A stretch of DNA of 64,000 bases, from NCBI RefSeq assembly GCF_028680575.1, contig NZ_JAPCKI010000001.1, forward strand, positions 62,001 to 126,000. Reading direction: 5' to 3'. Numbering within the stretch: the stretch's first letter is position 1; each line of letters starts with the position of its first letter. The notes beneath the pieces are model-generated. The model had not been told where the DNA came from and made no database searches. It saw only the letters and a program-made list of their open reading frames with translations. Made by a program: the position numbers and the translations under genes. This stretch comes from Acidovorax benzenivorans (GTDB lineage Bacteria > Pseudomonadota > Gammaproteobacteria > Burkholderiales > Burkholderiaceae_C). This document shows, piece by piece, positions 1-64,000 of the stretch.

Positions 1-2
1 AC

Positions 3-731
3 GCCGCGCCCATGGTGCTTGCCCTGCTGGCCTACTACCTGGGCCTCCACATGGTGAGCAACGCGGTGGGGCCGCTGCACCCGCTGCCTGCGCAGAGCGT
101 GAAGATCGTGAACTGGGTGCACATCTGCGTGGTGTTTGCCATGTCGGCGGCGCTGTCGGCGTTCTATCGCCGCACCATCCTGATCGCCGAGGCACGCCTG
201 CGCAAGCAAGCCACGCGCGACCCGCTGACCGGCCTGGCCAACCGCAGCCACTTCGACGCGCAAGCCACCGAGGCATTGGAGCGCAGCCAGCAGAGCGGCG
301 CCCCCGTGACGCTGCTGTTGTGCGACGTAGACCACTTCAAGCGCGTGAACGACCAGTACGGCCACGCCGTGGGCGACCAGGTGCTGGTGGCCATGGGCCA
401 GGTGCTGGCAGACAACCTGCGCGAGGGGGATGTGCTGGCACGCTGGGGTGGCGAAGAGTTCTTGGCGCTGATGCCCGCCAGCCCGCTGGACGCCGCAAGC
501 GCCACGGCCGAGCGCATTCGCGCCGCAGTGGCGCTGGCGCCACTGTCCGTAGGCCCCGCGCCCATTGCACTGACCCTGTCATTTGGCGTGGCCCAGGTGC
601 ACGGGCCAGACGATCTGCAGGCCGCCATCGCCCGTGCAGACCAGGCGCTGTATGCCGCCAAAAACGCAGGGCGCAACCGGGTGCAGCTGGCGGGCGAAGA
701 CACCAGCGCCGCACTGGCGGCCTCCATATAG
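3..731 (+). CDS. GGDEF diguanylate cyclase, C-terminal part (5' end outside window)
   Basis: Makes the second messenger cyclic di-GMP from two GTP. The reading frame is open to the window edge, so the N-terminus is missing; the ATG at 12 is simply the first visible one. Hydrophobic stretches in the first ~55 visible residues look like the end of a membrane sensor module. The catalytic GGDEF domain follows (DPLTGLANR entry motif, signature GGEEF). REGD lies five residues before GGEEF and matches the inhibitory I-site RxxD, so product inhibition is expected. The signature is intact, which argues for an active enzyme. The input signal cannot be inferred. Confidence 0.9.
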   Translation, partial: AAPMVLALLAYYLGLHMVSNAVGPLHPLPAQSVKIVNWVHICVVFAMSAALSAFYRRTILIAEARLRKQATRDPLTGLANRSHFDAQATEALERSQQSGAPVTLLLCDVDHFKRVNDQYGHAVGDQVLVAMGQVLADNLREGDVLARWGGEEFLALMPASPLDAASATAERIRAAVALAPLSVGPAPIALTLSFGVAQVHGPDDLQAAIARADQALYAAKNAGRNRVQLAGEDTSAALAASI

Positions 732-747
732 AAACCAGCTCGGCGGC

Positions 748-1599
748 TTAACCGTTGCGGCGCGCGGCCTCGTACAGGCCCTGCACCTTGGGGACATTGG
801 TCTCCAGCTCGCGGATGCGCGCCGGGCCCGAGGGGTGGGTGGACAAAAACGCCAGCCCGCCCTGTTTGCTGCCGCTGGCATTGCCCATCTTCTGCCACAG
901 GCTCACGGCGGCCGAGGGCTGGTAGCCCGCGCGCGCGGCCAGCTCCAGCCCCACCAGGTCGGCCTCGCTCTCGTCCGAACGGCTGAACTGCAGCGTGAGC
1001 AACTGTCCGCCCAGGCCGGCGGCCGCCTGGCCCAGGTCCCCCAGGCCCAGCAGTTGTGAGCCCAGGCGCAGCGCGAGGTTGGTGCCCTGCGTCTTGGCGA
1101 TGCGCTCGCGTGCGTGCTCACGCAGCGCATGGGCCATCTCGTGGCCCATGATCATCGCGGCCTCGTCGTCGGTGAGCTTGAGCTGGTCGAGGATGCCGGT
1201 GTAGAACGCAATCTTGCCGCCGGGCATGCAGAACGCGTTGATCTGCGAGCTACCGATCAGGTTGACCTCCCAGCGCCACTGGCGGGCCCGATCGTTCCAG
1301 GGCGTGGCGTACGGGATCAGCCGCTTGGCGATGGCGTGCAGGCGCTGCAGCTGGGGGTGGTTGTCGGGTGCCAGCGCGCGCTTGGCGCGGGCCTGCTGCA
1401 GCATCTGCTGGTACTGCTGGGCGGCGGAGTTCTCCAGCGTCTCGGCGGGCACCAGCTTGCGCAGGCTGGACGCCGAGCCCACGTCCACCTGCGCCAGCAC
1501 CGGCGCGGCCGCACTAGCGCCCGCCGCCAGCAGAAACGCGCGGCGCGCGGACCATGGGGACGACGGTGCAACGGAGGGAGCGGGGCAGAAAAGACACAT
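748..1599 (-). CDS. M48-family zinc metallopeptidase, exported
   Basis: Predicted membrane- or periplasm-facing zinc peptidase of the M48 family (LoiP/YggG/BepA-like quality control). The start at 1599 is chosen because it puts a signal sequence at the N-terminus: twin Arg at residues 19-20, a hydrophobic stretch, then AAPVLAQ as a likely cleavage region. The zinc motif HEMAH has ligands H153 and H157 with catalytic E154, and the third ligand E212 lies in SDESEAD. Length (283 aa) fits the short single-domain M48 proteins. It is divergent from the AmpG-like gene, so the two may share a promoter region at 1600-1729. The substrate is unknown. Confidence 0.88.
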   Translation of the reverse strand: MCLFCPAPSVAPSSPWSARRAFLLAAGASAAAPVLAQVDVGSASSLRKLVPAETLENSAAQQYQQMLQQARAKRALAPDNHPQLQRLHAIAKRLIPYATPWNDRARQWRWEVNLIGSSQINAFCMPGGKIAFYTGILDQLKLTDDEAAMIMGHEMAHALREHARERIAKTQGTNLALRLGSQLLGLGDLGQAAAGLGGQLLTLQFSRSDESEADLVGLELAARAGYQPSAAVSLWQKMGNASGSKQGGLAFLSTHPSGPARIRELETNVPKVQGLYEAARRNG

Positions 1600-1729
1600 A
1601 CAAGGCAATCCCAGAAGGAATAATGAGCAGCGCTGGCACACCACACACCAGAGCCTGCCGTGCAGATGGAGGCCGACGGGCTGGCTACAAGGGTGTGTCG
1701 GCGATGATAGACAAAACCTCCGCGCGCCC

Positions 1730-3112
1730 ATGTCAGACACCTCCACTTCATCCACCCCCAGCCTCATCCCTGAGAAACCTCCGCGCACGCCCTGGCTGCA
1801 GACGCTGCGCGTGTACCTGGAGCCCGCCAGCCTGCGCATGCTGACCTTGGGCTTTTCGGCCGGGCTGCCGCTGCTGCTGGTGCTGGGCACGCTGAGCTTT
1901 CGCTTGCGCGAGGCGGGCATCGACCGCAGCACCATCGGGTACCTGAGCTGGGTGGGCCTGGCCTATGGCTTCAAGTGGGTGTGGGCGCCACTGGTGGACC
2001 GCATGCCGATCCCGCTGCTCACGCGGGCGCTGGGCCGCCGCCGCAGTTGGCTGCTGCTGTCGCAGGCGCTGATCGTGGCGGGGCTGGTGGGCATGGCGCT
2101 GGCCGACCCGCGCCAGACCCTGGGGCCCATCGTGTGGTGCGCGCTGGCCGTGGCGTTTGGCTCGGCCACGCAGGACATCGCGCTCGATGCCTTCCGCATC
2201 GAATCGGCCGATGCCAACCACCAGGCGGCACTGGCAGCGTCATACCAGACGGGCTACCGCCTGGCGATGATCTGGGCCGGGGCGGGTGTGTTGTGGATCG
2301 CAGCGCGCTCCGAGGTCGCGCCCGCCGTGGGCCAGGCCATCGCGCAAGGCGCTGCCGCGTACCAGAACGGCGCCTGGCAGGCGGCCTACCTGGCCATGGC
2401 CGCGTCGATGGCGGTGGGTGTGGTCACCGTGCTGTTCTCGCGCGAGCCAGTGCCAGTGGCGCTGCCCCCGGCCAAGAACGCAGCCGAGTGGATTCAGGGC
2501 GCATTGGTGGCCCCGTTTGCTGACTTTCTGCGCCGCTACGGCTGGCATGCGGCGCTCATCCTGGCGCTGATTGCCGTGTACCGCATCAGCGACGTGGTGA
2601 TGGGCATCATGGCCAACCCGTTCTACGTGGACATGGGCTTCACCAAGGACGAGGTGGCCGCCGTGACCAAGATCTACGGCGTGATCATGACGCTGGCTGG
2701 CGCCTTTGTAGGCGGTGTGTTGTCCATGCGCTTCGGCGTGATGCGCATCCTGATGCTGGGCGCCGTCCTGAGCGCCGCGAGCAACCTGCTGTTTGCCTGG
2801 CTGGCGGGCCATGGGCATGACGTGACGGCGCTGATTGCCGTGGTGTCGGCCGACAACCTGGCCAGCGGCATTGCGTCTGCGGCCTTCATCGCCTACCTGT
2901 CGAGCCTGACCAACGTGAGCTATTCGGCCACGCAGTACGCGCTGTTCAGCTCGATGATGCTGCTGTTGCCCAAGTTTGTGGCGGGCTTCTCGGGCGACTA
3001 TGTGGATGCGTTTGGCTACGCCCAGTTCTTCACATCGACGGCACTGCTGGGGCTGCCGGTGCTGGTGCTGGTGTGGCTGGCATCACGCATCCAAAAGATC
3101 GGAGGCGCTTGA
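1730..3112 (+). CDS. AmpG-like MFS permease (muropeptide / acetyl-CoA transporter family)
   Basis: A 460-residue inner-membrane protein with about 12 hydrophobic segments. The block starting FSAGLPLLLVLGTLSF and continuing YLSWVGLAYGFKWVWAP is typical of AmpG, which imports anhydromuropeptides for cell-wall recycling and affects beta-lactamase induction. The ATG at 1730 is chosen; upstream in-frame sequence lies within the divergent M48 promoter region. The gene ends shortly before a copy of the Comamonadaceae repeat at 3129. Assignment to the AmpG/PAT1 branch is from recalled family sequence; the substrate is inferred. Confidence 0.85.
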   Translation: MSDTSTSSTPSLIPEKPPRTPWLQTLRVYLEPASLRMLTLGFSAGLPLLLVLGTLSFRLREAGIDRSTIGYLSWVGLAYGFKWVWAPLVDRMPIPLLTRALGRRRSWLLLSQALIVAGLVGMALADPRQTLGPIVWCALAVAFGSATQDIALDAFRIESADANHQAALAASYQTGYRLAMIWAGAGVLWIAARSEVAPAVGQAIAQGAAAYQNGAWQAAYLAMAASMAVGVVTVLFSREPVPVALPPAKNAAEWIQGALVAPFADFLRRYGWHAALILALIAVYRISDVVMGIMANPFYVDMGFTKDEVAAVTKIYGVIMTLAGAFVGGVLSMRFGVMRILMLGAVLSAASNLLFAWLAGHGHDVTALIAVVSADNLASGIASAAFIAYLSSLTNVSYSATQYALFSSMMLLLPKFVAGFSGDYVDAFGYAQFFTSTALLGLPVLVLVWLASRIQKIGGA

Positions 3113-3128
3113 TCTATTTGCCTCTAAA

Positions 3129-3145
3129 GCTATTGAATCAATAGC
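3129..3145. repeat. Comamonadaceae GCTATT/AATAGC repeat, short copy
   Basis: The palindrome GCTATT-GAATC-AATAGC lies just after the AmpG-like gene. It is a minimal copy of the dispersed element that recurs about twelve times in this window. Confidence 0.6.
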
Positions 3146-3262
3146 GAACCTGGAAGCCTCTCGCCACCCGGTTTACCGGAACTTTACGGGGGCTTCAACA
3201 CGGGGAGACGGCCCTGCCGGACCATGAAGACAGTTTCAAAGCCTCGCTACTACACTGCCCCC

Positions 3263-3985
3263 ATGAGCTCCCAACTGCTGATGATCGAAGACGACGCCCG
3301 CCTCGCGCAGATGGTGGGTGAGTACCTGGGCCAGTCGGGCCTGCAGGTCACGCACCGTGCCGATGGCAAAAGTGGCCTGGCGCAACTGCAGGGGCCCGAT
3401 GCCGGCCCGCTGCCTGATCTGGTGATCCTGGACTTGATGCTGCCCGACATGGATGGGCTGGAGGTATGCCGCCGCATCCGCTCGCTGCAGGGCAACGCGG
3501 CGCAGGTGCCGGTGCTCATGCTCACCGCCAAGGGCGACCCCATGGACCGCATCATCGGCCTGGAGCTGGGCGCCGACGACTACCTGCCCAAGCCGTTTGA
3601 GCCCCGCGAGCTGCTGGCCCGCATCCGCGCCATCCTGCGCCGACGCACCGACGGGGGCGGCGCTGCAGCCGCTACCCAGGTGCTGCGCTTTGGCACGCTG
3701 GAGATCGACCGCGACGCGCGCACCGTGACGGTGGCGGGGCAGGCGGCAGACCTCACCTCGTACCAGTTCGACCTGCTGGTGGCGCTGGCCGAGCGCGCGG
3801 GCCGGGTGCTTACGCGCGACCAGATCATGGAGGCCGTGCGCGGCCGCGAGCTGGAGGCGTTTGACCGCTCCATCGACGTGCACATGGGCCGCATCCGCGC
3901 CGCGATTGAGGCCGATGCCAAGAACCCGCGCCGCATCCTCACGGTGCGGGGTGTGGGCTATGTCTTTGCAAAACAGCAGGACTAG
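3263..3985 (+). CDS. OmpR-family response regulator
   Basis: Two-component DNA-binding regulator of 240 residues. The receiver domain (about 1-120) has the acidic pair E9/D10-D11, phospho-acceptor D57 in LVILDLMLP, T88 and K110. A winged-helix OmpR/PhoB output domain follows (about 145-235), ending in TVRGVGYVFA. The start is set at the ATG at 3263, where the receiver begins (MSSQLLMIEDD); an upstream in-frame ATG at 3224 would add 13 residues without similarity. The partner kinase lies 97 nt downstream. The target genes and stimulus are not visible. Confidence 0.92.
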   Translation: MSSQLLMIEDDARLAQMVGEYLGQSGLQVTHRADGKSGLAQLQGPDAGPLPDLVILDLMLPDMDGLEVCRRIRSLQGNAAQVPVLMLTAKGDPMDRIIGLELGADDYLPKPFEPRELLARIRAILRRRTDGGGAAAATQVLRFGTLEIDRDARTVTVAGQAADLTSYQFDLLVALAERAGRVLTRDQIMEAVRGRELEAFDRSIDVHMGRIRAAIEADAKNPRRILTVRGVGYVFAKQQD

Positions 3986-4066
3986 ATGAAGCACATCCCC
4001 CTGAGCGGCTTCGCGGCGGCCACTGGCCTGGGCTGCGCCAGTTTCCAGCAGCGCGCCAACTGCTGA
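3986..4066 (+). CDS. Possible 26-codon leader ORF between regulator and kinase
   Basis: An ATG directly abuts the TAG of the response regulator and opens a 26-residue frame (MKHIPLSGFAAATGLGCASF...) ending in TGA at 4064-4066, 16 nt before the kinase ATG. It could keep ribosomes moving from regulator to kinase gene (translational coupling) or be chance. No Shine-Dalgarno of its own is evident. The product resembles nothing I recognise. Confidence 0.25.
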   Translation: MKHIPLSGFAAATGLGCASFQQRANC

Positions 4067-4082
4067 CGCCCATCGAACAGTC

Positions 4083-5339
4083 ATGTCTCTTCCCACCCCC
4101 TTCTCCCGCCGCCTGTACCTGCGCATCTGGCTCGCTGTCGTCGGCGGCATTGCGGTGCTGACGCTCACTGTGGGCTGGGCCTGGCGCATGGCCGAGGAGC
4201 AGAAGGTGCAAAACAACCAGCCGTTTGTGCCGCCCTCGCGCGAGATGGCGGTGCGCGACCCGGCTGGCAACCTGGTGCTGCGCGGCATGGCCACGCGCCA
4301 GCCGTCCGAGCCAGGCGAGGTGGTGGAATTCCATATCGAAGGCGAGAACGGCCAGACATTCACGCTGCAGATGGCACCGCGCCAGCCCCGGATGGGCCAC
4401 AACGGCGGTCGGCCCGGCGGCCCCGGCCAGGACGAGGCCGCCTTCTGGACCCGTCCGCCCTTCGGCTTCTTGTGGCTGCTGGGCATTGTGGGGCTGGCGG
4501 TAGCGGTGGGCGTGTACCCCATCATCCGCCGCCTCACACAACGGCTGGAGGCGCTGCAGCGCAGCGTGAAGAAGTTTGGCGAGGGCGACCTGTCGGTGCG
4601 GGTGCCCGAGCAAGGCCAGGACGAGGTGGCCGACCTGGCACGCCAGTTCAATGCGGCGGCAGAGCGCGTAGAGACACTGGTCAAGTCGCACAAATCGCTG
4701 CTGGCCAATGCATCGCACGAGCTGCGCTCGCCACTCACCCGTATCCGCATGGGGCTGGAGCTGATGGGGGGCCAACAACCATCGCCCGCTTTCCGCGAAG
4801 AGATTTTGCGCAACATCGCCGAGCTGGACCAGTTGGTGGACGAGATCCTGCTGGCCAGCCGCCTCGATGCGCGCGAGGCCGACGTGGGCACGGTGGAGCT
4901 GGTGGACCTGATTGGCCTGGCCGCCGAAGAATGCGCTCGCGTCGATGCCGACCTGGACGTGGGCGCCAGCCCCGACTCGCTGGAAGTGCGTGGCGTGGCC
5001 AAGCTGCTGCGCCGGGCCATTCGCAACCTGCTGGAAAACGCGCGCCGCTACAGCACGGGCGAGATCACCGTGGTGGTGTACCGCCGCCATGGCCACGCCG
5101 AAGTGCATGTGTGCGACCACGGCCCGGGGGTGCCACCCAGCCAGCGCGAACGCATCTTTGAGCCCTTCTACCGCCTGCCAGGCGCCAGCGAGCGCGCGGG
5201 CGGCGTGGGCCTGGGGCTGGCCCTGGTGCGCTCAATTGCAGGACGCCACAACGGCACCGTGCACTGCCAGGACCGGGCCGACGGCGACAGCGGCGCGTGT
5301 TTTGTGCTGGCGCTGCCGCTGGCGCCGTCCACGCATTGA
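4083..5339 (+). CDS. Membrane sensor histidine kinase (EnvZ-type)
   Basis: Partner of the preceding response regulator. Order of parts in the 418-residue protein: TM1 (~14-34); a periplasmic loop of about 90 residues rich in Gly/Pro/Arg; TM2 (~127-147); HAMP (~148-200); DHp with phospho-acceptor H212 in ASHELRSPLTR; then a HATPase domain with N-box NLLENARRYS, G1 box DHGPGVP, F box FEPFYR and G2 box GVGLGLALV. All catalytic boxes are present. The small low-complexity sensor loop gives no clue to the ligand. Confidence 0.92.
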   Translation: MSLPTPFSRRLYLRIWLAVVGGIAVLTLTVGWAWRMAEEQKVQNNQPFVPPSREMAVRDPAGNLVLRGMATRQPSEPGEVVEFHIEGENGQTFTLQMAPRQPRMGHNGGRPGGPGQDEAAFWTRPPFGFLWLLGIVGLAVAVGVYPIIRRLTQRLEALQRSVKKFGEGDLSVRVPEQGQDEVADLARQFNAAAERVETLVKSHKSLLANASHELRSPLTRIRMGLELMGGQQPSPAFREEILRNIAELDQLVDEILLASRLDAREADVGTVELVDLIGLAAEECARVDADLDVGASPDSLEVRGVAKLLRRAIRNLLENARRYSTGEITVVVYRRHGHAEVHVCDHGPGVPPSQRERIFEPFYRLPGASERAGGVGLGLALVRSIAGRHNGTVHCQDRADGDSGACFVLALPLAPSTH

Positions 5340-5363
5340 TCGAAGCGGGAATCAGCGTGTAAA

Positions 5364-6608
5364 TCAGCGCGCTGCCGGGCGCAGCGCCAGTGGCCAGCGC
5401 CACGCCATGGTGGCATACAACACCGCGCCCACCCCCAGCGCGGCAGCGGCCACGGCCAGCCCATACACAAACCCCTGGCCCTGCGTAGCCGCGTGGTGCA
5501 GCATCCACGCCACCATGGGCGGGCCCACGATCTGCCCGATGCCATAGGCGGCGGTGAGCAGCCCCGGAAAACTGTCACCCGCCGCAGGCCACACACGCCG
5601 CGCCTCCTGCAGTGCATAGAAGGTGATGGCCGTGAACGGCAGTCCCAGCAGCAGGCTGCCCAGCGCAAACCCCGCAGGCCCCGGCCACACCAGGCTGAGC
5701 GCAATGGCCCCGGCCTGCACGATGTAAGCCGCCATCAGCAGCCAGCGCCGGTCCCACGCGGCCGGGGTGCGGGTGGTCAACGCCGCGCCCAGCGCCACAC
5801 CGGCACCAAACAGCGGCCAGAACAGGTCCGGCCAGGGCGACCCGGCGGGCAGTGCTGCGCGCGCAATCACCGGCAAAAAAGTGGCGGTGACGATGTAGCC
5901 CAGCCCCGCCAGCCCGTAGGCCAGCGTGAGCCCCGCGCGCGCCCAGGGCCCATGGCCGGGGGTAGAGCCGTCCACCACAGGCCCGGAGGCTGCCGCCGAC
6001 GCGGGCAAGGCCACGCCCTGCAACACCGGCCAGATGGCGGCGCACAGCCCCACACTCAGCAGGCCAAACACGCCCCAGCCCGCCGCTGCGGGCCACTGCA
6101 GGGCCACCATGGCACTGGCCGACAGGCCGGTGAGCACGATGCCCAGCCCCGGCCCACAAAAGATCAACCCGCCCAGAGCGGGCTGGCCCAGCGCCACCAG
6201 CCGCAGCATGCACCACACCGAGACGTTCAAAAACACCAGCGCACTGGCCACCCCTGCTGCAAACCGCAGCGCGGGCCAGGTGCCCGGCAGCGGCAGCGCC
6301 ATGCCCAGCGTGAGCAGCACCGTGGCCGCAAGCCCCCAGCGCGCCAGCCGCGCCGCGTGCCACCGCTGGCGCGCACGGGGCGCCACCCAGGGCAGCGCCA
6401 TGCAGGCCAGCGCCCCGATCAGGTACCCCAGGTAGTTGGCCGTGGCCAGCCAGCTCCCCCCCGCCAATGTGACCACGCCGTCGTGCAACATCATCGGCAG
6501 CAGCGGCGTGAAGGCAAACCGGCCTACGCCCATGGCCACCGCCAGGGCGGCCATGCCCGCCAGTGCTACGGCCAGGGGGCGGTCTTGGGGGGCGGTGCGC
6601 GGTTCCAT
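5364..6608 (-). CDS. MFS transporter, YbfB/YjiJ family
   Basis: Inner-membrane protein of 414 residues with about 12 hydrophobic segments. The N-terminal ...AVAMGVGRFAFTPLLPMM and WLATANYLGYLIGAL blocks are characteristic of the YbfB/YjiJ branch of the major facilitator superfamily, whose substrates are mostly unknown. It is divergent from a LysR-type regulator 72 nt away, an arrangement in which the regulator often controls the transporter. Export of a small metabolite is plausible but not shown. Confidence 0.85.
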   Translation of the reverse strand: MEPRTAPQDRPLAVALAGMAALAVAMGVGRFAFTPLLPMMLHDGVVTLAGGSWLATANYLGYLIGALACMALPWVAPRARQRWHAARLARWGLAATVLLTLGMALPLPGTWPALRFAAGVASALVFLNVSVWCMLRLVALGQPALGGLIFCGPGLGIVLTGLSASAMVALQWPAAAGWGVFGLLSVGLCAAIWPVLQGVALPASAAASGPVVDGSTPGHGPWARAGLTLAYGLAGLGYIVTATFLPVIARAALPAGSPWPDLFWPLFGAGVALGAALTTRTPAAWDRRWLLMAAYIVQAGAIALSLVWPGPAGFALGSLLLGLPFTAITFYALQEARRVWPAAGDSFPGLLTAAYGIGQIVGPPMVAWMLHHAATQGQGFVYGLAVAAAALGVGAVLYATMAWRWPLALRPAAR

Positions 6609-6680
6609 GCAGGCGGTTTCCAGTCTATGATTCTTTTTTGAGATTTATTTTCTTTTAATCATCTCATAACAAGAATATCC
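6609..6680. promoter_or_regulatory. AT-rich divergent promoter between MFS transporter and LysR gene
   Basis: The 72 nt between the two starts are much more AT-rich than their surroundings, with runs TTTTTTGAGATTTATTTTC and AATCATCTCATAAC. LysR proteins bind T-N11-A-type sites in such divergent regions. Several candidate matches exist but none is decisive. Confidence 0.5.
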
Positions 6681-7565
6681 ATGGACCTTGCCGCACTCGA
6701 AATTTTCCGGGCCGTTGCGCAGGAAGGCAGCGTCACCCGCGCGGCCGAGCGGCTGGGCCGTGTGCAGTCCAACGTGACCACGCGCGTGCAGCAGCTGGAA
6801 GAACAACTGGGCGCCACGCTGTTTCTGCGCGAAGGCAAACGCATGGTGTTGACGCCCGCAGGAGAGTCGCTGCGCGGCTACGCCGACCGCCTGCTGACGC
6901 TGGCCGAAGAGGCCCGCCAGTCGGTGCACCCCGGCCAGCCCGGTGGCCGACTGCGCCTGGGCGCCATGGAAAGCACGGCCGCCGCACGCCTGCCGCAGCC
7001 GTTGGCCCGGTTGCATGCGCAGTGGCCCAGCCTGGTGCTGGAGCTGTCCACCGCCCCCTCGCGCCAGTTGGTGGAACAGGTGCTGGCCCACCAGATCGAC
7101 TGCGCGCTGGTGGCCTGGCCGCCGCCGGGCATCGACGCCGATGCGCCGGTGGAGCACACCGCCGTGTTTGCCGAGGCCCTGCTGCTGGCCCTGCCCGCCG
7201 ACCACCCGCCTGTGCACACGCCCCAAGACCTGCAGCTGGACACCCTGGCCGCATTCAGCAACGGCTGCACCTACCGCCGGATGGGCGAGGCGTACATGCA
7301 ACAGAAGGACGGCAGCCCGCCGCACGTGCTGGAGCTGGCCTCGTACCACGCCATCCTGGCCTGCGTGGCCGCCGGGCGCTGCGCGGGCGTGGTGCCCCAG
7401 GCCGTGATCGACCTGATGCGCGAGCCGCCCGCGCTGCGCCTGGTGCCCCTGGCCCCCTGCAACACCGTGCTGGTGCACCGGCGCGGCTACCAGTCGCCTG
7501 CACTCGACGCGCTGCTGGCCGCATTGACCTCCAGCAAGACGCCCGACCCAGCCGCATCGACCTGA
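6681..7565 (+). CDS. LysR-family transcriptional regulator
   Basis: Standard LysR length (294 aa). The N-terminal winged HTH (residues ~1-60: LEIFRAVAQEGSVTRAAERLGRVQSNVTTRVQQLEEQLG) is followed by a periplasmic-binding-type effector domain. It probably autoregulates and controls the divergent YbfB-type transporter. The nitronate monooxygenase gene begins 35 nt downstream on the same strand and may be co-transcribed. The effector is unknown. Confidence 0.9.
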   Translation: MDLAALEIFRAVAQEGSVTRAAERLGRVQSNVTTRVQQLEEQLGATLFLREGKRMVLTPAGESLRGYADRLLTLAEEARQSVHPGQPGGRLRLGAMESTAAARLPQPLARLHAQWPSLVLELSTAPSRQLVEQVLAHQIDCALVAWPPPGIDADAPVEHTAVFAEALLLALPADHPPVHTPQDLQLDTLAAFSNGCTYRRMGEAYMQQKDGSPPHVLELASYHAILACVAAGRCAGVVPQAVIDLMREPPALRLVPLAPCNTVLVHRRGYQSPALDALLAALTSSKTPDPAAST

Positions 7566-7600
7566 CCCCACCACCCCCACGGACTGCACAAGGAGCCCCC

Positions 7601-8692
7601 ATGCCCCCAGCCTTCACCACCCACCTGGGCCTTGCGCTGCCCATCATCCAGGGCCCCATGACCGGGTCGGACACGCCCGCGCTGGCTGCCGCCGTTTCGC
7701 AGGCCGGTGGTCTGGGCATGCTGGGCTGCGGCATGCGCTCGCCCGCCGCCATGGCCGAGGTGGCCGCCGAAGTGCGCCGCCGCACCGACCGGCCCTTTGG
7801 CATGAACCTGTTTGTGCAGGCCACGCCCACGCCCGATGACGCCACGGTGCAAGCCGCGCTGCAGCGCCTGGCGCCGTTCTATGCCGAGTTCGGCCTGGTG
7901 CCCGAACGGCCCGCACAGTGGTGTGAGGACTTCGCGGCCCAGTTCGACGCCCTGGTGGCCGCACGCCCGGCCGTGGCCAGTTTTACCTTCGGCATCCTGA
8001 CGGCGGCGCAGGTGGCACGGCTGCAGGCGGTGGGTTGCACTGTGATCGGCACCGCCACCACGGTGGCCGAGGCGCAGGCCTGGGCCGCCGTGGGCGCGGA
8101 CGCCGTCTGCGCATCGGGCATGGAAGCCGGGGGGCATCGTGGCACGTTCCTCACCCCCACGCAGCCCAGTGCCACCGGGGCGGCCCCATCACTGGCCGAC
8201 TTTGCTGCCAGCATGGTGGGCACGCTGCCGCTGGTGGCGCAGTGTGTGCAGGCCCTCTCTATCCCGGTGATCGCTGCGGGCGGCATCATGGACGGGCGCG
8301 GCATCGCAGGCGCGCTGGCGCTGGGTGCCCAGGCGGTGCAGATGGGCACGGCGTTTCTGACCTGCCCCGAATCAGCCATTGGGCCCGCCTACCGCGAAGC
8401 GCTGACACACGCCCAGGCCACCGACACGCGCACCACCCGCATCTTCTCGGGCCGACCGGCGCGCGGCATCGTCAACCGCATGATGCAAGCGCTGCAGGCC
8501 GACGAGGCCACCGTGCCGCCCTACCCCGTGCAGAACGCACTGACCGGTGCCCTGCGCCGTGCGGCTGCGCAGGCGGGCCGGGCGGACTGCCTGTCGCTGT
8601 GGGCAGGCCAGGGCGTGGCCCAGGTGCGGCCCATGCCTGCGGCCGAGCTGGTGGCGGTGCTGGCGGGGGAACTGCAGGCAGCCAGCGCCTGA
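7601..8692 (+). CDS. Nitronate monooxygenase / 2-nitropropane dioxygenase family
   Basis: FMN-dependent TIM-barrel enzyme of 363 residues that oxidises alkyl nitronates to carbonyl compounds and nitrite. Start at 7601, preceded by AAGGAG. IIQGPM near the N-terminus contributes to the FMN site, and GMEAGGHRG carries the proposed catalytic base H179, as in class I/II NMOs. AGGIMDGRG and the following AVQMGTAFL form the phosphate-binding part. It follows the LysR gene closely. The physiological role could be detoxification of plant or fungal propionate-3-nitronate, which is inferred from the family. Confidence 0.88.
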   Translation: MPPAFTTHLGLALPIIQGPMTGSDTPALAAAVSQAGGLGMLGCGMRSPAAMAEVAAEVRRRTDRPFGMNLFVQATPTPDDATVQAALQRLAPFYAEFGLVPERPAQWCEDFAAQFDALVAARPAVASFTFGILTAAQVARLQAVGCTVIGTATTVAEAQAWAAVGADAVCASGMEAGGHRGTFLTPTQPSATGAAPSLADFAASMVGTLPLVAQCVQALSIPVIAAGGIMDGRGIAGALALGAQAVQMGTAFLTCPESAIGPAYREALTHAQATDTRTTRIFSGRPARGIVNRMMQALQADEATVPPYPVQNALTGALRRAAAQAGRADCLSLWAGQGVAQVRPMPAAELVAVLAGELQAASA

Positions 8693-8697
8693 CGTAT

Positions 8698-8758
8698 GCT
8701 ACGTTTTTAATAGCTTAAAGCGCCTACCCAATGGGCGCAAGCGGCCATTTTCATCAAA
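8698..8758. repeat. Comamonadaceae intergenic repeat copy
   Basis: Contains GCTACG...TTAATAGC, then AAGCGCC...GGGCGCAAGC, the usual order of arms in this dispersed element. It lies between two converging genes. Confidence 0.6.
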
Positions 8759-8775
8759 GCCCTGGGGCTGCCCTG

Positions 8776-9750
8776 TCAGTTCTTCCAGGGCAGCTCGCGA
8801 GCGGGCCCCTGAATGACTGGGGCCTGAGCATTGAGGGTTTCGCCCGCCAGCACCCGTTCGTACATGCGCAGGTAGTTGCGGGCCATGCGTTCGGCGCCAA
8901 AGTGCTCCACCACATGCTGGTGGCAGGCGCGCGGGTCAAAGCGGTTGCCCCGCACCGCCTCAGCCAGCACCGAGGCCTGGTCTGACAGTACGCCGCAGTG
9001 CACGGGCACCAGCTCCGGCAAGGCGCCGTAGGGGGTGGAAAACACCGGGCACCCAAAGTACAGGCTCTCGATCACCGCCAACCCGAACGGCTCGTGCCAG
9101 CGCACCGGAAAGATCAGCCCGCGCGAGGCGTTGAGCAGGCCCGTCTTCTGCGTGCCGCCCACCATGCCGTGGAAGTGGATCTTGCGCGACAGGGTCCAGC
9201 GAAAGCCGCGCTTGAAGTTGATGCGGTTGCCGCCCAGCACGTCCAGCTCCACCCCGGCGAGCTTGGCCACGCGGATGGCGCCGCGCACGTTCTTCACCCC
9301 CCAGGCCGCCTTGCCCAGGAAGTGGTAGTGCGAGCGCGGGCGGTCAAAGTCCACCGGGCCATAACCGGCCCAGTCCAGCCCGTTGTAGACGAACTCGCTG
9401 GAGCCATAACGCGCCGCGTGGTCGCGCGACAAAAACACCGTGTTGCGCGGCAGCGGCTTGGGCTTGCGGGCATTGCCGTGTTCGGTCACCAGGTAGGGCT
9501 TGGACAGCTCGGAGCGCGGGTTGAACTGGAAGTGCGTGATGTCCACGTCAGCCGGGATCTGGCCCTCCCAGGGCTCGTCGGGCCGGATGGGCAGCACCTG
9601 GCCGAAGTCGCAGGTCGAGCCCTCGGGCACCAGGTAGCTCACGCGGTGGCCCTGCTGCACCAGCGTCTTGCCCAGGTCCCAGATCACGCGCTCGGTGCCG
9701 CCGTAGCCATACACCGGGATGGGAGAGTTATTGACCAGCAGGATGTGCAT
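8776..9750 (-). CDS. Glycosyltransferase, GT4 (group 1) family
   Basis: GT-B-fold sugar transferase of 324 residues, short for the family. N-terminal MHILLVNNSPIPVYGYGGTE is the acceptor-side signature with the Gly-rich loop. The C-terminal half carries PVRWHEPFGLAVIES, the GT4 E-x7-E motif region that binds the nucleotide sugar. It is the last gene of the minus-strand run starting at ilvE, 12 nt after the ligase gene, so a role in LPS core or O-antigen glycosylation is likely. Donor and acceptor are not identifiable. Confidence 0.85.
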   Translation of the reverse strand: MHILLVNNSPIPVYGYGGTERVIWDLGKTLVQQGHRVSYLVPEGSTCDFGQVLPIRPDEPWEGQIPADVDITHFQFNPRSELSKPYLVTEHGNARKPKPLPRNTVFLSRDHAARYGSSEFVYNGLDWAGYGPVDFDRPRSHYHFLGKAAWGVKNVRGAIRVAKLAGVELDVLGGNRINFKRGFRWTLSRKIHFHGMVGGTQKTGLLNASRGLIFPVRWHEPFGLAVIESLYFGCPVFSTPYGALPELVPVHCGVLSDQASVLAEAVRGNRFDPRACHQHVVEHFGAERMARNYLRMYERVLAGETLNAQAPVIQGPARELPWKN

Positions 9751-9762
9751 GGCAGAGGTCCT

Positions 9763-11046
9763 TCAGGAAATGGCGGCGGCCTGCCCGGGCGCCTGCAGAC
9801 GCTGGTGCTCGCGGCCTTGCAGGATGGCAAGCACCAGCATGCCCATGAACAGGTAAAACATGGTGCCGCTGTTGTGCCCCAAAAACACCTGGGTGGTGCC
9901 AAAGCCCATGTAGGACACGGGCAGCAGCACCCCGATCATGCGCAGGCACAGGCCCTCGGTATCCAGCACGCCCTCACTACCCGGGAACACGCGGCGCCGC
10001 GTGGGCCAGAACAGCACCAGGGGCACACCATAGAAAAACAGCAAGACCACCACGCCGGGGATGCCGCGCTTGGCAAAGATATCCAGCACCTCGTTGTGGG
10101 CGTGGCTGAAGTGCAAAACAATCGGGTGGGCCTCGCCTGCAGCCACGCGCCGCTGCTTCTCGGCCTCATAGCCGTAGCGGCCCCAGCCGGTCCAGGGGCG
10201 GTCCAGGCCCATGCGCCAGGCCAGGCCCCAGTGCGCCAGGCGCTGGCCCACCGAACTGGCCGCGTCGCCCCGCGACTCGTACTGTGTGATCTCTTGCCGC
10301 GCCTCGTCCACCCGCAGGCGCACCTCGCTGGCCTTGAAGGCCATCAGCCCGACCGCACCCGCTACGACCAACACGGCGCCCACGATGGCCAGCTTGCGCT
10401 GGCCACACCGGGCTTGCAGCCAGGCGCACAACAGCAGCGCCATCGGCAGCACCACCCAGCCCCCGCGCGACTCGGACAGCAGCGACCCCTCCAGGCCCAG
10501 CAAAATGCACACCGCCCAGCCCCCACGCTGCCACGGCTTCCAGCGGTCCCACAGCACCAGCAGCGCGACCGAGCACATCAACCCCAGCAACAGGCTGAGC
10601 CCGCCGTACTGGATGGCGTTGGTGAACCCATTGGCACGCGGCAGGTGCAGCACCATGGCCTGGTACATGCCGATCAGGCCCGCGCCGCAAGCGCCCACGG
10701 CAATACCTGCCCAGAGCCAACGCACCTGGGGGGGGTAGGCCAGCACATACAGCAGGCACGGCAGCGCCAGCAGGTATTTGGCGGGCCGGTCCAGGTTGGA
10801 CCAGCTGCCCTGGGCCGGGTCAAAGTCGAGGGCCCACACACAGCCCATGGCCACGATGGAGGCAAAAAGCAGCCAGGCATCGCGCCCCGGCCGGCGCCGC
10901 AGCCACACCCCGGCGGTGGCCAGGCTGCACAACAGCAGCACCACCGCCCCCCAGGAATAGCCCGAGCGCACCCACAACGCCAGGCCCGGCACCATGAAGG
11001 CCGCCACGCCCGACAGGCGCACAAAAATTTCGTCAGCTTTGGTCAA
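9763..11046 (-). CDS. O-antigen ligase family protein (WaaL/Wzy_C)
   Basis: Polytopic inner-membrane protein of 427 residues with about 11-12 hydrophobic segments and a large loop containing VRLRVDEAR...GWGRYGYE...FSHAHNEVLDIFAKRG. The HAHNEVLD block is typical of the Wzy_C domain that transfers O-polysaccharide to lipid A-core or polymerises it. The frame begins at a TTG that overlaps the TGA of the preceding glycosyltransferase (TTGA), indicating translational coupling; no ATG lies near the start. Ligase versus polymerase cannot be decided from sequence. Confidence 0.85.
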   Translation of the reverse strand: MTKADEIFVRLSGVAAFMVPGLALWVRSGYSWGAVVLLLCSLATAGVWLRRRPGRDAWLLFASIVAMGCVWALDFDPAQGSWSNLDRPAKYLLALPCLLYVLAYPPQVRWLWAGIAVGACGAGLIGMYQAMVLHLPRANGFTNAIQYGGLSLLLGLMCSVALLVLWDRWKPWQRGGWAVCILLGLEGSLLSESRGGWVVLPMALLLCAWLQARCGQRKLAIVGAVLVVAGAVGLMAFKASEVRLRVDEARQEITQYESRGDAASSVGQRLAHWGLAWRMGLDRPWTGWGRYGYEAEKQRRVAAGEAHPIVLHFSHAHNEVLDIFAKRGIPGVVVLLFFYGVPLVLFWPTRRRVFPGSEGVLDTEGLCLRMIGVLLPVSYMGFGTTQVFLGHNSGTMFYLFMGMLVLAILQGREHQRLQAPGQAAAIS

Positions 11047-11858
11047 CGGCGCACGCTCTCGCTCAGTTGCTGGTGGTCATATTCCAAGGCGGCGTACCGG
11101 AAGAACGCCTCCAGCGCCACAAACAGGCAATACAGAAAACCCGCCCCGCCACACAAAAAACCCAGCCGAAACACATACAGGCGCAGGAACATGCTGGTGC
11201 CCGAGGCCAGGCCCCGCACCACGCCGCCCTTTTTGCCCGCTGCGGCCCGCTTGGCGGCGCCGAGCATCGCGTATTGGGTGAGCTTTTCCAGGCTGCCGCG
11301 CACCGTAGTGCGCGAGTAGTGCAGCAGCCGCGCCTCGATCAGGCGGCGCGGCACAGCGCCGCCGCCTGGCGGTGGCAACAGCTCGGCCTGCTCGTGCACC
11401 ACGCCCGTGAACTCCCGGACCATGGCACGCACAAACAGGCGCTCGATCTGCGACTGCGAGCGGAAGTGCTTGAGCTCGTGCCCATACGCCACCATGCGCC
11501 AGCGAATGGTCCACACGGCCTGCGCGCCAGAGCGCACGATGGCCTGCAGCTCCTGGGCGAACGCAGGTGTCATCACCTCGTCGGCATCCAGAAAAAAGAT
11601 GTAGTCACCCCGCGCATGAGCCAGCAGCCGGTTGCGCTGCACGGCAAAGCCCTGCCAGTCGGGGTAGCTGTGGACTTCCGCGCCCAGGCGCTGGGCCAGC
11701 GCCACGGTGTCATCGGTGCTGCCGCTGTCCACCACCAGCAGCTGGTCGGCGAACGCAGCGCTTTGCAGGCAGGCTTCAATGCGGTGCGCCTCGTTGAGGG
11801 TCAGCACCGCAACGGTCAACGTGGGCGGCGCTGATGCGCCGCCGGGTCCTGCGGGCAT
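11043..11858 (-). CDS. Glycosyltransferase family 2 (LPS core, WaaE/LgtF-like)
   Basis: GT-A-fold transferase of 271 residues. It has TVAVLTLNEAHRIEACL at the N-terminus, the donor-binding VVDSGSTDDT, and the metal-binding FFLDADE (DxD-type). This pattern resembles WaaE/LgtF/KdtX enzymes that add glucose to heptose in LPS core. The start is set at the ATG at 11858; a TTG at 11861 in frame is less likely. It follows the zinc-ribbon gene by 3 nt and overlaps the ligase gene by 4 nt, so all are one transcript. A hydrophobic segment near the C-terminus may anchor it to the membrane. Confidence 0.86.
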   Translation of the reverse strand: MPAGPGGASAPPTLTVAVLTLNEAHRIEACLQSAAFADQLLVVDSGSTDDTVALAQRLGAEVHSYPDWQGFAVQRNRLLAHARGDYIFFLDADEVMTPAFAQELQAIVRSGAQAVWTIRWRMVAYGHELKHFRSQSQIERLFVRAMVREFTGVVHEQAELLPPPGGGAVPRRLIEARLLHYSRTTVRGSLEKLTQYAMLGAAKRAAAGKKGGVVRGLASGTSMFLRLYVFRLGFLCGGAGFLYCLFVALEAFFRYAALEYDHQQLSESVRR

Positions 11859-11861
11859 CAA

Positions 11862-12065
11862 TCAATGACCGTGGAAATGCTCGCCCGCCTTCAGGCGATA
11901 GACGGTTCCGCAGTAAGGGCACTTGGCCTCGCCCGTGCGGGCCACGTCCAGGTACACCTTGGGGTGGCTGTTCCACAGCTTCATGTCGGCCTTGGGGCTG
12001 GGGCAAAAAACGCCACCCTGGGCGTTCAGGTCTTTGGCCAGGAGTTCAACGGTAGCTTGCGACAT
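11862..12065 (-). CDS. Small zinc-finger (zf-CHCC) protein
   Basis: A 67-residue protein with ...GGVFCPSP...H...CPYCGTVY...HGH, the zinc-ribbon layout found in the NDUFS6/YfcZ-like zf-CHCC family. The start at the ATG 12065 has a GAAGA-type ribosome site; a TTG 24 nt upstream would overlap ilvE. It sits 5 nt after ilvE and 3 nt before the GT2 gene. This arrangement is conserved in Burkholderiales as I recall it, but the role of the protein there is not known. Confidence 0.85.
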   Translation of the reverse strand: MSQATVELLAKDLNAQGGVFCPSPKADMKLWNSHPKVYLDVARTGEAKCPYCGTVYRLKAGEHFHGH

Positions 12066-12070
12066 GTTCT

Positions 12071-13009
12071 TCAAACCTTGCTCAGCCAATGGGCGTATTT
12101 GGGATTGCGGCCACCAACGATGTCGAAGAAGGCGCTTTGGATTTTTTCGGTGATCGGGCCGCGCGATCCGCTGCCCAGCTCGATGCGGTCGAGTTCGCGG
12201 ATGGGCGTGACTTCAGCGGCTGTGCCGGTGAAGAAGGCCTCATCGGCGATGTACACCTCGTCGCGCGTGATGCGCTTTTGCACGATCTCCAGGCCCAGGT
12301 CCTTGGCGATGTGGAACACGGTGTTGCGGGTGATGCCGTTCAGGGCACCGGCCGACAGGTCGGGCGTGTAGATCACGCCGTTCTTGATCACAAAGATGTT
12401 TTCGCCCGCGCCTTCAGACACAAAACCCGAGCTGTCCAGCAGCAGGGCTTCGTCGTAGCCGTCGTCCGTGGCTTCCATGTTGGCGAGGATGGAGTTGGTG
12501 TAGTTGCTCACCGCCTTCGCCTGCGTCATGGTGATGTTGACGTGGTGGCGGGTGTAGCTGCTGGTCTTGACGCGGATGCCGCGCTTCATGCCCTCTTCGC
12601 CCAGGTAGGCACCCCAGGCCCAGGCGGCCACCATCAGGTGGATCTGGTTGCCCCTGGGGGAAACGCCCAGCTTTTGCGAGCCGATCCAGGTCAATGGGCG
12701 CAGATAGCAGGATTCGAGCTTGTTTTCGCGCACCACGGCCTTCTGTGCTTCGTTCACTTCTTCTTTGGTGAACGGGATCTTCATGCGCAGGATCTTGGCG
12801 CTGTTGAAGAGGCGGTCGGTGTGCTCTTCCAGGCGGAAGATCGCCGTGCCATTGGCCGTGTTGTAGGCGCGCACGCCTTCAAAGGCGCCGCAGCCGTAAT
12901 GCAGGGTGTGGGTCAGCACGTGGATCTTGGCGTCGCGCCAATCGACCATCTGGCCGTCCATCCAGATCTTGCCGTCACGGTCGGCCATCGAGGGAACTAC
13001 GGGGCTCAT
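12071..13009 (-). CDS. ilvE: Branched-chain amino acid aminotransferase
   Basis: PLP enzyme (fold type IV) for the last step of valine, leucine and isoleucine synthesis, and the first step of their breakdown. Its 312 residues are the usual length. The PLP lysine is K165 in TQAKAVSNY; EGAGENIF and the LHYGCGAFEGVRAY entry block are conserved. It heads the tight run of zinc ribbon and LPS genes. A 39-nt gap separates it from the upstream membrane protein gene. Confidence 0.95.
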   Translation of the reverse strand: MSPVVPSMADRDGKIWMDGQMVDWRDAKIHVLTHTLHYGCGAFEGVRAYNTANGTAIFRLEEHTDRLFNSAKILRMKIPFTKEEVNEAQKAVVRENKLESCYLRPLTWIGSQKLGVSPRGNQIHLMVAAWAWGAYLGEEGMKRGIRVKTSSYTRHHVNITMTQAKAVSNYTNSILANMEATDDGYDEALLLDSSGFVSEGAGENIFVIKNGVIYTPDLSAGALNGITRNTVFHIAKDLGLEIVQKRITRDEVYIADEAFFTGTAAEVTPIRELDRIELGSGSRGPITEKIQSAFFDIVGGRNPKYAHWLSKV

Positions 13010-13048
13010 GGGTGTCCTTTGGTTGCTGTGGGTCGCAAAACCAGGATT

Positions 13049-13483
13049 TTACGGGGCGGCGGGGGGCGCGCCTTCACCGTCAGCGGCGGGGTTGTCCTGG
13101 GGGCGGACCAGGGTCCATGCCACCAGCTTGCCCTGCTGAAACTCGCAGGTCACGTGCGAGCGGGTGCCGTCGGTCCAGCGGTAGACCTCAGGCTGCGCGT
13201 TTTCGGCCGACACGCGCTCACCCAGGGCCTGGGTCATGGCTACCACGTGCATGAGGTTCACGCCCTTGGACAGCCGGGCGTTGAGCATCACGGCGCTGCC
13301 CACGTACCCGATGGGTCGCTTGGCGGCCTTTTGCATCACGCTCATCAGCCGCGTGAAGTGCAGCAGCCCCCACATGAGCAACCCGCCGACCACGGCAGCC
13401 ACCCCGGCCCAGCCGTAGGCATAAAAACCAAACCCGATCAGGGCTACCGCCCCCAGGGGCACCAGGATATTGCGCAAGTTCAT
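13049..13483 (-). CDS. Conserved membrane protein of unknown function
   Basis: A 144-residue protein with two hydrophobic segments near the N-terminus (~5-23 and ~26-42), then a soluble domain containing KRPIGYVGSAVMLNARL and ending in a Pro/Ala-rich tail. It lies between radA and ilvE on the same strand. I recognise it only as a hypothetical protein that accompanies these genes in related bacteria; no catalytic motif is visible. Confidence 0.75.
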   Translation of the reverse strand: MNLRNILVPLGAVALIGFGFYAYGWAGVAAVVGGLLMWGLLHFTRLMSVMQKAAKRPIGYVGSAVMLNARLSKGVNLMHVVAMTQALGERVSAENAQPEVYRWTDGTRSHVTCEFQQGKLVAWTLVRPQDNPAADGEGAPPAAP

Positions 13484-13543
13484 AGGTCGAGATTGTCTTA
13501 TGGCGCCATGGGCACGGCGCTGTGGGCATTGCGTAGATGCGGT

Positions 13544-14923
13544 TTACAGCCCGCGCACCACGTTCATGGCCTCTTCCACCCGCTCCACGGCGTGGATGGT
13601 CAGCCCTTCGATGGGTTTTTTGGGCGCATTGGCCTTGGGCACCACGGCCACGCTGAAGCCCAGCTTGGCGGCTTCCTTCAGGCGCTCTTGCCCACGCGGT
13701 GCGGGGCGCACTTCACCGGCCAGCCCCACCTCACCAAAGGCCAAGAAACCGCGCGGCAACGCCTTGCCGCGCAGGCTGGAGGTGATGGACAACATCACCG
13801 CCAGGTCGGCAGCAGGCTCGCTGATGCGCACGCCACCCACCGCATTCACAAACACGTCCTGGTCCATACACGCCACCCCCGCATGGCGGTGCAGCACGGC
13901 CAGCAGCATGGCCAGGCGGTCCTTGTCCAGGCCCACCGACAGGCGCCGGGGGCTGGGGCCGCCGCTGTCGACCAGCGCCTGAATCTCCACCAGCAGCGGG
14001 CGTGTGCCCTCCAGCGTCACCATCACGCAGCTGCCGGGCACGGGCTCGGAATGCTGGCTCAAAAAGATGGCGCTCGGGTTGCTCACGCCCTTGAGGCCCT
14101 TTTCGGTCATCGCAAATACGCCAATCTCGTTGACGGCGCCAAAGCGGTTCTTAATGGCCCGCACCAGCCGAAACTGGCTGTGCGTGTCGCCTTCGAAGTA
14201 CAGCACCGTGTCCACCATGTGCTCCAGCACGCGCGGGCCAGCCAGCGCACCTTCCTTGGTCACATGGCCGACCAGGATCACAGCGATGCCCGTGCTCTTG
14301 GCCATGCGCGTGAGGTGGGCCGCGCATTCGCGCACCTGGGCGACCGAGCCCGGCGCGCTGGTGAGCTGATCGGAGTAAGTGGTCTGAATGGAGTCGATGA
14401 CGACCACGGACGGTTGTGTGGCCTCGACGGTCGCCAGGATCTTTTCGAGCTGGATCTCGGCCAGCAGCTGCACCTGGCTGCCGTCGATGCCCAGGCGGCG
14501 CGAGCGCAGCGCCACCTGCGCTCCACTCTCCTCACCCGTCACATACAGCGTGGGCAGGCCCGCGCGCTGCAGCGCGTCCATGGCCTGCAGCAGCAGGGTG
14601 GATTTGCCAATGCCCGGATCGCCGCCTATGAGCACCACGCCGCCTTCCACAATGCCGCCGCCCAGCACGCGGTCCAGCTCGTCAATGCCGCTGGGGGTGC
14701 GCGCCACATCCTGGGCCTCGATGGCGGCCAGCGGCAGGACGGGTTGCGCGTTGGCCAGGCCCGCGTAGCCTTGTGGCGTGCTCAGGCGGTTCTTGCCCGG
14801 CCCGGCCTCGGCCACCTGTTCGATCAGCGTGTTCCAGGCGCCGCAGGACGGGCATTTGCCCAGCCAGCGCGGGCTGGAGCCGCCGCACTCGGTACAGATG
14901 AACGTGGTTTTTTCTTTGGCCAT
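13544..14923 (-). CDS. radA: DNA repair protein RadA
   Basis: Branch-migration helicase-like ATPase that processes recombination intermediates with RecA. The 459-residue length matches E. coli RadA. Domain order: N-terminal zinc finger with C10, C13, C24 and C27; RecA-like ATPase with Walker A GGDPGIGKST and Walker B VVVIDSIQT; the RadA-specific KNRFG motif; then a Lon-type C-terminal domain. Start ATG at 14923 directly precedes the zinc finger. A longer open frame continues upstream but has no protein-like start. Confidence 0.95.
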   Translation of the reverse strand: MAKEKTTFICTECGGSSPRWLGKCPSCGAWNTLIEQVAEAGPGKNRLSTPQGYAGLANAQPVLPLAAIEAQDVARTPSGIDELDRVLGGGIVEGGVVLIGGDPGIGKSTLLLQAMDALQRAGLPTLYVTGEESGAQVALRSRRLGIDGSQVQLLAEIQLEKILATVEATQPSVVVIDSIQTTYSDQLTSAPGSVAQVRECAAHLTRMAKSTGIAVILVGHVTKEGALAGPRVLEHMVDTVLYFEGDTHSQFRLVRAIKNRFGAVNEIGVFAMTEKGLKGVSNPSAIFLSQHSEPVPGSCVMVTLEGTRPLLVEIQALVDSGGPSPRRLSVGLDKDRLAMLLAVLHRHAGVACMDQDVFVNAVGGVRISEPAADLAVMLSITSSLRGKALPRGFLAFGEVGLAGEVRPAPRGQERLKEAAKLGFSVAVVPKANAPKKPIEGLTIHAVERVEEAMNVVRGL

Positions 14924-15037
14924 GGCAGATAACGGTAGGGAGCCCCGAGTGGGGCAGCCGACGACTATAGCGGCCGCGGCGGACGCGCCCACAGGCACTG
15001 GCAACAGCCCGTACGATGGCGGGCTTGGCAACGCCGC

Positions 15038-15880
15038 ATGGAGTTCAGATTGCAGACACCCACCAACCGCTTCAAACAGGCCATGGCCCAGGGCCAGGCG
15101 CAAATTGGCCTGTGGCTCGGGCTGGCCGACGCCTACAGCACCGAAATCCTTGCGGGCACCGGTTACGACTGGCTGCTGGTCGATGGAGAACATGCGCCCA
15201 ACGACCTGCGCTCCATCCTGCACCAGCTGCAGGCCATTGCCAGCGCGGCCAGCGCCCTGCCCCCCGGCGCGCAAGCGCCCCACCCCATTGCGCGTGTGCC
15301 CGTGGGCGACACGGCCCTCATCAAACAGTACCTGGACATCGGCGCACAAACCCTGCTGGTACCCATGGTGGACACCGCCGAGCAGGCGCAGCAGTTGGTG
15401 CGCGCCACGCGCTATGCCCCCGAAGGCGTGCGCGGCATGGGCAGCGCCCTGGCCCGCTCGTCGCGCTGGCAAGCCTACCCCCAGTATGTGCATGAGGCCA
15501 ACCAGCAGGTCTGCCTGCTGGTGCAGGCCGAAACGGTGGAAGCCATGGCCAACCTGGACACGATTGCCGCCACGCCCGGTGTGGACGGCGTGTTCATCGG
15601 CCCGGCCGACCTGTCGGCTTCCATGGGCCACCCCGGCAACCCAGGGCACCCTGACGTACAGGCCGCCATCCACGACGGCATCACCCGCATCCTGCGGGCG
15701 GGCAAGGCGCCAGGCATTCTGGCCACCACCGAATCCCAGGCGCGCCAGTGGCTGGCGGCGGGTGCACTGTTTGTGGCCGTGGGCGTGGACACCATGCTGC
15801 TGGCCAGTGCTGCGCAGGATTTGTTGGCGCGCTTTCGCACCGGCACCGGGGGCACGCCATCGCGCCCTGCGGGCTACTGA
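15038..15880 (+). CDS. hpaI: HpcH/HpaI aldolase (4-hydroxy-2-oxoheptanedioate aldolase-like)
   Basis: Class II metal-dependent aldolase of 280 residues that splits 2-keto-4-hydroxy acids into pyruvate and an aldehyde. [11 protein letters not shown], the metal-binding QAETVEAM and [10 protein letters not shown] are the family signatures, and [13 protein letters not shown] carries the conserved phosphate/pyruvate-binding Arg. No other homoprotocatechuate genes lie nearby, so the true substrate may be another keto-acid, for example 2-keto-3-deoxyrhamnonate. A 2-dehydropantoate reductase-like gene follows after 79 nt. Confidence 0.85.
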
Positions 15881-15959
15881 AGCACTCAAAACAAACGCAC
15901 AAGACGCCACTCACACCGATTCATCACAACACTTACCGCAAGACAAAGGCACTACCACC

Positions 15960-16937
15960 ATGAAAGTTTGTATTTACGGCGCGGGCGCCATCGGCGGCTG
16001 GCTGGGCGTGGCCCTGGCGCAAGCGGGCCACCCGGTGAGCATGGTGGCGCGTGGCGACACGCTGCGCGCCCTGCAGGCCGAGGGGCTGCGTCTGCGGCGC
16101 CCCGATGGCACGCTGGCGCAGGTGGCTGTCACCGCCCACAACGATCCGGCGGCACTGGGCGTGCAGGACCTCGTCGTGGTGGCCGTCAAGGCCCCCGGCC
16201 TGCCCGACGTGGCGCGTGCCATGGCGCCACTGATCGGTCCCGATACCATCGTGCTCACCGCCATGAATGGCGTGCCGTGGTGGTTCCTCGACGGCTTTGG
16301 CGGCGCTGCGCAGGGCCATGCCCTCGAATCCGTGGACGCGGGCGGCGTGATTGCCCAAGCCATCCCGGCGCGCAATGTGGTGGGTAGCGTGGTGCATACC
16401 AGCTGCTCGCTGGAGGCACCGGGTTTCGTCAAACAACATTTCGGCAACCGCCTCATCGTGGGCGAGCCCGATGGCAGCCGCAGCCAGCGCCTGCAAGCGC
16501 TGGCCGACACGCTGCAGCGCGGCGGCATCGATGTGGAGGTGAGCGACTGCATCCAGCGGGACATCTGGTTCAAGCTGTGGGGCAACCTGACCATGAACCC
16601 GATCAGCGCCCTGACCGGAGCCACCACCGACCGCATCCTGGACGACGATCTGGTGCGCGGCTTTGTCAGCGCCGTGATGCTGGAGGCCAAGGCCATTGGC
16701 GACAAGCTGGGCCTGCCGATTGACCAGCAGCCCGAAGACCGCCACGCCGTCACGCGCAAGCTGGGTGCGTTCAAGACCTCGATGCTGCAGGACGTGGAGG
16801 CGGGCAAGCCCATGGAGATCGATGCGCTGGTGGGCGCCGTGCGCGAACTGGGGCAGATCACCCACACGCCCACGCCCCACACCGACGCGCTGCTGGGCCT
16901 GGTGCGGCTGATGGCACGCACACGCGGCCTGTACTGA
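15960..16937 (+). CDS. 2-dehydropantoate 2-reductase family (PanE/ApbA-like)
   Basis: NAD(P)H-dependent reductase of 325 residues. The Rossmann signature is GAGAIGGWLG at residues 7-16. The catalytic Lys-Asn region is seen in WFKLWGNLTMNPISALTG, and E..K..MLQDVEAGKPMEIDAL is the C-terminal family block. PanE makes pantoate for coenzyme A, but many paralogues in this family act on other 2-keto acids. The adjacent HpaI-type aldolase suggests such a role, so panE is not asserted. A dispersed repeat follows immediately. Confidence 0.85.
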   Translation: MKVCIYGAGAIGGWLGVALAQAGHPVSMVARGDTLRALQAEGLRLRRPDGTLAQVAVTAHNDPAALGVQDLVVVAVKAPGLPDVARAMAPLIGPDTIVLTAMNGVPWWFLDGFGGAAQGHALESVDAGGVIAQAIPARNVVGSVVHTSCSLEAPGFVKQHFGNRLIVGEPDGSRSQRLQALADTLQRGGIDVEVSDCIQRDIWFKLWGNLTMNPISALTGATTDRILDDDLVRGFVSAVMLEAKAIGDKLGLPIDQQPEDRHAVTRKLGAFKTSMLQDVEAGKPMEIDALVGAVRELGQITHTPTPHTDALLGLVRLMARTRGLY

Positions 16938-16939
16938 AC

Positions 16940-17006
16940 CAATTTTAGTCAAATAGGCCGCTGGCGCCCGTGCAATAAGCGCTAACAGCTATTCAATTTA
17001 TAGCAA
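16940..17006. repeat. Comamonadaceae intergenic repeat copy
   Basis: A full-length copy: AATTTTAGTCAAATAGG, GCGCCCGTGCAATAAGCGC, AGCTATTCAATTTATAGC. It ends 7 nt before the ATG of the GST gene, so it occupies the position where a ribosome binding site would be expected. No clear Shine-Dalgarno remains. Confidence 0.7.
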
Positions 17007-17013
17007 ACAAACC

Positions 17014-17637
17014 ATGACCACTCTCACGCTGTACTACACCCCCGGCACCTGCGCGCAGGCAGTGCGCATCGCTCTGGAAGAAGCTGGGGCCCCCTACACA
17101 CTGGCCCGCGTGGACTTTGCGGCGGGCCAGCAGCGCACGCCCGAGTACCTGGCCGTGAACCCCAAGGGCCGCGTGCCCGCGCTGGCCACGCCCCACGGCA
17201 CCTTGACGGAAACCACGGCACTGCTGGCCTATGTGGCGCAGAGCTTCCCCGAGGCACGCCTGGCGCCCACCGATGCCCACGGATTTGCGCGACTGCAAGA
17301 GTTCCACAGCTACCTCGCGTCCACGGTGCACATCGCCCATGCCCACCGCCCCCGCGCCAGCCGCTGGGCCGACGAGCCCGAGGCCCAGGCCGCCATGCAG
17401 CGCAAGGTGGCGCAGAACATGACCGACTGCTTCAACCTCATCGAACACCACTACCTGCCGCCTGCGGACCAGGGCCCCTGGGTGATGGGCGAGCAGTACA
17501 CCGTGGCCGACGGCTATCTGTTCACCATCGGCACCTGGCTGCACAGCGATGGCGTGGACATTGCCCAGTTCCCGAAGGTGTTTGCGCACACGCAGCGCAT
17601 GCTGGAACGGCCTGCGGTGCAGCGCGCGCTGGCCTGA
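17014..17637 (+). CDS. Glutathione S-transferase family protein
   Basis: Cytosolic GST of 207 residues. The N-terminal thioredoxin-like domain contains YYTPGTCAQAVRIALEEAGAPY (beta-class-like Ser/Cys start region), NPKGRVPAL with the cis-Pro and the glutathione-binding TETTALLAY. An all-helical C-terminal domain follows. It conjugates or removes electrophiles using glutathione. The ATG at 17014 directly follows a dispersed repeat and has no good ribosome site. A strong bidirectional terminator follows at 17660. Confidence 0.88.
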   Translation: MTTLTLYYTPGTCAQAVRIALEEAGAPYTLARVDFAAGQQRTPEYLAVNPKGRVPALATPHGTLTETTALLAYVAQSFPEARLAPTDAHGFARLQEFHSYLASTVHIAHAHRPRASRWADEPEAQAAMQRKVAQNMTDCFNLIEHHYLPPADQGPWVMGEQYTVADGYLFTIGTWLHSDGVDIAQFPKVFAHTQRMLERPAVQRALA

Positions 17638-17659
17638 CACGTTCGGCCATCGCCATAGA

Positions 17660-17694
17660 AAAAGCCCCGGTGCTTTGGCAGCACCGGGGCTTTT
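17660..17694. terminator. Bidirectional rho-independent terminator
   Basis: Perfect 15-bp stem (AAAAGCCCCGGTGCT paired with its complement) around a TTGGC loop, with A-tract and T-tract on both sides. It sits between the converging GST gene (+) and peptide-binding protein gene (-) and should serve both. Confidence 0.93.
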
Positions 17695-17709
17695 GGTTGG
17701 CACCTGCAA

Positions 17710-19290
17710 TCAATTGACCTTGAGGTAACGCCAGTCGATGCGGTTGTCCGCGCGATGGATGATGTCCACCTTCTTCGTGGCAGCCCAAGGGATCACCTGG
17801 TTGTACAGCGGGATGTGCGAGACCAGCTCGTGCTCCTTGATCAGCGCCTGCTCGATCAGCTGGTTGCGTGTGGTGGCGTCGGTTTCCTTCTTCACGCGCT
17901 CAATCAGTGCGTCGATCTGCGGGTCAGAGAAACGGCCCAGGTTGAAGTTGCCATCGCCCCCCGCACCCGTCGTGCGCACCAGCGACTGCAGGCTGTAGAA
18001 CGCGTCGAACGTGGGCACGCCCCAGCCCAGTAGGTAGATGCTGGCTTCGTTGCGCTGGATCATCGGGAAATAGGTGGCAAACGGCAGCGAGCGCAGCTTG
18101 GCCTTCACGCCCACCTTGGCCCACTGCGAGGTGATGGCCTGGCACAGCTGTTCGTCGTTGATGTAGCGGCCCGCGCTGCAGGCAAAGTCCACTTCAAACC
18201 CGTTGGGGTAGCCCGCATCGGCCAGCAGCTTTTGTGCGGCCTTGGCGTCGTAGGGGTAGCGGACATCGGCCTTCTTGCTCCAGCCATTGACCTGGTTGGC
18301 AATCAGCGTGCCCGTGGGCTGCGCCAGGCCGCGCAGCACCACGCGCTGGATGGACTGGATATCGATCGCCTGGTACAGCGCCTTGCGCACGCGCAGGTCC
18401 TTGAGCGGGTTCTTGCCCTTCACGTCCGAGCCGGGCAGCTCGTCGCGGAACTGGTCGAGACCCAAAAAGATGGTGCGGTACTCCGGCCCTTCCAGCACCT
18501 GCAGATTGGGCGTCTGCTTGATGCGCGAGAGGTCTTGCAGGCTGGGGTCGATCACAAAATCCACCTCACCCGACAGCAGCGCCGCCGTGCGCGTGGCATC
18601 GGCCTTGATGGGGGTGTAGACGATCTCGGTCAGGTTGGTGGGGTACTTGCCCTTGCCCCACCAGTGGGGGTTGGGCTCCAGCACCACGCGCTGGTCGGGT
18701 GCCCACTGCTTGAGCTGGTAGGGGCCGGTGCCCAGCGCGTTGCGGTGGGCAAAGTTCTCGTCCTTGGTCTTGATGTCCTTGGGTTCGACCGATTTGTTCT
18801 TCTCGGCCCAGGCCTTGCTCATGATGCGCAGCTCGGTGAGCTGGTTCACCAGCACCGGGTTGGGCAGGTCGGAGTGGATATCGATGGTGTAGGCATCGAC
18901 CTTTTCCACGCGGTCAATGCCCTGCGTGTAGACAGCGAAGTTGGAGCTTTTGGCCTTGGCGCGCTCCAGCGAGAATTTGGCGTCGTCGGCCGTGAACTCG
19001 CTGCCGTCGCTGAACTTCACGCCCTTGCGCAAAGTCAGGCGCAGCTGCGTGGGCTTGATGAGCTTCCACTCGGTGGCAAGCGAAGGCTCGGGCTTGAAGG
19101 TCTTGCTGTTGTATTCGACCAGCGTGTCGTACACCGCGCCGTGCATGGTGTTATTGGGGCCCACGTTCTGGGCATGGATATCCCAGGTGGAAATGTCTAC
19201 CGAGCGGGACCAGCGGAAGGTGGCGGACTGTGCGGCCAGGGGCAGGGCAGCGGCAACGGCGACTGCGAGCAGGAGGTGTTTAAAGCGCAT
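17710..19290 (-). CDS. Periplasmic oligopeptide/dipeptide ABC-transporter binding protein (SBP family 5)
   Basis: Solute receptor of the DppA/OppA class, 526 residues. The start at 19290 puts a Sec signal at the N-terminus (KHLLLAVAVAAALPLAAQSA). Family blocks include WKLIKPTQLRLTLRKGVKFSDG, GTGPYQLKQWAPDQRVVLEPNPHWWGKGK and the C-terminal HIPLYNQVIPWA. No permease or ATPase genes are adjacent, so it would have to deliver ligand to a transporter encoded elsewhere. The bidirectional terminator at 17660 ends it. Confidence 0.9.
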   Translation of the reverse strand: MRFKHLLLAVAVAAALPLAAQSATFRWSRSVDISTWDIHAQNVGPNNTMHGAVYDTLVEYNSKTFKPEPSLATEWKLIKPTQLRLTLRKGVKFSDGSEFTADDAKFSLERAKAKSSNFAVYTQGIDRVEKVDAYTIDIHSDLPNPVLVNQLTELRIMSKAWAEKNKSVEPKDIKTKDENFAHRNALGTGPYQLKQWAPDQRVVLEPNPHWWGKGKYPTNLTEIVYTPIKADATRTAALLSGEVDFVIDPSLQDLSRIKQTPNLQVLEGPEYRTIFLGLDQFRDELPGSDVKGKNPLKDLRVRKALYQAIDIQSIQRVVLRGLAQPTGTLIANQVNGWSKKADVRYPYDAKAAQKLLADAGYPNGFEVDFACSAGRYINDEQLCQAITSQWAKVGVKAKLRSLPFATYFPMIQRNEASIYLLGWGVPTFDAFYSLQSLVRTTGAGGDGNFNLGRFSDPQIDALIERVKKETDATTRNQLIEQALIKEHELVSHIPLYNQVIPWAATKKVDIIHRADNRIDWRYLKVN

Positions 19291-19378
19291 GGGTACAAGG
19301 ATAGGCAAAAAGGCCAAAGAATGCTGAATGGCCGCACTATCCCCCAAGCGGCTCCGCGTGGGAACGAACTTATCGTTC

Positions 19379-19987
19379 TTAGCTTAGACCCATCACCCCT
19401 GCCAGCACCAGCATGGTGGTGGCCGTCACCGCATCCAGCACCCGCCAGGCACCGGGTGTGGCAAACAGCGGCGCCAGCCACCGGGCGCCCAGGCCCAGCA
19501 ACAAGAACCACAGTGCGCTGGCCAACGAGCCGCCCGCCGCAAACAGCGCACGGCCCCAGGCCGGGTACGGCGTGGCCATGGTGCCCAGCAGCACCACGGT
19601 GTCCAGGTAGACATGCGGATTGAGCCAGGTCAGCGCCACCACGGTGGCCAGCGTGGTGCGCAGGCTGGCGCCGGGGCCGCTGGTGGCGACCAGCAACTGG
19701 CCTGGGCGCAAGGCGCGCGCGGCTGTCTGCGCGGCGTAAACAAACAAAAACAAGGCACCCGCCCAGCGCATGAACTGCGCCCACTCGGGCTGGGCCAGCA
19801 GCACACCGCCCATGCCCCACACGCCCACCTGCAGCAGCACCGCGTCCGACAGCGCACACACCAGCACCACGGGCATCACATGCTCGCGCCGTAGGCCCTG
19901 GCGCAGCACAAACGCGTTCTGCGCGCCAATGGCCATGATGAGCATGGCGGTGGAAGTGAAACCGTGAACGAAGGCAGTGGAGACCAT
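19379..19987 (-). CDS. argO: LysE/ArgO-type amino acid exporter
   Basis: Inner-membrane exporter of basic amino acids, 202 residues with about six hydrophobic segments. AIGAQNAFVLRQGLRREHV and LTWLNPHVYLDTVVLLG are the ArgO/LysE signatures. The start at 19987 is chosen over an in-frame upstream start that would run into the divergent promoter. The divergent neighbour is an ArgP-type LysR activator 77 nt away, the classic argO-argP (lysE-lysG) arrangement. Confidence 0.92.
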   Translation of the reverse strand: MVSTAFVHGFTSTAMLIMAIGAQNAFVLRQGLRREHVMPVVLVCALSDAVLLQVGVWGMGGVLLAQPEWAQFMRWAGALFLFVYAAQTAARALRPGQLLVATSGPGASLRTTLATVVALTWLNPHVYLDTVVLLGTMATPYPAWGRALFAAGGSLASALWFLLLGLGARWLAPLFATPGAWRVLDAVTATTMLVLAGVMGLS

Positions 19988-20064
19988 GGGCCCGGATTCT
20001 GGCCAAGGGCCTGCGTTGACGCCAGCTATACTTTTTAACGATCCGTCAAAATGGCTAACCACCC
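19988..20064. promoter_or_regulatory. argO/argP divergent promoter region
   Basis: 77 nt between the two starts. An AT-rich stretch CTATACTTTTTAACG near the argP side could hold the argO -10/-35 elements and the ArgP site. By analogy ArgP binds here and activates argO with arginine or lysine; the exact site is not resolved. Confidence 0.5.
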
Positions 20065-20952
20065 ATGCAACTCGACTCCGCCCAGCTCAACGCGTTTGCC
20101 ACAGTGATCGATGAGGGCAGCTTCGAGCGCGCGGCGGCCGTGCTGCATGTCACACGCTCGGCGGTGTCGCAGCGCATCAAGCTGCTGGAAGAGCGTGTGG
20201 GCCAGGTGCTGGTGCGCCGCGCCACGCCCTGCACGCCCACCGAGGCCGGGCAGGCGCTGTACCGCCACGCGCGTGAGGTGGCACTGAGCGAGGCCGATGC
20301 GCTGGCCACCATTGGCGGCGGGCAGCACAGCACCACGCGGCTGGCGATTGGTGTGAATGCCGACTCGCTGGCCACGTGGTTCCCCCACGCCATGGCGCAG
20401 GCGGCCGAGGGGCAGTCCATTACCTTCGACATCCATGTGGAAGACCAGGACCATTCGGCCAACCTGCTGCGCGAAGGCCGCGTGATGGCCGCCGTGACGG
20501 CCGACCCCCAGCCCGTGCAGGGCTGCCAGGTGCTACCGCTGGGCACGCTGCGCTACCGCGCGCTCGCCAGCCCTGCGTTCATGGAACGCCACTTTGCCCA
20601 AGGGGTGAACGCCGCCACTTTGGCGCAGGCGCCCATGCTGGTGTTCAACCGCAAGGATGCGCTGCAGGCGCGTTTTGTGGGCCGCATCACGCGCCACAAG
20701 CTGGCGCCGCCCGTGCACTGGCTGCCCGAGGCGCATGCATTCGTCAAAGCCACGCGCGCCAGCCTGGGCTGGGGCATGACGCCCGACCCGCTGGTGGAGG
20801 ATGACCTGAAGACAGGTGCCCTGGTCGAGCTGATTGCGAACAAGCCCGTGGATGTGCCGCTGTACTGGCAGTGCTGGCGCCTGAACGTGCAGGCGCTGCA
20901 GCACGTGACGCAGGCGGTGCAGAAGGCGGCGGCCCTGACGCTGCTGCGCTGA
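20065..20952 (+). CDS. argP: LysR-family regulator ArgP (LysG-type)
   Basis: Regulator of 295 residues. Residues 1-60 form the HTH (LNAFATVIDEGSFERAAAVLHVTRSAVSQRIKLLEERVG), nearly the ArgP/IciA consensus. The effector domain includes VEDQDHSANLLREGRVMAAVT, also typical of ArgP. It senses basic amino acids and activates the divergent exporter. The start at 20065 fits the family N-terminus (QLDSAQLNAFA). Confidence 0.92.
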   Translation: MQLDSAQLNAFATVIDEGSFERAAAVLHVTRSAVSQRIKLLEERVGQVLVRRATPCTPTEAGQALYRHAREVALSEADALATIGGGQHSTTRLAIGVNADSLATWFPHAMAQAAEGQSITFDIHVEDQDHSANLLREGRVMAAVTADPQPVQGCQVLPLGTLRYRALASPAFMERHFAQGVNAATLAQAPMLVFNRKDALQARFVGRITRHKLAPPVHWLPEAHAFVKATRASLGWGMTPDPLVEDDLKTGALVELIANKPVDVPLYWQCWRLNVQALQHVTQAVQKAAALTLLR

Positions 20953-20973
20953 GAGCAAAGTAACGAGCGCCGA

Positions 20974-21783
20974 CTACGCAGCGCTCGCCAGGTCCTCGTG
21001 GTGATCCGCCGCGCCGCGCTTCCAATAGGCGGAGATGCGCATGCGTTTCGGGTCCACACCCGGCTTGGCCAGCACTGCACGGCGCACAGCGGCCATGTCG
21101 CTGTGTTCGCCCGCAGCCCACACAAAGCCAGCGCCGGCGGGCAGCGCCAGGGCTTCGACGGCGGCAGGCAGCGCGCTCACCCACTGCAGATCCACCTGCG
21201 CCGCACTCGCCAACACCCGCTGGTCGGCCGGGTTGTTCAGTTGTATGCGCACGGTGGCCGCCGCGCTGGCGGGCAACTCGGCCAGGCGGCGGGCAATGGC
21301 GGGCAGCGCGGTTTCGTCGCCCAGCAGCCAGTGCCAGTCAAACCCGGTAGGCACCACCATGCTGCCGCGCGGCCCGGCAATGCCCACCCACTGGCCGACA
21401 GCGGCACTGGCGGCCCAGTCGGTGGCCGGGCCGGCGTCGTGCAGGGCCACTTCGATGTCCAGCTCGCCCGCAGCGGCGTCAAAGCGCGCAGGGGTGTAGT
21501 CGCGCAGCGTGGGGCGCGGGCCGTCAAACACGGGGCGGCCGTCCTGCAGCGTGGGCAAGGTGGGGCGGTCTTGCCCGGGCGAGGGAAGGATGAGCTTGAG
21601 GTGGTCGTCAAACCCGGCGCTGACAAACCCTGCCAGCTCGGGGCCGGCCAGGGTCAGCCGCACAAAGCCGGGGCTGACCTGGGTGCGGCGCACCACCTGA
21701 AGGTGGCGGCCCTGCAAAGGGTGGCGAATGCGCTCAATGGCGAGGGAGGGGGCCGTGGCGGCCAGGGGCAGAGGTGCGTTCAT
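20974..21783 (-). CDS. Siderophore-interacting protein (FAD ferric-siderophore reductase)
   Basis: Cytoplasmic flavoprotein of 269 residues that reduces ferric siderophores with NAD(P)H (ViuB/YqjH family). DHLKLILP, the FAD-binding RPTLRDYTPARF (RxYTxR) and the C-terminal GEHSDMAAVRRAVL...SAYWKRG are the family motifs. The start at 21783 has NAPLPL following; an in-frame ATG eight codons upstream lies within the operator. It is divergent from a MarR regulator, with two palindromes between them, a YqjH/YqjI-like arrangement. Confidence 0.9.
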   Translation of the reverse strand: MNAPLPLAATAPSLAIERIRHPLQGRHLQVVRRTQVSPGFVRLTLAGPELAGFVSAGFDDHLKLILPSPGQDRPTLPTLQDGRPVFDGPRPTLRDYTPARFDAAAGELDIEVALHDAGPATDWAASAAVGQWVGIAGPRGSMVVPTGFDWHWLLGDETALPAIARRLAELPASAAATVRIQLNNPADQRVLASAAQVDLQWVSALPAAVEALALPAGAGFVWAAGEHSDMAAVRRAVLAKPGVDPKRMRISAYWKRGAADHHEDLASAA

Positions 21784-21793
21784 GGCGTAAAAT

Positions 21794-21841
21794 GTTGATT
21801 TAATCAACTAAATCATCCGCCATTCAGTTGACTTTGTCAAC
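21794..21841. promoter_or_regulatory. Twin palindromic operators in SIP/MarR divergent promoter
   Basis: Two 15-bp palindromes, GTTGATTTAATCAAC (21794-21808) and GTTGACTTTGTCAAC (21827-21841), share the half-site GTTGAY. Their centres are 33 bp apart, about three helical turns, so two dimers would bind the same DNA face. The likely ligand is the MarR protein encoded at 21855. Confidence 0.8.
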
Positions 21842-21854
21842 CGATAGCCACGCC

Positions 21855-22346
21855 ATGCCCCCACGCGCCCGCCCCGATGTGTTTGAAGCCCTGCACGACC
21901 TGATGCACGCCTACCGAGCGCGCATGGTGCGCGCCATGACCTCCGTGCACCCGGACCTGACCTTCAACGAGGTGCGCGCGCTGAACTTCATTGGCCGCCA
22001 CCCCGGCGCCACGCAGAAAGAGCTGGTGCGCCACAGCGGCGCCGACAAGGCCCAGGTGGCGCGCATGCTGGGCCTGCTGCAGGACAAGGGCTGGCTGGAG
22101 CGCCAGCCGCACGCCGAGGACCGGCGCAGCCTGTGCCTCACGCTGAGCGCCGAGGGCCAGGCGCTGTACCAGGCGCTGCAGACCGCGCGGCAGACCCTGT
22201 CGGCCCAGGTGCTGGCGGGCTGCGACGACGCCACCCAGGCACAGCTGCTGGCCCTGCTGGCGCGGGTGCGGGCCAACCTGGATGCGCTGCCGCCTGTGGA
22301 GCCCGGCGAAGTCTGCGGCCACGGCGCGGGCCGGTCCCCCCGGTAG
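21855..22346 (+). CDS. MarR-family transcriptional regulator
   Basis: 163-residue winged-helix repressor. LTFNEVRALNFIGRHPGATQKELVRHSGADKAQVARMLGLLQDKGWLERQPHAEDRRSLCLTLS is partly the HTH and wing with the D-x-R wing motif. Start ATG at 21855 is used; a TTG at 21828 lies inside an operator palindrome. It likely controls the divergent siderophore reductase and itself. The C-terminal tail (GEVCGHGAG) has one Cys and His residues, which might bind metal as in the nickel-responsive YqjI, but this is speculative. Confidence 0.88.
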   Translation: MPPRARPDVFEALHDLMHAYRARMVRAMTSVHPDLTFNEVRALNFIGRHPGATQKELVRHSGADKAQVARMLGLLQDKGWLERQPHAEDRRSLCLTLSAEGQALYQALQTARQTLSAQVLAGCDDATQAQLLALLARVRANLDALPPVEPGEVCGHGAGRSPR

Positions 22347-22394
22347 GGGCGGCTCAGGGGGTTTCAGACGCTTTTGAAACGTTTTCGACCCCAT

Positions 22395-22438
22395 GCGCTA
22401 GTGCTACATGCCTTAGCAGCTATCAAAAATAGAGCAAT
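22395..22438. repeat. Comamonadaceae intergenic repeat copy
   Basis: GCGCTAGTGCTACATG, then AGCAGCTATCAAAAATAGAGC. It lies between the converging MarR gene and membrane protein gene. Confidence 0.6.
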
Positions 22439-23317
22439 TCACCGCCCCTGGATCACCCGCAATGCCTCGGGCAGCGAATGCACATGGGGCAGGAAGTGGT
22501 CAATGGTGGCGCCCAGCAGCACAGCGCAGACCAGCGCCCCCAGCAGCGGCTTCCAGGTCAGGCGCACGGCGGCGCCCAGCCAGCCTTCGCGCTCCACCCC
22601 CACCGCTGCGCGGGCCGTGGCCACCGAGAAGGCAATCTCCACCGCCACCGTGAGCAGCACGTCCCAGCCAAAGAACAGCATGGCGAGCGAGCCCGCGCCC
22701 AGGACCAGCGCCGCGCCGATGAGAAAGATGGCCACCACGGGCACGACCACCACGGCGCCCTCGTCGGCGCTGCCCAGCGCATCGGCCGCGCCCCCGGCAA
22801 TATCGCCCAGCACGCTGGAGTCGCTGCCCGAGCCCCCGCTAGACAGGCCCTGCGTCCACCCGCCGCCAAAATCGCCCGATGCGCCACCGCCGCCAAAGTC
22901 GCCACCACCCGTGCGCGGCAAGGGCACCTGGCCGCCGCTCCCACCGGCTGGCGGGCCATTGCCACTGGGCCAGGAGATGTCGGGCAATTCCACACTACTG
23001 CCGTCGCCGGACGGCCCGTCCCGCCGCACCAGCCGCGCCGCCCAGGCGCGCAGCACCAGCAGATAGCCAACGTAGCCCACCGACAACGTGACCAGGTACC
23101 GCAGCGCCAGCGAATCCACGCCCAGCACCATCTGCAGGTGCGAGGTGGTCCACATCAGCAGCAGCGTGAAGCTGCCGATCAGCAGCCCATGCCAGCGCAG
23201 GCTGTAGCGCTGCTGCAGGGTGCGCGCCACCGCGCCGTGGTGCGGCATGCGCACCGAGCGCCAGGTGGAACTGCTTTTTTTCTTGGAGCCAGAGGAGTTG
23301 CTGCGGGGTGTGGCCAT
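22439..23317 (-). CDS. Membrane protein with Gly/Ser-rich linker, unknown function
   Basis: 292 residues. Start at 23317, where a basic Ser/Lys-rich N-terminus begins (MATPRSNSSGSKKKSSS). Hydrophobic segments lie at ~45-65, ~70-90, ~205-250 (two) and ~265-283. Between the second and third lies a Gly/Ser/Asp-rich stretch with repeats of GGGDFGGG type, then GSDSSVLGDIAGGAADALGSADEG. I cannot assign a family function. It is upstream of and separated from alr by about 137 nt. Confidence 0.7.
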   Translation of the reverse strand: MATPRSNSSGSKKKSSSTWRSVRMPHHGAVARTLQQRYSLRWHGLLIGSFTLLLMWTTSHLQMVLGVDSLALRYLVTLSVGYVGYLLVLRAWAARLVRRDGPSGDGSSVELPDISWPSGNGPPAGGSGGQVPLPRTGGGDFGGGGASGDFGGGWTQGLSSGGSGSDSSVLGDIAGGAADALGSADEGAVVVVPVVAIFLIGAALVLGAGSLAMLFFGWDVLLTVAVEIAFSVATARAAVGVEREGWLGAAVRLTWKPLLGALVCAVLLGATIDHFLPHVHSLPEALRVIQGR

Positions 23318-23454
23318 GGAAGGAGCGCGCTGCGCGCGGTGGCAAACAGACGGCGCCATTTCACACCAGTTTGCGGCCACCCCGCGCGCAGACTGCCCCC
23401 GCTGCGTGAACTTCTGCGCGAACCGCAGGGGCAGACAGACAGGGAGGGAGGACG

Positions 23455-24570
23455 TCAGGCCCCGCCGTCCACCACCACCGGCACGCGCTGCGCCAGGGCA
23501 CACATCAGTTCATAGCCCACAGTGCCTGCCGCCTGCGCCACCTCGTCGATGGACAAAACGACTCCATTGCTGGCACGCCCCCAGAGCGTGACCTCGCTGC
23601 CAAAGCCCACGTCCACACCCGCTTGTTGCAGGGGGGTCAGGTCCACCGTCACCATGTCCATGCTCACCCGCCCCACCAGGCGCGTGCGCACGCCGTTCAC
23701 CAGCACCGGGGTGCCGGTATCGCAGTGGCGCGGGTAGCCGTCGGCATAACCACAGGCGGCGATGCCGATGGTGAGCGGGCCGTCGGCCGTGAAGCGCGAG
23801 CCATAGCCCACGGTGTCGCCCGCCTGCAGCTGCTGCACGCCGATCAGGCGCGTGGCCAGGGTCATGGTGGGCTGCAGGTTCCAGTGGCTGGCGTTGTGCT
23901 CGGGGAAGTCGGGGGCGCTGCCATACACCACGATGCCCGCGCGCACCCAGTCGGCGCGCACGCCCACGTTCTGCGCGTGGCGCAGCGTGGCGGCGCTGTT
24001 GCTCAGGCTGCGCTCGCCGGGCAGGTCTTGCGCGGCGGCGGTAAAGGCCGCCATCTGGTGCGCGATGCCACGGGGGCCGTCGGCGTCGCTGAAGTGGGTC
24101 ATGAACGAGATCTCGTCCACCTGCGGCAGCGCGTTCAGCCGGGCCCAGGCGCTGCGGTAGCGCTGGGGCGTGAAGCCCAGGCGGTTCATGCCCGAGTTCA
24201 TCTTGAGGAACACCCGGTGGGGCACCTGCGTCTTGTGGGCGGCCAACATGTCGATCTGCTCGTCGCAGTGCACCGCATGCCACAGGCCCAGGCGCGAGCA
24301 CAGCTCCAGGTCGCGCGGCTCGAACACGCCTTCGAGCAGCAGGATGGGCCCGCGCCAGCCCAGGTGGCGCACGCGCTCGGCCTCGGCCAGGTCCAGCAGC
24401 GCAAAGCCGTCGGCGCCGCGCAGGCCTTCGTACACCCGCTCAATGCCGTGGCCATAGGCATTGGCCTTGACCACCGCCCACACCTTGGCGTCCGGCGCCG
24501 ACTGGCGCACACGCTCCAGGTTGTGATGCAGGGCCGTGGTGTGGATGGTGGCAGCAATGGGACGGGGCAT
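23455..24570 (-). CDS. alr: Alanine racemase
   Basis: PLP enzyme interconverting L- and D-alanine for peptidoglycan; 371 residues, normal length. The PLP lysine lies in [17 protein letters not shown] and NSAATL are structural motifs, and the second catalytic residue is Tyr in [21 protein letters not shown] is conserved. Start at 24570 ([18 protein letters not shown]); a further upstream ATG lacks family similarity. It is divergent from lplT, a pairing seen in other Burkholderiales. Whether biosynthetic (alr) or catabolic (dadX) cannot be told. Confidence 0.94.
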
Positions 24571-24726
24571 GGGACAGACCTGATGGAGCGAGGGATTTAC
24601 CGGGGGACCAGCGCCGGATTCTGGCACTGTGGCCGTTTATCCGCGTGATATAACCGCCTGTCCCTCGCTACGATTCCTCACATTTACCAGGGCATCAGCC
24701 GAACTGATGCACCCACCAGCCATTCG

Positions 24727-26031
24727 ATGAAGCGCGGTTTCTACACCATCATGTCGGCGCAGTTTTTCAGCTCGCTGGCCGACAACGCACTTTTCGTAGC
24801 CGCTGTGGAACTCCTGCGCACCGGGGGCGCCCCCGAGTGGCAGCGCGCGGCCCTGGTGCCCATGTTCGCGTTGTTCTATGTGGTGTTGGCGCCCTTCGTG
24901 GGCGCCTTTGCCGACGCGCTACCCAAGGGCAAGGTCATGTTTGTCAGCAACGCCATCAAGGTGGCGGGTTGCCTGATGATGCTGTTTGGCTCGCACCCGC
25001 TCATGGCCTACGCCGTGGTCGGCCTGGGGGCTGCGGCCTACTCGCCCGCCAAGTACGGCATCCTGACCGAGCTGTTGCCCGCGTCCCAGCTTGTCAAGGC
25101 CAACGGCTGGATCGAGGGCCTGACCATTGCATCCATCATCCTGGGTGTTCTGCTGGGCGGCCAACTGGTGGGGCAGCAGCTGTCGGGCATGCTGCTGGGC
25201 TTTGACTTCCCCGTGGTCAACACCGGGGTGGACACCCCCGCCGAGGCCGCCATTGCAGCGCTGATCTTCGTATACGCCCTGGCCGCCTGGTTCAACACCC
25301 GCATCCCGCACACCGGCGTGGAGATGCGCCCCCTGCGCGCCGACCCGTCGCGCAGCGTGGTGGCCAACACGCTCAACCTGCTGCCCGACTTCTGGGCCTG
25401 CAACAGCCGCCTGTGGCGCGACAAGCTCGGCCAGATCTCGCTGGCCACCACCACCCTGTTCTGGGGCGCCGGGGGCAACCTCAAGTTCATCGTGCTGGCC
25501 TGGGCCGCCGTGGCCCTGGGCTACAACACCACGCAGGCCTCGGCCCTCACCGGTGTGGTGGCCATCGGCACCGCCGTGGGCGCCGTGGTGGCATCGATGC
25601 GCATGCGCCTGGACATGGCCACCCGCGTGATCCCGCTGGGCATTGCCATGGGGCTGCTGCTGATTCTGATGGTGTTCATCAGCAACATCTGGCTGGCCAT
25701 TCCCTTCCTCATCGTGCTGGGCGGCCTGGGCGGCTACCTGGTGGTGCCCATGAACGCGCTGCTGCAGCACCGGGGCCACAACCTCATGGGTGCAGGCCGG
25801 TCGATTGCGGTGCAGAACTTCAACGAGCAGGCCTGCATCCTGGGGCTGGGGGCGTTCTACAGCCTGTCGCTCAAGCTGGGCCTGTCGGTGTTTGGCGCCA
25901 TCACCACCTTCGGGCTGGTGGTGGCGGGCATCATGTGGGTCATCCGGCGCTGGCACCAGCGCAACTGCGTGAACCACCGCGACGAAGTGAACCACTTGCT
26001 GGACATCGCGCGGCACGATACGCACCATTGA
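24727..26031 (+). CDS. lplT: Lysophospholipid transporter LplT
   Basis: MFS flippase of 434 residues that moves lysophosphatidylethanolamine inward for re-acylation. It opens MKRGFYTIMSAQFFSSLADNALFVAAVELL and includes AYSPAKYGILTELLPASQLVKANGWIEG, near-diagnostic blocks for LplT. In enterics lplT is joined to aas (acyltransferase); here no aas follows, only repeat DNA. Confidence 0.92.
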   Translation: MKRGFYTIMSAQFFSSLADNALFVAAVELLRTGGAPEWQRAALVPMFALFYVVLAPFVGAFADALPKGKVMFVSNAIKVAGCLMMLFGSHPLMAYAVVGLGAAAYSPAKYGILTELLPASQLVKANGWIEGLTIASIILGVLLGGQLVGQQLSGMLLGFDFPVVNTGVDTPAEAAIAALIFVYALAAWFNTRIPHTGVEMRPLRADPSRSVVANTLNLLPDFWACNSRLWRDKLGQISLATTTLFWGAGGNLKFIVLAWAAVALGYNTTQASALTGVVAIGTAVGAVVASMRMRLDMATRVIPLGIAMGLLLILMVFISNIWLAIPFLIVLGGLGGYLVVPMNALLQHRGHNLMGAGRSIAVQNFNEQACILGLGAFYSLSLKLGLSVFGAITTFGLVVAGIMWVIRRWHQRNCVNHRDEVNHLLDIARHDTHH

Positions 26032-26039
26032 CTCCTGAT

Positions 26040-26225
26040 TGCGAAGCCCCCCTGTGCGGCTTCGCCGCTTCCCCCGACGGGGACGCACCCGGTGGCCTGG
26101 AGCTACTGAAGGCTCCCCCTGAGCCGCTGCGCGTCTTCCCCCTCTCTCGCTGCGCGGGAGGGGGACGCACCCAGTGGCCTGGCAAAGCCAGTTCCACGGG
26201 TGCACCGGCCTTGGGGCGTGCCAGT
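26040..26225. repeat. GC-rich repeat block with two imperfect direct copies
   Basis: A non-coding block after lplT. The unit GGGGACGCACCCGGTGGCC (about 26078-26098) recurs as GGGGGACGCACCCAGTGGCC (about 26160-26180), each followed by TGG. It begins with a hairpin GAAGCCCCCC...GTGCGGCTTC. I recall similar sequence after genes in Comamonadaceae genomes. No reading frame here looks real. Confidence 0.55.
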
Positions 26226-26253
26226 TTTAACGGCTGTGCGGCACGGAACTATT

Positions 26254-26310
26254 TGCTACATAATTTATAGCTATTAGCGCATACCCATCAAGCGCTATAG
26301 CCCTTTTTAT
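26254..26310. repeat. Comamonadaceae intergenic repeat copy
   Basis: TGCTACATAATTTATAGC, TATTAGCGCATACCCATC and AAGCGCTATAGCCCTTTTTA: a full copy ending six nucleotides before the EamA start. Confidence 0.65.
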
Positions 26311-26315
26311 TCTCA

Positions 26316-27212
26316 ATGCACTCTCCGCTCCCCTTCGCCGCCCTGCTGTTCAACGCCTTTGTCTGGGGCCTGGCGTGGTGGCCGTTTCAGCACATGCACC
26401 AGGCGGGGCTACACCCCTTGTGGGCCACGGCCTGCATGTATGCGGTGGTGCTGCTGGCGTTGCTGGCGTGGCGCCCAGGCATCTTGCAGCAGGTGCGCGC
26501 GCATCCGCAGCTGTGGCTGCTGGCACTGGCCTCGGGCCTGAACAACGTGGCCTTCAACTGGGCCGTGACCATTGGCGACGTGGTGCGCGTGATCCTGCTG
26601 TTCTACCTGATGCCCGCCTGGGCCGTGCTGCTGGCCTGGCGCATTCTGGGCGAGCGCCCCACGCCCGCGGCGCTGCTGCGCCTGGCGCTGGCCTTTACTG
26701 GCGTGGTGCTGGTGTTGCTGCCTGCGGGTGCCCCCGCATCACGCCTGCTGCAGAACCTGTCGCTGGCCGACGGACTGGCACTGCTGGGCGGCTTCATGTT
26801 CGCACTCACCAACGTCACACTGCGCCGCCTGCATACCGTGCCAGGGCCCGCACGCATGTTCTCGATGTTTGGCGGCTGCATGCTCATGGCGCTGGCCGTG
26901 GCCAGCATTGGCCTGCAAGTGGGCGTGGTGGAGCCCTTCCCCGCCGTCAACAGCACCTGGGTCGTTACCGGCCTGCTGCTGGCCGGGGTGCTGATGCTGG
27001 GCAACTGGGCGCTGCAATTTGGCGCCGCCCGCCTGGCGGCTGGCACCACGGCGCTGGTGATGCTGTCAGAGGTGATGTTTGCCAGCGTGTCATCGGCCCT
27101 GCTCGGCGCGGCCACGCTCGACACGCGCACCGTGCTGGGGGGGGCGCTGATCCTGCTGGCGTCTCTGCTGGCAGCGCTGCAGTTTCGCCGCCCGGGCGCC
27201 ACGGCCCATTGA
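26316..27212 (+). CDS. EamA/DMT-family permease
   Basis: Inner-membrane protein of 298 residues with ten hydrophobic segments in two EamA repeats (about 5-140 and 150-290), the drug/metabolite transporter fold. The second repeat shows GALILLASLLAAL at its end. The start ATG at 26316 directly follows a dispersed repeat, so no clear ribosome site is visible. The substrate is unknown; many relatives export amino acids or nucleobases. Confidence 0.85.
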   Translation: MHSPLPFAALLFNAFVWGLAWWPFQHMHQAGLHPLWATACMYAVVLLALLAWRPGILQQVRAHPQLWLLALASGLNNVAFNWAVTIGDVVRVILLFYLMPAWAVLLAWRILGERPTPAALLRLALAFTGVVLVLLPAGAPASRLLQNLSLADGLALLGGFMFALTNVTLRRLHTVPGPARMFSMFGGCMLMALAVASIGLQVGVVEPFPAVNSTWVVTGLLLAGVLMLGNWALQFGAARLAAGTTALVMLSEVMFASVSSALLGAATLDTRTVLGGALILLASLLAALQFRRPGATAH

Positions 27213-27284
27213 GCGGTCCGCGGCCGCACGCTGATCGGCGGCAAGGGCTACCATGGCCCGTCATCCCAACCCCGGAGGTTCCGC

Positions 27285-27773
27285 ATGCCCACCAGCATCT
27301 ACGACTTTGAAGCCCAGCAGATGAACGGCAAGACCGTGCCCTTGTCGCAGTACGAAGGCAAGGTGCTGCTCATCGTCAACACCGCCAGCGCCTGCGGCTT
27401 CACGCCCCAGTTTGGTGGGCTGGAAGAGCTGCACAAGGAATACGCCGACAAAGGCCTTGTCGTTCTGGGCTTCCCCTGCAACCAGTTCGGCGCCCAGGAC
27501 CCCGGCAGCAACGACGAGATCGCCAGCTTCTGCCAGCTGAACTACGGCGTGAGCTTTCCGATGATGGCCAAGATCGACGTGAACGGCGCCAACGCCTCGC
27601 CCCTGTACCAGTGGCTCACCGCCGAGGCCCCCGGCCTGCTGGGCAGCAAGGCCATCAAGTGGAACTTCACCAAGTTCCTCGTCGGCAAAGACGGCCACGT
27701 GATCCGCCGCTATGCGCCACAGGATGCGCCGAAGAAGCTGGCGGGGGATATTGAGGCGGCGCTGGCGGGTTGA
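27285..27773 (+). CDS. Glutathione peroxidase family protein
   Basis: Thiol peroxidase of 162 residues that reduces peroxides (BtuE/Gpx type). Peroxidatic Cys37 lies in NTASACGFTPQ. Gln in GFPCNQFG, and Trp-Asn in IKWNFTKFL complete the catalytic tetrad. The Cys in FPCNQF could be the resolving residue, making it a thioredoxin-dependent form. A strong GGAGG-type site precedes the ATG. It stands alone, about 70 nt after the EamA gene. Confidence 0.92.
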   Translation: MPTSIYDFEAQQMNGKTVPLSQYEGKVLLIVNTASACGFTPQFGGLEELHKEYADKGLVVLGFPCNQFGAQDPGSNDEIASFCQLNYGVSFPMMAKIDVNGANASPLYQWLTAEAPGLLGSKAIKWNFTKFLVGKDGHVIRRYAPQDAPKKLAGDIEAALAG

Positions 27774-27901
27774 GAGGGGGACCCGCCCCGAAATACCGAT
27801 TTCAGCACCGGGGGCGCTGATGTACACGCTGTGTGGGCACCAATCTGCGCTGCAACGGCCATTTGCGGCCTCGAGCAGACATTGACTTGATTGGAGAACC
27901 G

Positions 27902-28171
27902 ATGGGATGGATCTGGATTGGCCTCGGTGCAATATTGCTCTGGATGGGATGGGATGCCGTCGGCAGGCTTAGGACAAAACGCCTGTCAAACCGTGAGATA
28001 GCGGAGCGGGTTTACGGTGCTGGCGCTCCAGAACTACCTGAGCACCTTGAGCTTCGAGTAAGAACAAGTTGGCTAATTCAAGGCTCTTCGCTTGCCTCGC
28101 TCATGGGGCTTGTCTTCTGCGCTTGCGGATTGGCATGTATCGTCGGCGGCATCGCGCTTATCTTGGAGTAG
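27902..28171 (+). CDS. Small membrane protein, unknown
   Basis: 89 residues with hydrophobic segments at the N-terminus (WIWIGLGAILLWMGW) and C-terminus (ASLMGLVFCACGLACIVGGIALIL), and a charged middle. The ATG at 27902 follows TTGGAGAACCG; a GTG at 27833 would add an unlikely extension. Codon use and base composition are less GC-rich than neighbours, so the gene may be a recent arrival. No family recognised. Confidence 0.6.
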   Translation: MGWIWIGLGAILLWMGWDAVGRLRTKRLSNREIAERVYGAGAPELPEHLELRVRTSWLIQGSSLASLMGLVFCACGLACIVGGIALILE

Positions 28172-28228
28172 CTCGCCGGGAAAAGATGTCAGCTTCGGGC
28201 CCATCCCCGTCTTCTGGCGTTTCTCCCC

Positions 28229-28963
28229 TCAGGTATTTGCCACTGCTCCCGGCGTAGTCCCCCCCTCCGCCGGTCGCCCCTCCATCTCCCCCTCCACCTT
28301 GCGCAGCAAGTCCGCCAGGGTCTTGCCGGGCTCCTGGCGGAACTGTTCGTCCAGCACGGTGATGGCCGAAATGCGGTCGATGCGGAAGCCGCGAAAGTCG
28401 TTGCGCAGCTCGCACCAGGCCGACAGTGTCCAGACCTTGCCCCAATAAAAGCAGCCCAGCGGGCGCAGGCGGCGCAGGCTGGGGCGGCCATTGACGTCGG
28501 CGTAGTCGATCTGCACCACGTGGCGGCTGTGCACTGCCTCGCGCAGGGTTTGCAGGGTAGCCTGCACGCGCGGGTCCGGGCCCACAGACGGCGCATACAA
28601 CGCCTGCGCCTCGGCCGCTACACGTGCGGCCGGGGGCAGCACCGACAGAATTTTGCCCAGCGCCCCTTCCACCTCGCGGGCCAGTCCAGCGTCGAGCCAG
28701 GTCTGGGCCAGACGTGCGGCCGCCACCAGGGCGTTGGCCTCGCCTTGGCTGAACATCAGTGGCGGCAACTCAAAGCCCGCGCCCAGGCGGTAGCCCACAC
28801 CGGCCTCGCCCTCAATGGGCACGCCCTGGTGCTGGAGGTCCGCCACATCGCGGTAGATGGTGCGGACCGAGACTTCGAGCCGCTCGGCCAGGAAGGCGGC
28901 CGTGGACAGGCGCCGCCCACGGATGAGCTGGACGATCTGAAAAAGGCGGTCGGCGCGGCGCAT
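28229..28963 (-). CDS. YafY-type HTH-11/WYL-domain transcriptional regulator
   Basis: 244-residue regulator. Residues 1-60 form the HTH (MRRADRLFQIVQLIRGRRLS...SVRTIYRDVADLQ). A WYL domain follows, with the core RRLRPLGCFYWGKVWTLSAWCELRNDFRGFRIDRI. WYL domains bind nucleic acid or small ligands. It lies next to the ATL-like and GyrI-like genes on the same strand, though a dispersed repeat separates them. It is my preferred candidate for the protein binding the CTGACA-N6-TGTCAG sites near 30183, 57045 and 59322; that link is inference. Confidence 0.88.
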   Translation of the reverse strand: MRRADRLFQIVQLIRGRRLSTAAFLAERLEVSVRTIYRDVADLQHQGVPIEGEAGVGYRLGAGFELPPLMFSQGEANALVAAARLAQTWLDAGLAREVEGALGKILSVLPPAARVAAEAQALYAPSVGPDPRVQATLQTLREAVHSRHVVQIDYADVNGRPSLRRLRPLGCFYWGKVWTLSAWCELRNDFRGFRIDRISAITVLDEQFRQEPGKTLADLLRKVEGEMEGRPAEGGTTPGAVANT

Positions 28964-28980
28964 GGGCGGGATGGATTTAC

Positions 28981-29038
28981 GGTTTTTGGCTGCTACCGCT
29001 TGATCTATAAGCGCTATCAGCTATTAAATATATAGCAA
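28981..29038. repeat. Comamonadaceae intergenic repeat copy
   Basis: GGCTGCTACCGCTTGAT, CTATAAGCGCTATCAGC, TATTAAATATATAGCAACC. It separates the WYL regulator from the ATL-like gene. Confidence 0.7.
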
Positions 29039-29062
29039 CCATGCGTAAGCCAGCGAGTGCCA

Positions 29063-29587
29063 CTATGCAGCACCACCCCGGCGCCCCCGGCGAGCGGTGG
29101 CAACAGGGCGGTACCCCGGCCCATCCTGCACACGCAGTAGGCGGCCTTGCTGCACGACCACGTGGCCTTCAGCCTCCAGGCGTTCCATCTGACGCTCAAC
29201 CCCGCCAGGATACTTGGGGTTGAGACTGCCATCGGCCTTGAGCGTGCGCCAGTATGGCGTGGGCGCGGTATCGCCCGCGCGCTCGGCCTCGTCGGCCGCA
29301 CGAGCCACCAGCGTGGCAAAGATGCCCGTGGTCACCACGCAGCCCGCGTTCACCCCCTGCGCCACCGCCAGCTCGGCCGCAAGGGCCCGCACAGTCATGA
29401 GCTGCCCTGGCGGGATGCGGCGCATGGCAGCGTCTACGTCTTGCGGGGAAGGCACGACAATGAGCCCTTCGCCCAGCTGCTGCTTCTTCGGCTCGGGAAT
29501 CGGTTTGATCTGAGGTAGGTGCTTGTAAGCCGCCAGCTTGCTGCGCCAGGGCGTGGTGCTTTGCGACGAGGAGCGTGGTGTAGGCAT
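29063..29587 (-). CDS. MGMT/ATL-like DNA-binding domain protein lacking the acceptor cysteine
   Basis: 174 residues resembling the C-terminal domain of O6-alkylguanine-DNA alkyltransferases. IPPGQLMTVRALAAEL (58-73) matches the helix-turn-helix entry, and PYWRTLKADGSLNPKYPGGV (111-130) matches the PCHRV active-site region. The reactive Cys is replaced, as in alkyltransferase-like (ATL) proteins, which flag alkylated bases for excision repair instead of repairing them. N-terminal ~45 residues are basic and unrelated. It is followed 26 nt from the GyrI-like gene, with which it likely forms an operon. Confidence 0.72.
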   Translation of the reverse strand: MPTPRSSSQSTTPWRSKLAAYKHLPQIKPIPEPKKQQLGEGLIVVPSPQDVDAAMRRIPPGQLMTVRALAAELAVAQGVNAGCVVTTGIFATLVARAADEAERAGDTAPTPYWRTLKADGSLNPKYPGGVERQMERLEAEGHVVVQQGRLLRVQDGPGYRPVATARRGRRGGAA

Positions 29588-29613
29588 GGCGGAGCACTCT
29601 GCGAACGCCGGGA

Positions 29614-30096
29614 CTACGACTTAACGCCGATGTGGATGGCAACCTTGTCCGGGCCCTCGTAGGCCTCGAAGTCGGTAGCAAAGCGACGCTGCACCTGAGG
29701 GTTCTCGGCAAAGTAATGCCAGATGCGGACCCAAGTGTCGATCACCATCTGCGGCATGTCGCCCTGGCCGGTGAAGACCAGGTAGTCGCCTTCCTGAATA
29801 TCGATGCGGGCGGCACCGGGCACAGCCTGAGCCCGATCCGGGTCAGCCACGGCCACACCGGCGGTCACATCGAAAGCGCCATGTTCGTTGGACTCGTAGC
29901 CGCTGTACACACCGAAGATACGCCCGTCGTCGCCCCGGCTGGGCAATTTGCGCTCCCAGCTCTGACTGAAAAATCGGTTCCACAGGCCTCCGAGGCGTGC
30001 GATCGCGGGGTTCATCTCTTCGCTGTTGCGCGTGCGCACGGCAATACCGGCCACACTGAATGCGGGAATCTGGAGGGTGTCAGGGGTAGCAGTCAT
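29614..30096 (-). CDS. GyrI-like / effector-binding domain protein
   Basis: 160-residue stand-alone small-molecule binding domain (the fold at the C-terminus of Rob/BmrR-type regulators). Features: SVAGIAVRTRNSEEM at the start, FGVYSGYESNEHGAFDVTAGVAV, and GDYLVFTGQGDMPQMVIDTWVRIW, a typical GyrI-like sequence. The ATG at 30096 has AGAGGACC upstream; a TTG 21 nt earlier is unlikely. It has no DNA-binding part, so it may sequester toxic compounds. The palindrome at 30183-30200 lies about 87 nt upstream of its start. Confidence 0.85.
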   Translation of the reverse strand: MTATPDTLQIPAFSVAGIAVRTRNSEEMNPAIARLGGLWNRFFSQSWERKLPSRGDDGRIFGVYSGYESNEHGAFDVTAGVAVADPDRAQAVPGAARIDIQEGDYLVFTGQGDMPQMVIDTWVRIWHYFAENPQVQRRFATDFEAYEGPDKVAIHIGVKS

Positions 30097-30182
30097 GGGC
30101 AGGTCCTCTCTGGTCAATGAATGGAATCAACGGATGCGCCGACAACGCGCAACTGCAAGGGAGGAATGGTGCAGACCCACTG

Positions 30183-30200
30183 CTGACAGCCTGATGTCAG
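30183..30200 (-). promoter_or_regulatory. CTGACA-N6-TGTCAG operator, copy A
   Basis: 18-bp palindrome upstream of the GyrI-like gene. Read on the minus strand it is followed by CAG, 8 nt, then CACCAT, an 11-nt gap identical to that at copies B (57045) and C (59322). The surrounding 290 nt (30097-30386) hold no other convincing feature. Confidence 0.7.
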
Positions 30201-30386
30201 TAGGGTACAAATGCCTACGCGCCAGGCGATGGGCTGCTGACAAAGGGGCCAGCTCCGCGCCTTCAGGCATGGGAGTCGGCGAATCAGCGGAATGCGTGTG
30301 CAACGGTTGTGGTGTTGTTGTGGCGCAGACCGTACTTTCGGTACGGCCAGACGCGACAACAACGCCAGAAGCGCTTGTCAGTGGCG

Positions 30387-30683
30387 TTACCTCTGTTGCT
30401 CCACGAGGACGGAGGTGGCCCGGCGCACCAGTGGCAGCACCAGCAGCAGCGTTGGGAACGCCACCAGCCAGGACAGCGCCCAGGAACTCATCCAGAGACG
30501 GGGCACGTCCATCGACAAGCCCACCACACGCAGGGTGCTGATCAGGGACACGATGAAGGTCATGAGCAGCGAAAGCAGCAGCGGCGTGACCCAGGCCGCA
30601 GAACGCGCAGGGAGTTTGCGCAGGCCGAAAAAGGTCCTGGAGGACGAGGACGCAGGGGTGCGAAGAGACGAGGGTTGGTTCAT
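30387..30683 (-). CDS. DUF2798 family membrane protein
   Basis: 98 residues. The N-terminus is Ser-rich, then comes the DUF2798 block: LPARSAAWVTPLLLSLLMTF (TM1) and WMSSWALSWLVAFPTLLLVL (TM2), ending PLVRRATS. Family members are small two-TM inner-membrane proteins of unknown role. The start at 30683 is chosen; upstream open frame is low-complexity and GC-skewed. Confidence 0.8.
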   Translation of the reverse strand: MNQPSSLRTPASSSSRTFFGLRKLPARSAAWVTPLLLSLLMTFIVSLISTLRVVGLSMDVPRLWMSSWALSWLVAFPTLLLVLPLVRRATSVLVEQQR

Positions 30684-30856
30684 TGAAGTTCCAGAAAGCA
30701 AACCGGTCAAGCAAGGCGCCGCCCCCAGCCCGCCCGCACGACCTGCCGTGCCACTTGCGGACCGAGGACCACCACCCCGGCAGGGCCGGTGTTGGTTGGC
30801 GCGTTGATTGACGTAAACGCTTACGGCAACCCATGAACCGGGTCGCAACTAGGATT

Positions 30857-31513
30857 CTAAGCCGTCCGCGCGTACGCCCTGGGGCGCTGTGCTGCGCCCT
30901 GCAGATGGCCTGCAATGTGCTCAGCCACGGCCCCCGCGTGGGTCACGGCCAGATCGTGGCCACCGCCCGCCAGCACGTGCATCTGGCTGTGGGGCAGCAG
31001 CCCGGACAAACGCTGCCCCACGGTAGTGGGGCTGATAGCGTCCGCATCCCCCCAGAAAAGCAGGGTGGGTGCCTGCACCGAGGGCAGGCGGGCGGACAGG
31101 TCCAGGCGCACATCGGCCATCCACTGTGGAAACGCGGGATTGGATTGCAGGAAGCCTGGGCGCCAATCCTCGGGGTGCAGATCGTCAATGGGGACTCCGC
31201 CCGAAGTCGCCACCAGCACCAGGTGCGTCAGCCACTCGGGCCGCTCCAGTGCGGCCAGCAGGGCCACCACGCCTCCCATCGATTGCGCAATGAGCGCGCA
31301 GGGCCGGTCCATGTGCACCGTGGTGGCCTCCACGAGGTCCTGCATATCCCGGGCGCCCGTGGCGGGCAAGTCGGCCGGGGACGCGGCGCCAAACCACGGC
31401 CAGCCGAGCAGCACCCGCGCCGCAGGCTGCGGTAATGCACCCGCCACGGGCTGCCAGAAGGCGGGATTGCCCCCGACGCCGGGGAGGAAGATGAGTTTTT
31501 CAGGCACGCGCAT
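30857..31513 (-). CDS. Alpha/beta hydrolase
   Basis: 218-residue hydrolase of the alpha/beta fold. The nucleophile is S78 in AQSMGG. Asp in LLFWGDADAISP and His in GGGHDLAVTH complete the triad. The N-terminal LIFLPGVGGNPAFW gives the oxyanion loop. Small size and lack of a cap domain suggest an esterase acting on small esters. No operon partners. Confidence 0.86.
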   Translation of the reverse strand: MRVPEKLIFLPGVGGNPAFWQPVAGALPQPAARVLLGWPWFGAASPADLPATGARDMQDLVEATTVHMDRPCALIAQSMGGVVALLAALERPEWLTHLVLVATSGGVPIDDLHPEDWRPGFLQSNPAFPQWMADVRLDLSARLPSVQAPTLLFWGDADAISPTTVGQRLSGLLPHSQMHVLAGGGHDLAVTHAGAVAEHIAGHLQGAAQRPRAYARTA

Positions 31514-31599
31514 CGCAGTCTTTCAAACGCCCATGCAGGTGGCACTGGCCACCAACACGCACGTGGTCACACCCAACAGCGCAGCCTGCAGCCGGCCGG

Positions 31600-32526
31600 T
31601 TATGCGCCTTCGGGCGCAGGTGTTGTTGCCGTTGCTGCGGCGGCCGCCGATGCCAACCGGCGCGCACGCTCCAGCTGCTGCCCCACCGTGCGGGGCACCA
31701 TGCCGTACATGTCCGCAAAGGCATCCAGCGTCTGGCCGCTGGCTTCAAAGGCGCGCAGCAGGGCTTCGTCCTTGGCGTTGCGGGCCGACCATTCGGCAAA
31801 GGCTTCCTCCAGGATGGCGTTGGCGGCTTCGTCGCGGCTCAACACCAGCCCGGTATAGGCCTCGCGCGTGAGGCCCGAAGCCTCGAACGCGGCCATCATG
31901 CGGTTGCGCAGCTTGGGCAGCAGGTCTTCGGTGGCACGCGCCTTCTTGCGGCGGTAGACCTCCAGCAGCGCGTGGTGCACGTGCTCGGGGGCCATGTCTT
32001 CCACGGGCTGGCCTTGCAGGTCGTGGCGCTTGTCACCCGCCGCCACGCTTTGCAGATAGCGCGTGGAGCGGGTGTGCAGGCCCAGCGCCACTTTGAGCGC
32101 CTCGCGCTCGAACAGCTCGGGGTGGGCCGCCAGGATGTCCTGGAAGATGCCGCGCTTGAGCGGGCGGAACACGGCACCAAACAGGTGGGGGTAGAGCCCC
32201 GCCAGCTGCTCCAGCGCGGGGTGCACGCGTTGCGGCGCGCGTGGGCCTGCTCCCGGGCCACCTGCGGGCGCTGCGGCGTCTGCCGCGCCGCCAGCGCTGG
32301 CACGGCCCTGTGGCGCCTGGCGCCCTTCGGGTTTGCGGCGGTTGCGGCCGCCCCGGCGCGAGCCGTCCTGGCGCCGCTGGGGCGCACCGGCTTCGGCCGG
32401 CGCAGCAGGTTCAGAGGCCGCCACGGCGACCGCAGCAGCCTCGGTCGGCACAGGCGCTGCCTGGGGAGCGGCAGGCGCGACGGGTGCGGTTTGGGGTTGT
32501 TCTTGTGCGGACACGGAGTCGGTCAT
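31600..32526 (-). CDS. proQ: ProQ/FinO-domain RNA chaperone
   Basis: RNA-binding protein, 308 residues, longer than E. coli ProQ (232). A disordered Ala/Pro/Arg/Gly-rich N-terminus (~1-110) is followed by the ProQ/FinO core (~115-215) with LYPHLFGAVFRPLKRGIFQDI and ALKVALGLHTRSTRYLQSV. A C-terminal helical region (~220-308) is typical of betaproteobacterial forms (DALLRAFEASGQTLDAFADMYGM). It would bind structured 3' ends of sRNAs and mRNAs. The start at 32526 is the first ATG before the disordered region. Confidence 0.87.
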   Translation of the reverse strand: MTDSVSAQEQPQTAPVAPAAPQAAPVPTEAAAVAVAASEPAAPAEAGAPQRRQDGSRRGGRNRRKPEGRQAPQGRASAGGAADAAAPAGGPGAGPRAPQRVHPALEQLAGLYPHLFGAVFRPLKRGIFQDILAAHPELFEREALKVALGLHTRSTRYLQSVAAGDKRHDLQGQPVEDMAPEHVHHALLEVYRRKKARATEDLLPKLRNRMMAAFEASGLTREAYTGLVLSRDEAANAILEEAFAEWSARNAKDEALLRAFEASGQTLDAFADMYGMVPRTVGQQLERARRLASAAAAATATTPAPEGA

Positions 32527-32656
32527 GGCAGTGCAGTTCGGGGGCAAAAGGGAGACGACAAAACCCTCGATCATGCCAGCGTTGGGTCGGCGGGCGCGAA
32601 ACAGCCTGTAGCGGCAGCCTGATTGCCCCCTTGCCAGCGCGTCAAGACAGGCAGGG

Positions 32657-33919
32657 TCAGCCCAGGCGCAGCGCCTCGTCCAGCACCTCCACCCAGTGCC
32701 GTACCGGCGTGCCGGTACCGCTTTGCAGGTGGGTGATGCAGCCGATGTTGGCCGATAGGATCATGTCGGGCGGCTGATTGCCAAAGGCCTCGCCGAGCAC
32801 GTCGAGCTTGCGGTCGCGCAGCTGGTGAGACAGGTCGGGGTTGAGCACCGAATACGTGCCGGCCGAGCCGCAGCACAGGTGGGCATCGTTGCGCGCCGTG
32901 CGCAGCTTGAAGCCGAGCTGGTTCAGGTGCGCCTCGACCCCGCCGCGCAGTTTCTGGCCGTGCTGCAGCGTGCAGGGGGGGTGGTAGGCAAACAGGGTAT
33001 CGGGCCGCTGCACGCGCCCGGCGAGCTTGTCCGCCAACTCGGGCAACAGGTCGGGCAGCAGCTCCGACAGGTCGCGCGTGAGGGCGCTGATGCGCTCGGC
33101 CTTGGCTGCGTACAACGCGTCGTCCTTCAGGATGTGGCCGTATTCCTTGACGGTGACACCGCAGCCTGAGGCGTTCATGACGATGGCCTCGACCCCACCC
33201 GCCCCGTCCGGGTCCACCAGAGGCCACCAGGCGTCGATGTTGGCGCGCATCTCGGCCTTGCCGCCCTCCTGGTCGTTGAGGTGGAACTTGACGGCGCCGC
33301 AGCAACCCGCCTTGGGCGCGATCACGGTCTGGATGCCCACGGCGTCGAGCACACGGGCAGTGGCGGTGTTGATGTTGGGCATCATGGCCGGTTGCACGCA
33401 GCCCGCCAGCAAAAGCACCTTGCGCGCATGTTCGCGCGTGGGCCAGGCCCCCGCCTGCTGGGGTGCGGGCACCTTGGCCTTCAGCGCTTCGGGCAGCAGG
33501 CCGCGCACCATTTGCCCTGCCTTCATGGCGGGGGCAAACAGGGGCGAGGGCAGGCCTTCCTTCAGCGCCCAGCGCAGGGCTTTTTCGCCCACGGGGCGGG
33601 GCACTTTTTCATCGACGATCTTGCGGCCAATGTCCACCAGGTGGCCGTATTGCACACCGCTAGGGCAAGTGCTTTCGCAGTTGCGGCAGGTGAGGCACCG
33701 GTCCAGGTGCATCTGGGTCTTGCGGGTGGGCGTCTCGCCTTCGAGCACCTGCTTGATGAGGTAGATGCGGCCGCGCGGGCCGTCCAGCTCGTCGCCCAGC
33801 AGCTGGTAGGTGGGGCAGGTAGCGGTGCAAAAGCCGCAGTGCACACATTTGCGCAAGATGGATTCGGCCTCCAGGCCATCGGCGCGGGCGGCGTATTCGG
33901 GGGCGAGCTGGGTCTGCAT
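32657..33919 (-). CDS. glcF: Glycolate oxidase iron-sulfur subunit
   Basis: 420-residue subunit carrying two 4Fe-4S clusters: CVHCGFCTATCP near residue 25 and CLTCRNCESTCP near 76. Two CCG-domain repeats follow (GCCGAVKFHL and LCCGSAGTYS). It passes electrons from GlcD/GlcE to the quinone pool. The start at 33919 precedes QTQLAPEYAARADG; the open frame continues upstream but only as a shadow of the next gene. It is separated from glcE by a DUF1275 gene. Confidence 0.93.
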   Translation of the reverse strand: MQTQLAPEYAARADGLEAESILRKCVHCGFCTATCPTYQLLGDELDGPRGRIYLIKQVLEGETPTRKTQMHLDRCLTCRNCESTCPSGVQYGHLVDIGRKIVDEKVPRPVGEKALRWALKEGLPSPLFAPAMKAGQMVRGLLPEALKAKVPAPQQAGAWPTREHARKVLLLAGCVQPAMMPNINTATARVLDAVGIQTVIAPKAGCCGAVKFHLNDQEGGKAEMRANIDAWWPLVDPDGAGGVEAIVMNASGCGVTVKEYGHILKDDALYAAKAERISALTRDLSELLPDLLPELADKLAGRVQRPDTLFAYHPPCTLQHGQKLRGGVEAHLNQLGFKLRTARNDAHLCCGSAGTYSVLNPDLSHQLRDRKLDVLGEAFGNQPPDMILSANIGCITHLQSGTGTPVRHWVEVLDEALRLG

Positions 33920-33969
33920 GGTGCGTGCTGGATCAAAACGAAAACGAAAACCGGCCGGGCCAACCCGGA

Positions 33970-34818
33970 TCAGCGGGGCGGGTGCGCGTCGGGATGGGGT
34001 TGCGCAGGCGCGGCAGGTGCATGGGGGGCCGTGGGCGGCAACGGTGCTGCAGCGCCCGTGCGCCACTGCACCAGCAACTGCTGCAGCCGTTCGCGGTCGG
34101 CCCACAGGGGCGGCAGCGACAAGGCCAGCAGCACCAAGGCCAGGGGCACGACAAAAATGAACCCCACATGCTTGAAGCCGGCGGCACCCACCAGCCCTCC
34201 GGCGAGGAACATGCTCACCAGCCCCGCAAACAGCCGCAGCCGCTCGCGGTTGGCCCGCACCTGCTGCTCGGGCGCGGTGCCCTGGCGGTTCCAGTAGAGC
34301 ATCTTGCCCATCTCGATGCCCAGGTCGGTCACCACTCCGGTCATGTGGGTGGTGCGGATCTGCGCGGACGACATCTTGGTGACCACGGCGTTCTGCAAGC
34401 CCATGAGGTAGGCCAACAACAGCACCGTGAGCGGCACCGAAAACGGCGTACGCCACCCCAGGGTGATGGCGCCAATCATCCCGAACAGCAGCATCAGCGC
34501 AGCCTCGATCAGCAGCGGCAGCGCGTAGGTACTGCGCAGGTGGTGGTGGCGCGCCCAGTTGACCAGAATGGCCGTGCTGCCCGCGCCGGACATGAACGCC
34601 CACAGCGCCCCCACTGCGCCCAACACCAGCTTCATGTTGCCCAGCACCAGGTTGTCGGCCAGGGACGAAAGAAACCCCGTCATGTGCGAGGTGTACATGT
34701 GCACCACCAAGAACCCGCCCGCATTCACCGCCCCCGCGTTGAAGGCCAGCAGCAGGCCCAGCACGCGGTTGCTGGCGACGGTGCGGCGGTGTCCGGTGAG
34801 ATGAAGAAGGCGACGCAT
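33970..34818 (-). CDS. YoaK/DUF1275 family membrane protein
   Basis: 282 residues with about six hydrophobic segments. FNAGAVNAGGFLVVHMYTSHMTGFLSSLADNLVLG and LLAYLMGLQNAVVTKMSSAQIRTTHMTG are partial DUF1275 hallmarks. The start is set at the ATG at 34818, 28 nt after the glcE stop; a longer frame starts with TTG inside glcE. The function is unknown. Its position between glcE and glcF suggests co-transcription and perhaps transport of glycolate or a related compound, which is inference. Confidence 0.8.
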   Translation of the reverse strand: MRRLLHLTGHRRTVASNRVLGLLLAFNAGAVNAGGFLVVHMYTSHMTGFLSSLADNLVLGNMKLVLGAVGALWAFMSGAGSTAILVNWARHHHLRSTYALPLLIEAALMLLFGMIGAITLGWRTPFSVPLTVLLLAYLMGLQNAVVTKMSSAQIRTTHMTGVVTDLGIEMGKMLYWNRQGTAPEQQVRANRERLRLFAGLVSMFLAGGLVGAAGFKHVGFIFVVPLALVLLALSLPPLWADRERLQQLLVQWRTGAAAPLPPTAPHAPAAPAQPHPDAHPPR

Positions 34819-34846
34819 GCGAAGCAGAACGGTGATGGCGGTGCGG

Positions 34847-35974
34847 CTACCAGCCTGCGGCCATGCGGCCGGGGTTGAAGATGCCTGCGGGGTCAAAGCT
34901 TTGCTTGAGCCTGGCGTGGATCTGCTCCAGGGCGGATGATTTCAGATCAAAACCGCCGCTAGCGCTTGATTCATCAGCGCTAGCCGCTACAAATAGTGAA
35001 GCACTTCCACCCACCGCACTGGCGGCTTCGCGCAGGGCATCGCCCGCAGATGCGGGGGCCTGCACCCAGCGCAGCGCACCGTGCCACTCCACCAGCGGCT
35101 GCGCGCCGCCCGGCAAGCTCAGCGCCGGGGCCGTGGCTGGCACGGACAGACGCCACAGTGCGTGGCCGGGCCGGGCAGCGCGGGCGGCGAACCAGGGCAG
35201 CGTCTGCTCGCGACAGGCGGTCCAGTCGGCGGCCACTGTGGCGTTGTCCATGCGTGTGCCGCCCATCGACTTGCAGGCGGCCTCCACCGCCGCCACGGCG
35301 CCGCGCAGGCGCACATAGAGCGTGCCCACACCGTCGTCTTGCACCCAACAGCTGGCGTTGAGTGGCAGTGGCAGGCCACCCCAGGCGTGCAATTTGCGCA
35401 AGGCGTCTGCCTGGTTGATGCCATCGAACCGCAGCGTGGCCTCGCCAGGCGCCACGGGCAGCACCTTGAGGCTCACTTCGGTCAGCAAGCCCAGCGTGCC
35501 CCAGGCACCGGCCATGAGGCGCGACACGTCATAGCCCGCCACGTTCTTCATGACCTGGCCGCCGAAGGTCAGCAGCTCGGCCTTGCCGTTGAGCAGGGTC
35601 ACGCCCAGCAGGTAGTCACGCACCGCGCCCACGCTGGCGCGGGCCGGGCCCGACAGGCCTGCCGCGACCATGCCGCCCACGGTGGCGGCGTCTTGTGGGG
35701 CCTTGGCGAAATGGGGCGGCTCAAAGGGCAGGCACTGGCCTTGTTCGGCCAGCGCGGCTTCCAGCTCGGCCAGCGGGGTGCCTGCCCGAGCGGTGACAAC
35801 CAGCTCGCTGGGCTCGTAGCTCACGATGCCACGCAACACCCGGGTGTCCAACACTTCACCGTGCAGCGCCAGGCCATGAAAGTCCTTGGTGCCCCCGCCA
35901 CGGATACGCAGAGGGGTCTGGTCGGCGGCGGCAGCGCGCACGCGCTCAGTGATCGGGGCAAGGGAGAAGTCCAT
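34847..35974 (-). CDS. glcE: Glycolate oxidase FAD-binding subunit, with in-frame repeat insertion
   Basis: 375-residue FAD subunit. PLRIRGGGTKDF, the PCMH/FAD block ATVGGMVAAGLSGPAR...VRDYLLG and NVAGYDVSRLMAGAWGTLG are GlcE features, and it ends FDPAGIFNPGRM. Residues about 327-345 (LFVAASADESSASGGFDLK) are encoded by a copy of the dispersed Comamonadaceae repeat at 34941-34996, inserted in frame before the last helix. glcD is not upstream, so the complex needs a glcD elsewhere. Confidence 0.9.
   Translation of the reverse strand: MDFSLAPITERVRAAAADQTPLRIRGGGTKDFHGLALHGEVLDTRVLRGIVSYEPSELVVTARAGTPLAELEAALAEQGQCLPFEPPHFAKAPQDAATVGGMVAAGLSGPARASVGAVRDYLLGVTLLNGKAELLTFGGQVMKNVAGYDVSRLMAGAWGTLGLLTEVSLKVLPVAPGEATLRFDGINQADALRKLHAWGGLPLPLNASCWVQDDGVGTLYVRLRGAVAAVEAACKSMGGTRMDNATVAADWTACREQTLPWFAARAARPGHALWRLSVPATAPALSLPGGAQPLVEWHGALRWVQAPASAGDALREAASAVGGSASLFVAASADESSASGGFDLKSSALEQIHARLKQSFDPAGIFNPGRMAAGW
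34941..34996. repeat. Comamonadaceae repeat copy inside glcE
   Basis: TTCAGATCAAAACCGCCGC, TAGCGCTTGATTCATCAGC, GCTAGCCGCTACAAATAG. It has the same arms as the intergenic copies but is translated without a stop or frameshift. This is the only clearly internal copy in the window. Confidence 0.75.
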
Positions 35975-36141
35975 CCGTGCATCGTAGCGGCAGCGGTCGG
36001 TGGCGCAGCGCCCGGAGCGCGTGAATTTTTTGAACAGCGGGTGTGCAAAGGACTGGCGAAGGCCCTGGGGCGCATGGGCCCCACGGTTTCGCCCAGCCGA
36101 AAAACAAGGTGCAAAAAGAAAGCGAGTCCTCGCCTGGTACG

Positions 36142-36169
36142 AAAAAAGCCCGCCGGTGGTCGGCGGGCT
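36142..36169 (-). terminator. Rho-independent terminator of the amtB transcript
   Basis: On the minus strand: stem AGCCCGCCG / CGGCGGGCT around a 5-nt loop, then six T. It lies 85 nt past the amtB stop and separates that operon from glcE. The rest of 35975-36253 holds nothing else I can identify. Confidence 0.88.
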
Positions 36170-36253
36170 GAAATAACCAGAGGAGTCACTCGCTTGTTCT
36201 TATTGCGACGCCACGGTGCCACCAGACACCGCAGCGCGTAGGGCGCAGAGCGA

Positions 36254-37798
36254 TCAGCGGTTGTACGCCGTTTCGCCGTGCGAAGTAATGTCCAAACCTT
36301 CGCGTTCGTCTTCTTCCGAGACACGCAGGCCCACCGTCAGGTCAACCACCTTGTAGGCCACGAAGGACACCACGCCCGACCACACGATGGTCAGCAGCAC
36401 GGCCTTGGCCTGGACCCACACTTGGGCTGCGATGGAGTAGTCGGCAGAGGTCACCATGGTGGCGGTCACCCAGTCGGCCACATAGCCAGGGCCACCCAGG
36501 CCAGGAGCGTTGAACACGCCGGTCAGCAGAGCACCCACGATACCGCCGATGCCGTGCACGCCGAACACGTCGAGCGAGTCGTCCGCACCCAGCAGCTTCT
36601 TGAGGCCGTTGACACCCCACAGGCAGGCAAAACCACCCACCAGGCCGATGACAAGCGCACCGCCGATACCGACGTTACCAGCCGCAGGCGTGATGGCCAC
36701 GAGACCGGCCACAGCACCCGACGCTGCACCCAGCATCGAAGCCTTGCCACGCATCAGCGCTTCACCCATGCACCATGCCAGCACGGCAGCAGCGGTAGCC
36801 ACCAACGTGTTGATGAAGGCCAGGGCTGCGAAGCCGTTGGCTTCCAGGGCAGAGCCAGCGTTGAAGCCGAACCAGCCCACCCACAGCAGCGAGGCACCCA
36901 CCATGGTCAGCGTCAGGCTGTGAGGCGCCATGGCTTCCTTGCCGTAACCAATGCGCTTGCCCACCATGAACGCGCCCATCAGGCCCGCCACAGCGGCGTT
37001 GATGTGCACCACGGTACCGCCAGCAAAGTCCAGAGCACCCCACTGCCAGATCTGGCCGGCCTTGCCGGTCATGGCGTCGGCCACTTCCTTGGAGGCGTAG
37101 GCGTCAGGGCCCATCCAGAACCACACCATGTGGGCGATCGGCAGGTAGCTGAACGTGAACCACAGGACCATGAACAGCATGACGGCGCTGAACTTGATGC
37201 GCTCAGCGAACGCACCGACGATCAGGGCGCAGGTGATGCCTGCGAACGTGGCCTGGAAGGCGGCAAACACCACTTCCGGAATCACAACACCCTTGCTGAA
37301 CGTGGCCGCGTTGGCAAACGTGCCTGCCGCGTTGTCCCAGATGCCCTTCATGAACAACCGGTCAAAACCACCGATGAAGGCACCGCCTTCGGTGAAGGCC
37401 AGGCTGTAGCCGTAGATGAACCACAGCACCACGATCAGCGAGAACGTGACCATGACCTGCATCAGCACGGACAGCATGTTCTTGCTGCGCACCAGGCCGC
37501 CGTAGAACAGTGCCAGGCCGGGCAGGACCATCAGGATCACGAGGATGGTGGAGGTCATCATCCAGGCGGTGTCGCCCTTGTTGGGGACCGGGGCAGGCGC
37601 TTCTGCGGCGGGCGCTGCAGGAGCAGCAGCGGCGGCGGCAGCCGGTGCTGCTGCTGCGGCAGGTGCAGCAGCTTCAGCCGCTGGTGCAGCCGCGGCGGGT
37701 GCCGAGGCCTCTGCCGTGGCGGGCGCCTGGGCGAGGACGGCCGATCCACCGGACAGCAGACTCAGCCCCAGAATGAAGGAAGCAAGCAATTTTTTCAT
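36254..37798 (-). CDS. amtB: Ammonium transporter with Ala/Pro-rich N-terminal extension
   Basis: Amt/MEP/Rh channel, 514 residues. A signal peptide (~1-23, ending VLAQ) is followed by ~50 residues almost entirely Ala/Pro/Glu, then 11 TM helices beginning DTAWMMTSTILVILMVLPGLALFYGGLVRSKN in part. Pore histidines are present (HINAAVAGL and GVHGIGG). The C-terminal EEDEREGLDITSHGETAYNR carries the GlnK-contact motif in its last part. It lies 36 nt after glnK. Signal sequence plus linker is longer than in E. coli AmtB. Confidence 0.94.
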   Translation of the reverse strand: MKKLLASFILGLSLLSGGSAVLAQAPATAEASAPAAAAPAAEAAAPAAAAAPAAAAAAAPAAPAAEAPAPVPNKGDTAWMMTSTILVILMVLPGLALFYGGLVRSKNMLSVLMQVMVTFSLIVVLWFIYGYSLAFTEGGAFIGGFDRLFMKGIWDNAAGTFANAATFSKGVVIPEVVFAAFQATFAGITCALIVGAFAERIKFSAVMLFMVLWFTFSYLPIAHMVWFWMGPDAYASKEVADAMTGKAGQIWQWGALDFAGGTVVHINAAVAGLMGAFMVGKRIGYGKEAMAPHSLTLTMVGASLLWVGWFGFNAGSALEANGFAALAFINTLVATAAAVLAWCMGEALMRGKASMLGAASGAVAGLVAITPAAGNVGIGGALVIGLVGGFACLWGVNGLKKLLGADDSLDVFGVHGIGGIVGALLTGVFNAPGLGGPGYVADWVTATMVTSADYSIAAQVWVQAKAVLLTIVWSGVVSFVAYKVVDLTVGLRVSEEDEREGLDITSHGETAYNR

Positions 37799-37834
37799 GG
37801 CGTTTCTCTTCTTGGATGTGATGCGGCTTCGCCC

Positions 37835-38927
<1,093 letters not shown>

Positions 38928-38965
38928 GTTTCCTCCGGTTGGACAAAGTAAGGACAAGCGCTTTA

Positions 38966-38981
38966 AGCACGGACCGTGCCA
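38966..38981 (-). promoter_or_regulatory. Sigma-54 (-24/-12) promoter of porin-glnK-amtB
   Basis: On the minus strand TGGCACGGTCCGTGCT matches TGGCAC-N5-TTGCW, with the invariant GG and GC exactly 10 nt apart. It predicts a transcript start near 38955, about 28 nt before the porin ATG. Confidence 0.85.
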
Positions 38982-39063
38982 CACCAAGGTGCACAGCCGG
39001 TCATATGGTTGCGTTGCGTTACAACAATCCCCAGTACAGTGGTGGCGAGCGCATCCCACGCAC

Positions 39064-39080
39064 CGCACCCAACTGGTGCA
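39064..39080. promoter_or_regulatory. NtrC enhancer site
   Basis: GCACC-CAACT-GGTGC is the NtrC consensus (GCACC-N5-GGTGC). It lies about 100 bp upstream of the sigma-54 promoter, the usual distance for an enhancer. It is also 62 nt from the start of comM on the other strand. Confidence 0.85.
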
Positions 39081-39141
39081 TATGTCCGTGAGGCCACGCT
39101 AAAAAACCATAAAACGCACCCGTCTGGGGAGAAATTGCTTC

Positions 39142-40686
39142 ATGAGTCTTGCTTTGGTGCAAAGCCGCGCCCTTCTGGGGCTGCAGGCACCTGCTGTCAC
39201 CGTCGAAGTGCATCTGGCCAACGGCTTGCCCAGCTTCACGCTGGTGGGTCTGGCCGAGGTGGAGGTGAAAGAGGCCCGCGAGCGCGTGCGTTCGGCGCTG
39301 CAGAACGCGGGGCTGGAGTTCCCGACGAACAAACGCATCACCGTCAACCTCGCGCCTGCGGATTTGCCCAAGGACTCCGGGCGCTTCGATCTGCCCATCG
39401 CCTTGGGCATCCTGGCCGCCAGCGGACAGGTGGATGCCAGCCGCCTGGCGGGCTATGAGTTTGCGGGCGAGCTGTCGCTGTCGGGCGAACTGCGCCCCGT
39501 ACGCGGCGCGCTGGCCACCAGCCTGGCACTGCAGACGCAGCAGATCGACACCCAGCTGGTGTTGCCGCCCGGCAGCGCCGAAGAAGCCGCCCTGGTGCCC
39601 GCCGCCCGCGTGGTGCGCGCGCGCCACCTGCTGGATGTGGTGCGAGCCTTTTTGCCCCCGGGCAGCGTGGCAGGTGGCGATGCCGACGTGGCCAACGACG
39701 GCTGGACCCGCCTGCAGGCCACCGCGCTCACAGCCAACACCACCGGCCCCGACATGGCCGACGTGAAGGGCCAGGCGGGTGCCAAACGAGCGCTGGAGAT
39801 TGCAGCGGCCGGCGGCCACAGCGTGCTGATGGCCGGCCCGCCCGGCTCGGGCAAGTCAATGCTGGCGCAGCGTTTTGCCGGGTTGTTGCCTGCGATGACG
39901 GTGGAAGAAGCCCTGGAGAGCGCTGCCATTGCCAGCCTGGCAGGCCGCTTTCGGCCAGAGGCCTTTGGGGTGCGCCCCACGGGCCAGCCCCATCACACGG
40001 CCAGCGCGGTGGCGCTGGTGGGCGGCGGATCGCCACCCAGGCCGGGCGAAATCTCGCTGGCCCACCAGGGTGTTTTGTTCCTCGACGAACTTCCGGAATT
40101 CCCCCGGGCTGCGCTGGAGGCCCTGCGCGAGCCGCTGGAAACCGGCCACATCACCATCGCCAGGGCGGCGCAGCGGGCGGAGTATCCGGCCCGGTTCCAG
40201 ATGATCGCGGCCATGAACCCGTGCCCCTGTGGCTTTCTGGGCTCCACGCAGCGCGCCTGCCGCTGCACGCCCGACCAAGTCCACCGTTACCAAGCCAAGC
40301 TCAGCGGCCCGCTGCTGGACCGCATCGACCTGCATGTCGAGGTGCCTGCCCTGCCCGCCGAGCAACTGGTGCAAGCGCCTGCGGGCGAGTCCACGGCGAG
40401 CATTCGCGCCCGGGTGGAGCAGGCCCGCGCCAAGGCACTGGCGCGCCAGGGCACCACCAACCAGGCGCTTCAGGGGCAACAGATCGATGTCCACTTGCAC
40501 CTGGACGATACGGCCGCCAAGTTCCTCAACACCGCCGCTGCCCGTCTGGGCTGGTCGGCCCGCAGCACGCACCGGGCGCTGAAGGTAGCGCGCACCATCG
40601 CCGACCTGGCGGGCGCGCCCACCACCGAAGTCAGCCATGTGGCCGAAGCCGTGCAATACCGCCGCGTGCTGCGCAGCCCGGTGTGA
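39142..40686 (+). CDS. comM: ComM/YifB-family Mg-chelatase-like AAA+ helicase
   Basis: 514-residue hexameric helicase that promotes branch migration during natural transformation. An N-terminal Lon-protease-like domain (~1-170) is followed by AAA+ with Walker A AGPPGSGKSM and Walker B GVLFLDELPEF. The NPCPCGFLGS zinc/cysteine motif and the C-terminal Mg-chelatase helix (STHRALKVARTIADL) follow. Start at 39142 (MSLALVQSRALLGL) is the family start. No competence genes are adjacent. Confidence 0.93.
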   Translation: MSLALVQSRALLGLQAPAVTVEVHLANGLPSFTLVGLAEVEVKEARERVRSALQNAGLEFPTNKRITVNLAPADLPKDSGRFDLPIALGILAASGQVDASRLAGYEFAGELSLSGELRPVRGALATSLALQTQQIDTQLVLPPGSAEEAALVPAARVVRARHLLDVVRAFLPPGSVAGGDADVANDGWTRLQATALTANTTGPDMADVKGQAGAKRALEIAAAGGHSVLMAGPPGSGKSMLAQRFAGLLPAMTVEEALESAAIASLAGRFRPEAFGVRPTGQPHHTASAVALVGGGSPPRPGEISLAHQGVLFLDELPEFPRAALEALREPLETGHITIARAAQRAEYPARFQMIAAMNPCPCGFLGSTQRACRCTPDQVHRYQAKLSGPLLDRIDLHVEVPALPAEQLVQAPAGESTASIRARVEQARAKALARQGTTNQALQGQQIDVHLHLDDTAAKFLNTAAARLGWSARSTHRALKVARTIADLAGAPTTEVSHVAEAVQYRRVLRSPV

Positions 40687-40699
40687 GCGGTGGCGGCAC

Positions 40700-40765
40700 T
40701 TAATATCAAATTAATAGCAGCCAGCGCATATAGAAACTGCGCCTGCGGCTGATTTTGCTCAAAAG
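40700..40765. repeat. Comamonadaceae intergenic repeat copy
   Basis: TTAATATCAAATTAATAGC, AGCCAGCGCATATAG, CTGCGCCTGCGGCTGATTT. It lies between comM and the MarR gene. Confidence 0.65.
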
Positions 40766-40837
40766 GGGCGCACTCCCGGCGTCCCAGGCTGTTCACGCCC
40801 GGCGCGTGGGCCCAAGCGCCCGGCACAATCTCCCCCC

Positions 40838-41335
40838 ATGTCCAGCGTCCGTTCCCCCAAAAAATCCCCGTCGACTCCCGGCCCCGCAGACACCACACCA
40901 CCCGCTGGCGAGCTGGTGGACACCGGCTTTTTGCGTACGCTGGTGGGCTACAACACGCGGCGCGCGGCGCTGTCCATCATTGCCGTGTTCATGGACCGCA
41001 TGGCCGTGTACGACCTGAAGGTGGTGGATTTTTCGGTACTGTCGCTGGTGGAACACAACCCGGGCATCACCTCACGGCAGCTGTGCGCCACGCTCAGTGT
41101 GCTGCCGCCCAACATGGTGGGGCTGATTGCGGCGCTGGAGCGGCGCGGCCTGATCGAGCGCCGCCCGCACCCCAGCGACGGGCGCGCCATGGGCGTGCAC
41201 CTGACGCCCGCCGGGGTGGAATTGACCGCGCAGGCCGCGCAGACGGCCGCGCAACTGGAAGAAGACGCCACGAACCGCCTCACGGCGGCCGAGCGCAAGA
41301 CGCTGATTCGGCTGCTGCAAAAAGTCTACGACTGA
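40838..41335 (+). CDS. MarR-family regulator of the hydroxycinnamate cluster
   Basis: 165-residue winged-helix regulator. The HTH is GITSRQLCATLSVLPPNMVGLIAALERRGLIERR, and the wing is PSDGRAMGVHLT (D-x-R motif). It stands at the edge of the ferulate/coumarate genes. CouR, FerR and HcaR, which repress such genes until the hydroxycinnamoyl-CoA binds, are also MarR proteins; the role here is inferred from position. The palindrome at 42394-42426 in the ech promoter is the probable operator. Confidence 0.86.
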   Translation: MSSVRSPKKSPSTPGPADTTPPAGELVDTGFLRTLVGYNTRRAALSIIAVFMDRMAVYDLKVVDFSVLSLVEHNPGITSRQLCATLSVLPPNMVGLIAALERRGLIERRPHPSDGRAMGVHLTPAGVELTAQAAQTAAQLEEDATNRLTAAERKTLIRLLQKVYD

Positions 41336-41395
41336 CCCTGCGGCCGCAGCGGGCTTGGCTGCAGTTGCGTCTCAGACAGTCAGGCAGCCGGGCGA

Positions 41396-42283
41396 TCAGG
41401 CGGCGGGTGCCGCCTGGGCCTTGTCCAGCCCCAGCAACCGCACCGCGTTGCCTTTCAGGATGCCGGGCATCACCTCGGGCTTGAAGCCCGCTTCCTGGAA
41501 GTCCTTCATCCAGCGCTCGGGCGTGATGAGCGGGTAGTCGCTGCCGAACAGGATGCGGTCTTTGAGCAGCGTGTTGGCGTACTGCACCAGTTGCTTGGGA
41601 AAGTATTTGGGGCTCCAGCCCGACAGGTCGATCCAGACATTGGGCTTGTGCGTGGCCACCGAGAGGGCCTCGTCCTGCCACGGAAAGCTGGGGTGCGCCA
41701 TCACGATCTGCATGTCAGGGAAGTCGATCGCCACATCGTCCAGGTGCATGGGGTTGCTGTACTCCAGCCGCAGACCGCCGCCACAGCGCATGCCGCTGCC
41801 AATGCCGCTGTGGCCGGTGTGGAAGATGGCGGGCATGCCGTACTCGGCAATCACCTCGTAGATGGGCCAGGCCATCTTGTCGTAGGGGTGGTAGGCCTGC
41901 ACCGTGGGGTGGAACTTGAAGCCCTTGATGCCGAACTCCTCAATCAGGCGGCGGGCCTCGCGCGCGCCCATCTTGCCCTTGTGCGGGTCGATGCTGGCGA
42001 ACGCCGTCATCATGTCGCTGTTGGCCTTGGCGGCTTCGGCGATCTCTTCGTTGGGGATGCGGCGGCGGCCCATCTTGGACTCGGCGTCCACCGTGAACAT
42101 CACCAAGCCAATCTTCTGCTCGCGGTAGTACGCCACCGTCTCGGCAATGGTGGGGCGGCGGCCGTTCTTGAAGTATTTGTCTGCGGCGCGGTCGTACTCC
42201 TCGCCGTAGTTGTCAAACGGGTTCCAGCAGCTCACCTCGGCGTGCGTGTGGATGTCGATGGCGATCAGGTTTGCGTGGTCCAT
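41396..42283 (-). CDS. Amidohydrolase (amidohydrolase-2 family), CouO-like
   Basis: 295-residue TIM-barrel metal hydrolase. Metal ligands visible: H12 and H14 (DIHTH), H155 (FHTGH), H197 (MAHPSF region) and D249 (FGSDYP). In Rhodococcus jostii RHA1 the amidohydrolase CouO cleaves the beta-keto intermediate of ferulate in place of a thiolase. The position here, divergent from ech/fcs and with no thiolase in the cluster, suggests the same job. The start at 42283 is chosen (MDHANLIAIDIHTH). Alternatives are another ring or side-chain hydrolase or decarboxylase of the ACMSD family. Confidence 0.8.
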   Translation of the reverse strand: MDHANLIAIDIHTHAEVSCWNPFDNYGEEYDRAADKYFKNGRRPTIAETVAYYREQKIGLVMFTVDAESKMGRRRIPNEEIAEAAKANSDMMTAFASIDPHKGKMGAREARRLIEEFGIKGFKFHPTVQAYHPYDKMAWPIYEVIAEYGMPAIFHTGHSGIGSGMRCGGGLRLEYSNPMHLDDVAIDFPDMQIVMAHPSFPWQDEALSVATHKPNVWIDLSGWSPKYFPKQLVQYANTLLKDRILFGSDYPLITPERWMKDFQEAGFKPEVMPGILKGNAVRLLGLDKAQAAPAA

Positions 42284-42393
42284 GCGTGTCTCCTGGGTTG
42301 ACGCCCGTCGGTACGGCCTCAAACCCTCAGCATGCGCCATGGGGCATGACGCAGATCAAGGGTAAACACCAATAAAAAACGGGCTTTGCTTGC

Positions 42394-42426
42394 TTGAATT
42401 GGTTATGAACTATAACCACAATTCAA
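42394..42426. promoter_or_regulatory. Nested palindrome in the ech promoter (probable MarR operator)
   Basis: Outer arms TTGAATTG (42394-42401) and CAATTCAA (42419-42426) are exact complements. Inner arms GGTTAT (42401-42406) and ATAACC (42412-42417) flank GAACT. It lies between the divergent amidohydrolase and ech genes, 18 nt before the ech ATG, where a bound repressor would block transcription. Confidence 0.78.
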
Positions 42427-42443
42427 CCAACACGAAAGCCTCT

Positions 42444-43226
42444 ATGACCCATCCAGACATCCATTTCGAGCTGCGCGGCGACCACCAGGAAGTGGCCGTG
42501 ATCCGCCTGACCCGCGCGGCCAAGCGCAACGCGCTGAACGACGGCCTGATCCTCGCGCTGCGCGACCTGTTCGAACAAATGCCCAGCACCGTGCGCGCGG
42601 CCGTCATCGATGGCGACGGCCCCCACTTCTGCGCCGGGCTGGACCTGTCGGAGCTCAAAGAGCGCGACGCCGGCCAGGGCCTGCACCACTCGCGCATGTG
42701 GCACGCCGCGCTGGAGCGTGTGCAGTACGGCCCCGTGCCGGTCATCGCTGCGCTGCATGGCGCCGTGGTGGGCGGCGGGCTGGAGTTGGCCAGCGCCTGC
42801 CACATCCGCGTGGCCGACGAATCCACCTTCTACGCACTGCCCGAAGGCTCGCGCGGCATCTTTGTGGGCGGCGGGGGGGCGGTGCGCATCCCCAAGCTCA
42901 TCGGCGCTGCACGCATGACGGACATGATGCTGACCGGCCGCGTCTACAACGCGCAGGACGGCGAGAAAGTGGGCTTTGCCCAGTATCTGGTGCCCGAAGG
43001 CCAGGCCTTTGACAAGGCCTTTGAGCTGGCCGTGCGCGTGGCCCAGAACGCGCCACTGACCAACTACGCGCTGATGCACGCCCTGCCCCGCATTGCGGAG
43101 CAGCCCGCCGACCAGGGCTTCTTCACCGAAGCCATGATGGCGGCCATCGCCCAGAGCGCCCCCGAAGCCAAGTCCCGCCTGGCCGACTTTCTCGAAGGCC
43201 GCGCCGCCAAGGTCCGCAAGGACTGA
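42444..43226 (+). CDS. Enoyl-CoA hydratase (crotonase family) of hydroxycinnamate pathway
   Basis: 260 residues with the crotonase fold. The oxyanion-hole segments are FCAGLDLSEL and GAVVGGGLELASACHIRVADE. The catalytic-Glu region LPEGSRGIFVGGGG resembles ordinary hydratases and not the HCHL/Ech hydratase-lyase of Pseudomonas that releases vanillin. I therefore expect it to hydrate feruloyl-/coumaroyl-CoA to the 3-hydroxyacyl-CoA. The start is the ATG at 42444 after the palindrome; fcs follows 40 nt later. Confidence 0.85.
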   Translation: MTHPDIHFELRGDHQEVAVIRLTRAAKRNALNDGLILALRDLFEQMPSTVRAAVIDGDGPHFCAGLDLSELKERDAGQGLHHSRMWHAALERVQYGPVPVIAALHGAVVGGGLELASACHIRVADESTFYALPEGSRGIFVGGGGAVRIPKLIGAARMTDMMLTGRVYNAQDGEKVGFAQYLVPEGQAFDKAFELAVRVAQNAPLTNYALMHALPRIAEQPADQGFFTEAMMAAIAQSAPEAKSRLADFLEGRAAKVRKD

Positions 43227-43266
43227 GCCCGCCCCCAGTCACCCCTTGCCCCAGCTGGAACCCCCT

Positions 43267-45144
43267 ATGAGCGACCTCTCCACCCCCCTCGCCCCGGCCC
43301 GCTACCGCCCCGTGAACTTCGGCGTGACCCGCGTCAGCCTGCGCGACGGTGCGCAGGGCGTGCGTTACCTGCAAGCCGACTTGCCCCTGGGCGCCTTTGC
43401 CCGGCGTGTGACGGACTACCTGGTGCACTGGGCCGAGTCCACGCCCGACCACAGCTTTCTGGCGCGCCGCGAGCAGCTGCCCGGCGGCAAGACGGGTGAC
43501 TGGCAGCACGTGAGCTACGCCCAGGCGCTCGACGCTGCGCGCAGCATCGGCCAGGCCCTGCTGGACCGGGGCCTGAACGCCGAGCGCCCGGTGGTGGTGC
43601 TGAGCGAGAACACCATCGAACACGCGCTGCTGGCGCTGGGCTGCATCTACGCCGGTGTACCCTACTGCCCTGTGTCGCCCGCTTATGCCACCGTGAGCCA
43701 GGACTACGACAAGCTGCGCCACGTCATCGACACCCTCACCCCCGGCCTGGTGTTTGCCGCCGATGGCGCACGCTACGGCAAGGCCATCGCGGCCACCGTG
43801 GCGCCCGATGTCGAAGTGATCCTGGCCCAAGGCGCGCTGGAGGGCCGCAAGGCCGACACCTTCCAGAGCCTGCGCCACACCCCCGCCACACCGACTGTGG
43901 ACGCGGCAATGCACGCCACCGGCCCCGGCACCATCGTGAAGTTCCTGTTCACCAGCGGCTCCACCAAGATGCCCAAGCCGGTCATCAACACCCAGCGCAT
44001 GTGGTGTGCCAACCTGCAGCAGATCACGCTGTCCCTGCCCGTGCTGGCCGAAGCCCCGCCGGTGCTGGTGGACTGGCTGCCGTGGAACCACACCTTTGGC
44101 AGCAACCACAACTTCGGCCTCACGCTGCAGCACGGCGGCACGCTCTACATCGACGACGGCAAGCCCACGGCTGCGCTCATTGGCGAGACATTGCGCAACC
44201 TGCGCGAGATTGCGCCCACGGTGTACTTCAACGTGCCCACGGGTTTTGAAATGATTGCCGAGGCGATGAAGACCGACGCGCAATTGCGCAGCAACCTGTT
44301 GTCGCGCGTGCGCATGTTCTTCTATTCCGGCGCTGGCCTGGCCCAGCCCGTGTGGGACAGCCTGCACGCCACGCAAGAGGCCGCCATTGGCGAGCGCATC
44401 GTGATGGCCACCGGCCTGGGCATGACCGAATCGGCACCGTCTGCCATGTTCGTCAACAGCCCCGATGTCCGCTCCGGCCACATCGGCGCGCCCGTGCCGG
44501 GCATGGTGCTCAAGCTGGTGGAGGTGGATGGCAAGACCGAGGTGCGCTATCGCGGACCCAACGTCACGCCCGGCTACTGGCGCTCCGACGCGGCCACACG
44601 CGACGCTTTTGACGACGAAGGCTACCTGTGCACCGGCGATGCCGTGAAGTGGATTGACGAGAACGACATCCACCGGGGCCTGGCGTTTGACGGCCGCATT
44701 GCCGAAGACTTCAAGCTCTCCACCGGCACCTTTGTGAGCGTGGGCCCCATGCGCGCCAAGATCATCGTGGCGGGCGCGCCCTACATCCAGGACGTGGTGC
44801 TCACGGGCCTGAACATGAAGGAAGTCGGCGCCCTGCTGTTCCCGTCGCCCGCTTGCCGCGAAGTCGCTGGCCTGGGGCCGGACGCACCCTGGGCCGACGT
44901 GGTGGCCCACCCCGCCGTGCGCCAGCGCATCGCGGCGGTGCTGGACGAGCTGGCCCGCGAAGCCACCGGCAGCGCCAGCCGGGTGGCCCGAGCCCTGTTG
45001 GTGGCCGAGCCGCCCTCCATCGACAAGGGCGAGATCACCGACAAGGGCTCCGTCAACCAGCGAGCCGTGCTCAAGCACCGCGATGCGCTGGTCACGGCCT
45101 TGCACGACGGATCGGCACCCGGCATCCTCCAACCCGGCGCCTGA
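43267..45144 (+). CDS. fcs: Feruloyl-CoA synthase (hydroxycinnamate-CoA ligase)
   Basis: AMP-forming ligase, 625 residues, activating ferulate, p-coumarate or caffeate with ATP and CoA. Motif A3 is FLFTSGSTKMPKPV; A5 is YSGAGLAQ...ATGLGMTESAP; A7/A8 are YLCTGDAVKW and FDGRIAEDFKLSTG. The long form (about 620 residues) with VNFGVTRVSLRDG at the N-terminus matches annotated feruloyl-CoA synthases. It lies directly between ech and the SDR gene in one operon. Confidence 0.88.
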   Translation: MSDLSTPLAPARYRPVNFGVTRVSLRDGAQGVRYLQADLPLGAFARRVTDYLVHWAESTPDHSFLARREQLPGGKTGDWQHVSYAQALDAARSIGQALLDRGLNAERPVVVLSENTIEHALLALGCIYAGVPYCPVSPAYATVSQDYDKLRHVIDTLTPGLVFAADGARYGKAIAATVAPDVEVILAQGALEGRKADTFQSLRHTPATPTVDAAMHATGPGTIVKFLFTSGSTKMPKPVINTQRMWCANLQQITLSLPVLAEAPPVLVDWLPWNHTFGSNHNFGLTLQHGGTLYIDDGKPTAALIGETLRNLREIAPTVYFNVPTGFEMIAEAMKTDAQLRSNLLSRVRMFFYSGAGLAQPVWDSLHATQEAAIGERIVMATGLGMTESAPSAMFVNSPDVRSGHIGAPVPGMVLKLVEVDGKTEVRYRGPNVTPGYWRSDAATRDAFDDEGYLCTGDAVKWIDENDIHRGLAFDGRIAEDFKLSTGTFVSVGPMRAKIIVAGAPYIQDVVLTGLNMKEVGALLFPSPACREVAGLGPDAPWADVVAHPAVRQRIAAVLDELAREATGSASRVARALLVAEPPSIDKGEITDKGSVNQRAVLKHRDALVTALHDGSAPGILQPGA

Positions 45145-45173
45145 AACTCCACCCATCACAGGACAGACACACC

Positions 45174-45959
45174 ATGCAGATTCAAGGACAAGCCGCCCTC
45201 GTGACCGGCGGCGCATCGGGCCTCGGCGAGGCCACCGCACGCGAACTGGCCCGCCTGGGCGCCAAGGTGGCCGTGCTCGACCGCAATGCCGAGCTGGCCG
45301 AAAAGGTGGCCGCGGACATTGGCAAAGAATTTGGAGACGGCTGCGCCGTGGCCTGCCCCTGCGACATCACCGACCCCGCCAGCGTCACCGCTGCGCTGGA
45401 GAAAGCCGCTGCTGCTCACGGCCCCGCCCGCATCCTCATGAACGTGGCGGGCATCGGCAGCGCCAAGCGCGTGGTGCAGCGCGACGGCAGCGCCGCGCCG
45501 CTCGAAGACTTCGTGCGCGTGGTCAACATCAACCTGATCGGCACCTACAACGTGAGCCGCCTGTTTGCCGCCGCTTGCAGCAAGCTGCCGGTGCTGGACA
45601 ACGGCGAACGCGGCGTGATGATGTTCACCGCCTCCGTCGCGGCCTTTGACGGCCAGGTGGGCCAGCAGGCCTACAGCGCCTCCAAGGCGGGCCTGGCGGG
45701 CATGACGCTGCCCATGGCACGCGACCTGGCGCAGCACGCCATTCGCGTGTGCACCGTGGCGCCCGGCCTGTTTGCCACGCCGCTGATGAAGGAGCTGCCC
45801 GAGGCCGTGCAACAGTCGCTGGCGGCCAGCATCCCCTTCCCGCCACGCCTGGGCAAACCCGAAGAGTTTGCCGAGCTGGCTTGCCATATCGTGACCAACG
45901 GCCACCTGAACGGCGAAGTCATTCGCCTGGACGGCGCCTTGCGCATGGCGCCCCGGTAA
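45174..45959 (+). CDS. SDR-family 3-hydroxyacyl-CoA dehydrogenase (HSD17B10-like)
   Basis: 261-residue short-chain dehydrogenase. NAD-binding TGGASGLG (11-18), NVAG (90-93) and catalytic S154, Y167 and K171 (YSASK) are present. It resembles the type-2 3-hydroxyacyl-CoA dehydrogenases (IQGQAALVTGGASGLGEATA). In this operon it would oxidise the 3-hydroxy intermediate made by the hydratase to the beta-keto form that the amidohydrolase could cleave. 29 nt after fcs. Confidence 0.87.
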   Translation: MQIQGQAALVTGGASGLGEATARELARLGAKVAVLDRNAELAEKVAADIGKEFGDGCAVACPCDITDPASVTAALEKAAAAHGPARILMNVAGIGSAKRVVQRDGSAAPLEDFVRVVNINLIGTYNVSRLFAAACSKLPVLDNGERGVMMFTASVAAFDGQVGQQAYSASKAGLAGMTLPMARDLAQHAIRVCTVAPGLFATPLMKELPEAVQQSLAASIPFPPRLGKPEEFAELACHIVTNGHLNGEVIRLDGALRMAPR

Positions 45960-46063
45960 ACAGCGAGCGCCACACATAGCCATACATAAATAACAAGAGG
46001 GCGCGCAAGCGCCCCAGCTTGACCCCAGAGATTTCCGTCAGACACACACCAGGAGACATCACC

Positions 46064-47053
46064 ATGACCACCACACGCCGTCAATTTGTTCAGGCCCTTG
46101 GCGCCAGCGCCGCGCTGGGCGCCTTCCACCCCTTTGCTGCCCATGCCCAGGTGGAGCAGGTGAAGGTGTACTTCGGCTTCCCCGCTGGCAGCTCGGGCGA
46201 CACCGTGGCCCGCCGTGTGGCAGAAAAATGGGGGGGCACCGCCTTCAGCAAAAACGCTGGTGTGGTGGAGAACAAGCCCGGTGCGGGCGGCCGCATTGCG
46301 CTGGAGACGCTCAAGGCAGCACCCGCCGACGGCTCGGTGCTGGCACTGGCGCAGGTGTCGGCCCTGGCCAACTACCCGCACATCTACAGCAAGATGAACT
46401 ACACCGACAAGGACTTCGCGCCCGTGTCGATTGCCGCCGTCATGCACCACGGCCTGGCCGTGGGCCCCATGGTGCCCGCCAGCGTCAAGACGGTGAAGGA
46501 CTTCCTGGCCTGGGCCAAGGCCAACCCCAAGGACGCCAGCTACGGCTCGCCCGGCGCGGGCTCGACACCCCACTTTTTGGGCGCGCTGCTGGGCATCAAC
46601 AGCGGCGTGGACCTGCGCCACGTGCCCTACCGTGGCTCCATCCCCGGCGTGACGGACGTGGTGGGCGGCCAGGTGGCGGCCATGGTCACGCCGCATGGTG
46701 ACTTCATCGCCAACTACAAGGCCGGCAAGCTGCGCATCCTGGCCACCTCGGGCCCCAAGCGCTCCATCTACGTGCCCGACGTGCCCACGTTTGCCGAGCA
46801 AGGCTTCCCTGAGCTGACCACCGAAGAATGGTTTGGCTTCTACGCCCCGGCCGCCACGCCCAAGCCGGTGATCGCCGCCGCCAACGCCGCCATCAACGCA
46901 GCGCTGAAAGAAAAGTCGGTCATCGACAGCCTGGCCATCGTGGGCCTGATGCCGCACGGCTCCACCCCTGAAGAACAGGCCCGCTGGCAAAAGGCCGAGT
47001 ACGACAGCTGGGGTCCGCTGATCAAGAAGATCGGCTTCACCGCAGAGTCTTAA
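46064..47053 (+). CDS. Bug/TctC-family periplasmic binding protein
   Basis: 329 residues, a tripartite-tricarboxylate-type solute receptor, hugely expanded in Burkholderiales. The start at 46064 follows AGGAGACATC and gives a twin-arginine-like signal (TTRRQFVQALGASAALGAF). PAGSSGDTVARRVAEKW, VVENKPGAGGRIALE and YRGSIPGVTDVVGGQVAAMV are the Bug signatures. No TctA/TctB membrane genes are nearby. Operon position suggests it binds a hydroxycinnamate or other aromatic acid. Confidence 0.9.
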   Translation: MTTTRRQFVQALGASAALGAFHPFAAHAQVEQVKVYFGFPAGSSGDTVARRVAEKWGGTAFSKNAGVVENKPGAGGRIALETLKAAPADGSVLALAQVSALANYPHIYSKMNYTDKDFAPVSIAAVMHHGLAVGPMVPASVKTVKDFLAWAKANPKDASYGSPGAGSTPHFLGALLGINSGVDLRHVPYRGSIPGVTDVVGGQVAAMVTPHGDFIANYKAGKLRILATSGPKRSIYVPDVPTFAEQGFPELTTEEWFGFYAPAATPKPVIAAANAAINAALKEKSVIDSLAIVGLMPHGSTPEEQARWQKAEYDSWGPLIKKIGFTAES

Positions 47054-47105
47054 TCCCCCCTGCGCCGCAGGTCCGGACTGCCCCCCAGTCCGGGCTGCCG
47101 CATGG

Positions 47106-47172
47106 CAAAAATACAAAAACAGCCGCTAGCGCCCATCCACAAAGCGCAGACAGCTATCAATAAGAGAGCAAC
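47106..47172. repeat. Comamonadaceae intergenic repeat copy
   Basis: AAATACAAAAACAGCCGC, TAGCGCCCATCCACAAAGCGC, AGACAGCTATCAATAAGAGAGC. It ends two nucleotides before the acyl-CoA dehydrogenase ATG, so it replaces the normal ribosome-site region. Confidence 0.7.
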
Positions 47173-47174
47173 TC

Positions 47175-48902
47175 ATGCAAGCCCGCCAGACCCTTGCCGA
47201 CATCCAGCACCTGCTGACCACCGTGCTGAAGGCGCCCGCGCGCTGGCAGGGCCTGGCGCCGTTTGCGGATACCGATGGCGACCTGGCGGCCCAGGTGCTG
47301 GACGAGGCAGCCAAGTTTGTGGACAGCGCCATCGCCCCGCTGCAGCGCAGCGGCGACGAAGAGGGCTGCCGCTTTGATGCCGGGCGCGTGCATACGCCCG
47401 CAGGTTTTCGCGACGCGTACCAGGCCTTCTGGCAGGCGGGCTGGCCGTCGCTGTCTTGTGCGCCCGACGATGGCGGCCAGGGCCTGCCTGCGGTGCTCGA
47501 ATGTGTGCTGTTTGAATGGCTGGCCGGTGCCAACCACGGCTGGACCATGGCGCCCGGCCTGCTGCACGGCGCGTATGAATGCATCAAGCACCACGCCAGC
47601 GACGAACTCAAGGCGCAGTACCTGGAGAAGGTCGCCACCGGCGAATGGCTGGCCACCATGTGCCTCACCGAAGCCCATGCGGGCAGCGACCTGGGAATGG
47701 TGCGCACACGCGGCGTGCCGCAGCCCGACGGCAGCGCGCGGGTGAACGGCAGCAAGATTTTTATCTCGGGCGGCGAGCACGACCTGACGGACAACATCGT
47801 GCATCTGGTGCTGGCGCGTTTGCCCGATGCACCTGCGGGGCCCAAGGGGCTGTCGCTGTTCCTAGTGCCCAAGGTGCTGCCCGACGCCAGCCGCAACGCC
47901 GTGGTCTGCGAGCGCATCGAAGAAAAGATGGGCCTGCACGGCAGCCCCACCTGCGTGATGCGCTTTGACGACGCCACCGGCTGGCTGGTGGGCGAGCCCA
48001 ACAAAGGCCTGAACGCCATGTTCGTGATGATGAACGCCGCGCGCCTGCACGTGGGCCTGCAAGGCATCGGCCTGCTGGAGGCCGCGTGGCAAAAGGCCAG
48101 CGCCTACGCCGCAGAGCGCCGCCAGATGCGCGCCCCCGGCGCCAAGGACACCAGCCTCATTCAAGACCACCCCGCCATCCGCCGCATCCTGCACACGCAG
48201 CGCGCCTGGATCGACGGCGGCCGCGTGCTGGCCTACCACACCGCCCTGCAGCTCGATGTGGCCAAGCACAGTGCCGACGCGGGCGAACGCGCCGCAGCAC
48301 AGCGCTGGTGCGCGCTGGTCACGCCCGTGCTCAAGGCCGCCCTCACCGACCAGGCCTTCCACGGCGCCAGCGCCTGCCTGCAGGTGTTTGGCGGCCACGG
48401 CTATGTGCGTGAATGGGGCATCGAGCAGATCGTGCGCGACGCGCGCGTGGCCATGATCTACGAGGGCACCAACGAGATCCAGGCCATCGACCTGCTGGTG
48501 CGCAAGGTGCTGGCCGATGGCGGCCAGGGCCTGGCAACGCTGCTGACCACACTGCCCGGCGCCGCCCCCAGCGCCGCTGCCAGCGCACGCCGCCATGCCC
48601 TGGTGGAGATCACGCAGACCCTGGCGATTGCCGCGCAGTCCGACCCCGAACTGCCCTACTGGGTGGCCGACGACTACCTGCGCGCCGTGGCGCTGGTGCT
48701 GCTGGAATGGGCCTGGGCCCAGATCGGCGCCGCCCGCCCCCACCGCGCGGAACAATCCACGGCCGCCACAGACCGCTGGACCACACCCACCCAGGCCTTC
48801 GCCCAGTGGGTGCTGCCCGAATTCGACCTGCGCACCGCCATCCTGCGCCAGCGCATCGCCCAGGCGTTTGAATTCAGGCCCCAGGAGGCCGTAAGCGCTT
48901 GA
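47175..48902 (+). CDS. Long-form acyl-CoA dehydrogenase
   Basis: 575 residues, the DmdC/FadE5-like long class with an extra C-terminal domain. TEAHAGSDLGMVRT and the GFGGHGYVREWGIEQIVRDARVAMIYEGTNEIQ region (catalytic Glu in YEGTNE) are intact. In Acinetobacter the hca cluster contains an acyl-CoA dehydrogenase (HcaD) that desaturates dihydro-hydroxycinnamoyl-CoA, and a similar role fits here. The last codons (EAVSA) and the stop derive from a dispersed repeat at 48889. Confidence 0.88.
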   Translation: MQARQTLADIQHLLTTVLKAPARWQGLAPFADTDGDLAAQVLDEAAKFVDSAIAPLQRSGDEEGCRFDAGRVHTPAGFRDAYQAFWQAGWPSLSCAPDDGGQGLPAVLECVLFEWLAGANHGWTMAPGLLHGAYECIKHHASDELKAQYLEKVATGEWLATMCLTEAHAGSDLGMVRTRGVPQPDGSARVNGSKIFISGGEHDLTDNIVHLVLARLPDAPAGPKGLSLFLVPKVLPDASRNAVVCERIEEKMGLHGSPTCVMRFDDATGWLVGEPNKGLNAMFVMMNAARLHVGLQGIGLLEAAWQKASAYAAERRQMRAPGAKDTSLIQDHPAIRRILHTQRAWIDGGRVLAYHTALQLDVAKHSADAGERAAAQRWCALVTPVLKAALTDQAFHGASACLQVFGGHGYVREWGIEQIVRDARVAMIYEGTNEIQAIDLLVRKVLADGGQGLATLLTTLPGAAPSAAASARRHALVEITQTLAIAAQSDPELPYWVADDYLRAVALVLLEWAWAQIGAARPHRAEQSTAATDRWTTPTQAFAQWVLPEFDLRTAILRQRIAQAFEFRPQEAVSA

Positions 48903-48940
48903 TTGATATGCGCCAGCAGCTCCTGATTCAGTAGCAAAAC
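48889..48940. repeat. Comamonadaceae repeat copy at the acyl-CoA dehydrogenase 3' end
   Basis: GTAAGCGCTTGATTGATATG, CGCCAGCAGCTCCTGATTC, AGTAGCAAAAC. It overlaps the gene's end and supplies its TGA stop. Confidence 0.6.
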
Positions 48941-49026
48941 ACCTTCCATCGATCTCCCACCCACAGCGTGTTGAGGCCACGTTGCGGGTTTCCTTGCGCC
49001 TCGAAAAAATCACTGGAGACAAAACC

Positions 49027-50769
49027 ATGCGCTTGAAGATGAGAAGAACCCGGATGCGTGCATCACAACCCCTGGCACTCTCGGCCGCAGCCGCCGCCTT
49101 GCTCATGGGCTGCGGCGGCTCGTCCGATGCCGCCCTGCCCCAGCTCACTGCCGCCACCCCGGCCACCCTGCAGTCGTGCGCCACCCTGGCCAGCAGCCTG
49201 GCGCTGCCCGACACGCGCATCACCTCTGCCGAGCAGGTGCCCGCAGGCCCACTGACCCTGCAGGGCAACACCACACAAGCGCCCGCACACTGCCTTGTCA
49301 AAGGCAAGATGAAAGAGCGCACCGGCCCCGTGGATGGCGCCAGCTACGCCATCGGTTTTGAGATGCGCCTGCCCGTGGAGTGGAATGGCCGCTTTCTGCA
49401 CCAAGCCAATGGCGGGCTGGACGGCAGCGTGGTCACCGCGCTGGGCTCGGTGAGCGGCGCCGCACCCGTGGCACCCGGCCTAGTGCAAGGCTTTGCGGTG
49501 CTCAGCTCTGACGCAGGCCATGGCGCACCCACGCCCTTCTTTGGTGTGGACCCGCAGGCCCGGTTGGACTACGGCTACCAGGCCGTGGGCACCCTCACCC
49601 CCATGGCCAAGAACCTTATCAAGAGCGCCTACGGCAAAGCGCCCGACCGCTCGTACCTGGCCGGCTGCTCCAACGGCGGCCGCCACGCCATGGTGGGAGC
49701 ATCGCGCTATGCCGAACAGTACGACGGCATCTTGGCGGGCAACCCCGGCTTTCACCTGCCCAAGGCCGCCACCACCCAACTGTGGAAGGCGCAGCAGTAC
49801 GCCAAGGTATCCACCAAGGACGCGACCAGCGGCCTGCCCGACCTGACCACCGCCGTGAGCCCGGCCGAGTTCAAGCTCATCAGCAGCAAGATCGTCGCCA
49901 AGTGCGACGCACTGGACGGCGTGACCGACGGCCAGGTCAACGACGTGGCCGCCTGCCAGGCCGCCTTCAACCTGCAGACCGACGTGCCCACCTGCACCGG
50001 CGCGCGCGACGGCTCGTGCATCTCCGGCGACCAAAAGAGCGTGCTGGCCAGCATCTTTGCCGGCCCCAAGAACAGCAAGGGCGAAGCGCTGTACACAGGA
50101 ACCTGGTTCGACCCCGGCATTGCGGGCGCCAACTTTGCATCGTGGCACTTTGGCTCGCCCGCCACGCGTGACGCAGGGGCTGTGGCCTTCATCTTCACCT
50201 CGCCCCCATCCAGCGTGGCAGCGTTCACCGCCATCCCCGGCATGCAGTACGCGCTGAACTTCAGCATGGAGACGGACTACCCCAAGATGTTCGCCACCAA
50301 CGCCACCTACACCGAGTCGTCCTGGTCGTACATGACGCCGCCCAACGAAGCTGACCTGAGCGCACTGAAGAACCGGGGAGCCAAGATGATCGTCTTCCAC
50401 GGCGTGGCCGATGGCGTGTTCTCGCCCATGGACACCGCCAACTGGATGGACCGCCTGCAGGCCAACCACAGCGGCAAGGCCGATGCGTTTGCCCGCCTGT
50501 TCCTGGTGCCCGGCATGAACCACTGCTCCGGCGGCCCCGCCACCGACCAGTTCGACATGCTGGCCCCGCTGGTCGCCTGGGTGGAACAAGGCAAGGCACC
50601 CGACAGTGTGACGGCGAAAGTGCGCGGCGCAGGCGCCAACGTGGTCAACGCCGAGCTGCCCGCCAGCTGGTCCGCCAACCGCACCCGGCCGCTGTGCGTT
50701 TACCCCAAGGTGGCGCGTTACAACGGCACGGGGGATGTGGAGAGCGCAAGCAGTTTCAGCTGCAAGTGA
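49027..50769 (+). CDS. Tannase / feruloyl esterase family lipoprotein
   Basis: 580-residue secreted esterase. The start at 49027 follows CTGGAGAC and gives a lipoprotein signal ending LLMGC (lipid-modified C29). The catalytic Ser is S215 in GCSNGG. The acid and His lie in FHGVADGVFSPMDT and PGMNHCSGG, with the CS-D-HC disulfide layout typical of tannases. It would release ferulate or related acids from plant esters outside the inner membrane and so feed the downstream operon. Its 3' end has a decayed second copy at 51401. Confidence 0.9.
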   Translation: MRLKMRRTRMRASQPLALSAAAAALLMGCGGSSDAALPQLTAATPATLQSCATLASSLALPDTRITSAEQVPAGPLTLQGNTTQAPAHCLVKGKMKERTGPVDGASYAIGFEMRLPVEWNGRFLHQANGGLDGSVVTALGSVSGAAPVAPGLVQGFAVLSSDAGHGAPTPFFGVDPQARLDYGYQAVGTLTPMAKNLIKSAYGKAPDRSYLAGCSNGGRHAMVGASRYAEQYDGILAGNPGFHLPKAATTQLWKAQQYAKVSTKDATSGLPDLTTAVSPAEFKLISSKIVAKCDALDGVTDGQVNDVAACQAAFNLQTDVPTCTGARDGSCISGDQKSVLASIFAGPKNSKGEALYTGTWFDPGIAGANFASWHFGSPATRDAGAVAFIFTSPPSSVAAFTAIPGMQYALNFSMETDYPKMFATNATYTESSWSYMTPPNEADLSALKNRGAKMIVFHGVADGVFSPMDTANWMDRLQANHSGKADAFARLFLVPGMNHCSGGPATDQFDMLAPLVAWVEQGKAPDSVTAKVRGAGANVVNAELPASWSANRTRPLCVYPKVARYNGTGDVESASSFSCK

Positions 50770-50785
50770 TCAGCGCTTGAAAAGC

Positions 50786-50818
50786 GGGAAGTCCGGCGCA
50801 AGCCGGGCTTCCCTTTTT
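50786..50818 (+). terminator. Rho-independent terminator after the tannase gene
   Basis: Stem GGGAAGTCCGGC with GCCGGGCTTCCC (one G-U pair), GCAA-type loop, then TTTTTC. It ends the hydroxycinnamate operon. Confidence 0.9.
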
Positions 50819-50827
50819 CTTTACCTT

Positions 50828-51277
50828 TTACGCCTTGGCGCGAGGCTTCATGCGAAAGCTGACGCCCATGCGGTTGATGGCATTCATGGTGGCAATCGTG
50901 AGCGTCAGGTCCACCAGGTCCTTCTCACCAAACACGGCCAGTGCGGCCGCATAGGCCTCATCAGAGGCATGGGTCTCGCTCACGCGCGTCACCTCCTCGG
51001 CCCAGGCCAGTGCGGCGCGCTCCTGCTCGGAGAACAGATACGCCGCCTCATGCCACACAGGAACCAGCACCACCTTCTCCACCGACATGCCTTCGGCCAG
51101 CAGGTCACGCGTGTGGATGTCGATGCAGTGCGCGCACCCGTTGATCTGCGATACGCGCAGAAAGACGAGGTGCGTCAGCAAGCTAGGCAGGCCTGTGTCC
51201 TGGGTGACAAAGTGGTGCAGCGTCCCGATGGCCTTGGCCCCCTCGGGCGATACGTTGAACCAGACAGCGCGATTCAT
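50828..51277 (-). CDS. AhpD-like carboxymuconolactone decarboxylase family protein
   Basis: 149 residues. The active-site motif is C48-A-H-C51 followed by H55 (NGCAHCIDIH), the AhpD-type peroxidase-reductase layout. LLAEGMSVEKVVLVP and W-A-E-E-V-T-R are conserved in the family. It probably acts as an alkylhydroperoxidase-like antioxidant protein. It lies between the tannase gene and the tannase remnant in the opposite direction, so it was probably inserted or placed there by the rearrangement that made the remnant. Confidence 0.87.
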   Translation of the reverse strand: MNRAVWFNVSPEGAKAIGTLHHFVTQDTGLPSLLTHLVFLRVSQINGCAHCIDIHTRDLLAEGMSVEKVVLVPVWHEAAYLFSEQERAALAWAEEVTRVSETHASDEAYAAALAVFGEKDLVDLTLTIATMNAINRMGVSFRMKPRAKA

Positions 51278-51400
51278 ACAGCAGTTCCTTCACATTGAAT
51301 GTTGGGCGGAGGGCGATATCGGCTCCTGCTCTTAAGACGTGTGATGTGAGGGTGCTGTGACAGACGCTGGCGCAATGAGTGCGGGTCCGTCCGTGGTCGC

Positions 51401-51550
51401 CCGTGTGACAGCGAAGGAACGCGGCGCCGGGGCCAATGTGGTCAACGCTGAGCTGCCCGCCAGCTGGTCTACCCACCACATCCGGCCGCTTTAGCAAGCG
51501 ACAACTGCATAGGGGACGTGCAGAGTGCGAGCAGTGCCAACTGCAAGTGA
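51401..51550 (+). pseudogene. Decayed 3' end of a second tannase/feruloyl esterase gene
   Basis: Translates VTAKERGAGANVVNAELPAS and then a degraded tail, against VTAKVRGAGANVVNAELPAS at the C-terminus of the intact tannase. A TAG at 51492-51494 interrupts the frame after RPL. Similarity then resumes, out of register, to the shared ending CTGCAAGTGA, and even the downstream CGCTTGAAA and terminator are retained. About 50 codons remain; the 5' part is absent. Confidence 0.85.
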
Positions 51551-51567
51551 TGACCGCTTGAAAGTGC

Positions 51568-51594
51568 AAAGCCCGGCATGTGCCGGGCTTTTTC
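51568..51594 (+). terminator. Terminator retained downstream of the tannase remnant
   Basis: Stem AAAGCCCGGCA / TGCCGGGCTTT with a two-base loop and a T-tract. It lies at the same place relative to the remnant as 50786 does to the intact gene. Confidence 0.85.
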
Positions 51595-51599
51595 CACTG

Positions 51600-51890
51600 T
51601 GAAGATTGGCTTACGGGGTCCGCTCGGTGCGCCATTCCTGATCCCGTGAATTGATCACACCATCAGGTGCACGCTACAGCCTATACACCCGGGTCAAACG
51701 GCCGGTTTGTCAGAGTAGCGTCATCGTCGTACAGAAATAGCCATGTCATCCACTTAGTCTTGATGCAGCAGCACTTTTCTGCATGTGCACCTGCTCGCTC
51801 TAGTCAAACATCAACGCTTCCCCCAACGCGAAAAAACGTGCATTTTTCATAAGAACCGCTAGAGTGTAATTTTTCGAAACACTAACGGAT
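51600..51890 (+). ncRNA. AT-rich leader of the deaminase gene; candidate AvcI-type RNA region
   Basis: 290 nt with no convincing protein frame. In Vibrio cholerae the toxin-like deaminase AvcD is held inactive by AvcI, an RNA encoded just upstream, so this is where a counterpart would be sought. Visible structure: ATGCAG...CTGCAT (about 51763-51785) and GAAAAA-N7-TTTTTC (about 51831-51849). The promoter could be near CATAAGAACCGCTAGAGTGTAAT in two parts. No sequence match to AvcI is claimed. Confidence 0.25.
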
Positions 51891-53474
51891 ATGACCGAAA
51901 CCGCGACTGTAGGCAATACCCCATCTTTAGAACGACCAGAATTGGTGTTTGGCTTAATCGGACCTATTGGCACCGATCTTGAGGCAGTCTGTACGGCACT
52001 GGAACAGAGCATATCGGTCGCAGGTTATAGGACTTCACTTGTCAGAGTGAGCAAGGAAATAGAGAGCATTTTCGGCCAATCTTTTGAAAATGTTACCGAG
52101 GACGAAAGAATATCCAGCCTCATGGACCTTGGAAACAAACTAAGAGTTGACGGCAAAAATGCTGCAGCAGCAGCTATTATTTCCATTATGAAAATAATGG
52201 AAATACGAAAAAACACTCCTTTGGAAAATCATATTGATGGCAATCCAAAAGGCAATGCATATATTCTACGCTCCATTAAAAATCCACAAGAAATAGAACA
52301 ACTTCGACTTGTATATGGAAAAGGATTTATTGCCATCTCTGTTTCCGCCCCCAGGGAAGAGAGACTATATGCAATAGCACAGCGAATTGCCAAGTCCTAC
52401 TTAGGAAGCCGCCCCCAAAGCAGCGCTGAAGCGTTAGCAAAGCACCTCATTGATCGTGACGAAAGCGAAGATAATAGCAACCATCAAAACGTCAGAGATT
52501 GCTTTCCTTTGGCTGATTTTTTCGTTGACGCCTCCAACAAGGAGTTAATGCGCAAGCAAATCCGCCGATTTCTTTATCTCACTTTTGGACATCGATTTCA
52601 CACACCATCAATTGATGAACATGGAATATTTCAAGCCTCAGCTGCCGCATTGCGATCGGCGGATTTAAATCGACAAGTGGGTGCCGCAATCGTTCGGACT
52701 ACCGGAGAAATTATCGCCGTTGGCTGCAACGATGTTCCGAAAGCAGGCGGCGATCAATACTGGGACGGAGATGACGCCGACATGAGGGATTTTGTCTTAG
52801 GTGTGGATTCCGGCGCACAACAGCGAGAGGAAATGCTGAGTGAGTTACTTGGTCGCCTAAGAGAAGGGGGAATATTGAATGCCAGTATTGAGAAGCAAGA
52901 GATTGAGAAATTGGCAAAGTCTTTACTCTACGGAGCTAACAAACAGAAGCTGAAGGGCGCGAGCCTCATGAATCTTCTTGAATTTGGTCGCAGCGTGCAT
53001 GCCGAGATGGCAGCTATCACTACAGCAGCTCGACTCGGACTGGCAGTCAAAGATGCCACTTTATACACCACAACATTCCCTTGTCACATGTGCGCGCGGC
53101 ATATTGTTGCCAGCGGGATAAAGGAAGTCGTTTATATTGAACCCTACCCAAAAAGTCGAGCCAAACAACTTCACAAAGATTCAATTGACACCGATGGCAC
53201 ATTTAACCCAAAGGGCAATTACGTAAAGTTCAGGCCTTTCCAAGGAATTGCTCCTCGTCAGTATCAAACGATTTTCATGGCCAATGATATGAGAAAAGAT
53301 GGGCAAGGAAGAGCTATAGAATTCGCGATGACAAATGGCAAACTACGCTGGCAAAGATTTAACAACAGTTACATGCAGAATGAAGCAGCCTTGATTGAAG
53401 TCGTCTTACCAGATATAATTGCAAACTTAAAAGCCGAGAAAGCAGCCTCACCCAAGGAGAAAACAAATGAATGA
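51891..53474 (+). CDS. avcD: Anti-phage dCTP/dCMP deaminase (AvcD family)
   Basis: 527-residue two-domain protein. N-terminal P-loop-like domain (~15-230) has a degenerate Walker A GLIGPIGTDL (21-30) without the usual Lys. C-terminal deoxycytidylate deaminase domain has zinc ligand H370 and catalytic E372 (SVHAEM) and C398/C401 (PCHMC). The architecture matches the AvcD/DCD defence proteins that deplete dCTP/dCMP during phage infection. The gene is clearly AT-rich compared with everything around it, a sign of transfer. Its ribosome site is weak. A 58-codon ORF overlaps its stop. Confidence 0.88.
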   Translation: MTETATVGNTPSLERPELVFGLIGPIGTDLEAVCTALEQSISVAGYRTSLVRVSKEIESIFGQSFENVTEDERISSLMDLGNKLRVDGKNAAAAAIISIMKIMEIRKNTPLENHIDGNPKGNAYILRSIKNPQEIEQLRLVYGKGFIAISVSAPREERLYAIAQRIAKSYLGSRPQSSAEALAKHLIDRDESEDNSNHQNVRDCFPLADFFVDASNKELMRKQIRRFLYLTFGHRFHTPSIDEHGIFQASAAALRSADLNRQVGAAIVRTTGEIIAVGCNDVPKAGGDQYWDGDDADMRDFVLGVDSGAQQREEMLSELLGRLREGGILNASIEKQEIEKLAKSLLYGANKQKLKGASLMNLLEFGRSVHAEMAAITTAARLGLAVKDATLYTTTFPCHMCARHIVASGIKEVVYIEPYPKSRAKQLHKDSIDTDGTFNPKGNYVKFRPFQGIAPRQYQTIFMANDMRKDGQGRAIEFAMTNGKLRWQRFNNSYMQNEAALIEVVLPDIIANLKAEKAASPKEKTNE

Positions 53475-53643
53475 ACAATCTTTTGAGGAAAGAATGAAAT
53501 TAATTTTGGAAGAACTGAACCGAAGGAAAATTGATACCTCTCCTCCAATGCCTCGCCTAGAAGGTACCGATGAGTTCCATGAGCGGGCCAAGCTATCCCA
53601 TTATGACGATCCAGTTCACCTGATTGCTGCTCTGGCTCATTGA
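53467..53643 (+). CDS. 58-residue protein overlapping avcD, unknown
   Basis: The ATG lies inside the last codons of avcD (8-nt overlap, other frame), with a perfect AAGGAGA six nucleotides upstream, itself within avcD. The product starts MNEQSFEERMKLILEELNRR (amphipathic, charged helix) and ends DDPVHLIAALAH. Base composition matches avcD, so both arrived together. It is too short for a catalytic domain. A modulator, inhibitor or partner of the deaminase is the obvious hypothesis. I do not recognise any family. Confidence 0.75.
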   Translation: MNEQSFEERMKLILEELNRRKIDTSPPMPRLEGTDEFHERAKLSHYDDPVHLIAALAH

Positions 53644-53996
53644 AATAATCCGCTGGTGCAAATCTTGATTCAGAGTCTAAAAAGAAGGGCATCGATGCGT
53701 TGCCCGGTAGGTGGATTTAAGCATTTGCCTTCTGATATCTTCGTATATCAAAAATAACACGACTTAGATCATCCTAAAGCTGCAACGCAGGTTTCCTTGC
53801 TACCGACATAAAGCCAACTATATAGCACTTGCACTCAAGCAATTTCTTTAAAGAGGCCAATAAGGCGATAAGTGTCGGTACATTTGACCTGTGCACATCA
53901 AAAGGCCTGCAAGGATGTTATGTTGCACGCTTTGCCTACTGACTTTACAGATAGTCGCCCATAGACAACTGTAAAATCTACTAATCAAAATGTCCG
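53644..53996. other. AT-rich non-coding stretch downstream of the avcD pair
   Basis: About 350 nt with no frame longer than ~65 codons that looks protein-like. Base composition moves from AT-rich near 53650 to mixed by 53990. No integrase, tRNA or clear attachment site is visible. Confidence 0.6.
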
Positions 53997-54205
53997 CGCA
54001 CAGTTCGGGGCCGGAGACCCCCGCGTATTCACTAACGCGAACAGACATGGCAAGTCTGCGTCCAGTAGCTTCTGGTCATGGGTGGACGATTAGAGAAATC
54101 TGCGCAGCATGGTCGTAATCCACTACGCGAGTGCAATGCCTTTCACGCGTGCGACAGGGCCCACACGAGCATTTGTCGAGCCCGCCGCTGTCGCCGTTGT
54201 GTGAC
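53997..54205 (-). pseudogene. Decayed 3' end of a second pobA-like gene
   Basis: The plus-strand sequence aligns, with indels, to the last ~65 codons of the intact pobA (about 54850-55065): shared AGCTTCTGGTC, GCAGCATGGTCGT.ATCCAC and ATTTGTCGAG. The minus-strand translation begins DSGGLDKCS against DSTGLDKYS in PobA, then frameshifts and a stop break it. The 5' nine-tenths of the gene is absent. Confidence 0.8.
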
Positions 54206-54272
54206 GGGAAATAGAGTGATACAGGCGAATTGAAGTCTGATACCCCGCACACCATCGAGGCGCACTAGCCAC

Positions 54273-54434
54273 CTACTTGGACCCGTCCGGCGTACGTTCT
54301 GCCGACGTCAGCGATCTGCTGGCCTCTTCTTTGGCCTTCGTCCCTTGGTCGTGATGCCACTTGATGGCGTAGAACATGCAGGTGCCGAACACGAGCACCT
54401 TGAAGGTGATGAAGACTATCGGGACCCAATCCAT
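54273..54434 (-). CDS. Small single-TM membrane protein
   Basis: 53 residues beginning MDWVPIVFITFKVLVFGTCM, one membrane helix then a charged Lys/Glu/Ser tail. The start at 54434 is favoured by AGGAAAG nine nucleotides upstream. Longer starts (ATG 54515, GTG 54542) add a segment without similarity. I recall small proteins of this kind as hypotheticals in Comamonadaceae; the function is unknown. Confidence 0.7.
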   Translation of the reverse strand: MDWVPIVFITFKVLVFGTCMFYAIKWHHDQGTKAKEEASRSLTSAERTPDGSK

Positions 54435-54786
54435 TGTTGATGGCTTTCCTGGTTGTTGATGGGCACCCACTACCGTCCAGTGCAGTGCTTCAAAAAGCTG
54501 CGTCAGCAGCTCCATCGTGTTCAAGCCATCGTCGATTTGCACATCGACAGCACGGGGCCAATGATCTGAAAACTTGGTGCGATGCTATCGAGCCTGCTGT
54601 GCGGGCGTAAGCATCAGTTCTGCCTAAATTTTGCGTAGCAGATGGCGATTGCCGTGCACGGGGGCTGCATAGAAAGCGGCTTTGTCATTGGGTCCCGCAA
54701 GGGGGCCGCAGTACGCAGGCCGTAGGGCGCGCCGCGTGAGCAGACGGAACGCCGGTTGCACGCAACGCCGACCGGGCACACACACT
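54435..54786. other. Intergenic region with no identified gene
   Basis: About 350 nt between the small membrane protein and the pobA terminator. Normal GC-rich composition returns here. No convincing frame, repeat or RNA seen. Confidence 0.6.
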
Positions 54787-54821
54787 AAAGGCCGGCATGA
54801 GAGAACCCCATGCAGGCCTTT
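54787..54821 (-). terminator. Hairpin terminator downstream of pobA
   Basis: Arms AAAGGCC...GCATG and CATGC...GGCCTTT with single mismatched bases and a 9-nt loop, 30 nt past the pobA stop. The T-run is short, so termination strength is uncertain. Confidence 0.65.
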
Positions 54822-54850
54822 GATTGGATGGCAGTGCTAATCCCAAGTGC

Positions 54851-57028
<2,178 letters not shown>

Positions 57029-57044
57029 TGCCGGTGACATGCTG

Positions 57045-57062
57045 CTGACACGCCGTTGTCAG
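57045..57062 (+). promoter_or_regulatory. CTGACA-N6-TGTCAG operator, copy B
   Basis: Palindrome 52 nt before the VOC gene, followed by TAGCCCCCGCT (11 nt) and CACCATCGAGGC. It is the same layout as copies A and C; the leader after it also resembles copy C, including GAGGCTTCTT. Confidence 0.72.
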
Positions 57063-57113
57063 TAGCCCCCGCTCACCATCGAGGCTTCTTTCTTTCACAC
57101 ACAAGGAGCTCTT

Positions 57114-57491
57114 ATGAAAAACGCCATCGCCTGGTTTGAAATCCCCACCACCCAGCTGGACCGCGCCCAGGCCTTTTACGAAGCCGTGCTGGGCCAGCCC
57201 ATGCGCCGCGAGAACATGGGCCCGAGCGAAGGCGCTGTGTTTGCCTACGACCCCGAAGCCGATGGCGCCGGGGGCGCGCTGATGATGGGCCCCACGGCAC
57301 CGCAGGTGTCGGGCAGCGGCACGCTGGTGTATCTGGACGCATCGCCCTCACTCGACGCCGCGCTGGAACGCGCGGTGGCCCAAGGCGGCCGCGTGGCCCT
57401 GCCGCGCCAGGCGCTGCCACCGGGCATGGGCTTCTTCGCCCACATCCATGACCTGGATGGCAACCGCGTGGGTCTGCACGCACCGTCTTGA
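57114..57491 (+). CDS. VOC-family (glyoxalase-like) protein 1
   Basis: 125 residues, one vicinal-oxygen-chelate domain. WFEIPTTQLDRAQAFYEAVLG at the start and the C-terminal FFAHIHDLDGNRVGLHAP with the metal-type Glu position replaced (GLHAP). Related proteins act on methylglyoxal, antibiotics or unknown small molecules. Preceded by the CTGACA-N6-TGTCAG element and AAGGAG; a second VOC gene follows 31 nt later in an operon. Confidence 0.85.
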   Translation: MKNAIAWFEIPTTQLDRAQAFYEAVLGQPMRRENMGPSEGAVFAYDPEADGAGGALMMGPTAPQVSGSGTLVYLDASPSLDAALERAVAQGGRVALPRQALPPGMGFFAHIHDLDGNRVGLHAPS

Positions 57492-57522
57492 AGTAAGAAC
57501 GCGTCTACGAAAGGAGCACGGC

Positions 57523-57951
57523 ATGGAAGCGCAAGAAATCCACCGAGGCAGGCTGTTCGACCACGTGCAGTTGGTCGTGCGCAACCTGGCTGCCAGCCAG
57601 GCCTTCTACACCGCCGTGCTCGGTGCACTGGAGGTGCCTTTGGGCGGTGCGGCCGAGGGCTACTTCTGGGCGGACGAGCTGTTTGTGTCGTCTGCCAACA
57701 GCCCCGCTGCGCAAGGCCACCTGACAGGCCGCACGCACCTGGCCTTCCAGGCGCGGGACGAGGCCATGGTGAGGGCGTTCCACGAAGCCGCACTGGCCCA
57801 CGGTGGCACCGACAACGGCGCGCCCGGACTGCGCCAGTACCACCCCGGCTACTACGCTGCGTTTGTTCTGGACCCGGACGGCAACAACATCGAGGCCGTG
57901 TTCCACGGTGACGCGCAACGCAGTGCGCCGTCGGTGAAGATCACGTTTTGA
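57523..57951 (+). CDS. VOC-family (glyoxalase-like) protein 2
   Basis: 142 residues. FDHVQLVVRNLAASQAFYTAVLGAL opens the domain, and PGYYAAFVLDPDGNNIEAVFHG closes it with the conserved Glu metal ligand (IEAVFH). The start ATG 57523 has AAGGAGCACG upstream. Unlike the first VOC protein it keeps a plausible His/Glu metal site. Co-transcribed with it. Confidence 0.87.
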   Translation: MEAQEIHRGRLFDHVQLVVRNLAASQAFYTAVLGALEVPLGGAAEGYFWADELFVSSANSPAAQGHLTGRTHLAFQARDEAMVRAFHEAALAHGGTDNGAPGLRQYHPGYYAAFVLDPDGNNIEAVFHGDAQRSAPSVKITF

Positions 57952-57988
57952 GGGGCGGGTGAGCCGTTTGAACGGCCCACCCGCCGTA

Positions 57989-58438
57989 TCAATCCGCCTC
58001 CGGCCGAGCCAAGCCGCGCAGCGGTATCGGTGTGGAGAACACGATGGACGTGCGTGTTTCTCCATAGCCGTTGATGTCGCCCAAGAACCGCTCCAGATCG
58101 GGCAGGTCACGCGCGACGACCTGCATCACATACGAGTCGTTGCCACTGACATGGTGGCATTCCAGCACCCGATGTGACTGACACAGCTTGTCGATCAGCG
58201 CCTTCTTGCCGGGCTGCGGCACGTTGATGCCCACCACCGCCCGCACACCGTAGCCGACCTTGGCGGGGTCGATGTCGGCATGCACGCCGCGCACCACACC
58301 CGCCTCTTGCAGGCGGCGCAGGCGCTCCAGCGTGGCGGGCACCGACAGGCCCACGGCCTCAGCCAGTTCTTTGAGCGAGGCACGGCCATCGGCCTGCAGC
58401 GCGCTGATAAGGCGCCAGGCCTTGTCATCGACTTCCAT
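57989..58438 (-). CDS. Lrp/AsnC-family regulator
   Basis: 149 residues: HTH (WRLISALQADGRASLKELAEAVGLSVPATLERLRRLQEAG) then the RAM amino-acid-binding domain (HHVSGNDSYVMQVVARDLPDLERFL). It is divergent from a LysE-type exporter, so it probably senses an amino acid and controls its export, as in other Lrp/LysE pairs. Confidence 0.9.
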   Translation of the reverse strand: MEVDDKAWRLISALQADGRASLKELAEAVGLSVPATLERLRRLQEAGVVRGVHADIDPAKVGYGVRAVVGINVPQPGKKALIDKLCQSHRVLECHHVSGNDSYVMQVVARDLPDLERFLGDINGYGETRTSIVFSTPIPLRGLARPEAD

Positions 58439-58458
58439 AAAAGCCTTTCTCGATCAAC

Positions 58459-58503
58459 GCAGAAAAATACGAAATCAAATTCTGGAATCACCGAATTTTC
58501 TGC
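58459..58503. promoter_or_regulatory. Inverted repeats in the Lrp/LysE divergent promoter
   Basis: GCAGAAAA (58459-58466) and TTTTCTGC (58496-58503) are exact complements about 37 bp apart, in AT-rich DNA (CGAAATCAAATTC between). Lrp proteins bind such spaced AT-rich half-sites as octamers. Confidence 0.6.
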
Positions 58504-58539
58504 ATTCTCCATCGCAAGCCACCGCCCTAGCATCGGTGC

Positions 58540-59160
58540 ATGGACTTGACCTCACTCACCGTGTTTCTCCAAGCCGCCATCGTCGGTGTGCTCATCGCGG
58601 CCCCTGTGGGCCCCATTGGCCTGTTGACCATGCAACGCACCCTGGAGCGCGGCCTGGCAGCCGGGCTGGCCACGGGCCTGGGCGCCGCTGCTGCAGACGC
58701 GGTGTATGGCGCCATTGGCGCCTTCAGCGTGCGCTGGCTCATCGACGGGCTGACCCAGGCCAAAACCCCCCTCGCACTGGGCGGGGGCGCGCTGCTGCTG
58801 GTGCTGGCCTGGCGCACCTGGCACGCGCCCGTGGCCCAGACCGCCGCATCGGTGCGCAATGCGCGGGGCCTGCTGGGCCTGGCTGCGGGCACGTTTGCGC
58901 TGACGCTGGCCAACCCGGCCACCATCGTGTCGTTCATTGCGGTGTTCGGCTCGTTGGGCGGCGGCCAGCGCGCCATGCCGTCCCCACTGTGGATGGTGGC
59001 GGGCGTGCTGGCGGGCTCGGCAGCGTGGTGGCTGCTGCTGACAGGTGTCATCGCCCACCAGCGGCAGCGCTTTACGCCCGCCTGGCGCCAGCGCATCAAC
59101 CGGGCGTCCGCTCTGCTGCTGGGCGGGTTTGCGTTGTGGCAATGGGGGCAACTGGTCTGA
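58540..59160 (+). CDS. LysE-family amino acid exporter
   Basis: 206 residues with six hydrophobic segments. It opens with ...AAIVGVLIAAPVGPIGLLTMQRTLERG, the LysE/RhtB signature, and has LALTLANPATIVSFIAVFG with the conserved Asn-Pro. It exports an amino acid or derivative under the adjacent Lrp-type regulator. Confidence 0.9.
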   Translation: MDLTSLTVFLQAAIVGVLIAAPVGPIGLLTMQRTLERGLAAGLATGLGAAAADAVYGAIGAFSVRWLIDGLTQAKTPLALGGGALLLVLAWRTWHAPVAQTAASVRNARGLLGLAAGTFALTLANPATIVSFIAVFGSLGGGQRAMPSPLWMVAGVLAGSAAWWLLLTGVIAHQRQRFTPAWRQRINRASALLLGGFALWQWGQLV

Positions 59161-59179
59161 TGCCGGTCCGCATACAAAA

Positions 59180-59247
59180 ATCCGTTCACGCTGAGCTTGG
59201 CGAAGCGCCGCGCGAGGCTTAGACGAGTTCACTCAGCCCGAACGGAT
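59180..59247. repeat. REP-like palindromic repeat
   Basis: Outer arms ATCCGTTCACGCTGAG and CTCAGCCCGAACGGAT are complementary except for two positions, with GGCGAAGCGCCGCGCGAGGC inside forming secondary stems. A different family from the GCTATT element. Two copies of GGATCAGAT follow in tandem (59244-59261). Confidence 0.7.
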
Positions 59248-59321
59248 CAGATGGATCAGATGGATCCAGAGCGAATCCGTCCGTGAGTCGGCGCCGTCAA
59301 CAAGGCAATACTGCAAAGGTA

Positions 59322-59339
59322 CTGACACTGCGGTGTCAG
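59322..59339 (+). promoter_or_regulatory. CTGACA-N6-TGTCAG operator, copy C
   Basis: The best palindrome of the three (CTGACAC-TGCG-GTGTCAG), 44 nt before the EVE gene, followed by TAGCCCGGCCG (11 nt) and CACCAT. The leader then shares GGCTTCTT with copy B. Confidence 0.74.
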
Positions 59340-59383
59340 TAGCCCGGCCGCACCATCAAGGCTTCTTATCCAAGGAGCCTTTC

Positions 59384-59938
59384 ATGACCGACGCCATGCT
59401 GCAACAAGCCCTGTGGCGGGACGCTGAGCCCCTGCACCTGTCCACGCCAACTGCACCCGCACCCACCGTGGCGGCGACCTCTGCGGACCCCGCGCGCCGC
59501 AACTGGATCGCGGTGGCCAGCGCCCAGCACGCCCGCAGGGGCTGCGCCACGCCTGACGCGGGCTACATGCAGGTGTGCCATGGCAAGGTCGCCCCGCTCA
59601 AGCGCATACGCCCCGGCGACCGTGTGGCGTATTACGCGCCCACCGTCACCATGGGTGGCAAGGACCGGCTGCAGGCGTTTGTCTCCATCGGCATCGTGCT
59701 GCCGGGCGCGCCGTATGCGTTTGACATGGGCGGCGGGTTTGTGCCGTCACGCCGGGATGTGGCCTATGTGCCAGCCAGGGAGGCCGCGATTGCGCCGCTG
59801 CTGGACGACTTTGAGTTTGTGGAAGACCGCACGCACTGGGGCGGCAAGTTTCGCTTTGGGCTGTTCGCCGTCAGCGACCACGACATGCGCCTCATTGCGC
59901 AGGCGATGCAGGTTGAATTGCAATCGCTACATTTTTAG
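59384..59938 (+). CDS. EVE-domain protein (UPF0310 family)
   Basis: 184 residues. The EVE/PUA-like fold binds modified bases. [41 protein letters not shown] and [18 protein letters not shown] are the family motifs. About 50 residues ([16 protein letters not shown]...) precede the domain, unusual for the family. AAGGAGCC supports the ATG at 59384. The last residues (ELQSLHF) and the stop are encoded by a dispersed repeat. Confidence 0.86.
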
Positions 59939-60000
59939 TAGCTATCAATGCAATCAGCAAAAGCGCCAGCGCCCTCAATGGGCCGCAAGCGCCCCTGATA
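59918..60000. repeat. Comamonadaceae repeat copy overlapping the EVE gene end
   Basis: AATCGCTACATTTTTAGTAGC, TATCAATGCAATCAGC, AAGCGCCAGCGCCCTC... A full copy; its first part supplies the stop codon of the EVE gene. Confidence 0.7.
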
Positions 60001-60013
60001 GACACGCTGCGCG

Positions 60014-60130
60014 TCAACACACCGCCATCAACGCGTCCACAATTTTTCGTTGGGCTGCGTCCAGGGCGGCATAGCCTTCACGCAGCAGTCGTAGCACGAT
60101 CTCGTGGATTTCCAGTTCACCAGCGGACAT
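60014..60130 (-). CDS. Possible 38-residue protein
   Basis: ATG at 60130 preceded by GGAGAAGACC; product MSAGELEIHEIVLRLLREGY...ending LMAVC. It is predicted to be almost entirely amphipathic helix. The good ribosome site and lack of other features here support it; its short length leaves doubt. No family recognised. Confidence 0.4.
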   Translation of the reverse strand: MSAGELEIHEIVLRLLREGYAALDAAQRKIVDALMAVC

Positions 60131-60368
60131 GGTCTTCTCCTTGAACGACAGTGGGCGGCTGCCGCCTGGGCAGGCCGATGACGTGGGCGCCTGCTACAAA
60201 GATGCGGGCGCCCGGGCCTGCCCCACCATGGACCAAGCCCCGATGCCACTGTGCCCACGCGGCGCGGGGTTGATGCGGCGATGTGAGGGGGAATGGCGGC
60301 GCTGTTCGGCGCGGTTCCTGCTCAACGCGGTCCTCAACGGATCACGGTCGCGGCATTGCGCTCACGTC
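60131..60368. other. Intergenic region with no identified gene
   Basis: Between the small ORF and the repeat at 60369. Open frames here lack ribosome sites and sensible composition. Nothing else seen. Confidence 0.55.
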
Positions 60369-60438
60369 ATTTGCTTCTGTTTTGATAGCTGCCTGCGCTT
60401 ATTTATTGAGCGCAAGCAGCCTAAAACCCTACAAATCA
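60369..60438. repeat. Comamonadaceae repeat copy at the molybdenum hydroxylase 3' end
   Basis: TTTGCTTCTGTTTTGATAGC, TGCCTGCGCTTATTTATTG, AGCGCAAGCAGCC. It starts at, and supplies, the TGA stop of the gene at 60436. Confidence 0.65.
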
Positions 60439-63400
60439 AGGATGCGCAGGCCCCGCCCGCACACGTGCCAGGGCCTCGGGCACATCGCGCCACGCCGGGC
60501 GGCCGGGGGCGTAGCGCTGGCGCATGTAGCCTGCCAGCTCGGTGATCTGCGCGTCGCTGAGCGCGTGGCCGAAGCCGGGCATGAAACCAATGTCGCGCGC
60601 AGCGGGCTCGCGGATGCCGTGCACGATGACCTGCAGCAGGTTGTCGGGCCGGTCGCTGTGCAGGTTGCTGTTGAGCGCCAGGGGCACGTTCACGCCCAGC
60701 AGCTTCGGGCCATCGCCGTCGTGGTGGCAGGCGGCGCAGGCGCCGTCGAACAGGCGCTGAGCCTGGCCGGGCTGCGGGGCAAGCGCGGCGGCCTGGGCCA
60801 CGGCGGTTTGTGCGCGCTGCTGCGGGTCAGACACAGGCTGGGTGGCTGGCTGGGTAGCCGCGTCCGTAACGGTGAACGAGGCCAGGTAGCCCGCCATGGC
60901 GCGGATGTCGTCGTCGGGCAAGTGGGCCAGCTCGCGCACCACCGGCGCCATGGGGCCGGAGGCGCTGCCGTGCTGCGGGCTGTGGCCGTGGCGCAGGTAG
61001 CCATACAGCGCATCGGCCGTCCAGGGCACGGGCGCCTTTGACAGGCCGGTGAGCGCAGGCGCCTCCCAGCCATCAATCATGGCGCCCGACAGAAACGCAG
61101 CGCCACCCAACTCGGCCCCCAGCGCATTGCGCGGCGTGTGGCAGGCGCCGCAGTGGCCCACGCCCTGCACTAGGTAGGCGCCCCGGTTCCATTCGGGGGG
61201 GCGTGTCGGGTCCGGCTGGAAAGGCGTGGCATCGTGGAACAGCGCGTTCCAGCCTGCCATGAGGGGGCGCACGCTGAAGGGGAAGGTCAACTCGGTCTTG
61301 GGAACCTCGGCCCGCACGGCGGGCTGCGCCATCAGGTAGGCGTACAGCGCGGTCAGGTCGTCGTCGCTCATCTTGGCGAACGAGGTGTAGGGGAACGCGG
61401 GGTACAGGTGTTTGCCGTCGCGCGAGATGCCTTCGCGCATGGCGCGCTGGAAGGCGCTGAAGGACCACTGGCCGATGCCCGTTTCAGCATCAGGCGTGAG
61501 GTTGGTGGTGTAGACCTTGCCGAACGGCGTGTCCATGGCGCGGCCCCCCGTGTTGGGCGTGCCGCCCGGTGCGGTGTGACACACCACGCAGTCGCCAGCG
61601 GCGGCCAGCAGGCGGCCCCGCTCGATGGTGGCGGCGTTGTAGACCGAGGCCCCGGCCGTCTGCACGACGGGCGCGATGGACGGGCGCCAGCCCAGCAGTG
61701 CGGCGCCCATGGCGATGCCACCAGCGACGAGAGCGAGCGCGCGGGCCCAGGGGCTGCGCTGTGTGGGCCATGTAGCGCTGGCGGGCACGGTGGGCGCGGG
61801 CAGTTCCAGCGTGGGCAATACCTCGGCAGGCTCGGTGGGTGGCGTGCTGCCTGCTGCGGCCTCGCCTGCGCCACCGGGCAAGGGATTGAGCCCGGCGCGC
61901 ACCACCTCGGGCGTGAACGGCGGCGCACGAAAGCGCACGCCCGTCGCATCAAAAATCGCGTTGGCAATCGCCGCTGTGCCTGGCACCGAGGACGACTCGC
62001 CGGAGCCCAGCGGCGCCTCGTCCTGCCGGGGCATGTGCATGACCTCGATGACAGGCACATCGCGGAAGCTCAGGATGGGGTAGCTGCCCCATTCGCGGTT
62101 GTCCACGGCCTGCTTGACGGGCTCGAACGTCACCTGCTCCTTGAGCGCGCGGCTGGTGGTCTGCAACACGTTGCCGTGCACCTGCTGCTCCACGCCTGCG
62201 GGGTTCACCATCAGGCCCGCGTCGTGCCCCACAACCACGCGGCGCACATGCACTTCGCCGGTCTTTTTGTTGACCTCCACATCGGCCACCCAGGCCGCCC
62301 AGGCGGCGCCAAAGCCGGGCCATTTGCTGTGGATGTAGCGGGCATAGGCAAAGCCCTGGCCTTGCACCCAGTCTCCATCCAGCTCGCGCTGCTGCGGGCC
62401 GGTGCGGCGAATCCAGCCCGCCTTTTCGGCCGTGGCCTGCACCAGCTCGGCAGCGCGCGGGTCGTTCAGCAGTTGCAGACGAAACTGCACCGGGTCCACC
62501 CCCGCCGCCGTGGCCAGTTCGTCCACATACGATTCGTGCGCAAACGAGTTGGGCAGGGCCGACACGCCGCGCAGCCAAGACGCACGCACGATGGGTGGCA
62601 TGTCGTTGACGGCCACACGCAGGTTGTCGTACTGGTAGGGCGGGCGCGCGGTGCGGTCGCCCATTTCGTAGGCCTGGGCCACGGGCTCGATGGTGCGGGT
62701 GAGCAGCAGGGCCAGCGTGGGCGCGCCGTTGGAGGGGTAGGACGTTTCGAAGTCGTACGCCGCCACGGTGCCATCGGCCTTGAGCCCGCCGCGCACCTGC
62801 ATCAGCTGCGCCGTGCCTTTGGGCTCCCACAAATGTTCTTGCTCGCGCGTGAGCTGCACGCGCACCGGGGCGCCCACGGCACGCGAGAGCAGTGCGGCAT
62901 CGGCCGCCACGTCATCGGCGCCGTTGCGGCCATAGCAGCCTGCGGCCTCCATGCGGATGAGGTCGATGTCCACATCGGGCAGGCCCATCAGGCGGGCCAG
63001 GTCGGCGCGCAGCACATGGGGGTTCTGCGTGCCTGCCCACACGGTCATGCGCGGGCGGCCCGTGCTGTCATCACTGCGCCATTCGGCCACCGCGCACGAC
63101 GGGCCGATGGAGCCGTGCATCTGGTACGGCCACACATAGGTGCGGGGCATGGGCTGGCCGCCGGCGGACAGCGCGGCCAGGGCGCCCTCCACGTCGCCTT
63201 CGTCCACCAGGCGGCGCTGCGTGGCGGGGTTGGCGCGGATGGCCTGCTCCAGCGCCTCGGCGCTGTCCTGGCGCGGGAAGCCCGGCCAGTCCTTCCAGCG
63301 CACCTTCAGCTCGCGCAGGGCCTGCTCGGCCTGTTCCTCGCGCTCGGCCACGATGCCCACAAAGTCGCGAATCACCACCACGGCGCGGACGCCGGGGATG

Positions 63401-64000
63401 TGCGCGATGGACTGCTGGTCCACCGATTCGAGCGTGTTGCCGATGAAGTCGCCATGGTCCGCCCCCGCATACGGCGGGCGCACCACGCGGCCGTGCAGCA
63501 TGCCGGGCACACGCATGTCGTGCACAAACACCAGCTCGCCGCTGACCTTGGCGGGGATGTCCACGCGCGGCACAGACTGGCCGACCACGGTGTAATCGGC
63601 GGCGGCCTTGGTGGTCGTGGCGTCCACCAGCTCCAGCGTGGTGTGTGCGCCTGCCAGCAGCGCGCCGTAAGCCAGTTGGCGCGCCGGGTCTGCAGTGACC
63701 TGCACCACCCCCGCACGCACCTGCAGTGCCTCCACCGGCACGCCCAGCCGCGCTGCGGCCTGCGCCACCAGCCAGTGGCGCGCCTGCGCGGCGGCGGTGC
63801 GCAATGGCTTGGCGTGAATCTGGATGGATGCGCTCGCAATGGTGGCGCCCTGGTTAGGCGCGCGCGTGGTGTCGCCCAGCACCATGTTCACCTGGGCCAG
63901 CGGCACGTCCAATTCTTCGGCCACGATCTGCGCAAGTGCGGTGCGGATGCCCGTGCCCAGGTCCACGTGGCCGTTGAGTGCGGTCACGCTGCCGTCGTCC
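60436..64000 (-). CDS. NicB-like molybdopterin-binding dehydrogenase subunit fused to tri-haem cytochrome c (N-terminus outside window)
   Basis: At least 1187 residues visible and open to the window edge. The first two thirds are a xanthine-dehydrogenase-family large subunit (DLGTGIRTALAQIVAEELDVPL; GSGESSSVPGTAAIANAIFDATG near its end). A linker and TM helix (~WARALALVAGGIAMGAALLGW) lead to three cytochrome c domains with CVVCH, CGACH and CAACH haem sites. This is the NicB / isoquinoline-oxidoreductase beta layout, feeding electrons to the respiratory chain. The 2Fe-2S small subunit should lie just beyond 64000. The substrate (nicotinate, aldehyde, N-heterocycle) is unknown. Confidence 0.87.
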   Translation of the reverse strand, partial: DDGSVTALNGHVDLGTGIRTALAQIVAEELDVPLAQVNMVLGDTTRAPNQGATIASASIQIHAKPLRTAAAQARHWLVAQAAARLGVPVEALQVRAGVVQVTADPARQLAYGALLAGAHTTLELVDATTTKAAADYTVVGQSVPRVDIPAKVSGELVFVHDMRVPGMLHGRVVRPPYAGADHGDFIGNTLESVDQQSIAHIPGVRAVVVIRDFVGIVAEREEQAEQALRELKVRWKDWPGFPRQDSAEALEQAIRANPATQRRLVDEGDVEGALAALSAGGQPMPRTYVWPYQMHGSIGPSCAVAEWRSDDSTGRPRMTVWAGTQNPHVLRADLARLMGLPDVDIDLIRMEAAGCYGRNGADDVAADAALLSRAVGAPVRVQLTREQEHLWEPKGTAQLMQVRGGLKADGTVAAYDFETSYPSNGAPTLALLLTRTIEPVAQAYEMGDRTARPPYQYDNLRVAVNDMPPIVRASWLRGVSALPNSFAHESYVDELATAAGVDPVQFRLQLLNDPRAAELVQATAEKAGWIRRTGPQQRELDGDWVQGQGFAYARYIHSKWPGFGAAWAAWVADVEVNKKTGEVHVRRVVVGHDAGLMVNPAGVEQQVHGNVLQTTSRALKEQVTFEPVKQAVDNREWGSYPILSFRDVPVIEVMHMPRQDEAPLGSGESSSVPGTAAIANAIFDATGVRFRAPPFTPEVVRAGLNPLPGGAGEAAAGSTPPTEPAEVLPTLELPAPTVPASATWPTQRSPWARALALVAGGIAMGAALLGWRPSIAPVVQTAGASVYNAATIERGRLLAAAGDCVVCHTAPGGTPNTGGRAMDTPFGKVYTTNLTPDAETGIGQWSFSAFQRAMREGISRDGKHLYPAFPYTSFAKMSDDDLTALYAYLMAQPAVRAEVPKTELTFPFSVRPLMAGWNALFHDATPFQPDPTRPPEWNRGAYLVQGVGHCGACHTPRNALGAELGGAAFLSGAMIDGWEAPALTGLSKAPVPWTADALYGYLRHGHSPQHGSASGPMAPVVRELAHLPDDDIRAMAGYLASFTVTDAATQPATQPVSDPQQRAQTAVAQAAALAPQPGQAQRLFDGACAACHHDGDGPKLLGVNVPLALNSNLHSDRPDNLLQVIVHGIREPAARDIGFMPGFGHALSDAQITELAGYMRQRYAPGRPAWRDVPEALARVRAGPAHP

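Follow-up and report, generated by a model that had tools for sequence, protein, structure and literature searches.

Our analysis of a 64,000-nucleotide stretch of Acidovorax benzenivorans DNA (hereafter, the window) supports the presence, at the end of avcD, of a 58-codon ORF whose small product is probably a new partner of a known defence enzyme and probably acts as its antitoxin. Comparison of AvcD loci establishes a gene family with a fixed position behind avcD, under purifying selection and with strong matches only at avcD in the genomes searched. As for the window ORF itself, our confidence is about evenly balanced on the full reading, namely that it is a real gene, coupled to the end of avcD, a divergent member of this family and most likely a protein antitoxin, of which translation, binding, inhibition and lability are what we infer. 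In the published reports consulted, AvcD is treated as an RNA-governed deaminase (PMC10511110, PMC12409362, PMC9455884), and a protein neighbour is new to that picture.

The avcD gene and the ORF at its end

The following features of the window are referred to below:

51568..51591, no strand assigned: possible terminator, a hairpin of 11 perfectly paired bp followed by T-rich sequence
51592..51890, plus strand: intergenic region, the expected place of an AvcI-type RNA, with no sign of such an RNA
51891..53474, plus strand: avcD, anti-phage dCTP deaminase of 527 aa, with its TGA stop at 53472-53474
53454..53460, plus strand: Shine-Dalgarno sequence AAGGAGA, within the last avcD codons, 6 nt 5' of the ATG at 53467
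53467..53643, plus strand: 58-codon ORF (58 aa), a probable divergent member of an AvcD-adjacent small-protein family ("type A")
53482..53538, plus strand: predicted N-terminal helix (codons 6-24; AlphaFold2)
53557..53577, plus strand: LEGTDEF motif (codons 31-37), in register, counted from Met, with LEGSDVF in the homologue at locus L003 (Burkholderia sp. SRS-46)

The AvcD of the window is an AvcID or anti-phage dCTP deaminase (DCD) enzyme by its dCMP-type deaminase domain, which scores above the curated cut-off. Residues 17-469 match NF041025 (anti-phage dCTP deaminase; E = 4.3e-135, 450.9 bits, curated cut-off 400), and further matches were obtained with PF00383 (E = 8.3e-21, 74.2 bits, cut-off 25) and with the PADLOC dCTPase model (E = 1.3e-158). 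This AvcD lies on a long branch of the tree (0.96) and its best identity to the others is 51%, so that a divergent small partner is to be expected in the window.

The avcD segment is low in GC (39-49%, with flanks at 60-68%), and its borders are diverged partial copies of the 3' parts of neighbouring genes (51398-51563 corresponding to 50601-50782, and 54167-54201 to 55038-55072; identities of 84%, 81% and 80%), as if the segment had arrived together with duplicated or remnant target genes. The hairpin at 51568..51591 falls within the diverged copy of the terminal stretch of the gene at 48982-50769, and it is absent from the list returned by a consensus terminator scan.

The earlier note on this DNA had described a 58-residue ORF with AAGGAGA six nucleotides before its ATG and an 8-nt overlap with avcD, and we confirmed this arrangement from the sequence: the ATG at 53467 lies inside the end of avcD, in a frame that differs from that of avcD. 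Over the whole window and both strands, AAGGAGA stands 5-16 nt ahead of 2 of the 1857 ATG codons. The claim that the ORF resembles avcD in composition also holds by codon position, the GC values being 0.60/0.33/0.38 for the ORF and 0.54/0.40/0.41 for avcD, against 0.45/0.41/0.37 directly downstream of the ORF, a comparison by which the ORF looks coding. Openness alone says little, because 475 of 3000 dinucleotide shuffles also had an open ATG frame of 50 aa or more in the same zone (66 of 3000 when an SD-like 4-mer was included), and the case for a gene rests on conservation.

The 58-aa sequence had no match in Pfam, PADLOC, NCBIfam or PHROGs and no tblastn match in plasmids or phages, and against 369 genomes of the class it recovered its own copy and eight weak, chance-like matches (best E = 0.004, inside a 231-aa frame). 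Its relatives were reached via the avcD neighbourhood only, a direct homologue search having found none outside its own genome. AlphaFold2 predicted a helix at residues 6-24 of the window ORF (11 rows; block pLDDT 77, 86, then 58; mean 66) and helices at residues 7-20 and 23-29 of the L003 homologue (block pLDDT 78, 93, 86; mean 70.5), and the two models suggest one confident helix or helix pair, with low confidence beyond, and were judged too weak to support a fold comparison.

A family of small ORFs behind avcD

AvcD loci were sampled from GTDB genomes (the best 80 of 90) and from viral contigs (20). A screen of 398 other genomes from the window's family added 21 places, spread over 18 of them, and more loci came from the genus and order. 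Type A ORFs were defined as encoding 50-70 aa on the same strand as avcD, with a start at about -58 to +48 nt from the avcD stop (one at +130) and usually with a Shine-Dalgarno sequence. The AvcD clade of the window comprises 10 rows (FastTree support 99), and all nine other AvcDs in it have, at the avcD end, a 57-70-residue ORF with its own initiation signals. Their carriers are Pseudomonas, Burkholderia, Variovorax, other Burkholderiales or Betaproteobacteria, another genome of the window's family and one viral contig. Type A ORFs were also found beside the avcD of L091, L079 and L154. In Burkholderiales bacterium 8X (L023), where the avcD match is in two pieces with an in-frame stop, a small ORF lies behind it (about nt 5510-5660) and is recognisable in its first ~32 residues. 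An interrupted locus at a contig end (L009) was left out, and L155, which has the same sequence as L006, was not counted.

Relatives of type A lie behind avcD in alpha-, beta- and gammaproteobacteria, and those with a WPxWK-like motif occur in alphaproteobacteria, in Geomonas and in further genomes of the window's family. Profile-profile comparison linked the beta to the alpha subfamily (E = 9e-7) and the alpha subfamily to the set from genomes of the window's family (E = 3.5e-8). On a Vibrio nigripulchritudo plasmid (L149) we identified an unannotated type A ORF with ESWPAWK, whose start codon is located about 11 nt before the end of avcD. The type A pattern reads M-K-K-x-S-S-L-A-x-Q-V-x-x-A-Q-x(5)-S-W-x(4)-K-R-x-S-x-[KR]-L-E-G-S-D-V-F, and the tail behind it varies and is often basic; GGAG, AGGA or GAGG is present upstream of the small ORF in 20 of the 24 homologues in alignment A1, and the net charge is basic in most of the 24 type A members. 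The predicted layout of the family combines an N-terminal helix, a SWPxWK-like turn, a second short helix and a low-confidence tail. Profile A1 matched solved structures only at E values of at least 0.14, and none of the libraries searched has a family name for type A.

In a leave-one-out analysis, with members and groups chosen beforehand and by eye, all 26 type A members apart from the window ORF came out as the top match of their whole locus (six-frame ORFs), always at E < 1e-3. The earlier note would have been refuted by a lack of conservation behind related avcD genes, with both kinds of change equally frequent; the family withstood this check, being recovered throughout the clade (9/9) and showing pN below pS in all eight pairs of downstream small ORFs (0.22 vs 0.60 for L002/L004, 0.16 vs 0.67 for L005/L091 and 0.25 vs 0.72 for L095/L096); six of these eight pairs are type A and two lie outside the core family, three of the type A pairs have rows in common, overlap with avcD occurs in some of the ORFs, and the L017/L019 pair has only 3 synonymous and 3 non-synonymous differences. 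Across 299 genomes of the family, all seven strong matches to profile A1 were located directly behind avcD, six of them being rows of the profile itself and the seventh (G639, which is L091) independent. Since strong matches lie only behind avcD, the family looks tied to this gene within the sample. The best A1 match in 398 Pseudomonadota genomes reached E = 0.0066. Weak A1 matches in genomes (four in the family and three in Pseudomonadota) were rejected as members, as they look like chance and lie inside other frames.

Judged from these comparisons, the window ORF is quite probably a very divergent copy of type A. Its place, strand, size, overlap and Shine-Dalgarno sequence are as in the homologues, and the LEG[ST]D-x-F motif of the beta subfamily, which is variable among members, is present at residues 31-37, LEGTDEF here and LEGSDVF of L003 being equally far from Met (MAFFT places a one-residue gap in either sequence). 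LEG[ST]D.F was found in one sequence of a 5133-sequence null file that included the window ORF itself. With a profile of 10 close members the window ORF scored 7.9 bits, a value exceeded by 2 of 20,000 shuffles and by 2 of 5132 other ORFs, both of which turned out to be avcD neighbours. It ranked first among the 1004 ORFs of the window with a 12-member beta profile (E = 0.2), and hhalign gave the beta subfamily as its best partner (E = 0.0017, probability 16%). Other results count against membership: A14 and W21 of the helix-turn (L003 numbering) are absent, the window ORF having L14 and K21; the broad profile ranked it 17th of 1004 (E = 4.5, not significant); 60 of 20,000 shuffles and 21 of 5132 ORFs did at least as well in a start-anchored score; and a pairwise search gave no match at E < 1e-3. 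The assignment is based on location, on the overlap and on a single in-register motif, and the statistics behind it are moderate.

The earlier note had also suggested that a coupled small protein would be a new component of the system, as a possible inhibitor, sensor or stabiliser. This suggestion gains from the recurrence of a small ORF behind related avcD genes and loses at the window copy, which is very divergent and only moderately supported by statistics. While that note was concerned with one locus, small-ORF neighbours were found at many of the AvcD lineages examined, in several arrangements.

The upstream region and other small neighbours of AvcD

Folding of 51600-51890 gave no structure signal (z = -0.35), in an analysis that could miss a diverged RNA. 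The upstream region of the window contained no Rfam family at gathering score (one match was sub-threshold), and the stretch common to two enterobacterial upstream regions is absent from the window. Conserved upstream DNA was found in 64 of 238 pairs of loci without a recognised downstream ORF and in 0 of 51 pairs in which such an ORF is present; in another sample, with fourfold-site and synteny controls added, the counts were 47 of 216 and 0 of 51. The groups were assigned by eye in both samples, and the "downstream" group of each also holds loci outside the core family. The idea that an upstream RNA was lost when the protein was gained was discarded, as the conserved stretch is a divergent small gene with codon periodicity on the other strand (two groups aligned).

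Three further kinds of small neighbour were recorded:

L025:3735-3899 and L045:3736-3906, minus strand: examples of divergent small genes, found among L020-L076
Several of L098-L108, L153 and L159, downstream of avcD: type B ORFs, with N-terminal QLELDF, QLSLPL or QLQLF
L151:705-887, L158:124-306, L150:2688-2873 and L160:1148-1318, avcD strand: upstream hypothetical proteins, located where AvcI is described

In rhizobial and related lineages, the divergent gene encodes 47-74 residues, starts about 40-125 nt before the aligned avcD start and forms several subfamilies. Leave-one-out analysis recovered its members at E < 1e-3 in 15/15, 9/9 and 16/18 cases (three subgroups), and pN was below pS in all 15 pairs tested. 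Some of these genes resemble type A, with a WLxxQLxxAxxNL motif and matches to the alpha set at E = 5e-4 and 8e-4 (probabilities of 30% and 25%). None of the eight scanned against Pfam and NCBIfam had a match above cut-off, and none of the seven scanned against PADLOC had a match.

Type B is a second downstream kind, with an N-terminal QLxLxF, found after the avcD genes of a different AvcD clade in the window's family, and a type B-like ORF is also present in Pantoea (L159). Seven of nine type B members ranked first in leave-one-out analysis, only four of nine at E < 1e-3. We take their N-terminal motif to resemble the bacterial sliding-clamp-binding motif (Hda QLSLPL).

Plasmids of E. coli (two records), Klebsiella and Photobacterium encode an annotated hypothetical protein of 56-61 residues on the same strand upstream of avcD, ending C-terminally in W (SKSLKW, SKKITW, AQKIRW). 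The ORFs of L151 and L158 differ with pN 0.31 and pS 0.63, and both loci have in common an invariant stretch before the ORF, with the inverted repeat TGTTATAAAGATAACA. The hypothetical proteins beside genes annotated as 'anti-phage dCTP deaminase' on plasmids (L151, L158, L160 and L161) are like the window ORF in size and adjacency; they are annotated without function and appear unlike it by eye, and those of L151, L158 and L160 are encoded upstream on the same strand, whereas that of L161 is divergent. A coding role for avcI was reportedly considered in the AvcI paper and then rejected.

An unselected pairwise test was applied to 116 loci, after 9 with a short flank or a broken or partial avcD and 11 near-identical ones had been removed from 136. 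A homologous small ORF was recognised downstream at 42 of the 116 and in divergent orientation at 44 (77 in union, both at nine), counts that are inflated by frames overlapping true genes or other conserved DNA, since the controls also scored (distant positions 5 and 7 of 116, downstream antisense 27, same-strand upstream 11, the last two partly at loci with the true gene on the opposite strand) and 15 of the 27 antisense scorers were at loci that also scored in sense. At 39 of the 116 loci, the window included, the test recognised neither a downstream nor a divergent homologous neighbour.

Proposed role and comparison with known systems

We propose that the 58-codon ORF would be translated from its own Shine-Dalgarno sequence, coupled to the end of avcD, and that the small protein would bind AvcD and hold the deaminase inactive. 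Upon phage shut-off of host gene expression, or through host proteases, the short-lived small protein would be lost, and the stable AvcD thus freed would drain the dCTP/dCMP pool. The small size of these proteins, their strong divergence and their tails, which are often basic and modelled with low confidence, are in keeping with antitoxins, and a fast-drifting small protein beside AvcD would most simply do the same job as the labile AvcI antitoxin. An antitoxin encoded downstream of its toxin is the less usual gene order, and the AvcD antitoxin described in print is an RNA; both points count against this reading. Taking all arrangements together, it is possible, although we lean slightly against it, that AvcDs are generally two-protein toxin-antitoxin systems with a fast-evolving inhibitor in each lineage, placed downstream (types A and B), divergently upstream (rhizobial) or upstream on the same strand (enterobacterial, in the place of AvcI), the RNA antitoxin being one form or layer.

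The conservation data would equally fit a partner that is no inhibitor, such as a sensor, activator or assembly factor for infection recognition or oligomerisation, and translation coupling would give the near-equal dosage of a subunit. We nevertheless consider such a role rather unlikely. The strong sequence drift of the small proteins would be unlike that of a catalytic subunit, and AvcD over-produced without AvcI leads to filamentation and homologues are toxic in E. coli, so that no activating partner seems to be needed there (PMC9455884). Should the family be real and the window ORF be no more than a chance reading frame, or a decayed one without function left, the absence of W21 and of a pairwise homologue, the rank of 17 with the broad profile and the 475 of 3000 shuffles that are also open would be accounted for; but the Shine-Dalgarno sequence, the overlap, the codon-position composition and LEG[ST]D.F at the same count from Met argue for a gene, as do the top rank among 1004 window ORFs with the beta profile and the 2 of 20,000 shuffles scoring higher, and we regard a chance or decayed frame as improbable.

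AvcI is an RNA in the published systems (PMC10511110), and in the region upstream of avcD on two enterobacterial plasmids a conserved non-coding stretch accompanies a 60-aa ORF. The window ORF might accordingly lie on an AvcI-like antitoxin transcript placed behind avcD, with its reading frame secondary. However, the small ORFs change more per synonymous site, which is not required of an RNA alone, and neither the structure signal upstream of the window avcD (z = -0.35) nor the conservation of upstream DNA (0/51 pairs) points to an RNA, which makes this reading very doubtful in our view. Finally, the small protein could regulate transcription of the avcD operon instead of AvcD activity. Many antitoxins also autoregulate and most of the 24 members are net basic, yet no DNA-binding family was among the Pfam matches of the members scanned, and the upstream DNA, where an operator would lie, is unconserved among loci with a downstream small ORF; we consider this role highly improbable.

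On the preferred reading of a protein antitoxin, the small protein could explain how AvcDs without a recognisable AvcI stay off, and it would offer phages something to mimic or to destroy. Cloning and testing of the system (toxicity, defence range) would also have to take a conserved protein beside AvcD into account. PHROG 38465 (of unknown function), with matches to the ORFs of L011 (E = 9e-6) and L010 (E = 0.008), was considered as a lead on phage mimicry and dropped; in the two phage records inspected, the tblastn matches (E = 0.07 or worse) fell within a gene of 1.2 kb.

No small protein partner of AvcD is named among the literature titles and abstract openings listed, and a remark in the two 2022 discovery papers is possible. 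AvcID of V. cholerae, V. parahaemolyticus and E. coli is described as a type III toxin-antitoxin system formed by the deaminase AvcD and the AvcI RNA (PMC10511110, PMC12409362, PMC9455884), in which AvcI binds AvcD and disappears once phage shuts off host transcription (PMC10511110). The window locus is like AvcID in its AvcD-type deaminase, identified by a curated model, and in that a small cis-encoded restraining element is expected; it differs in that the neighbour is protein-coding and lies behind avcD, and no upstream AvcI-like element was found in the window. Among protein antitoxins of defence toxins, Sofic is counteracted by AS1, a 47-aa antitoxic protein encoded just downstream, and purification of AS1 or its complex failed in its authors' hands (PMC12249575). 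This is a close precedent, as both cases combine an anti-phage toxin with a small downstream protein; Sofic is a Fic AMPylase and not a deaminase. In RpnL/RpnS, RpnS is a small, highly variable antitoxin translated separately from the end of the defence toxin gene (PMC10327210); RpnS is the toxin's own C-terminal domain, whereas the window ORF is read in another frame and continues past the avcD stop.
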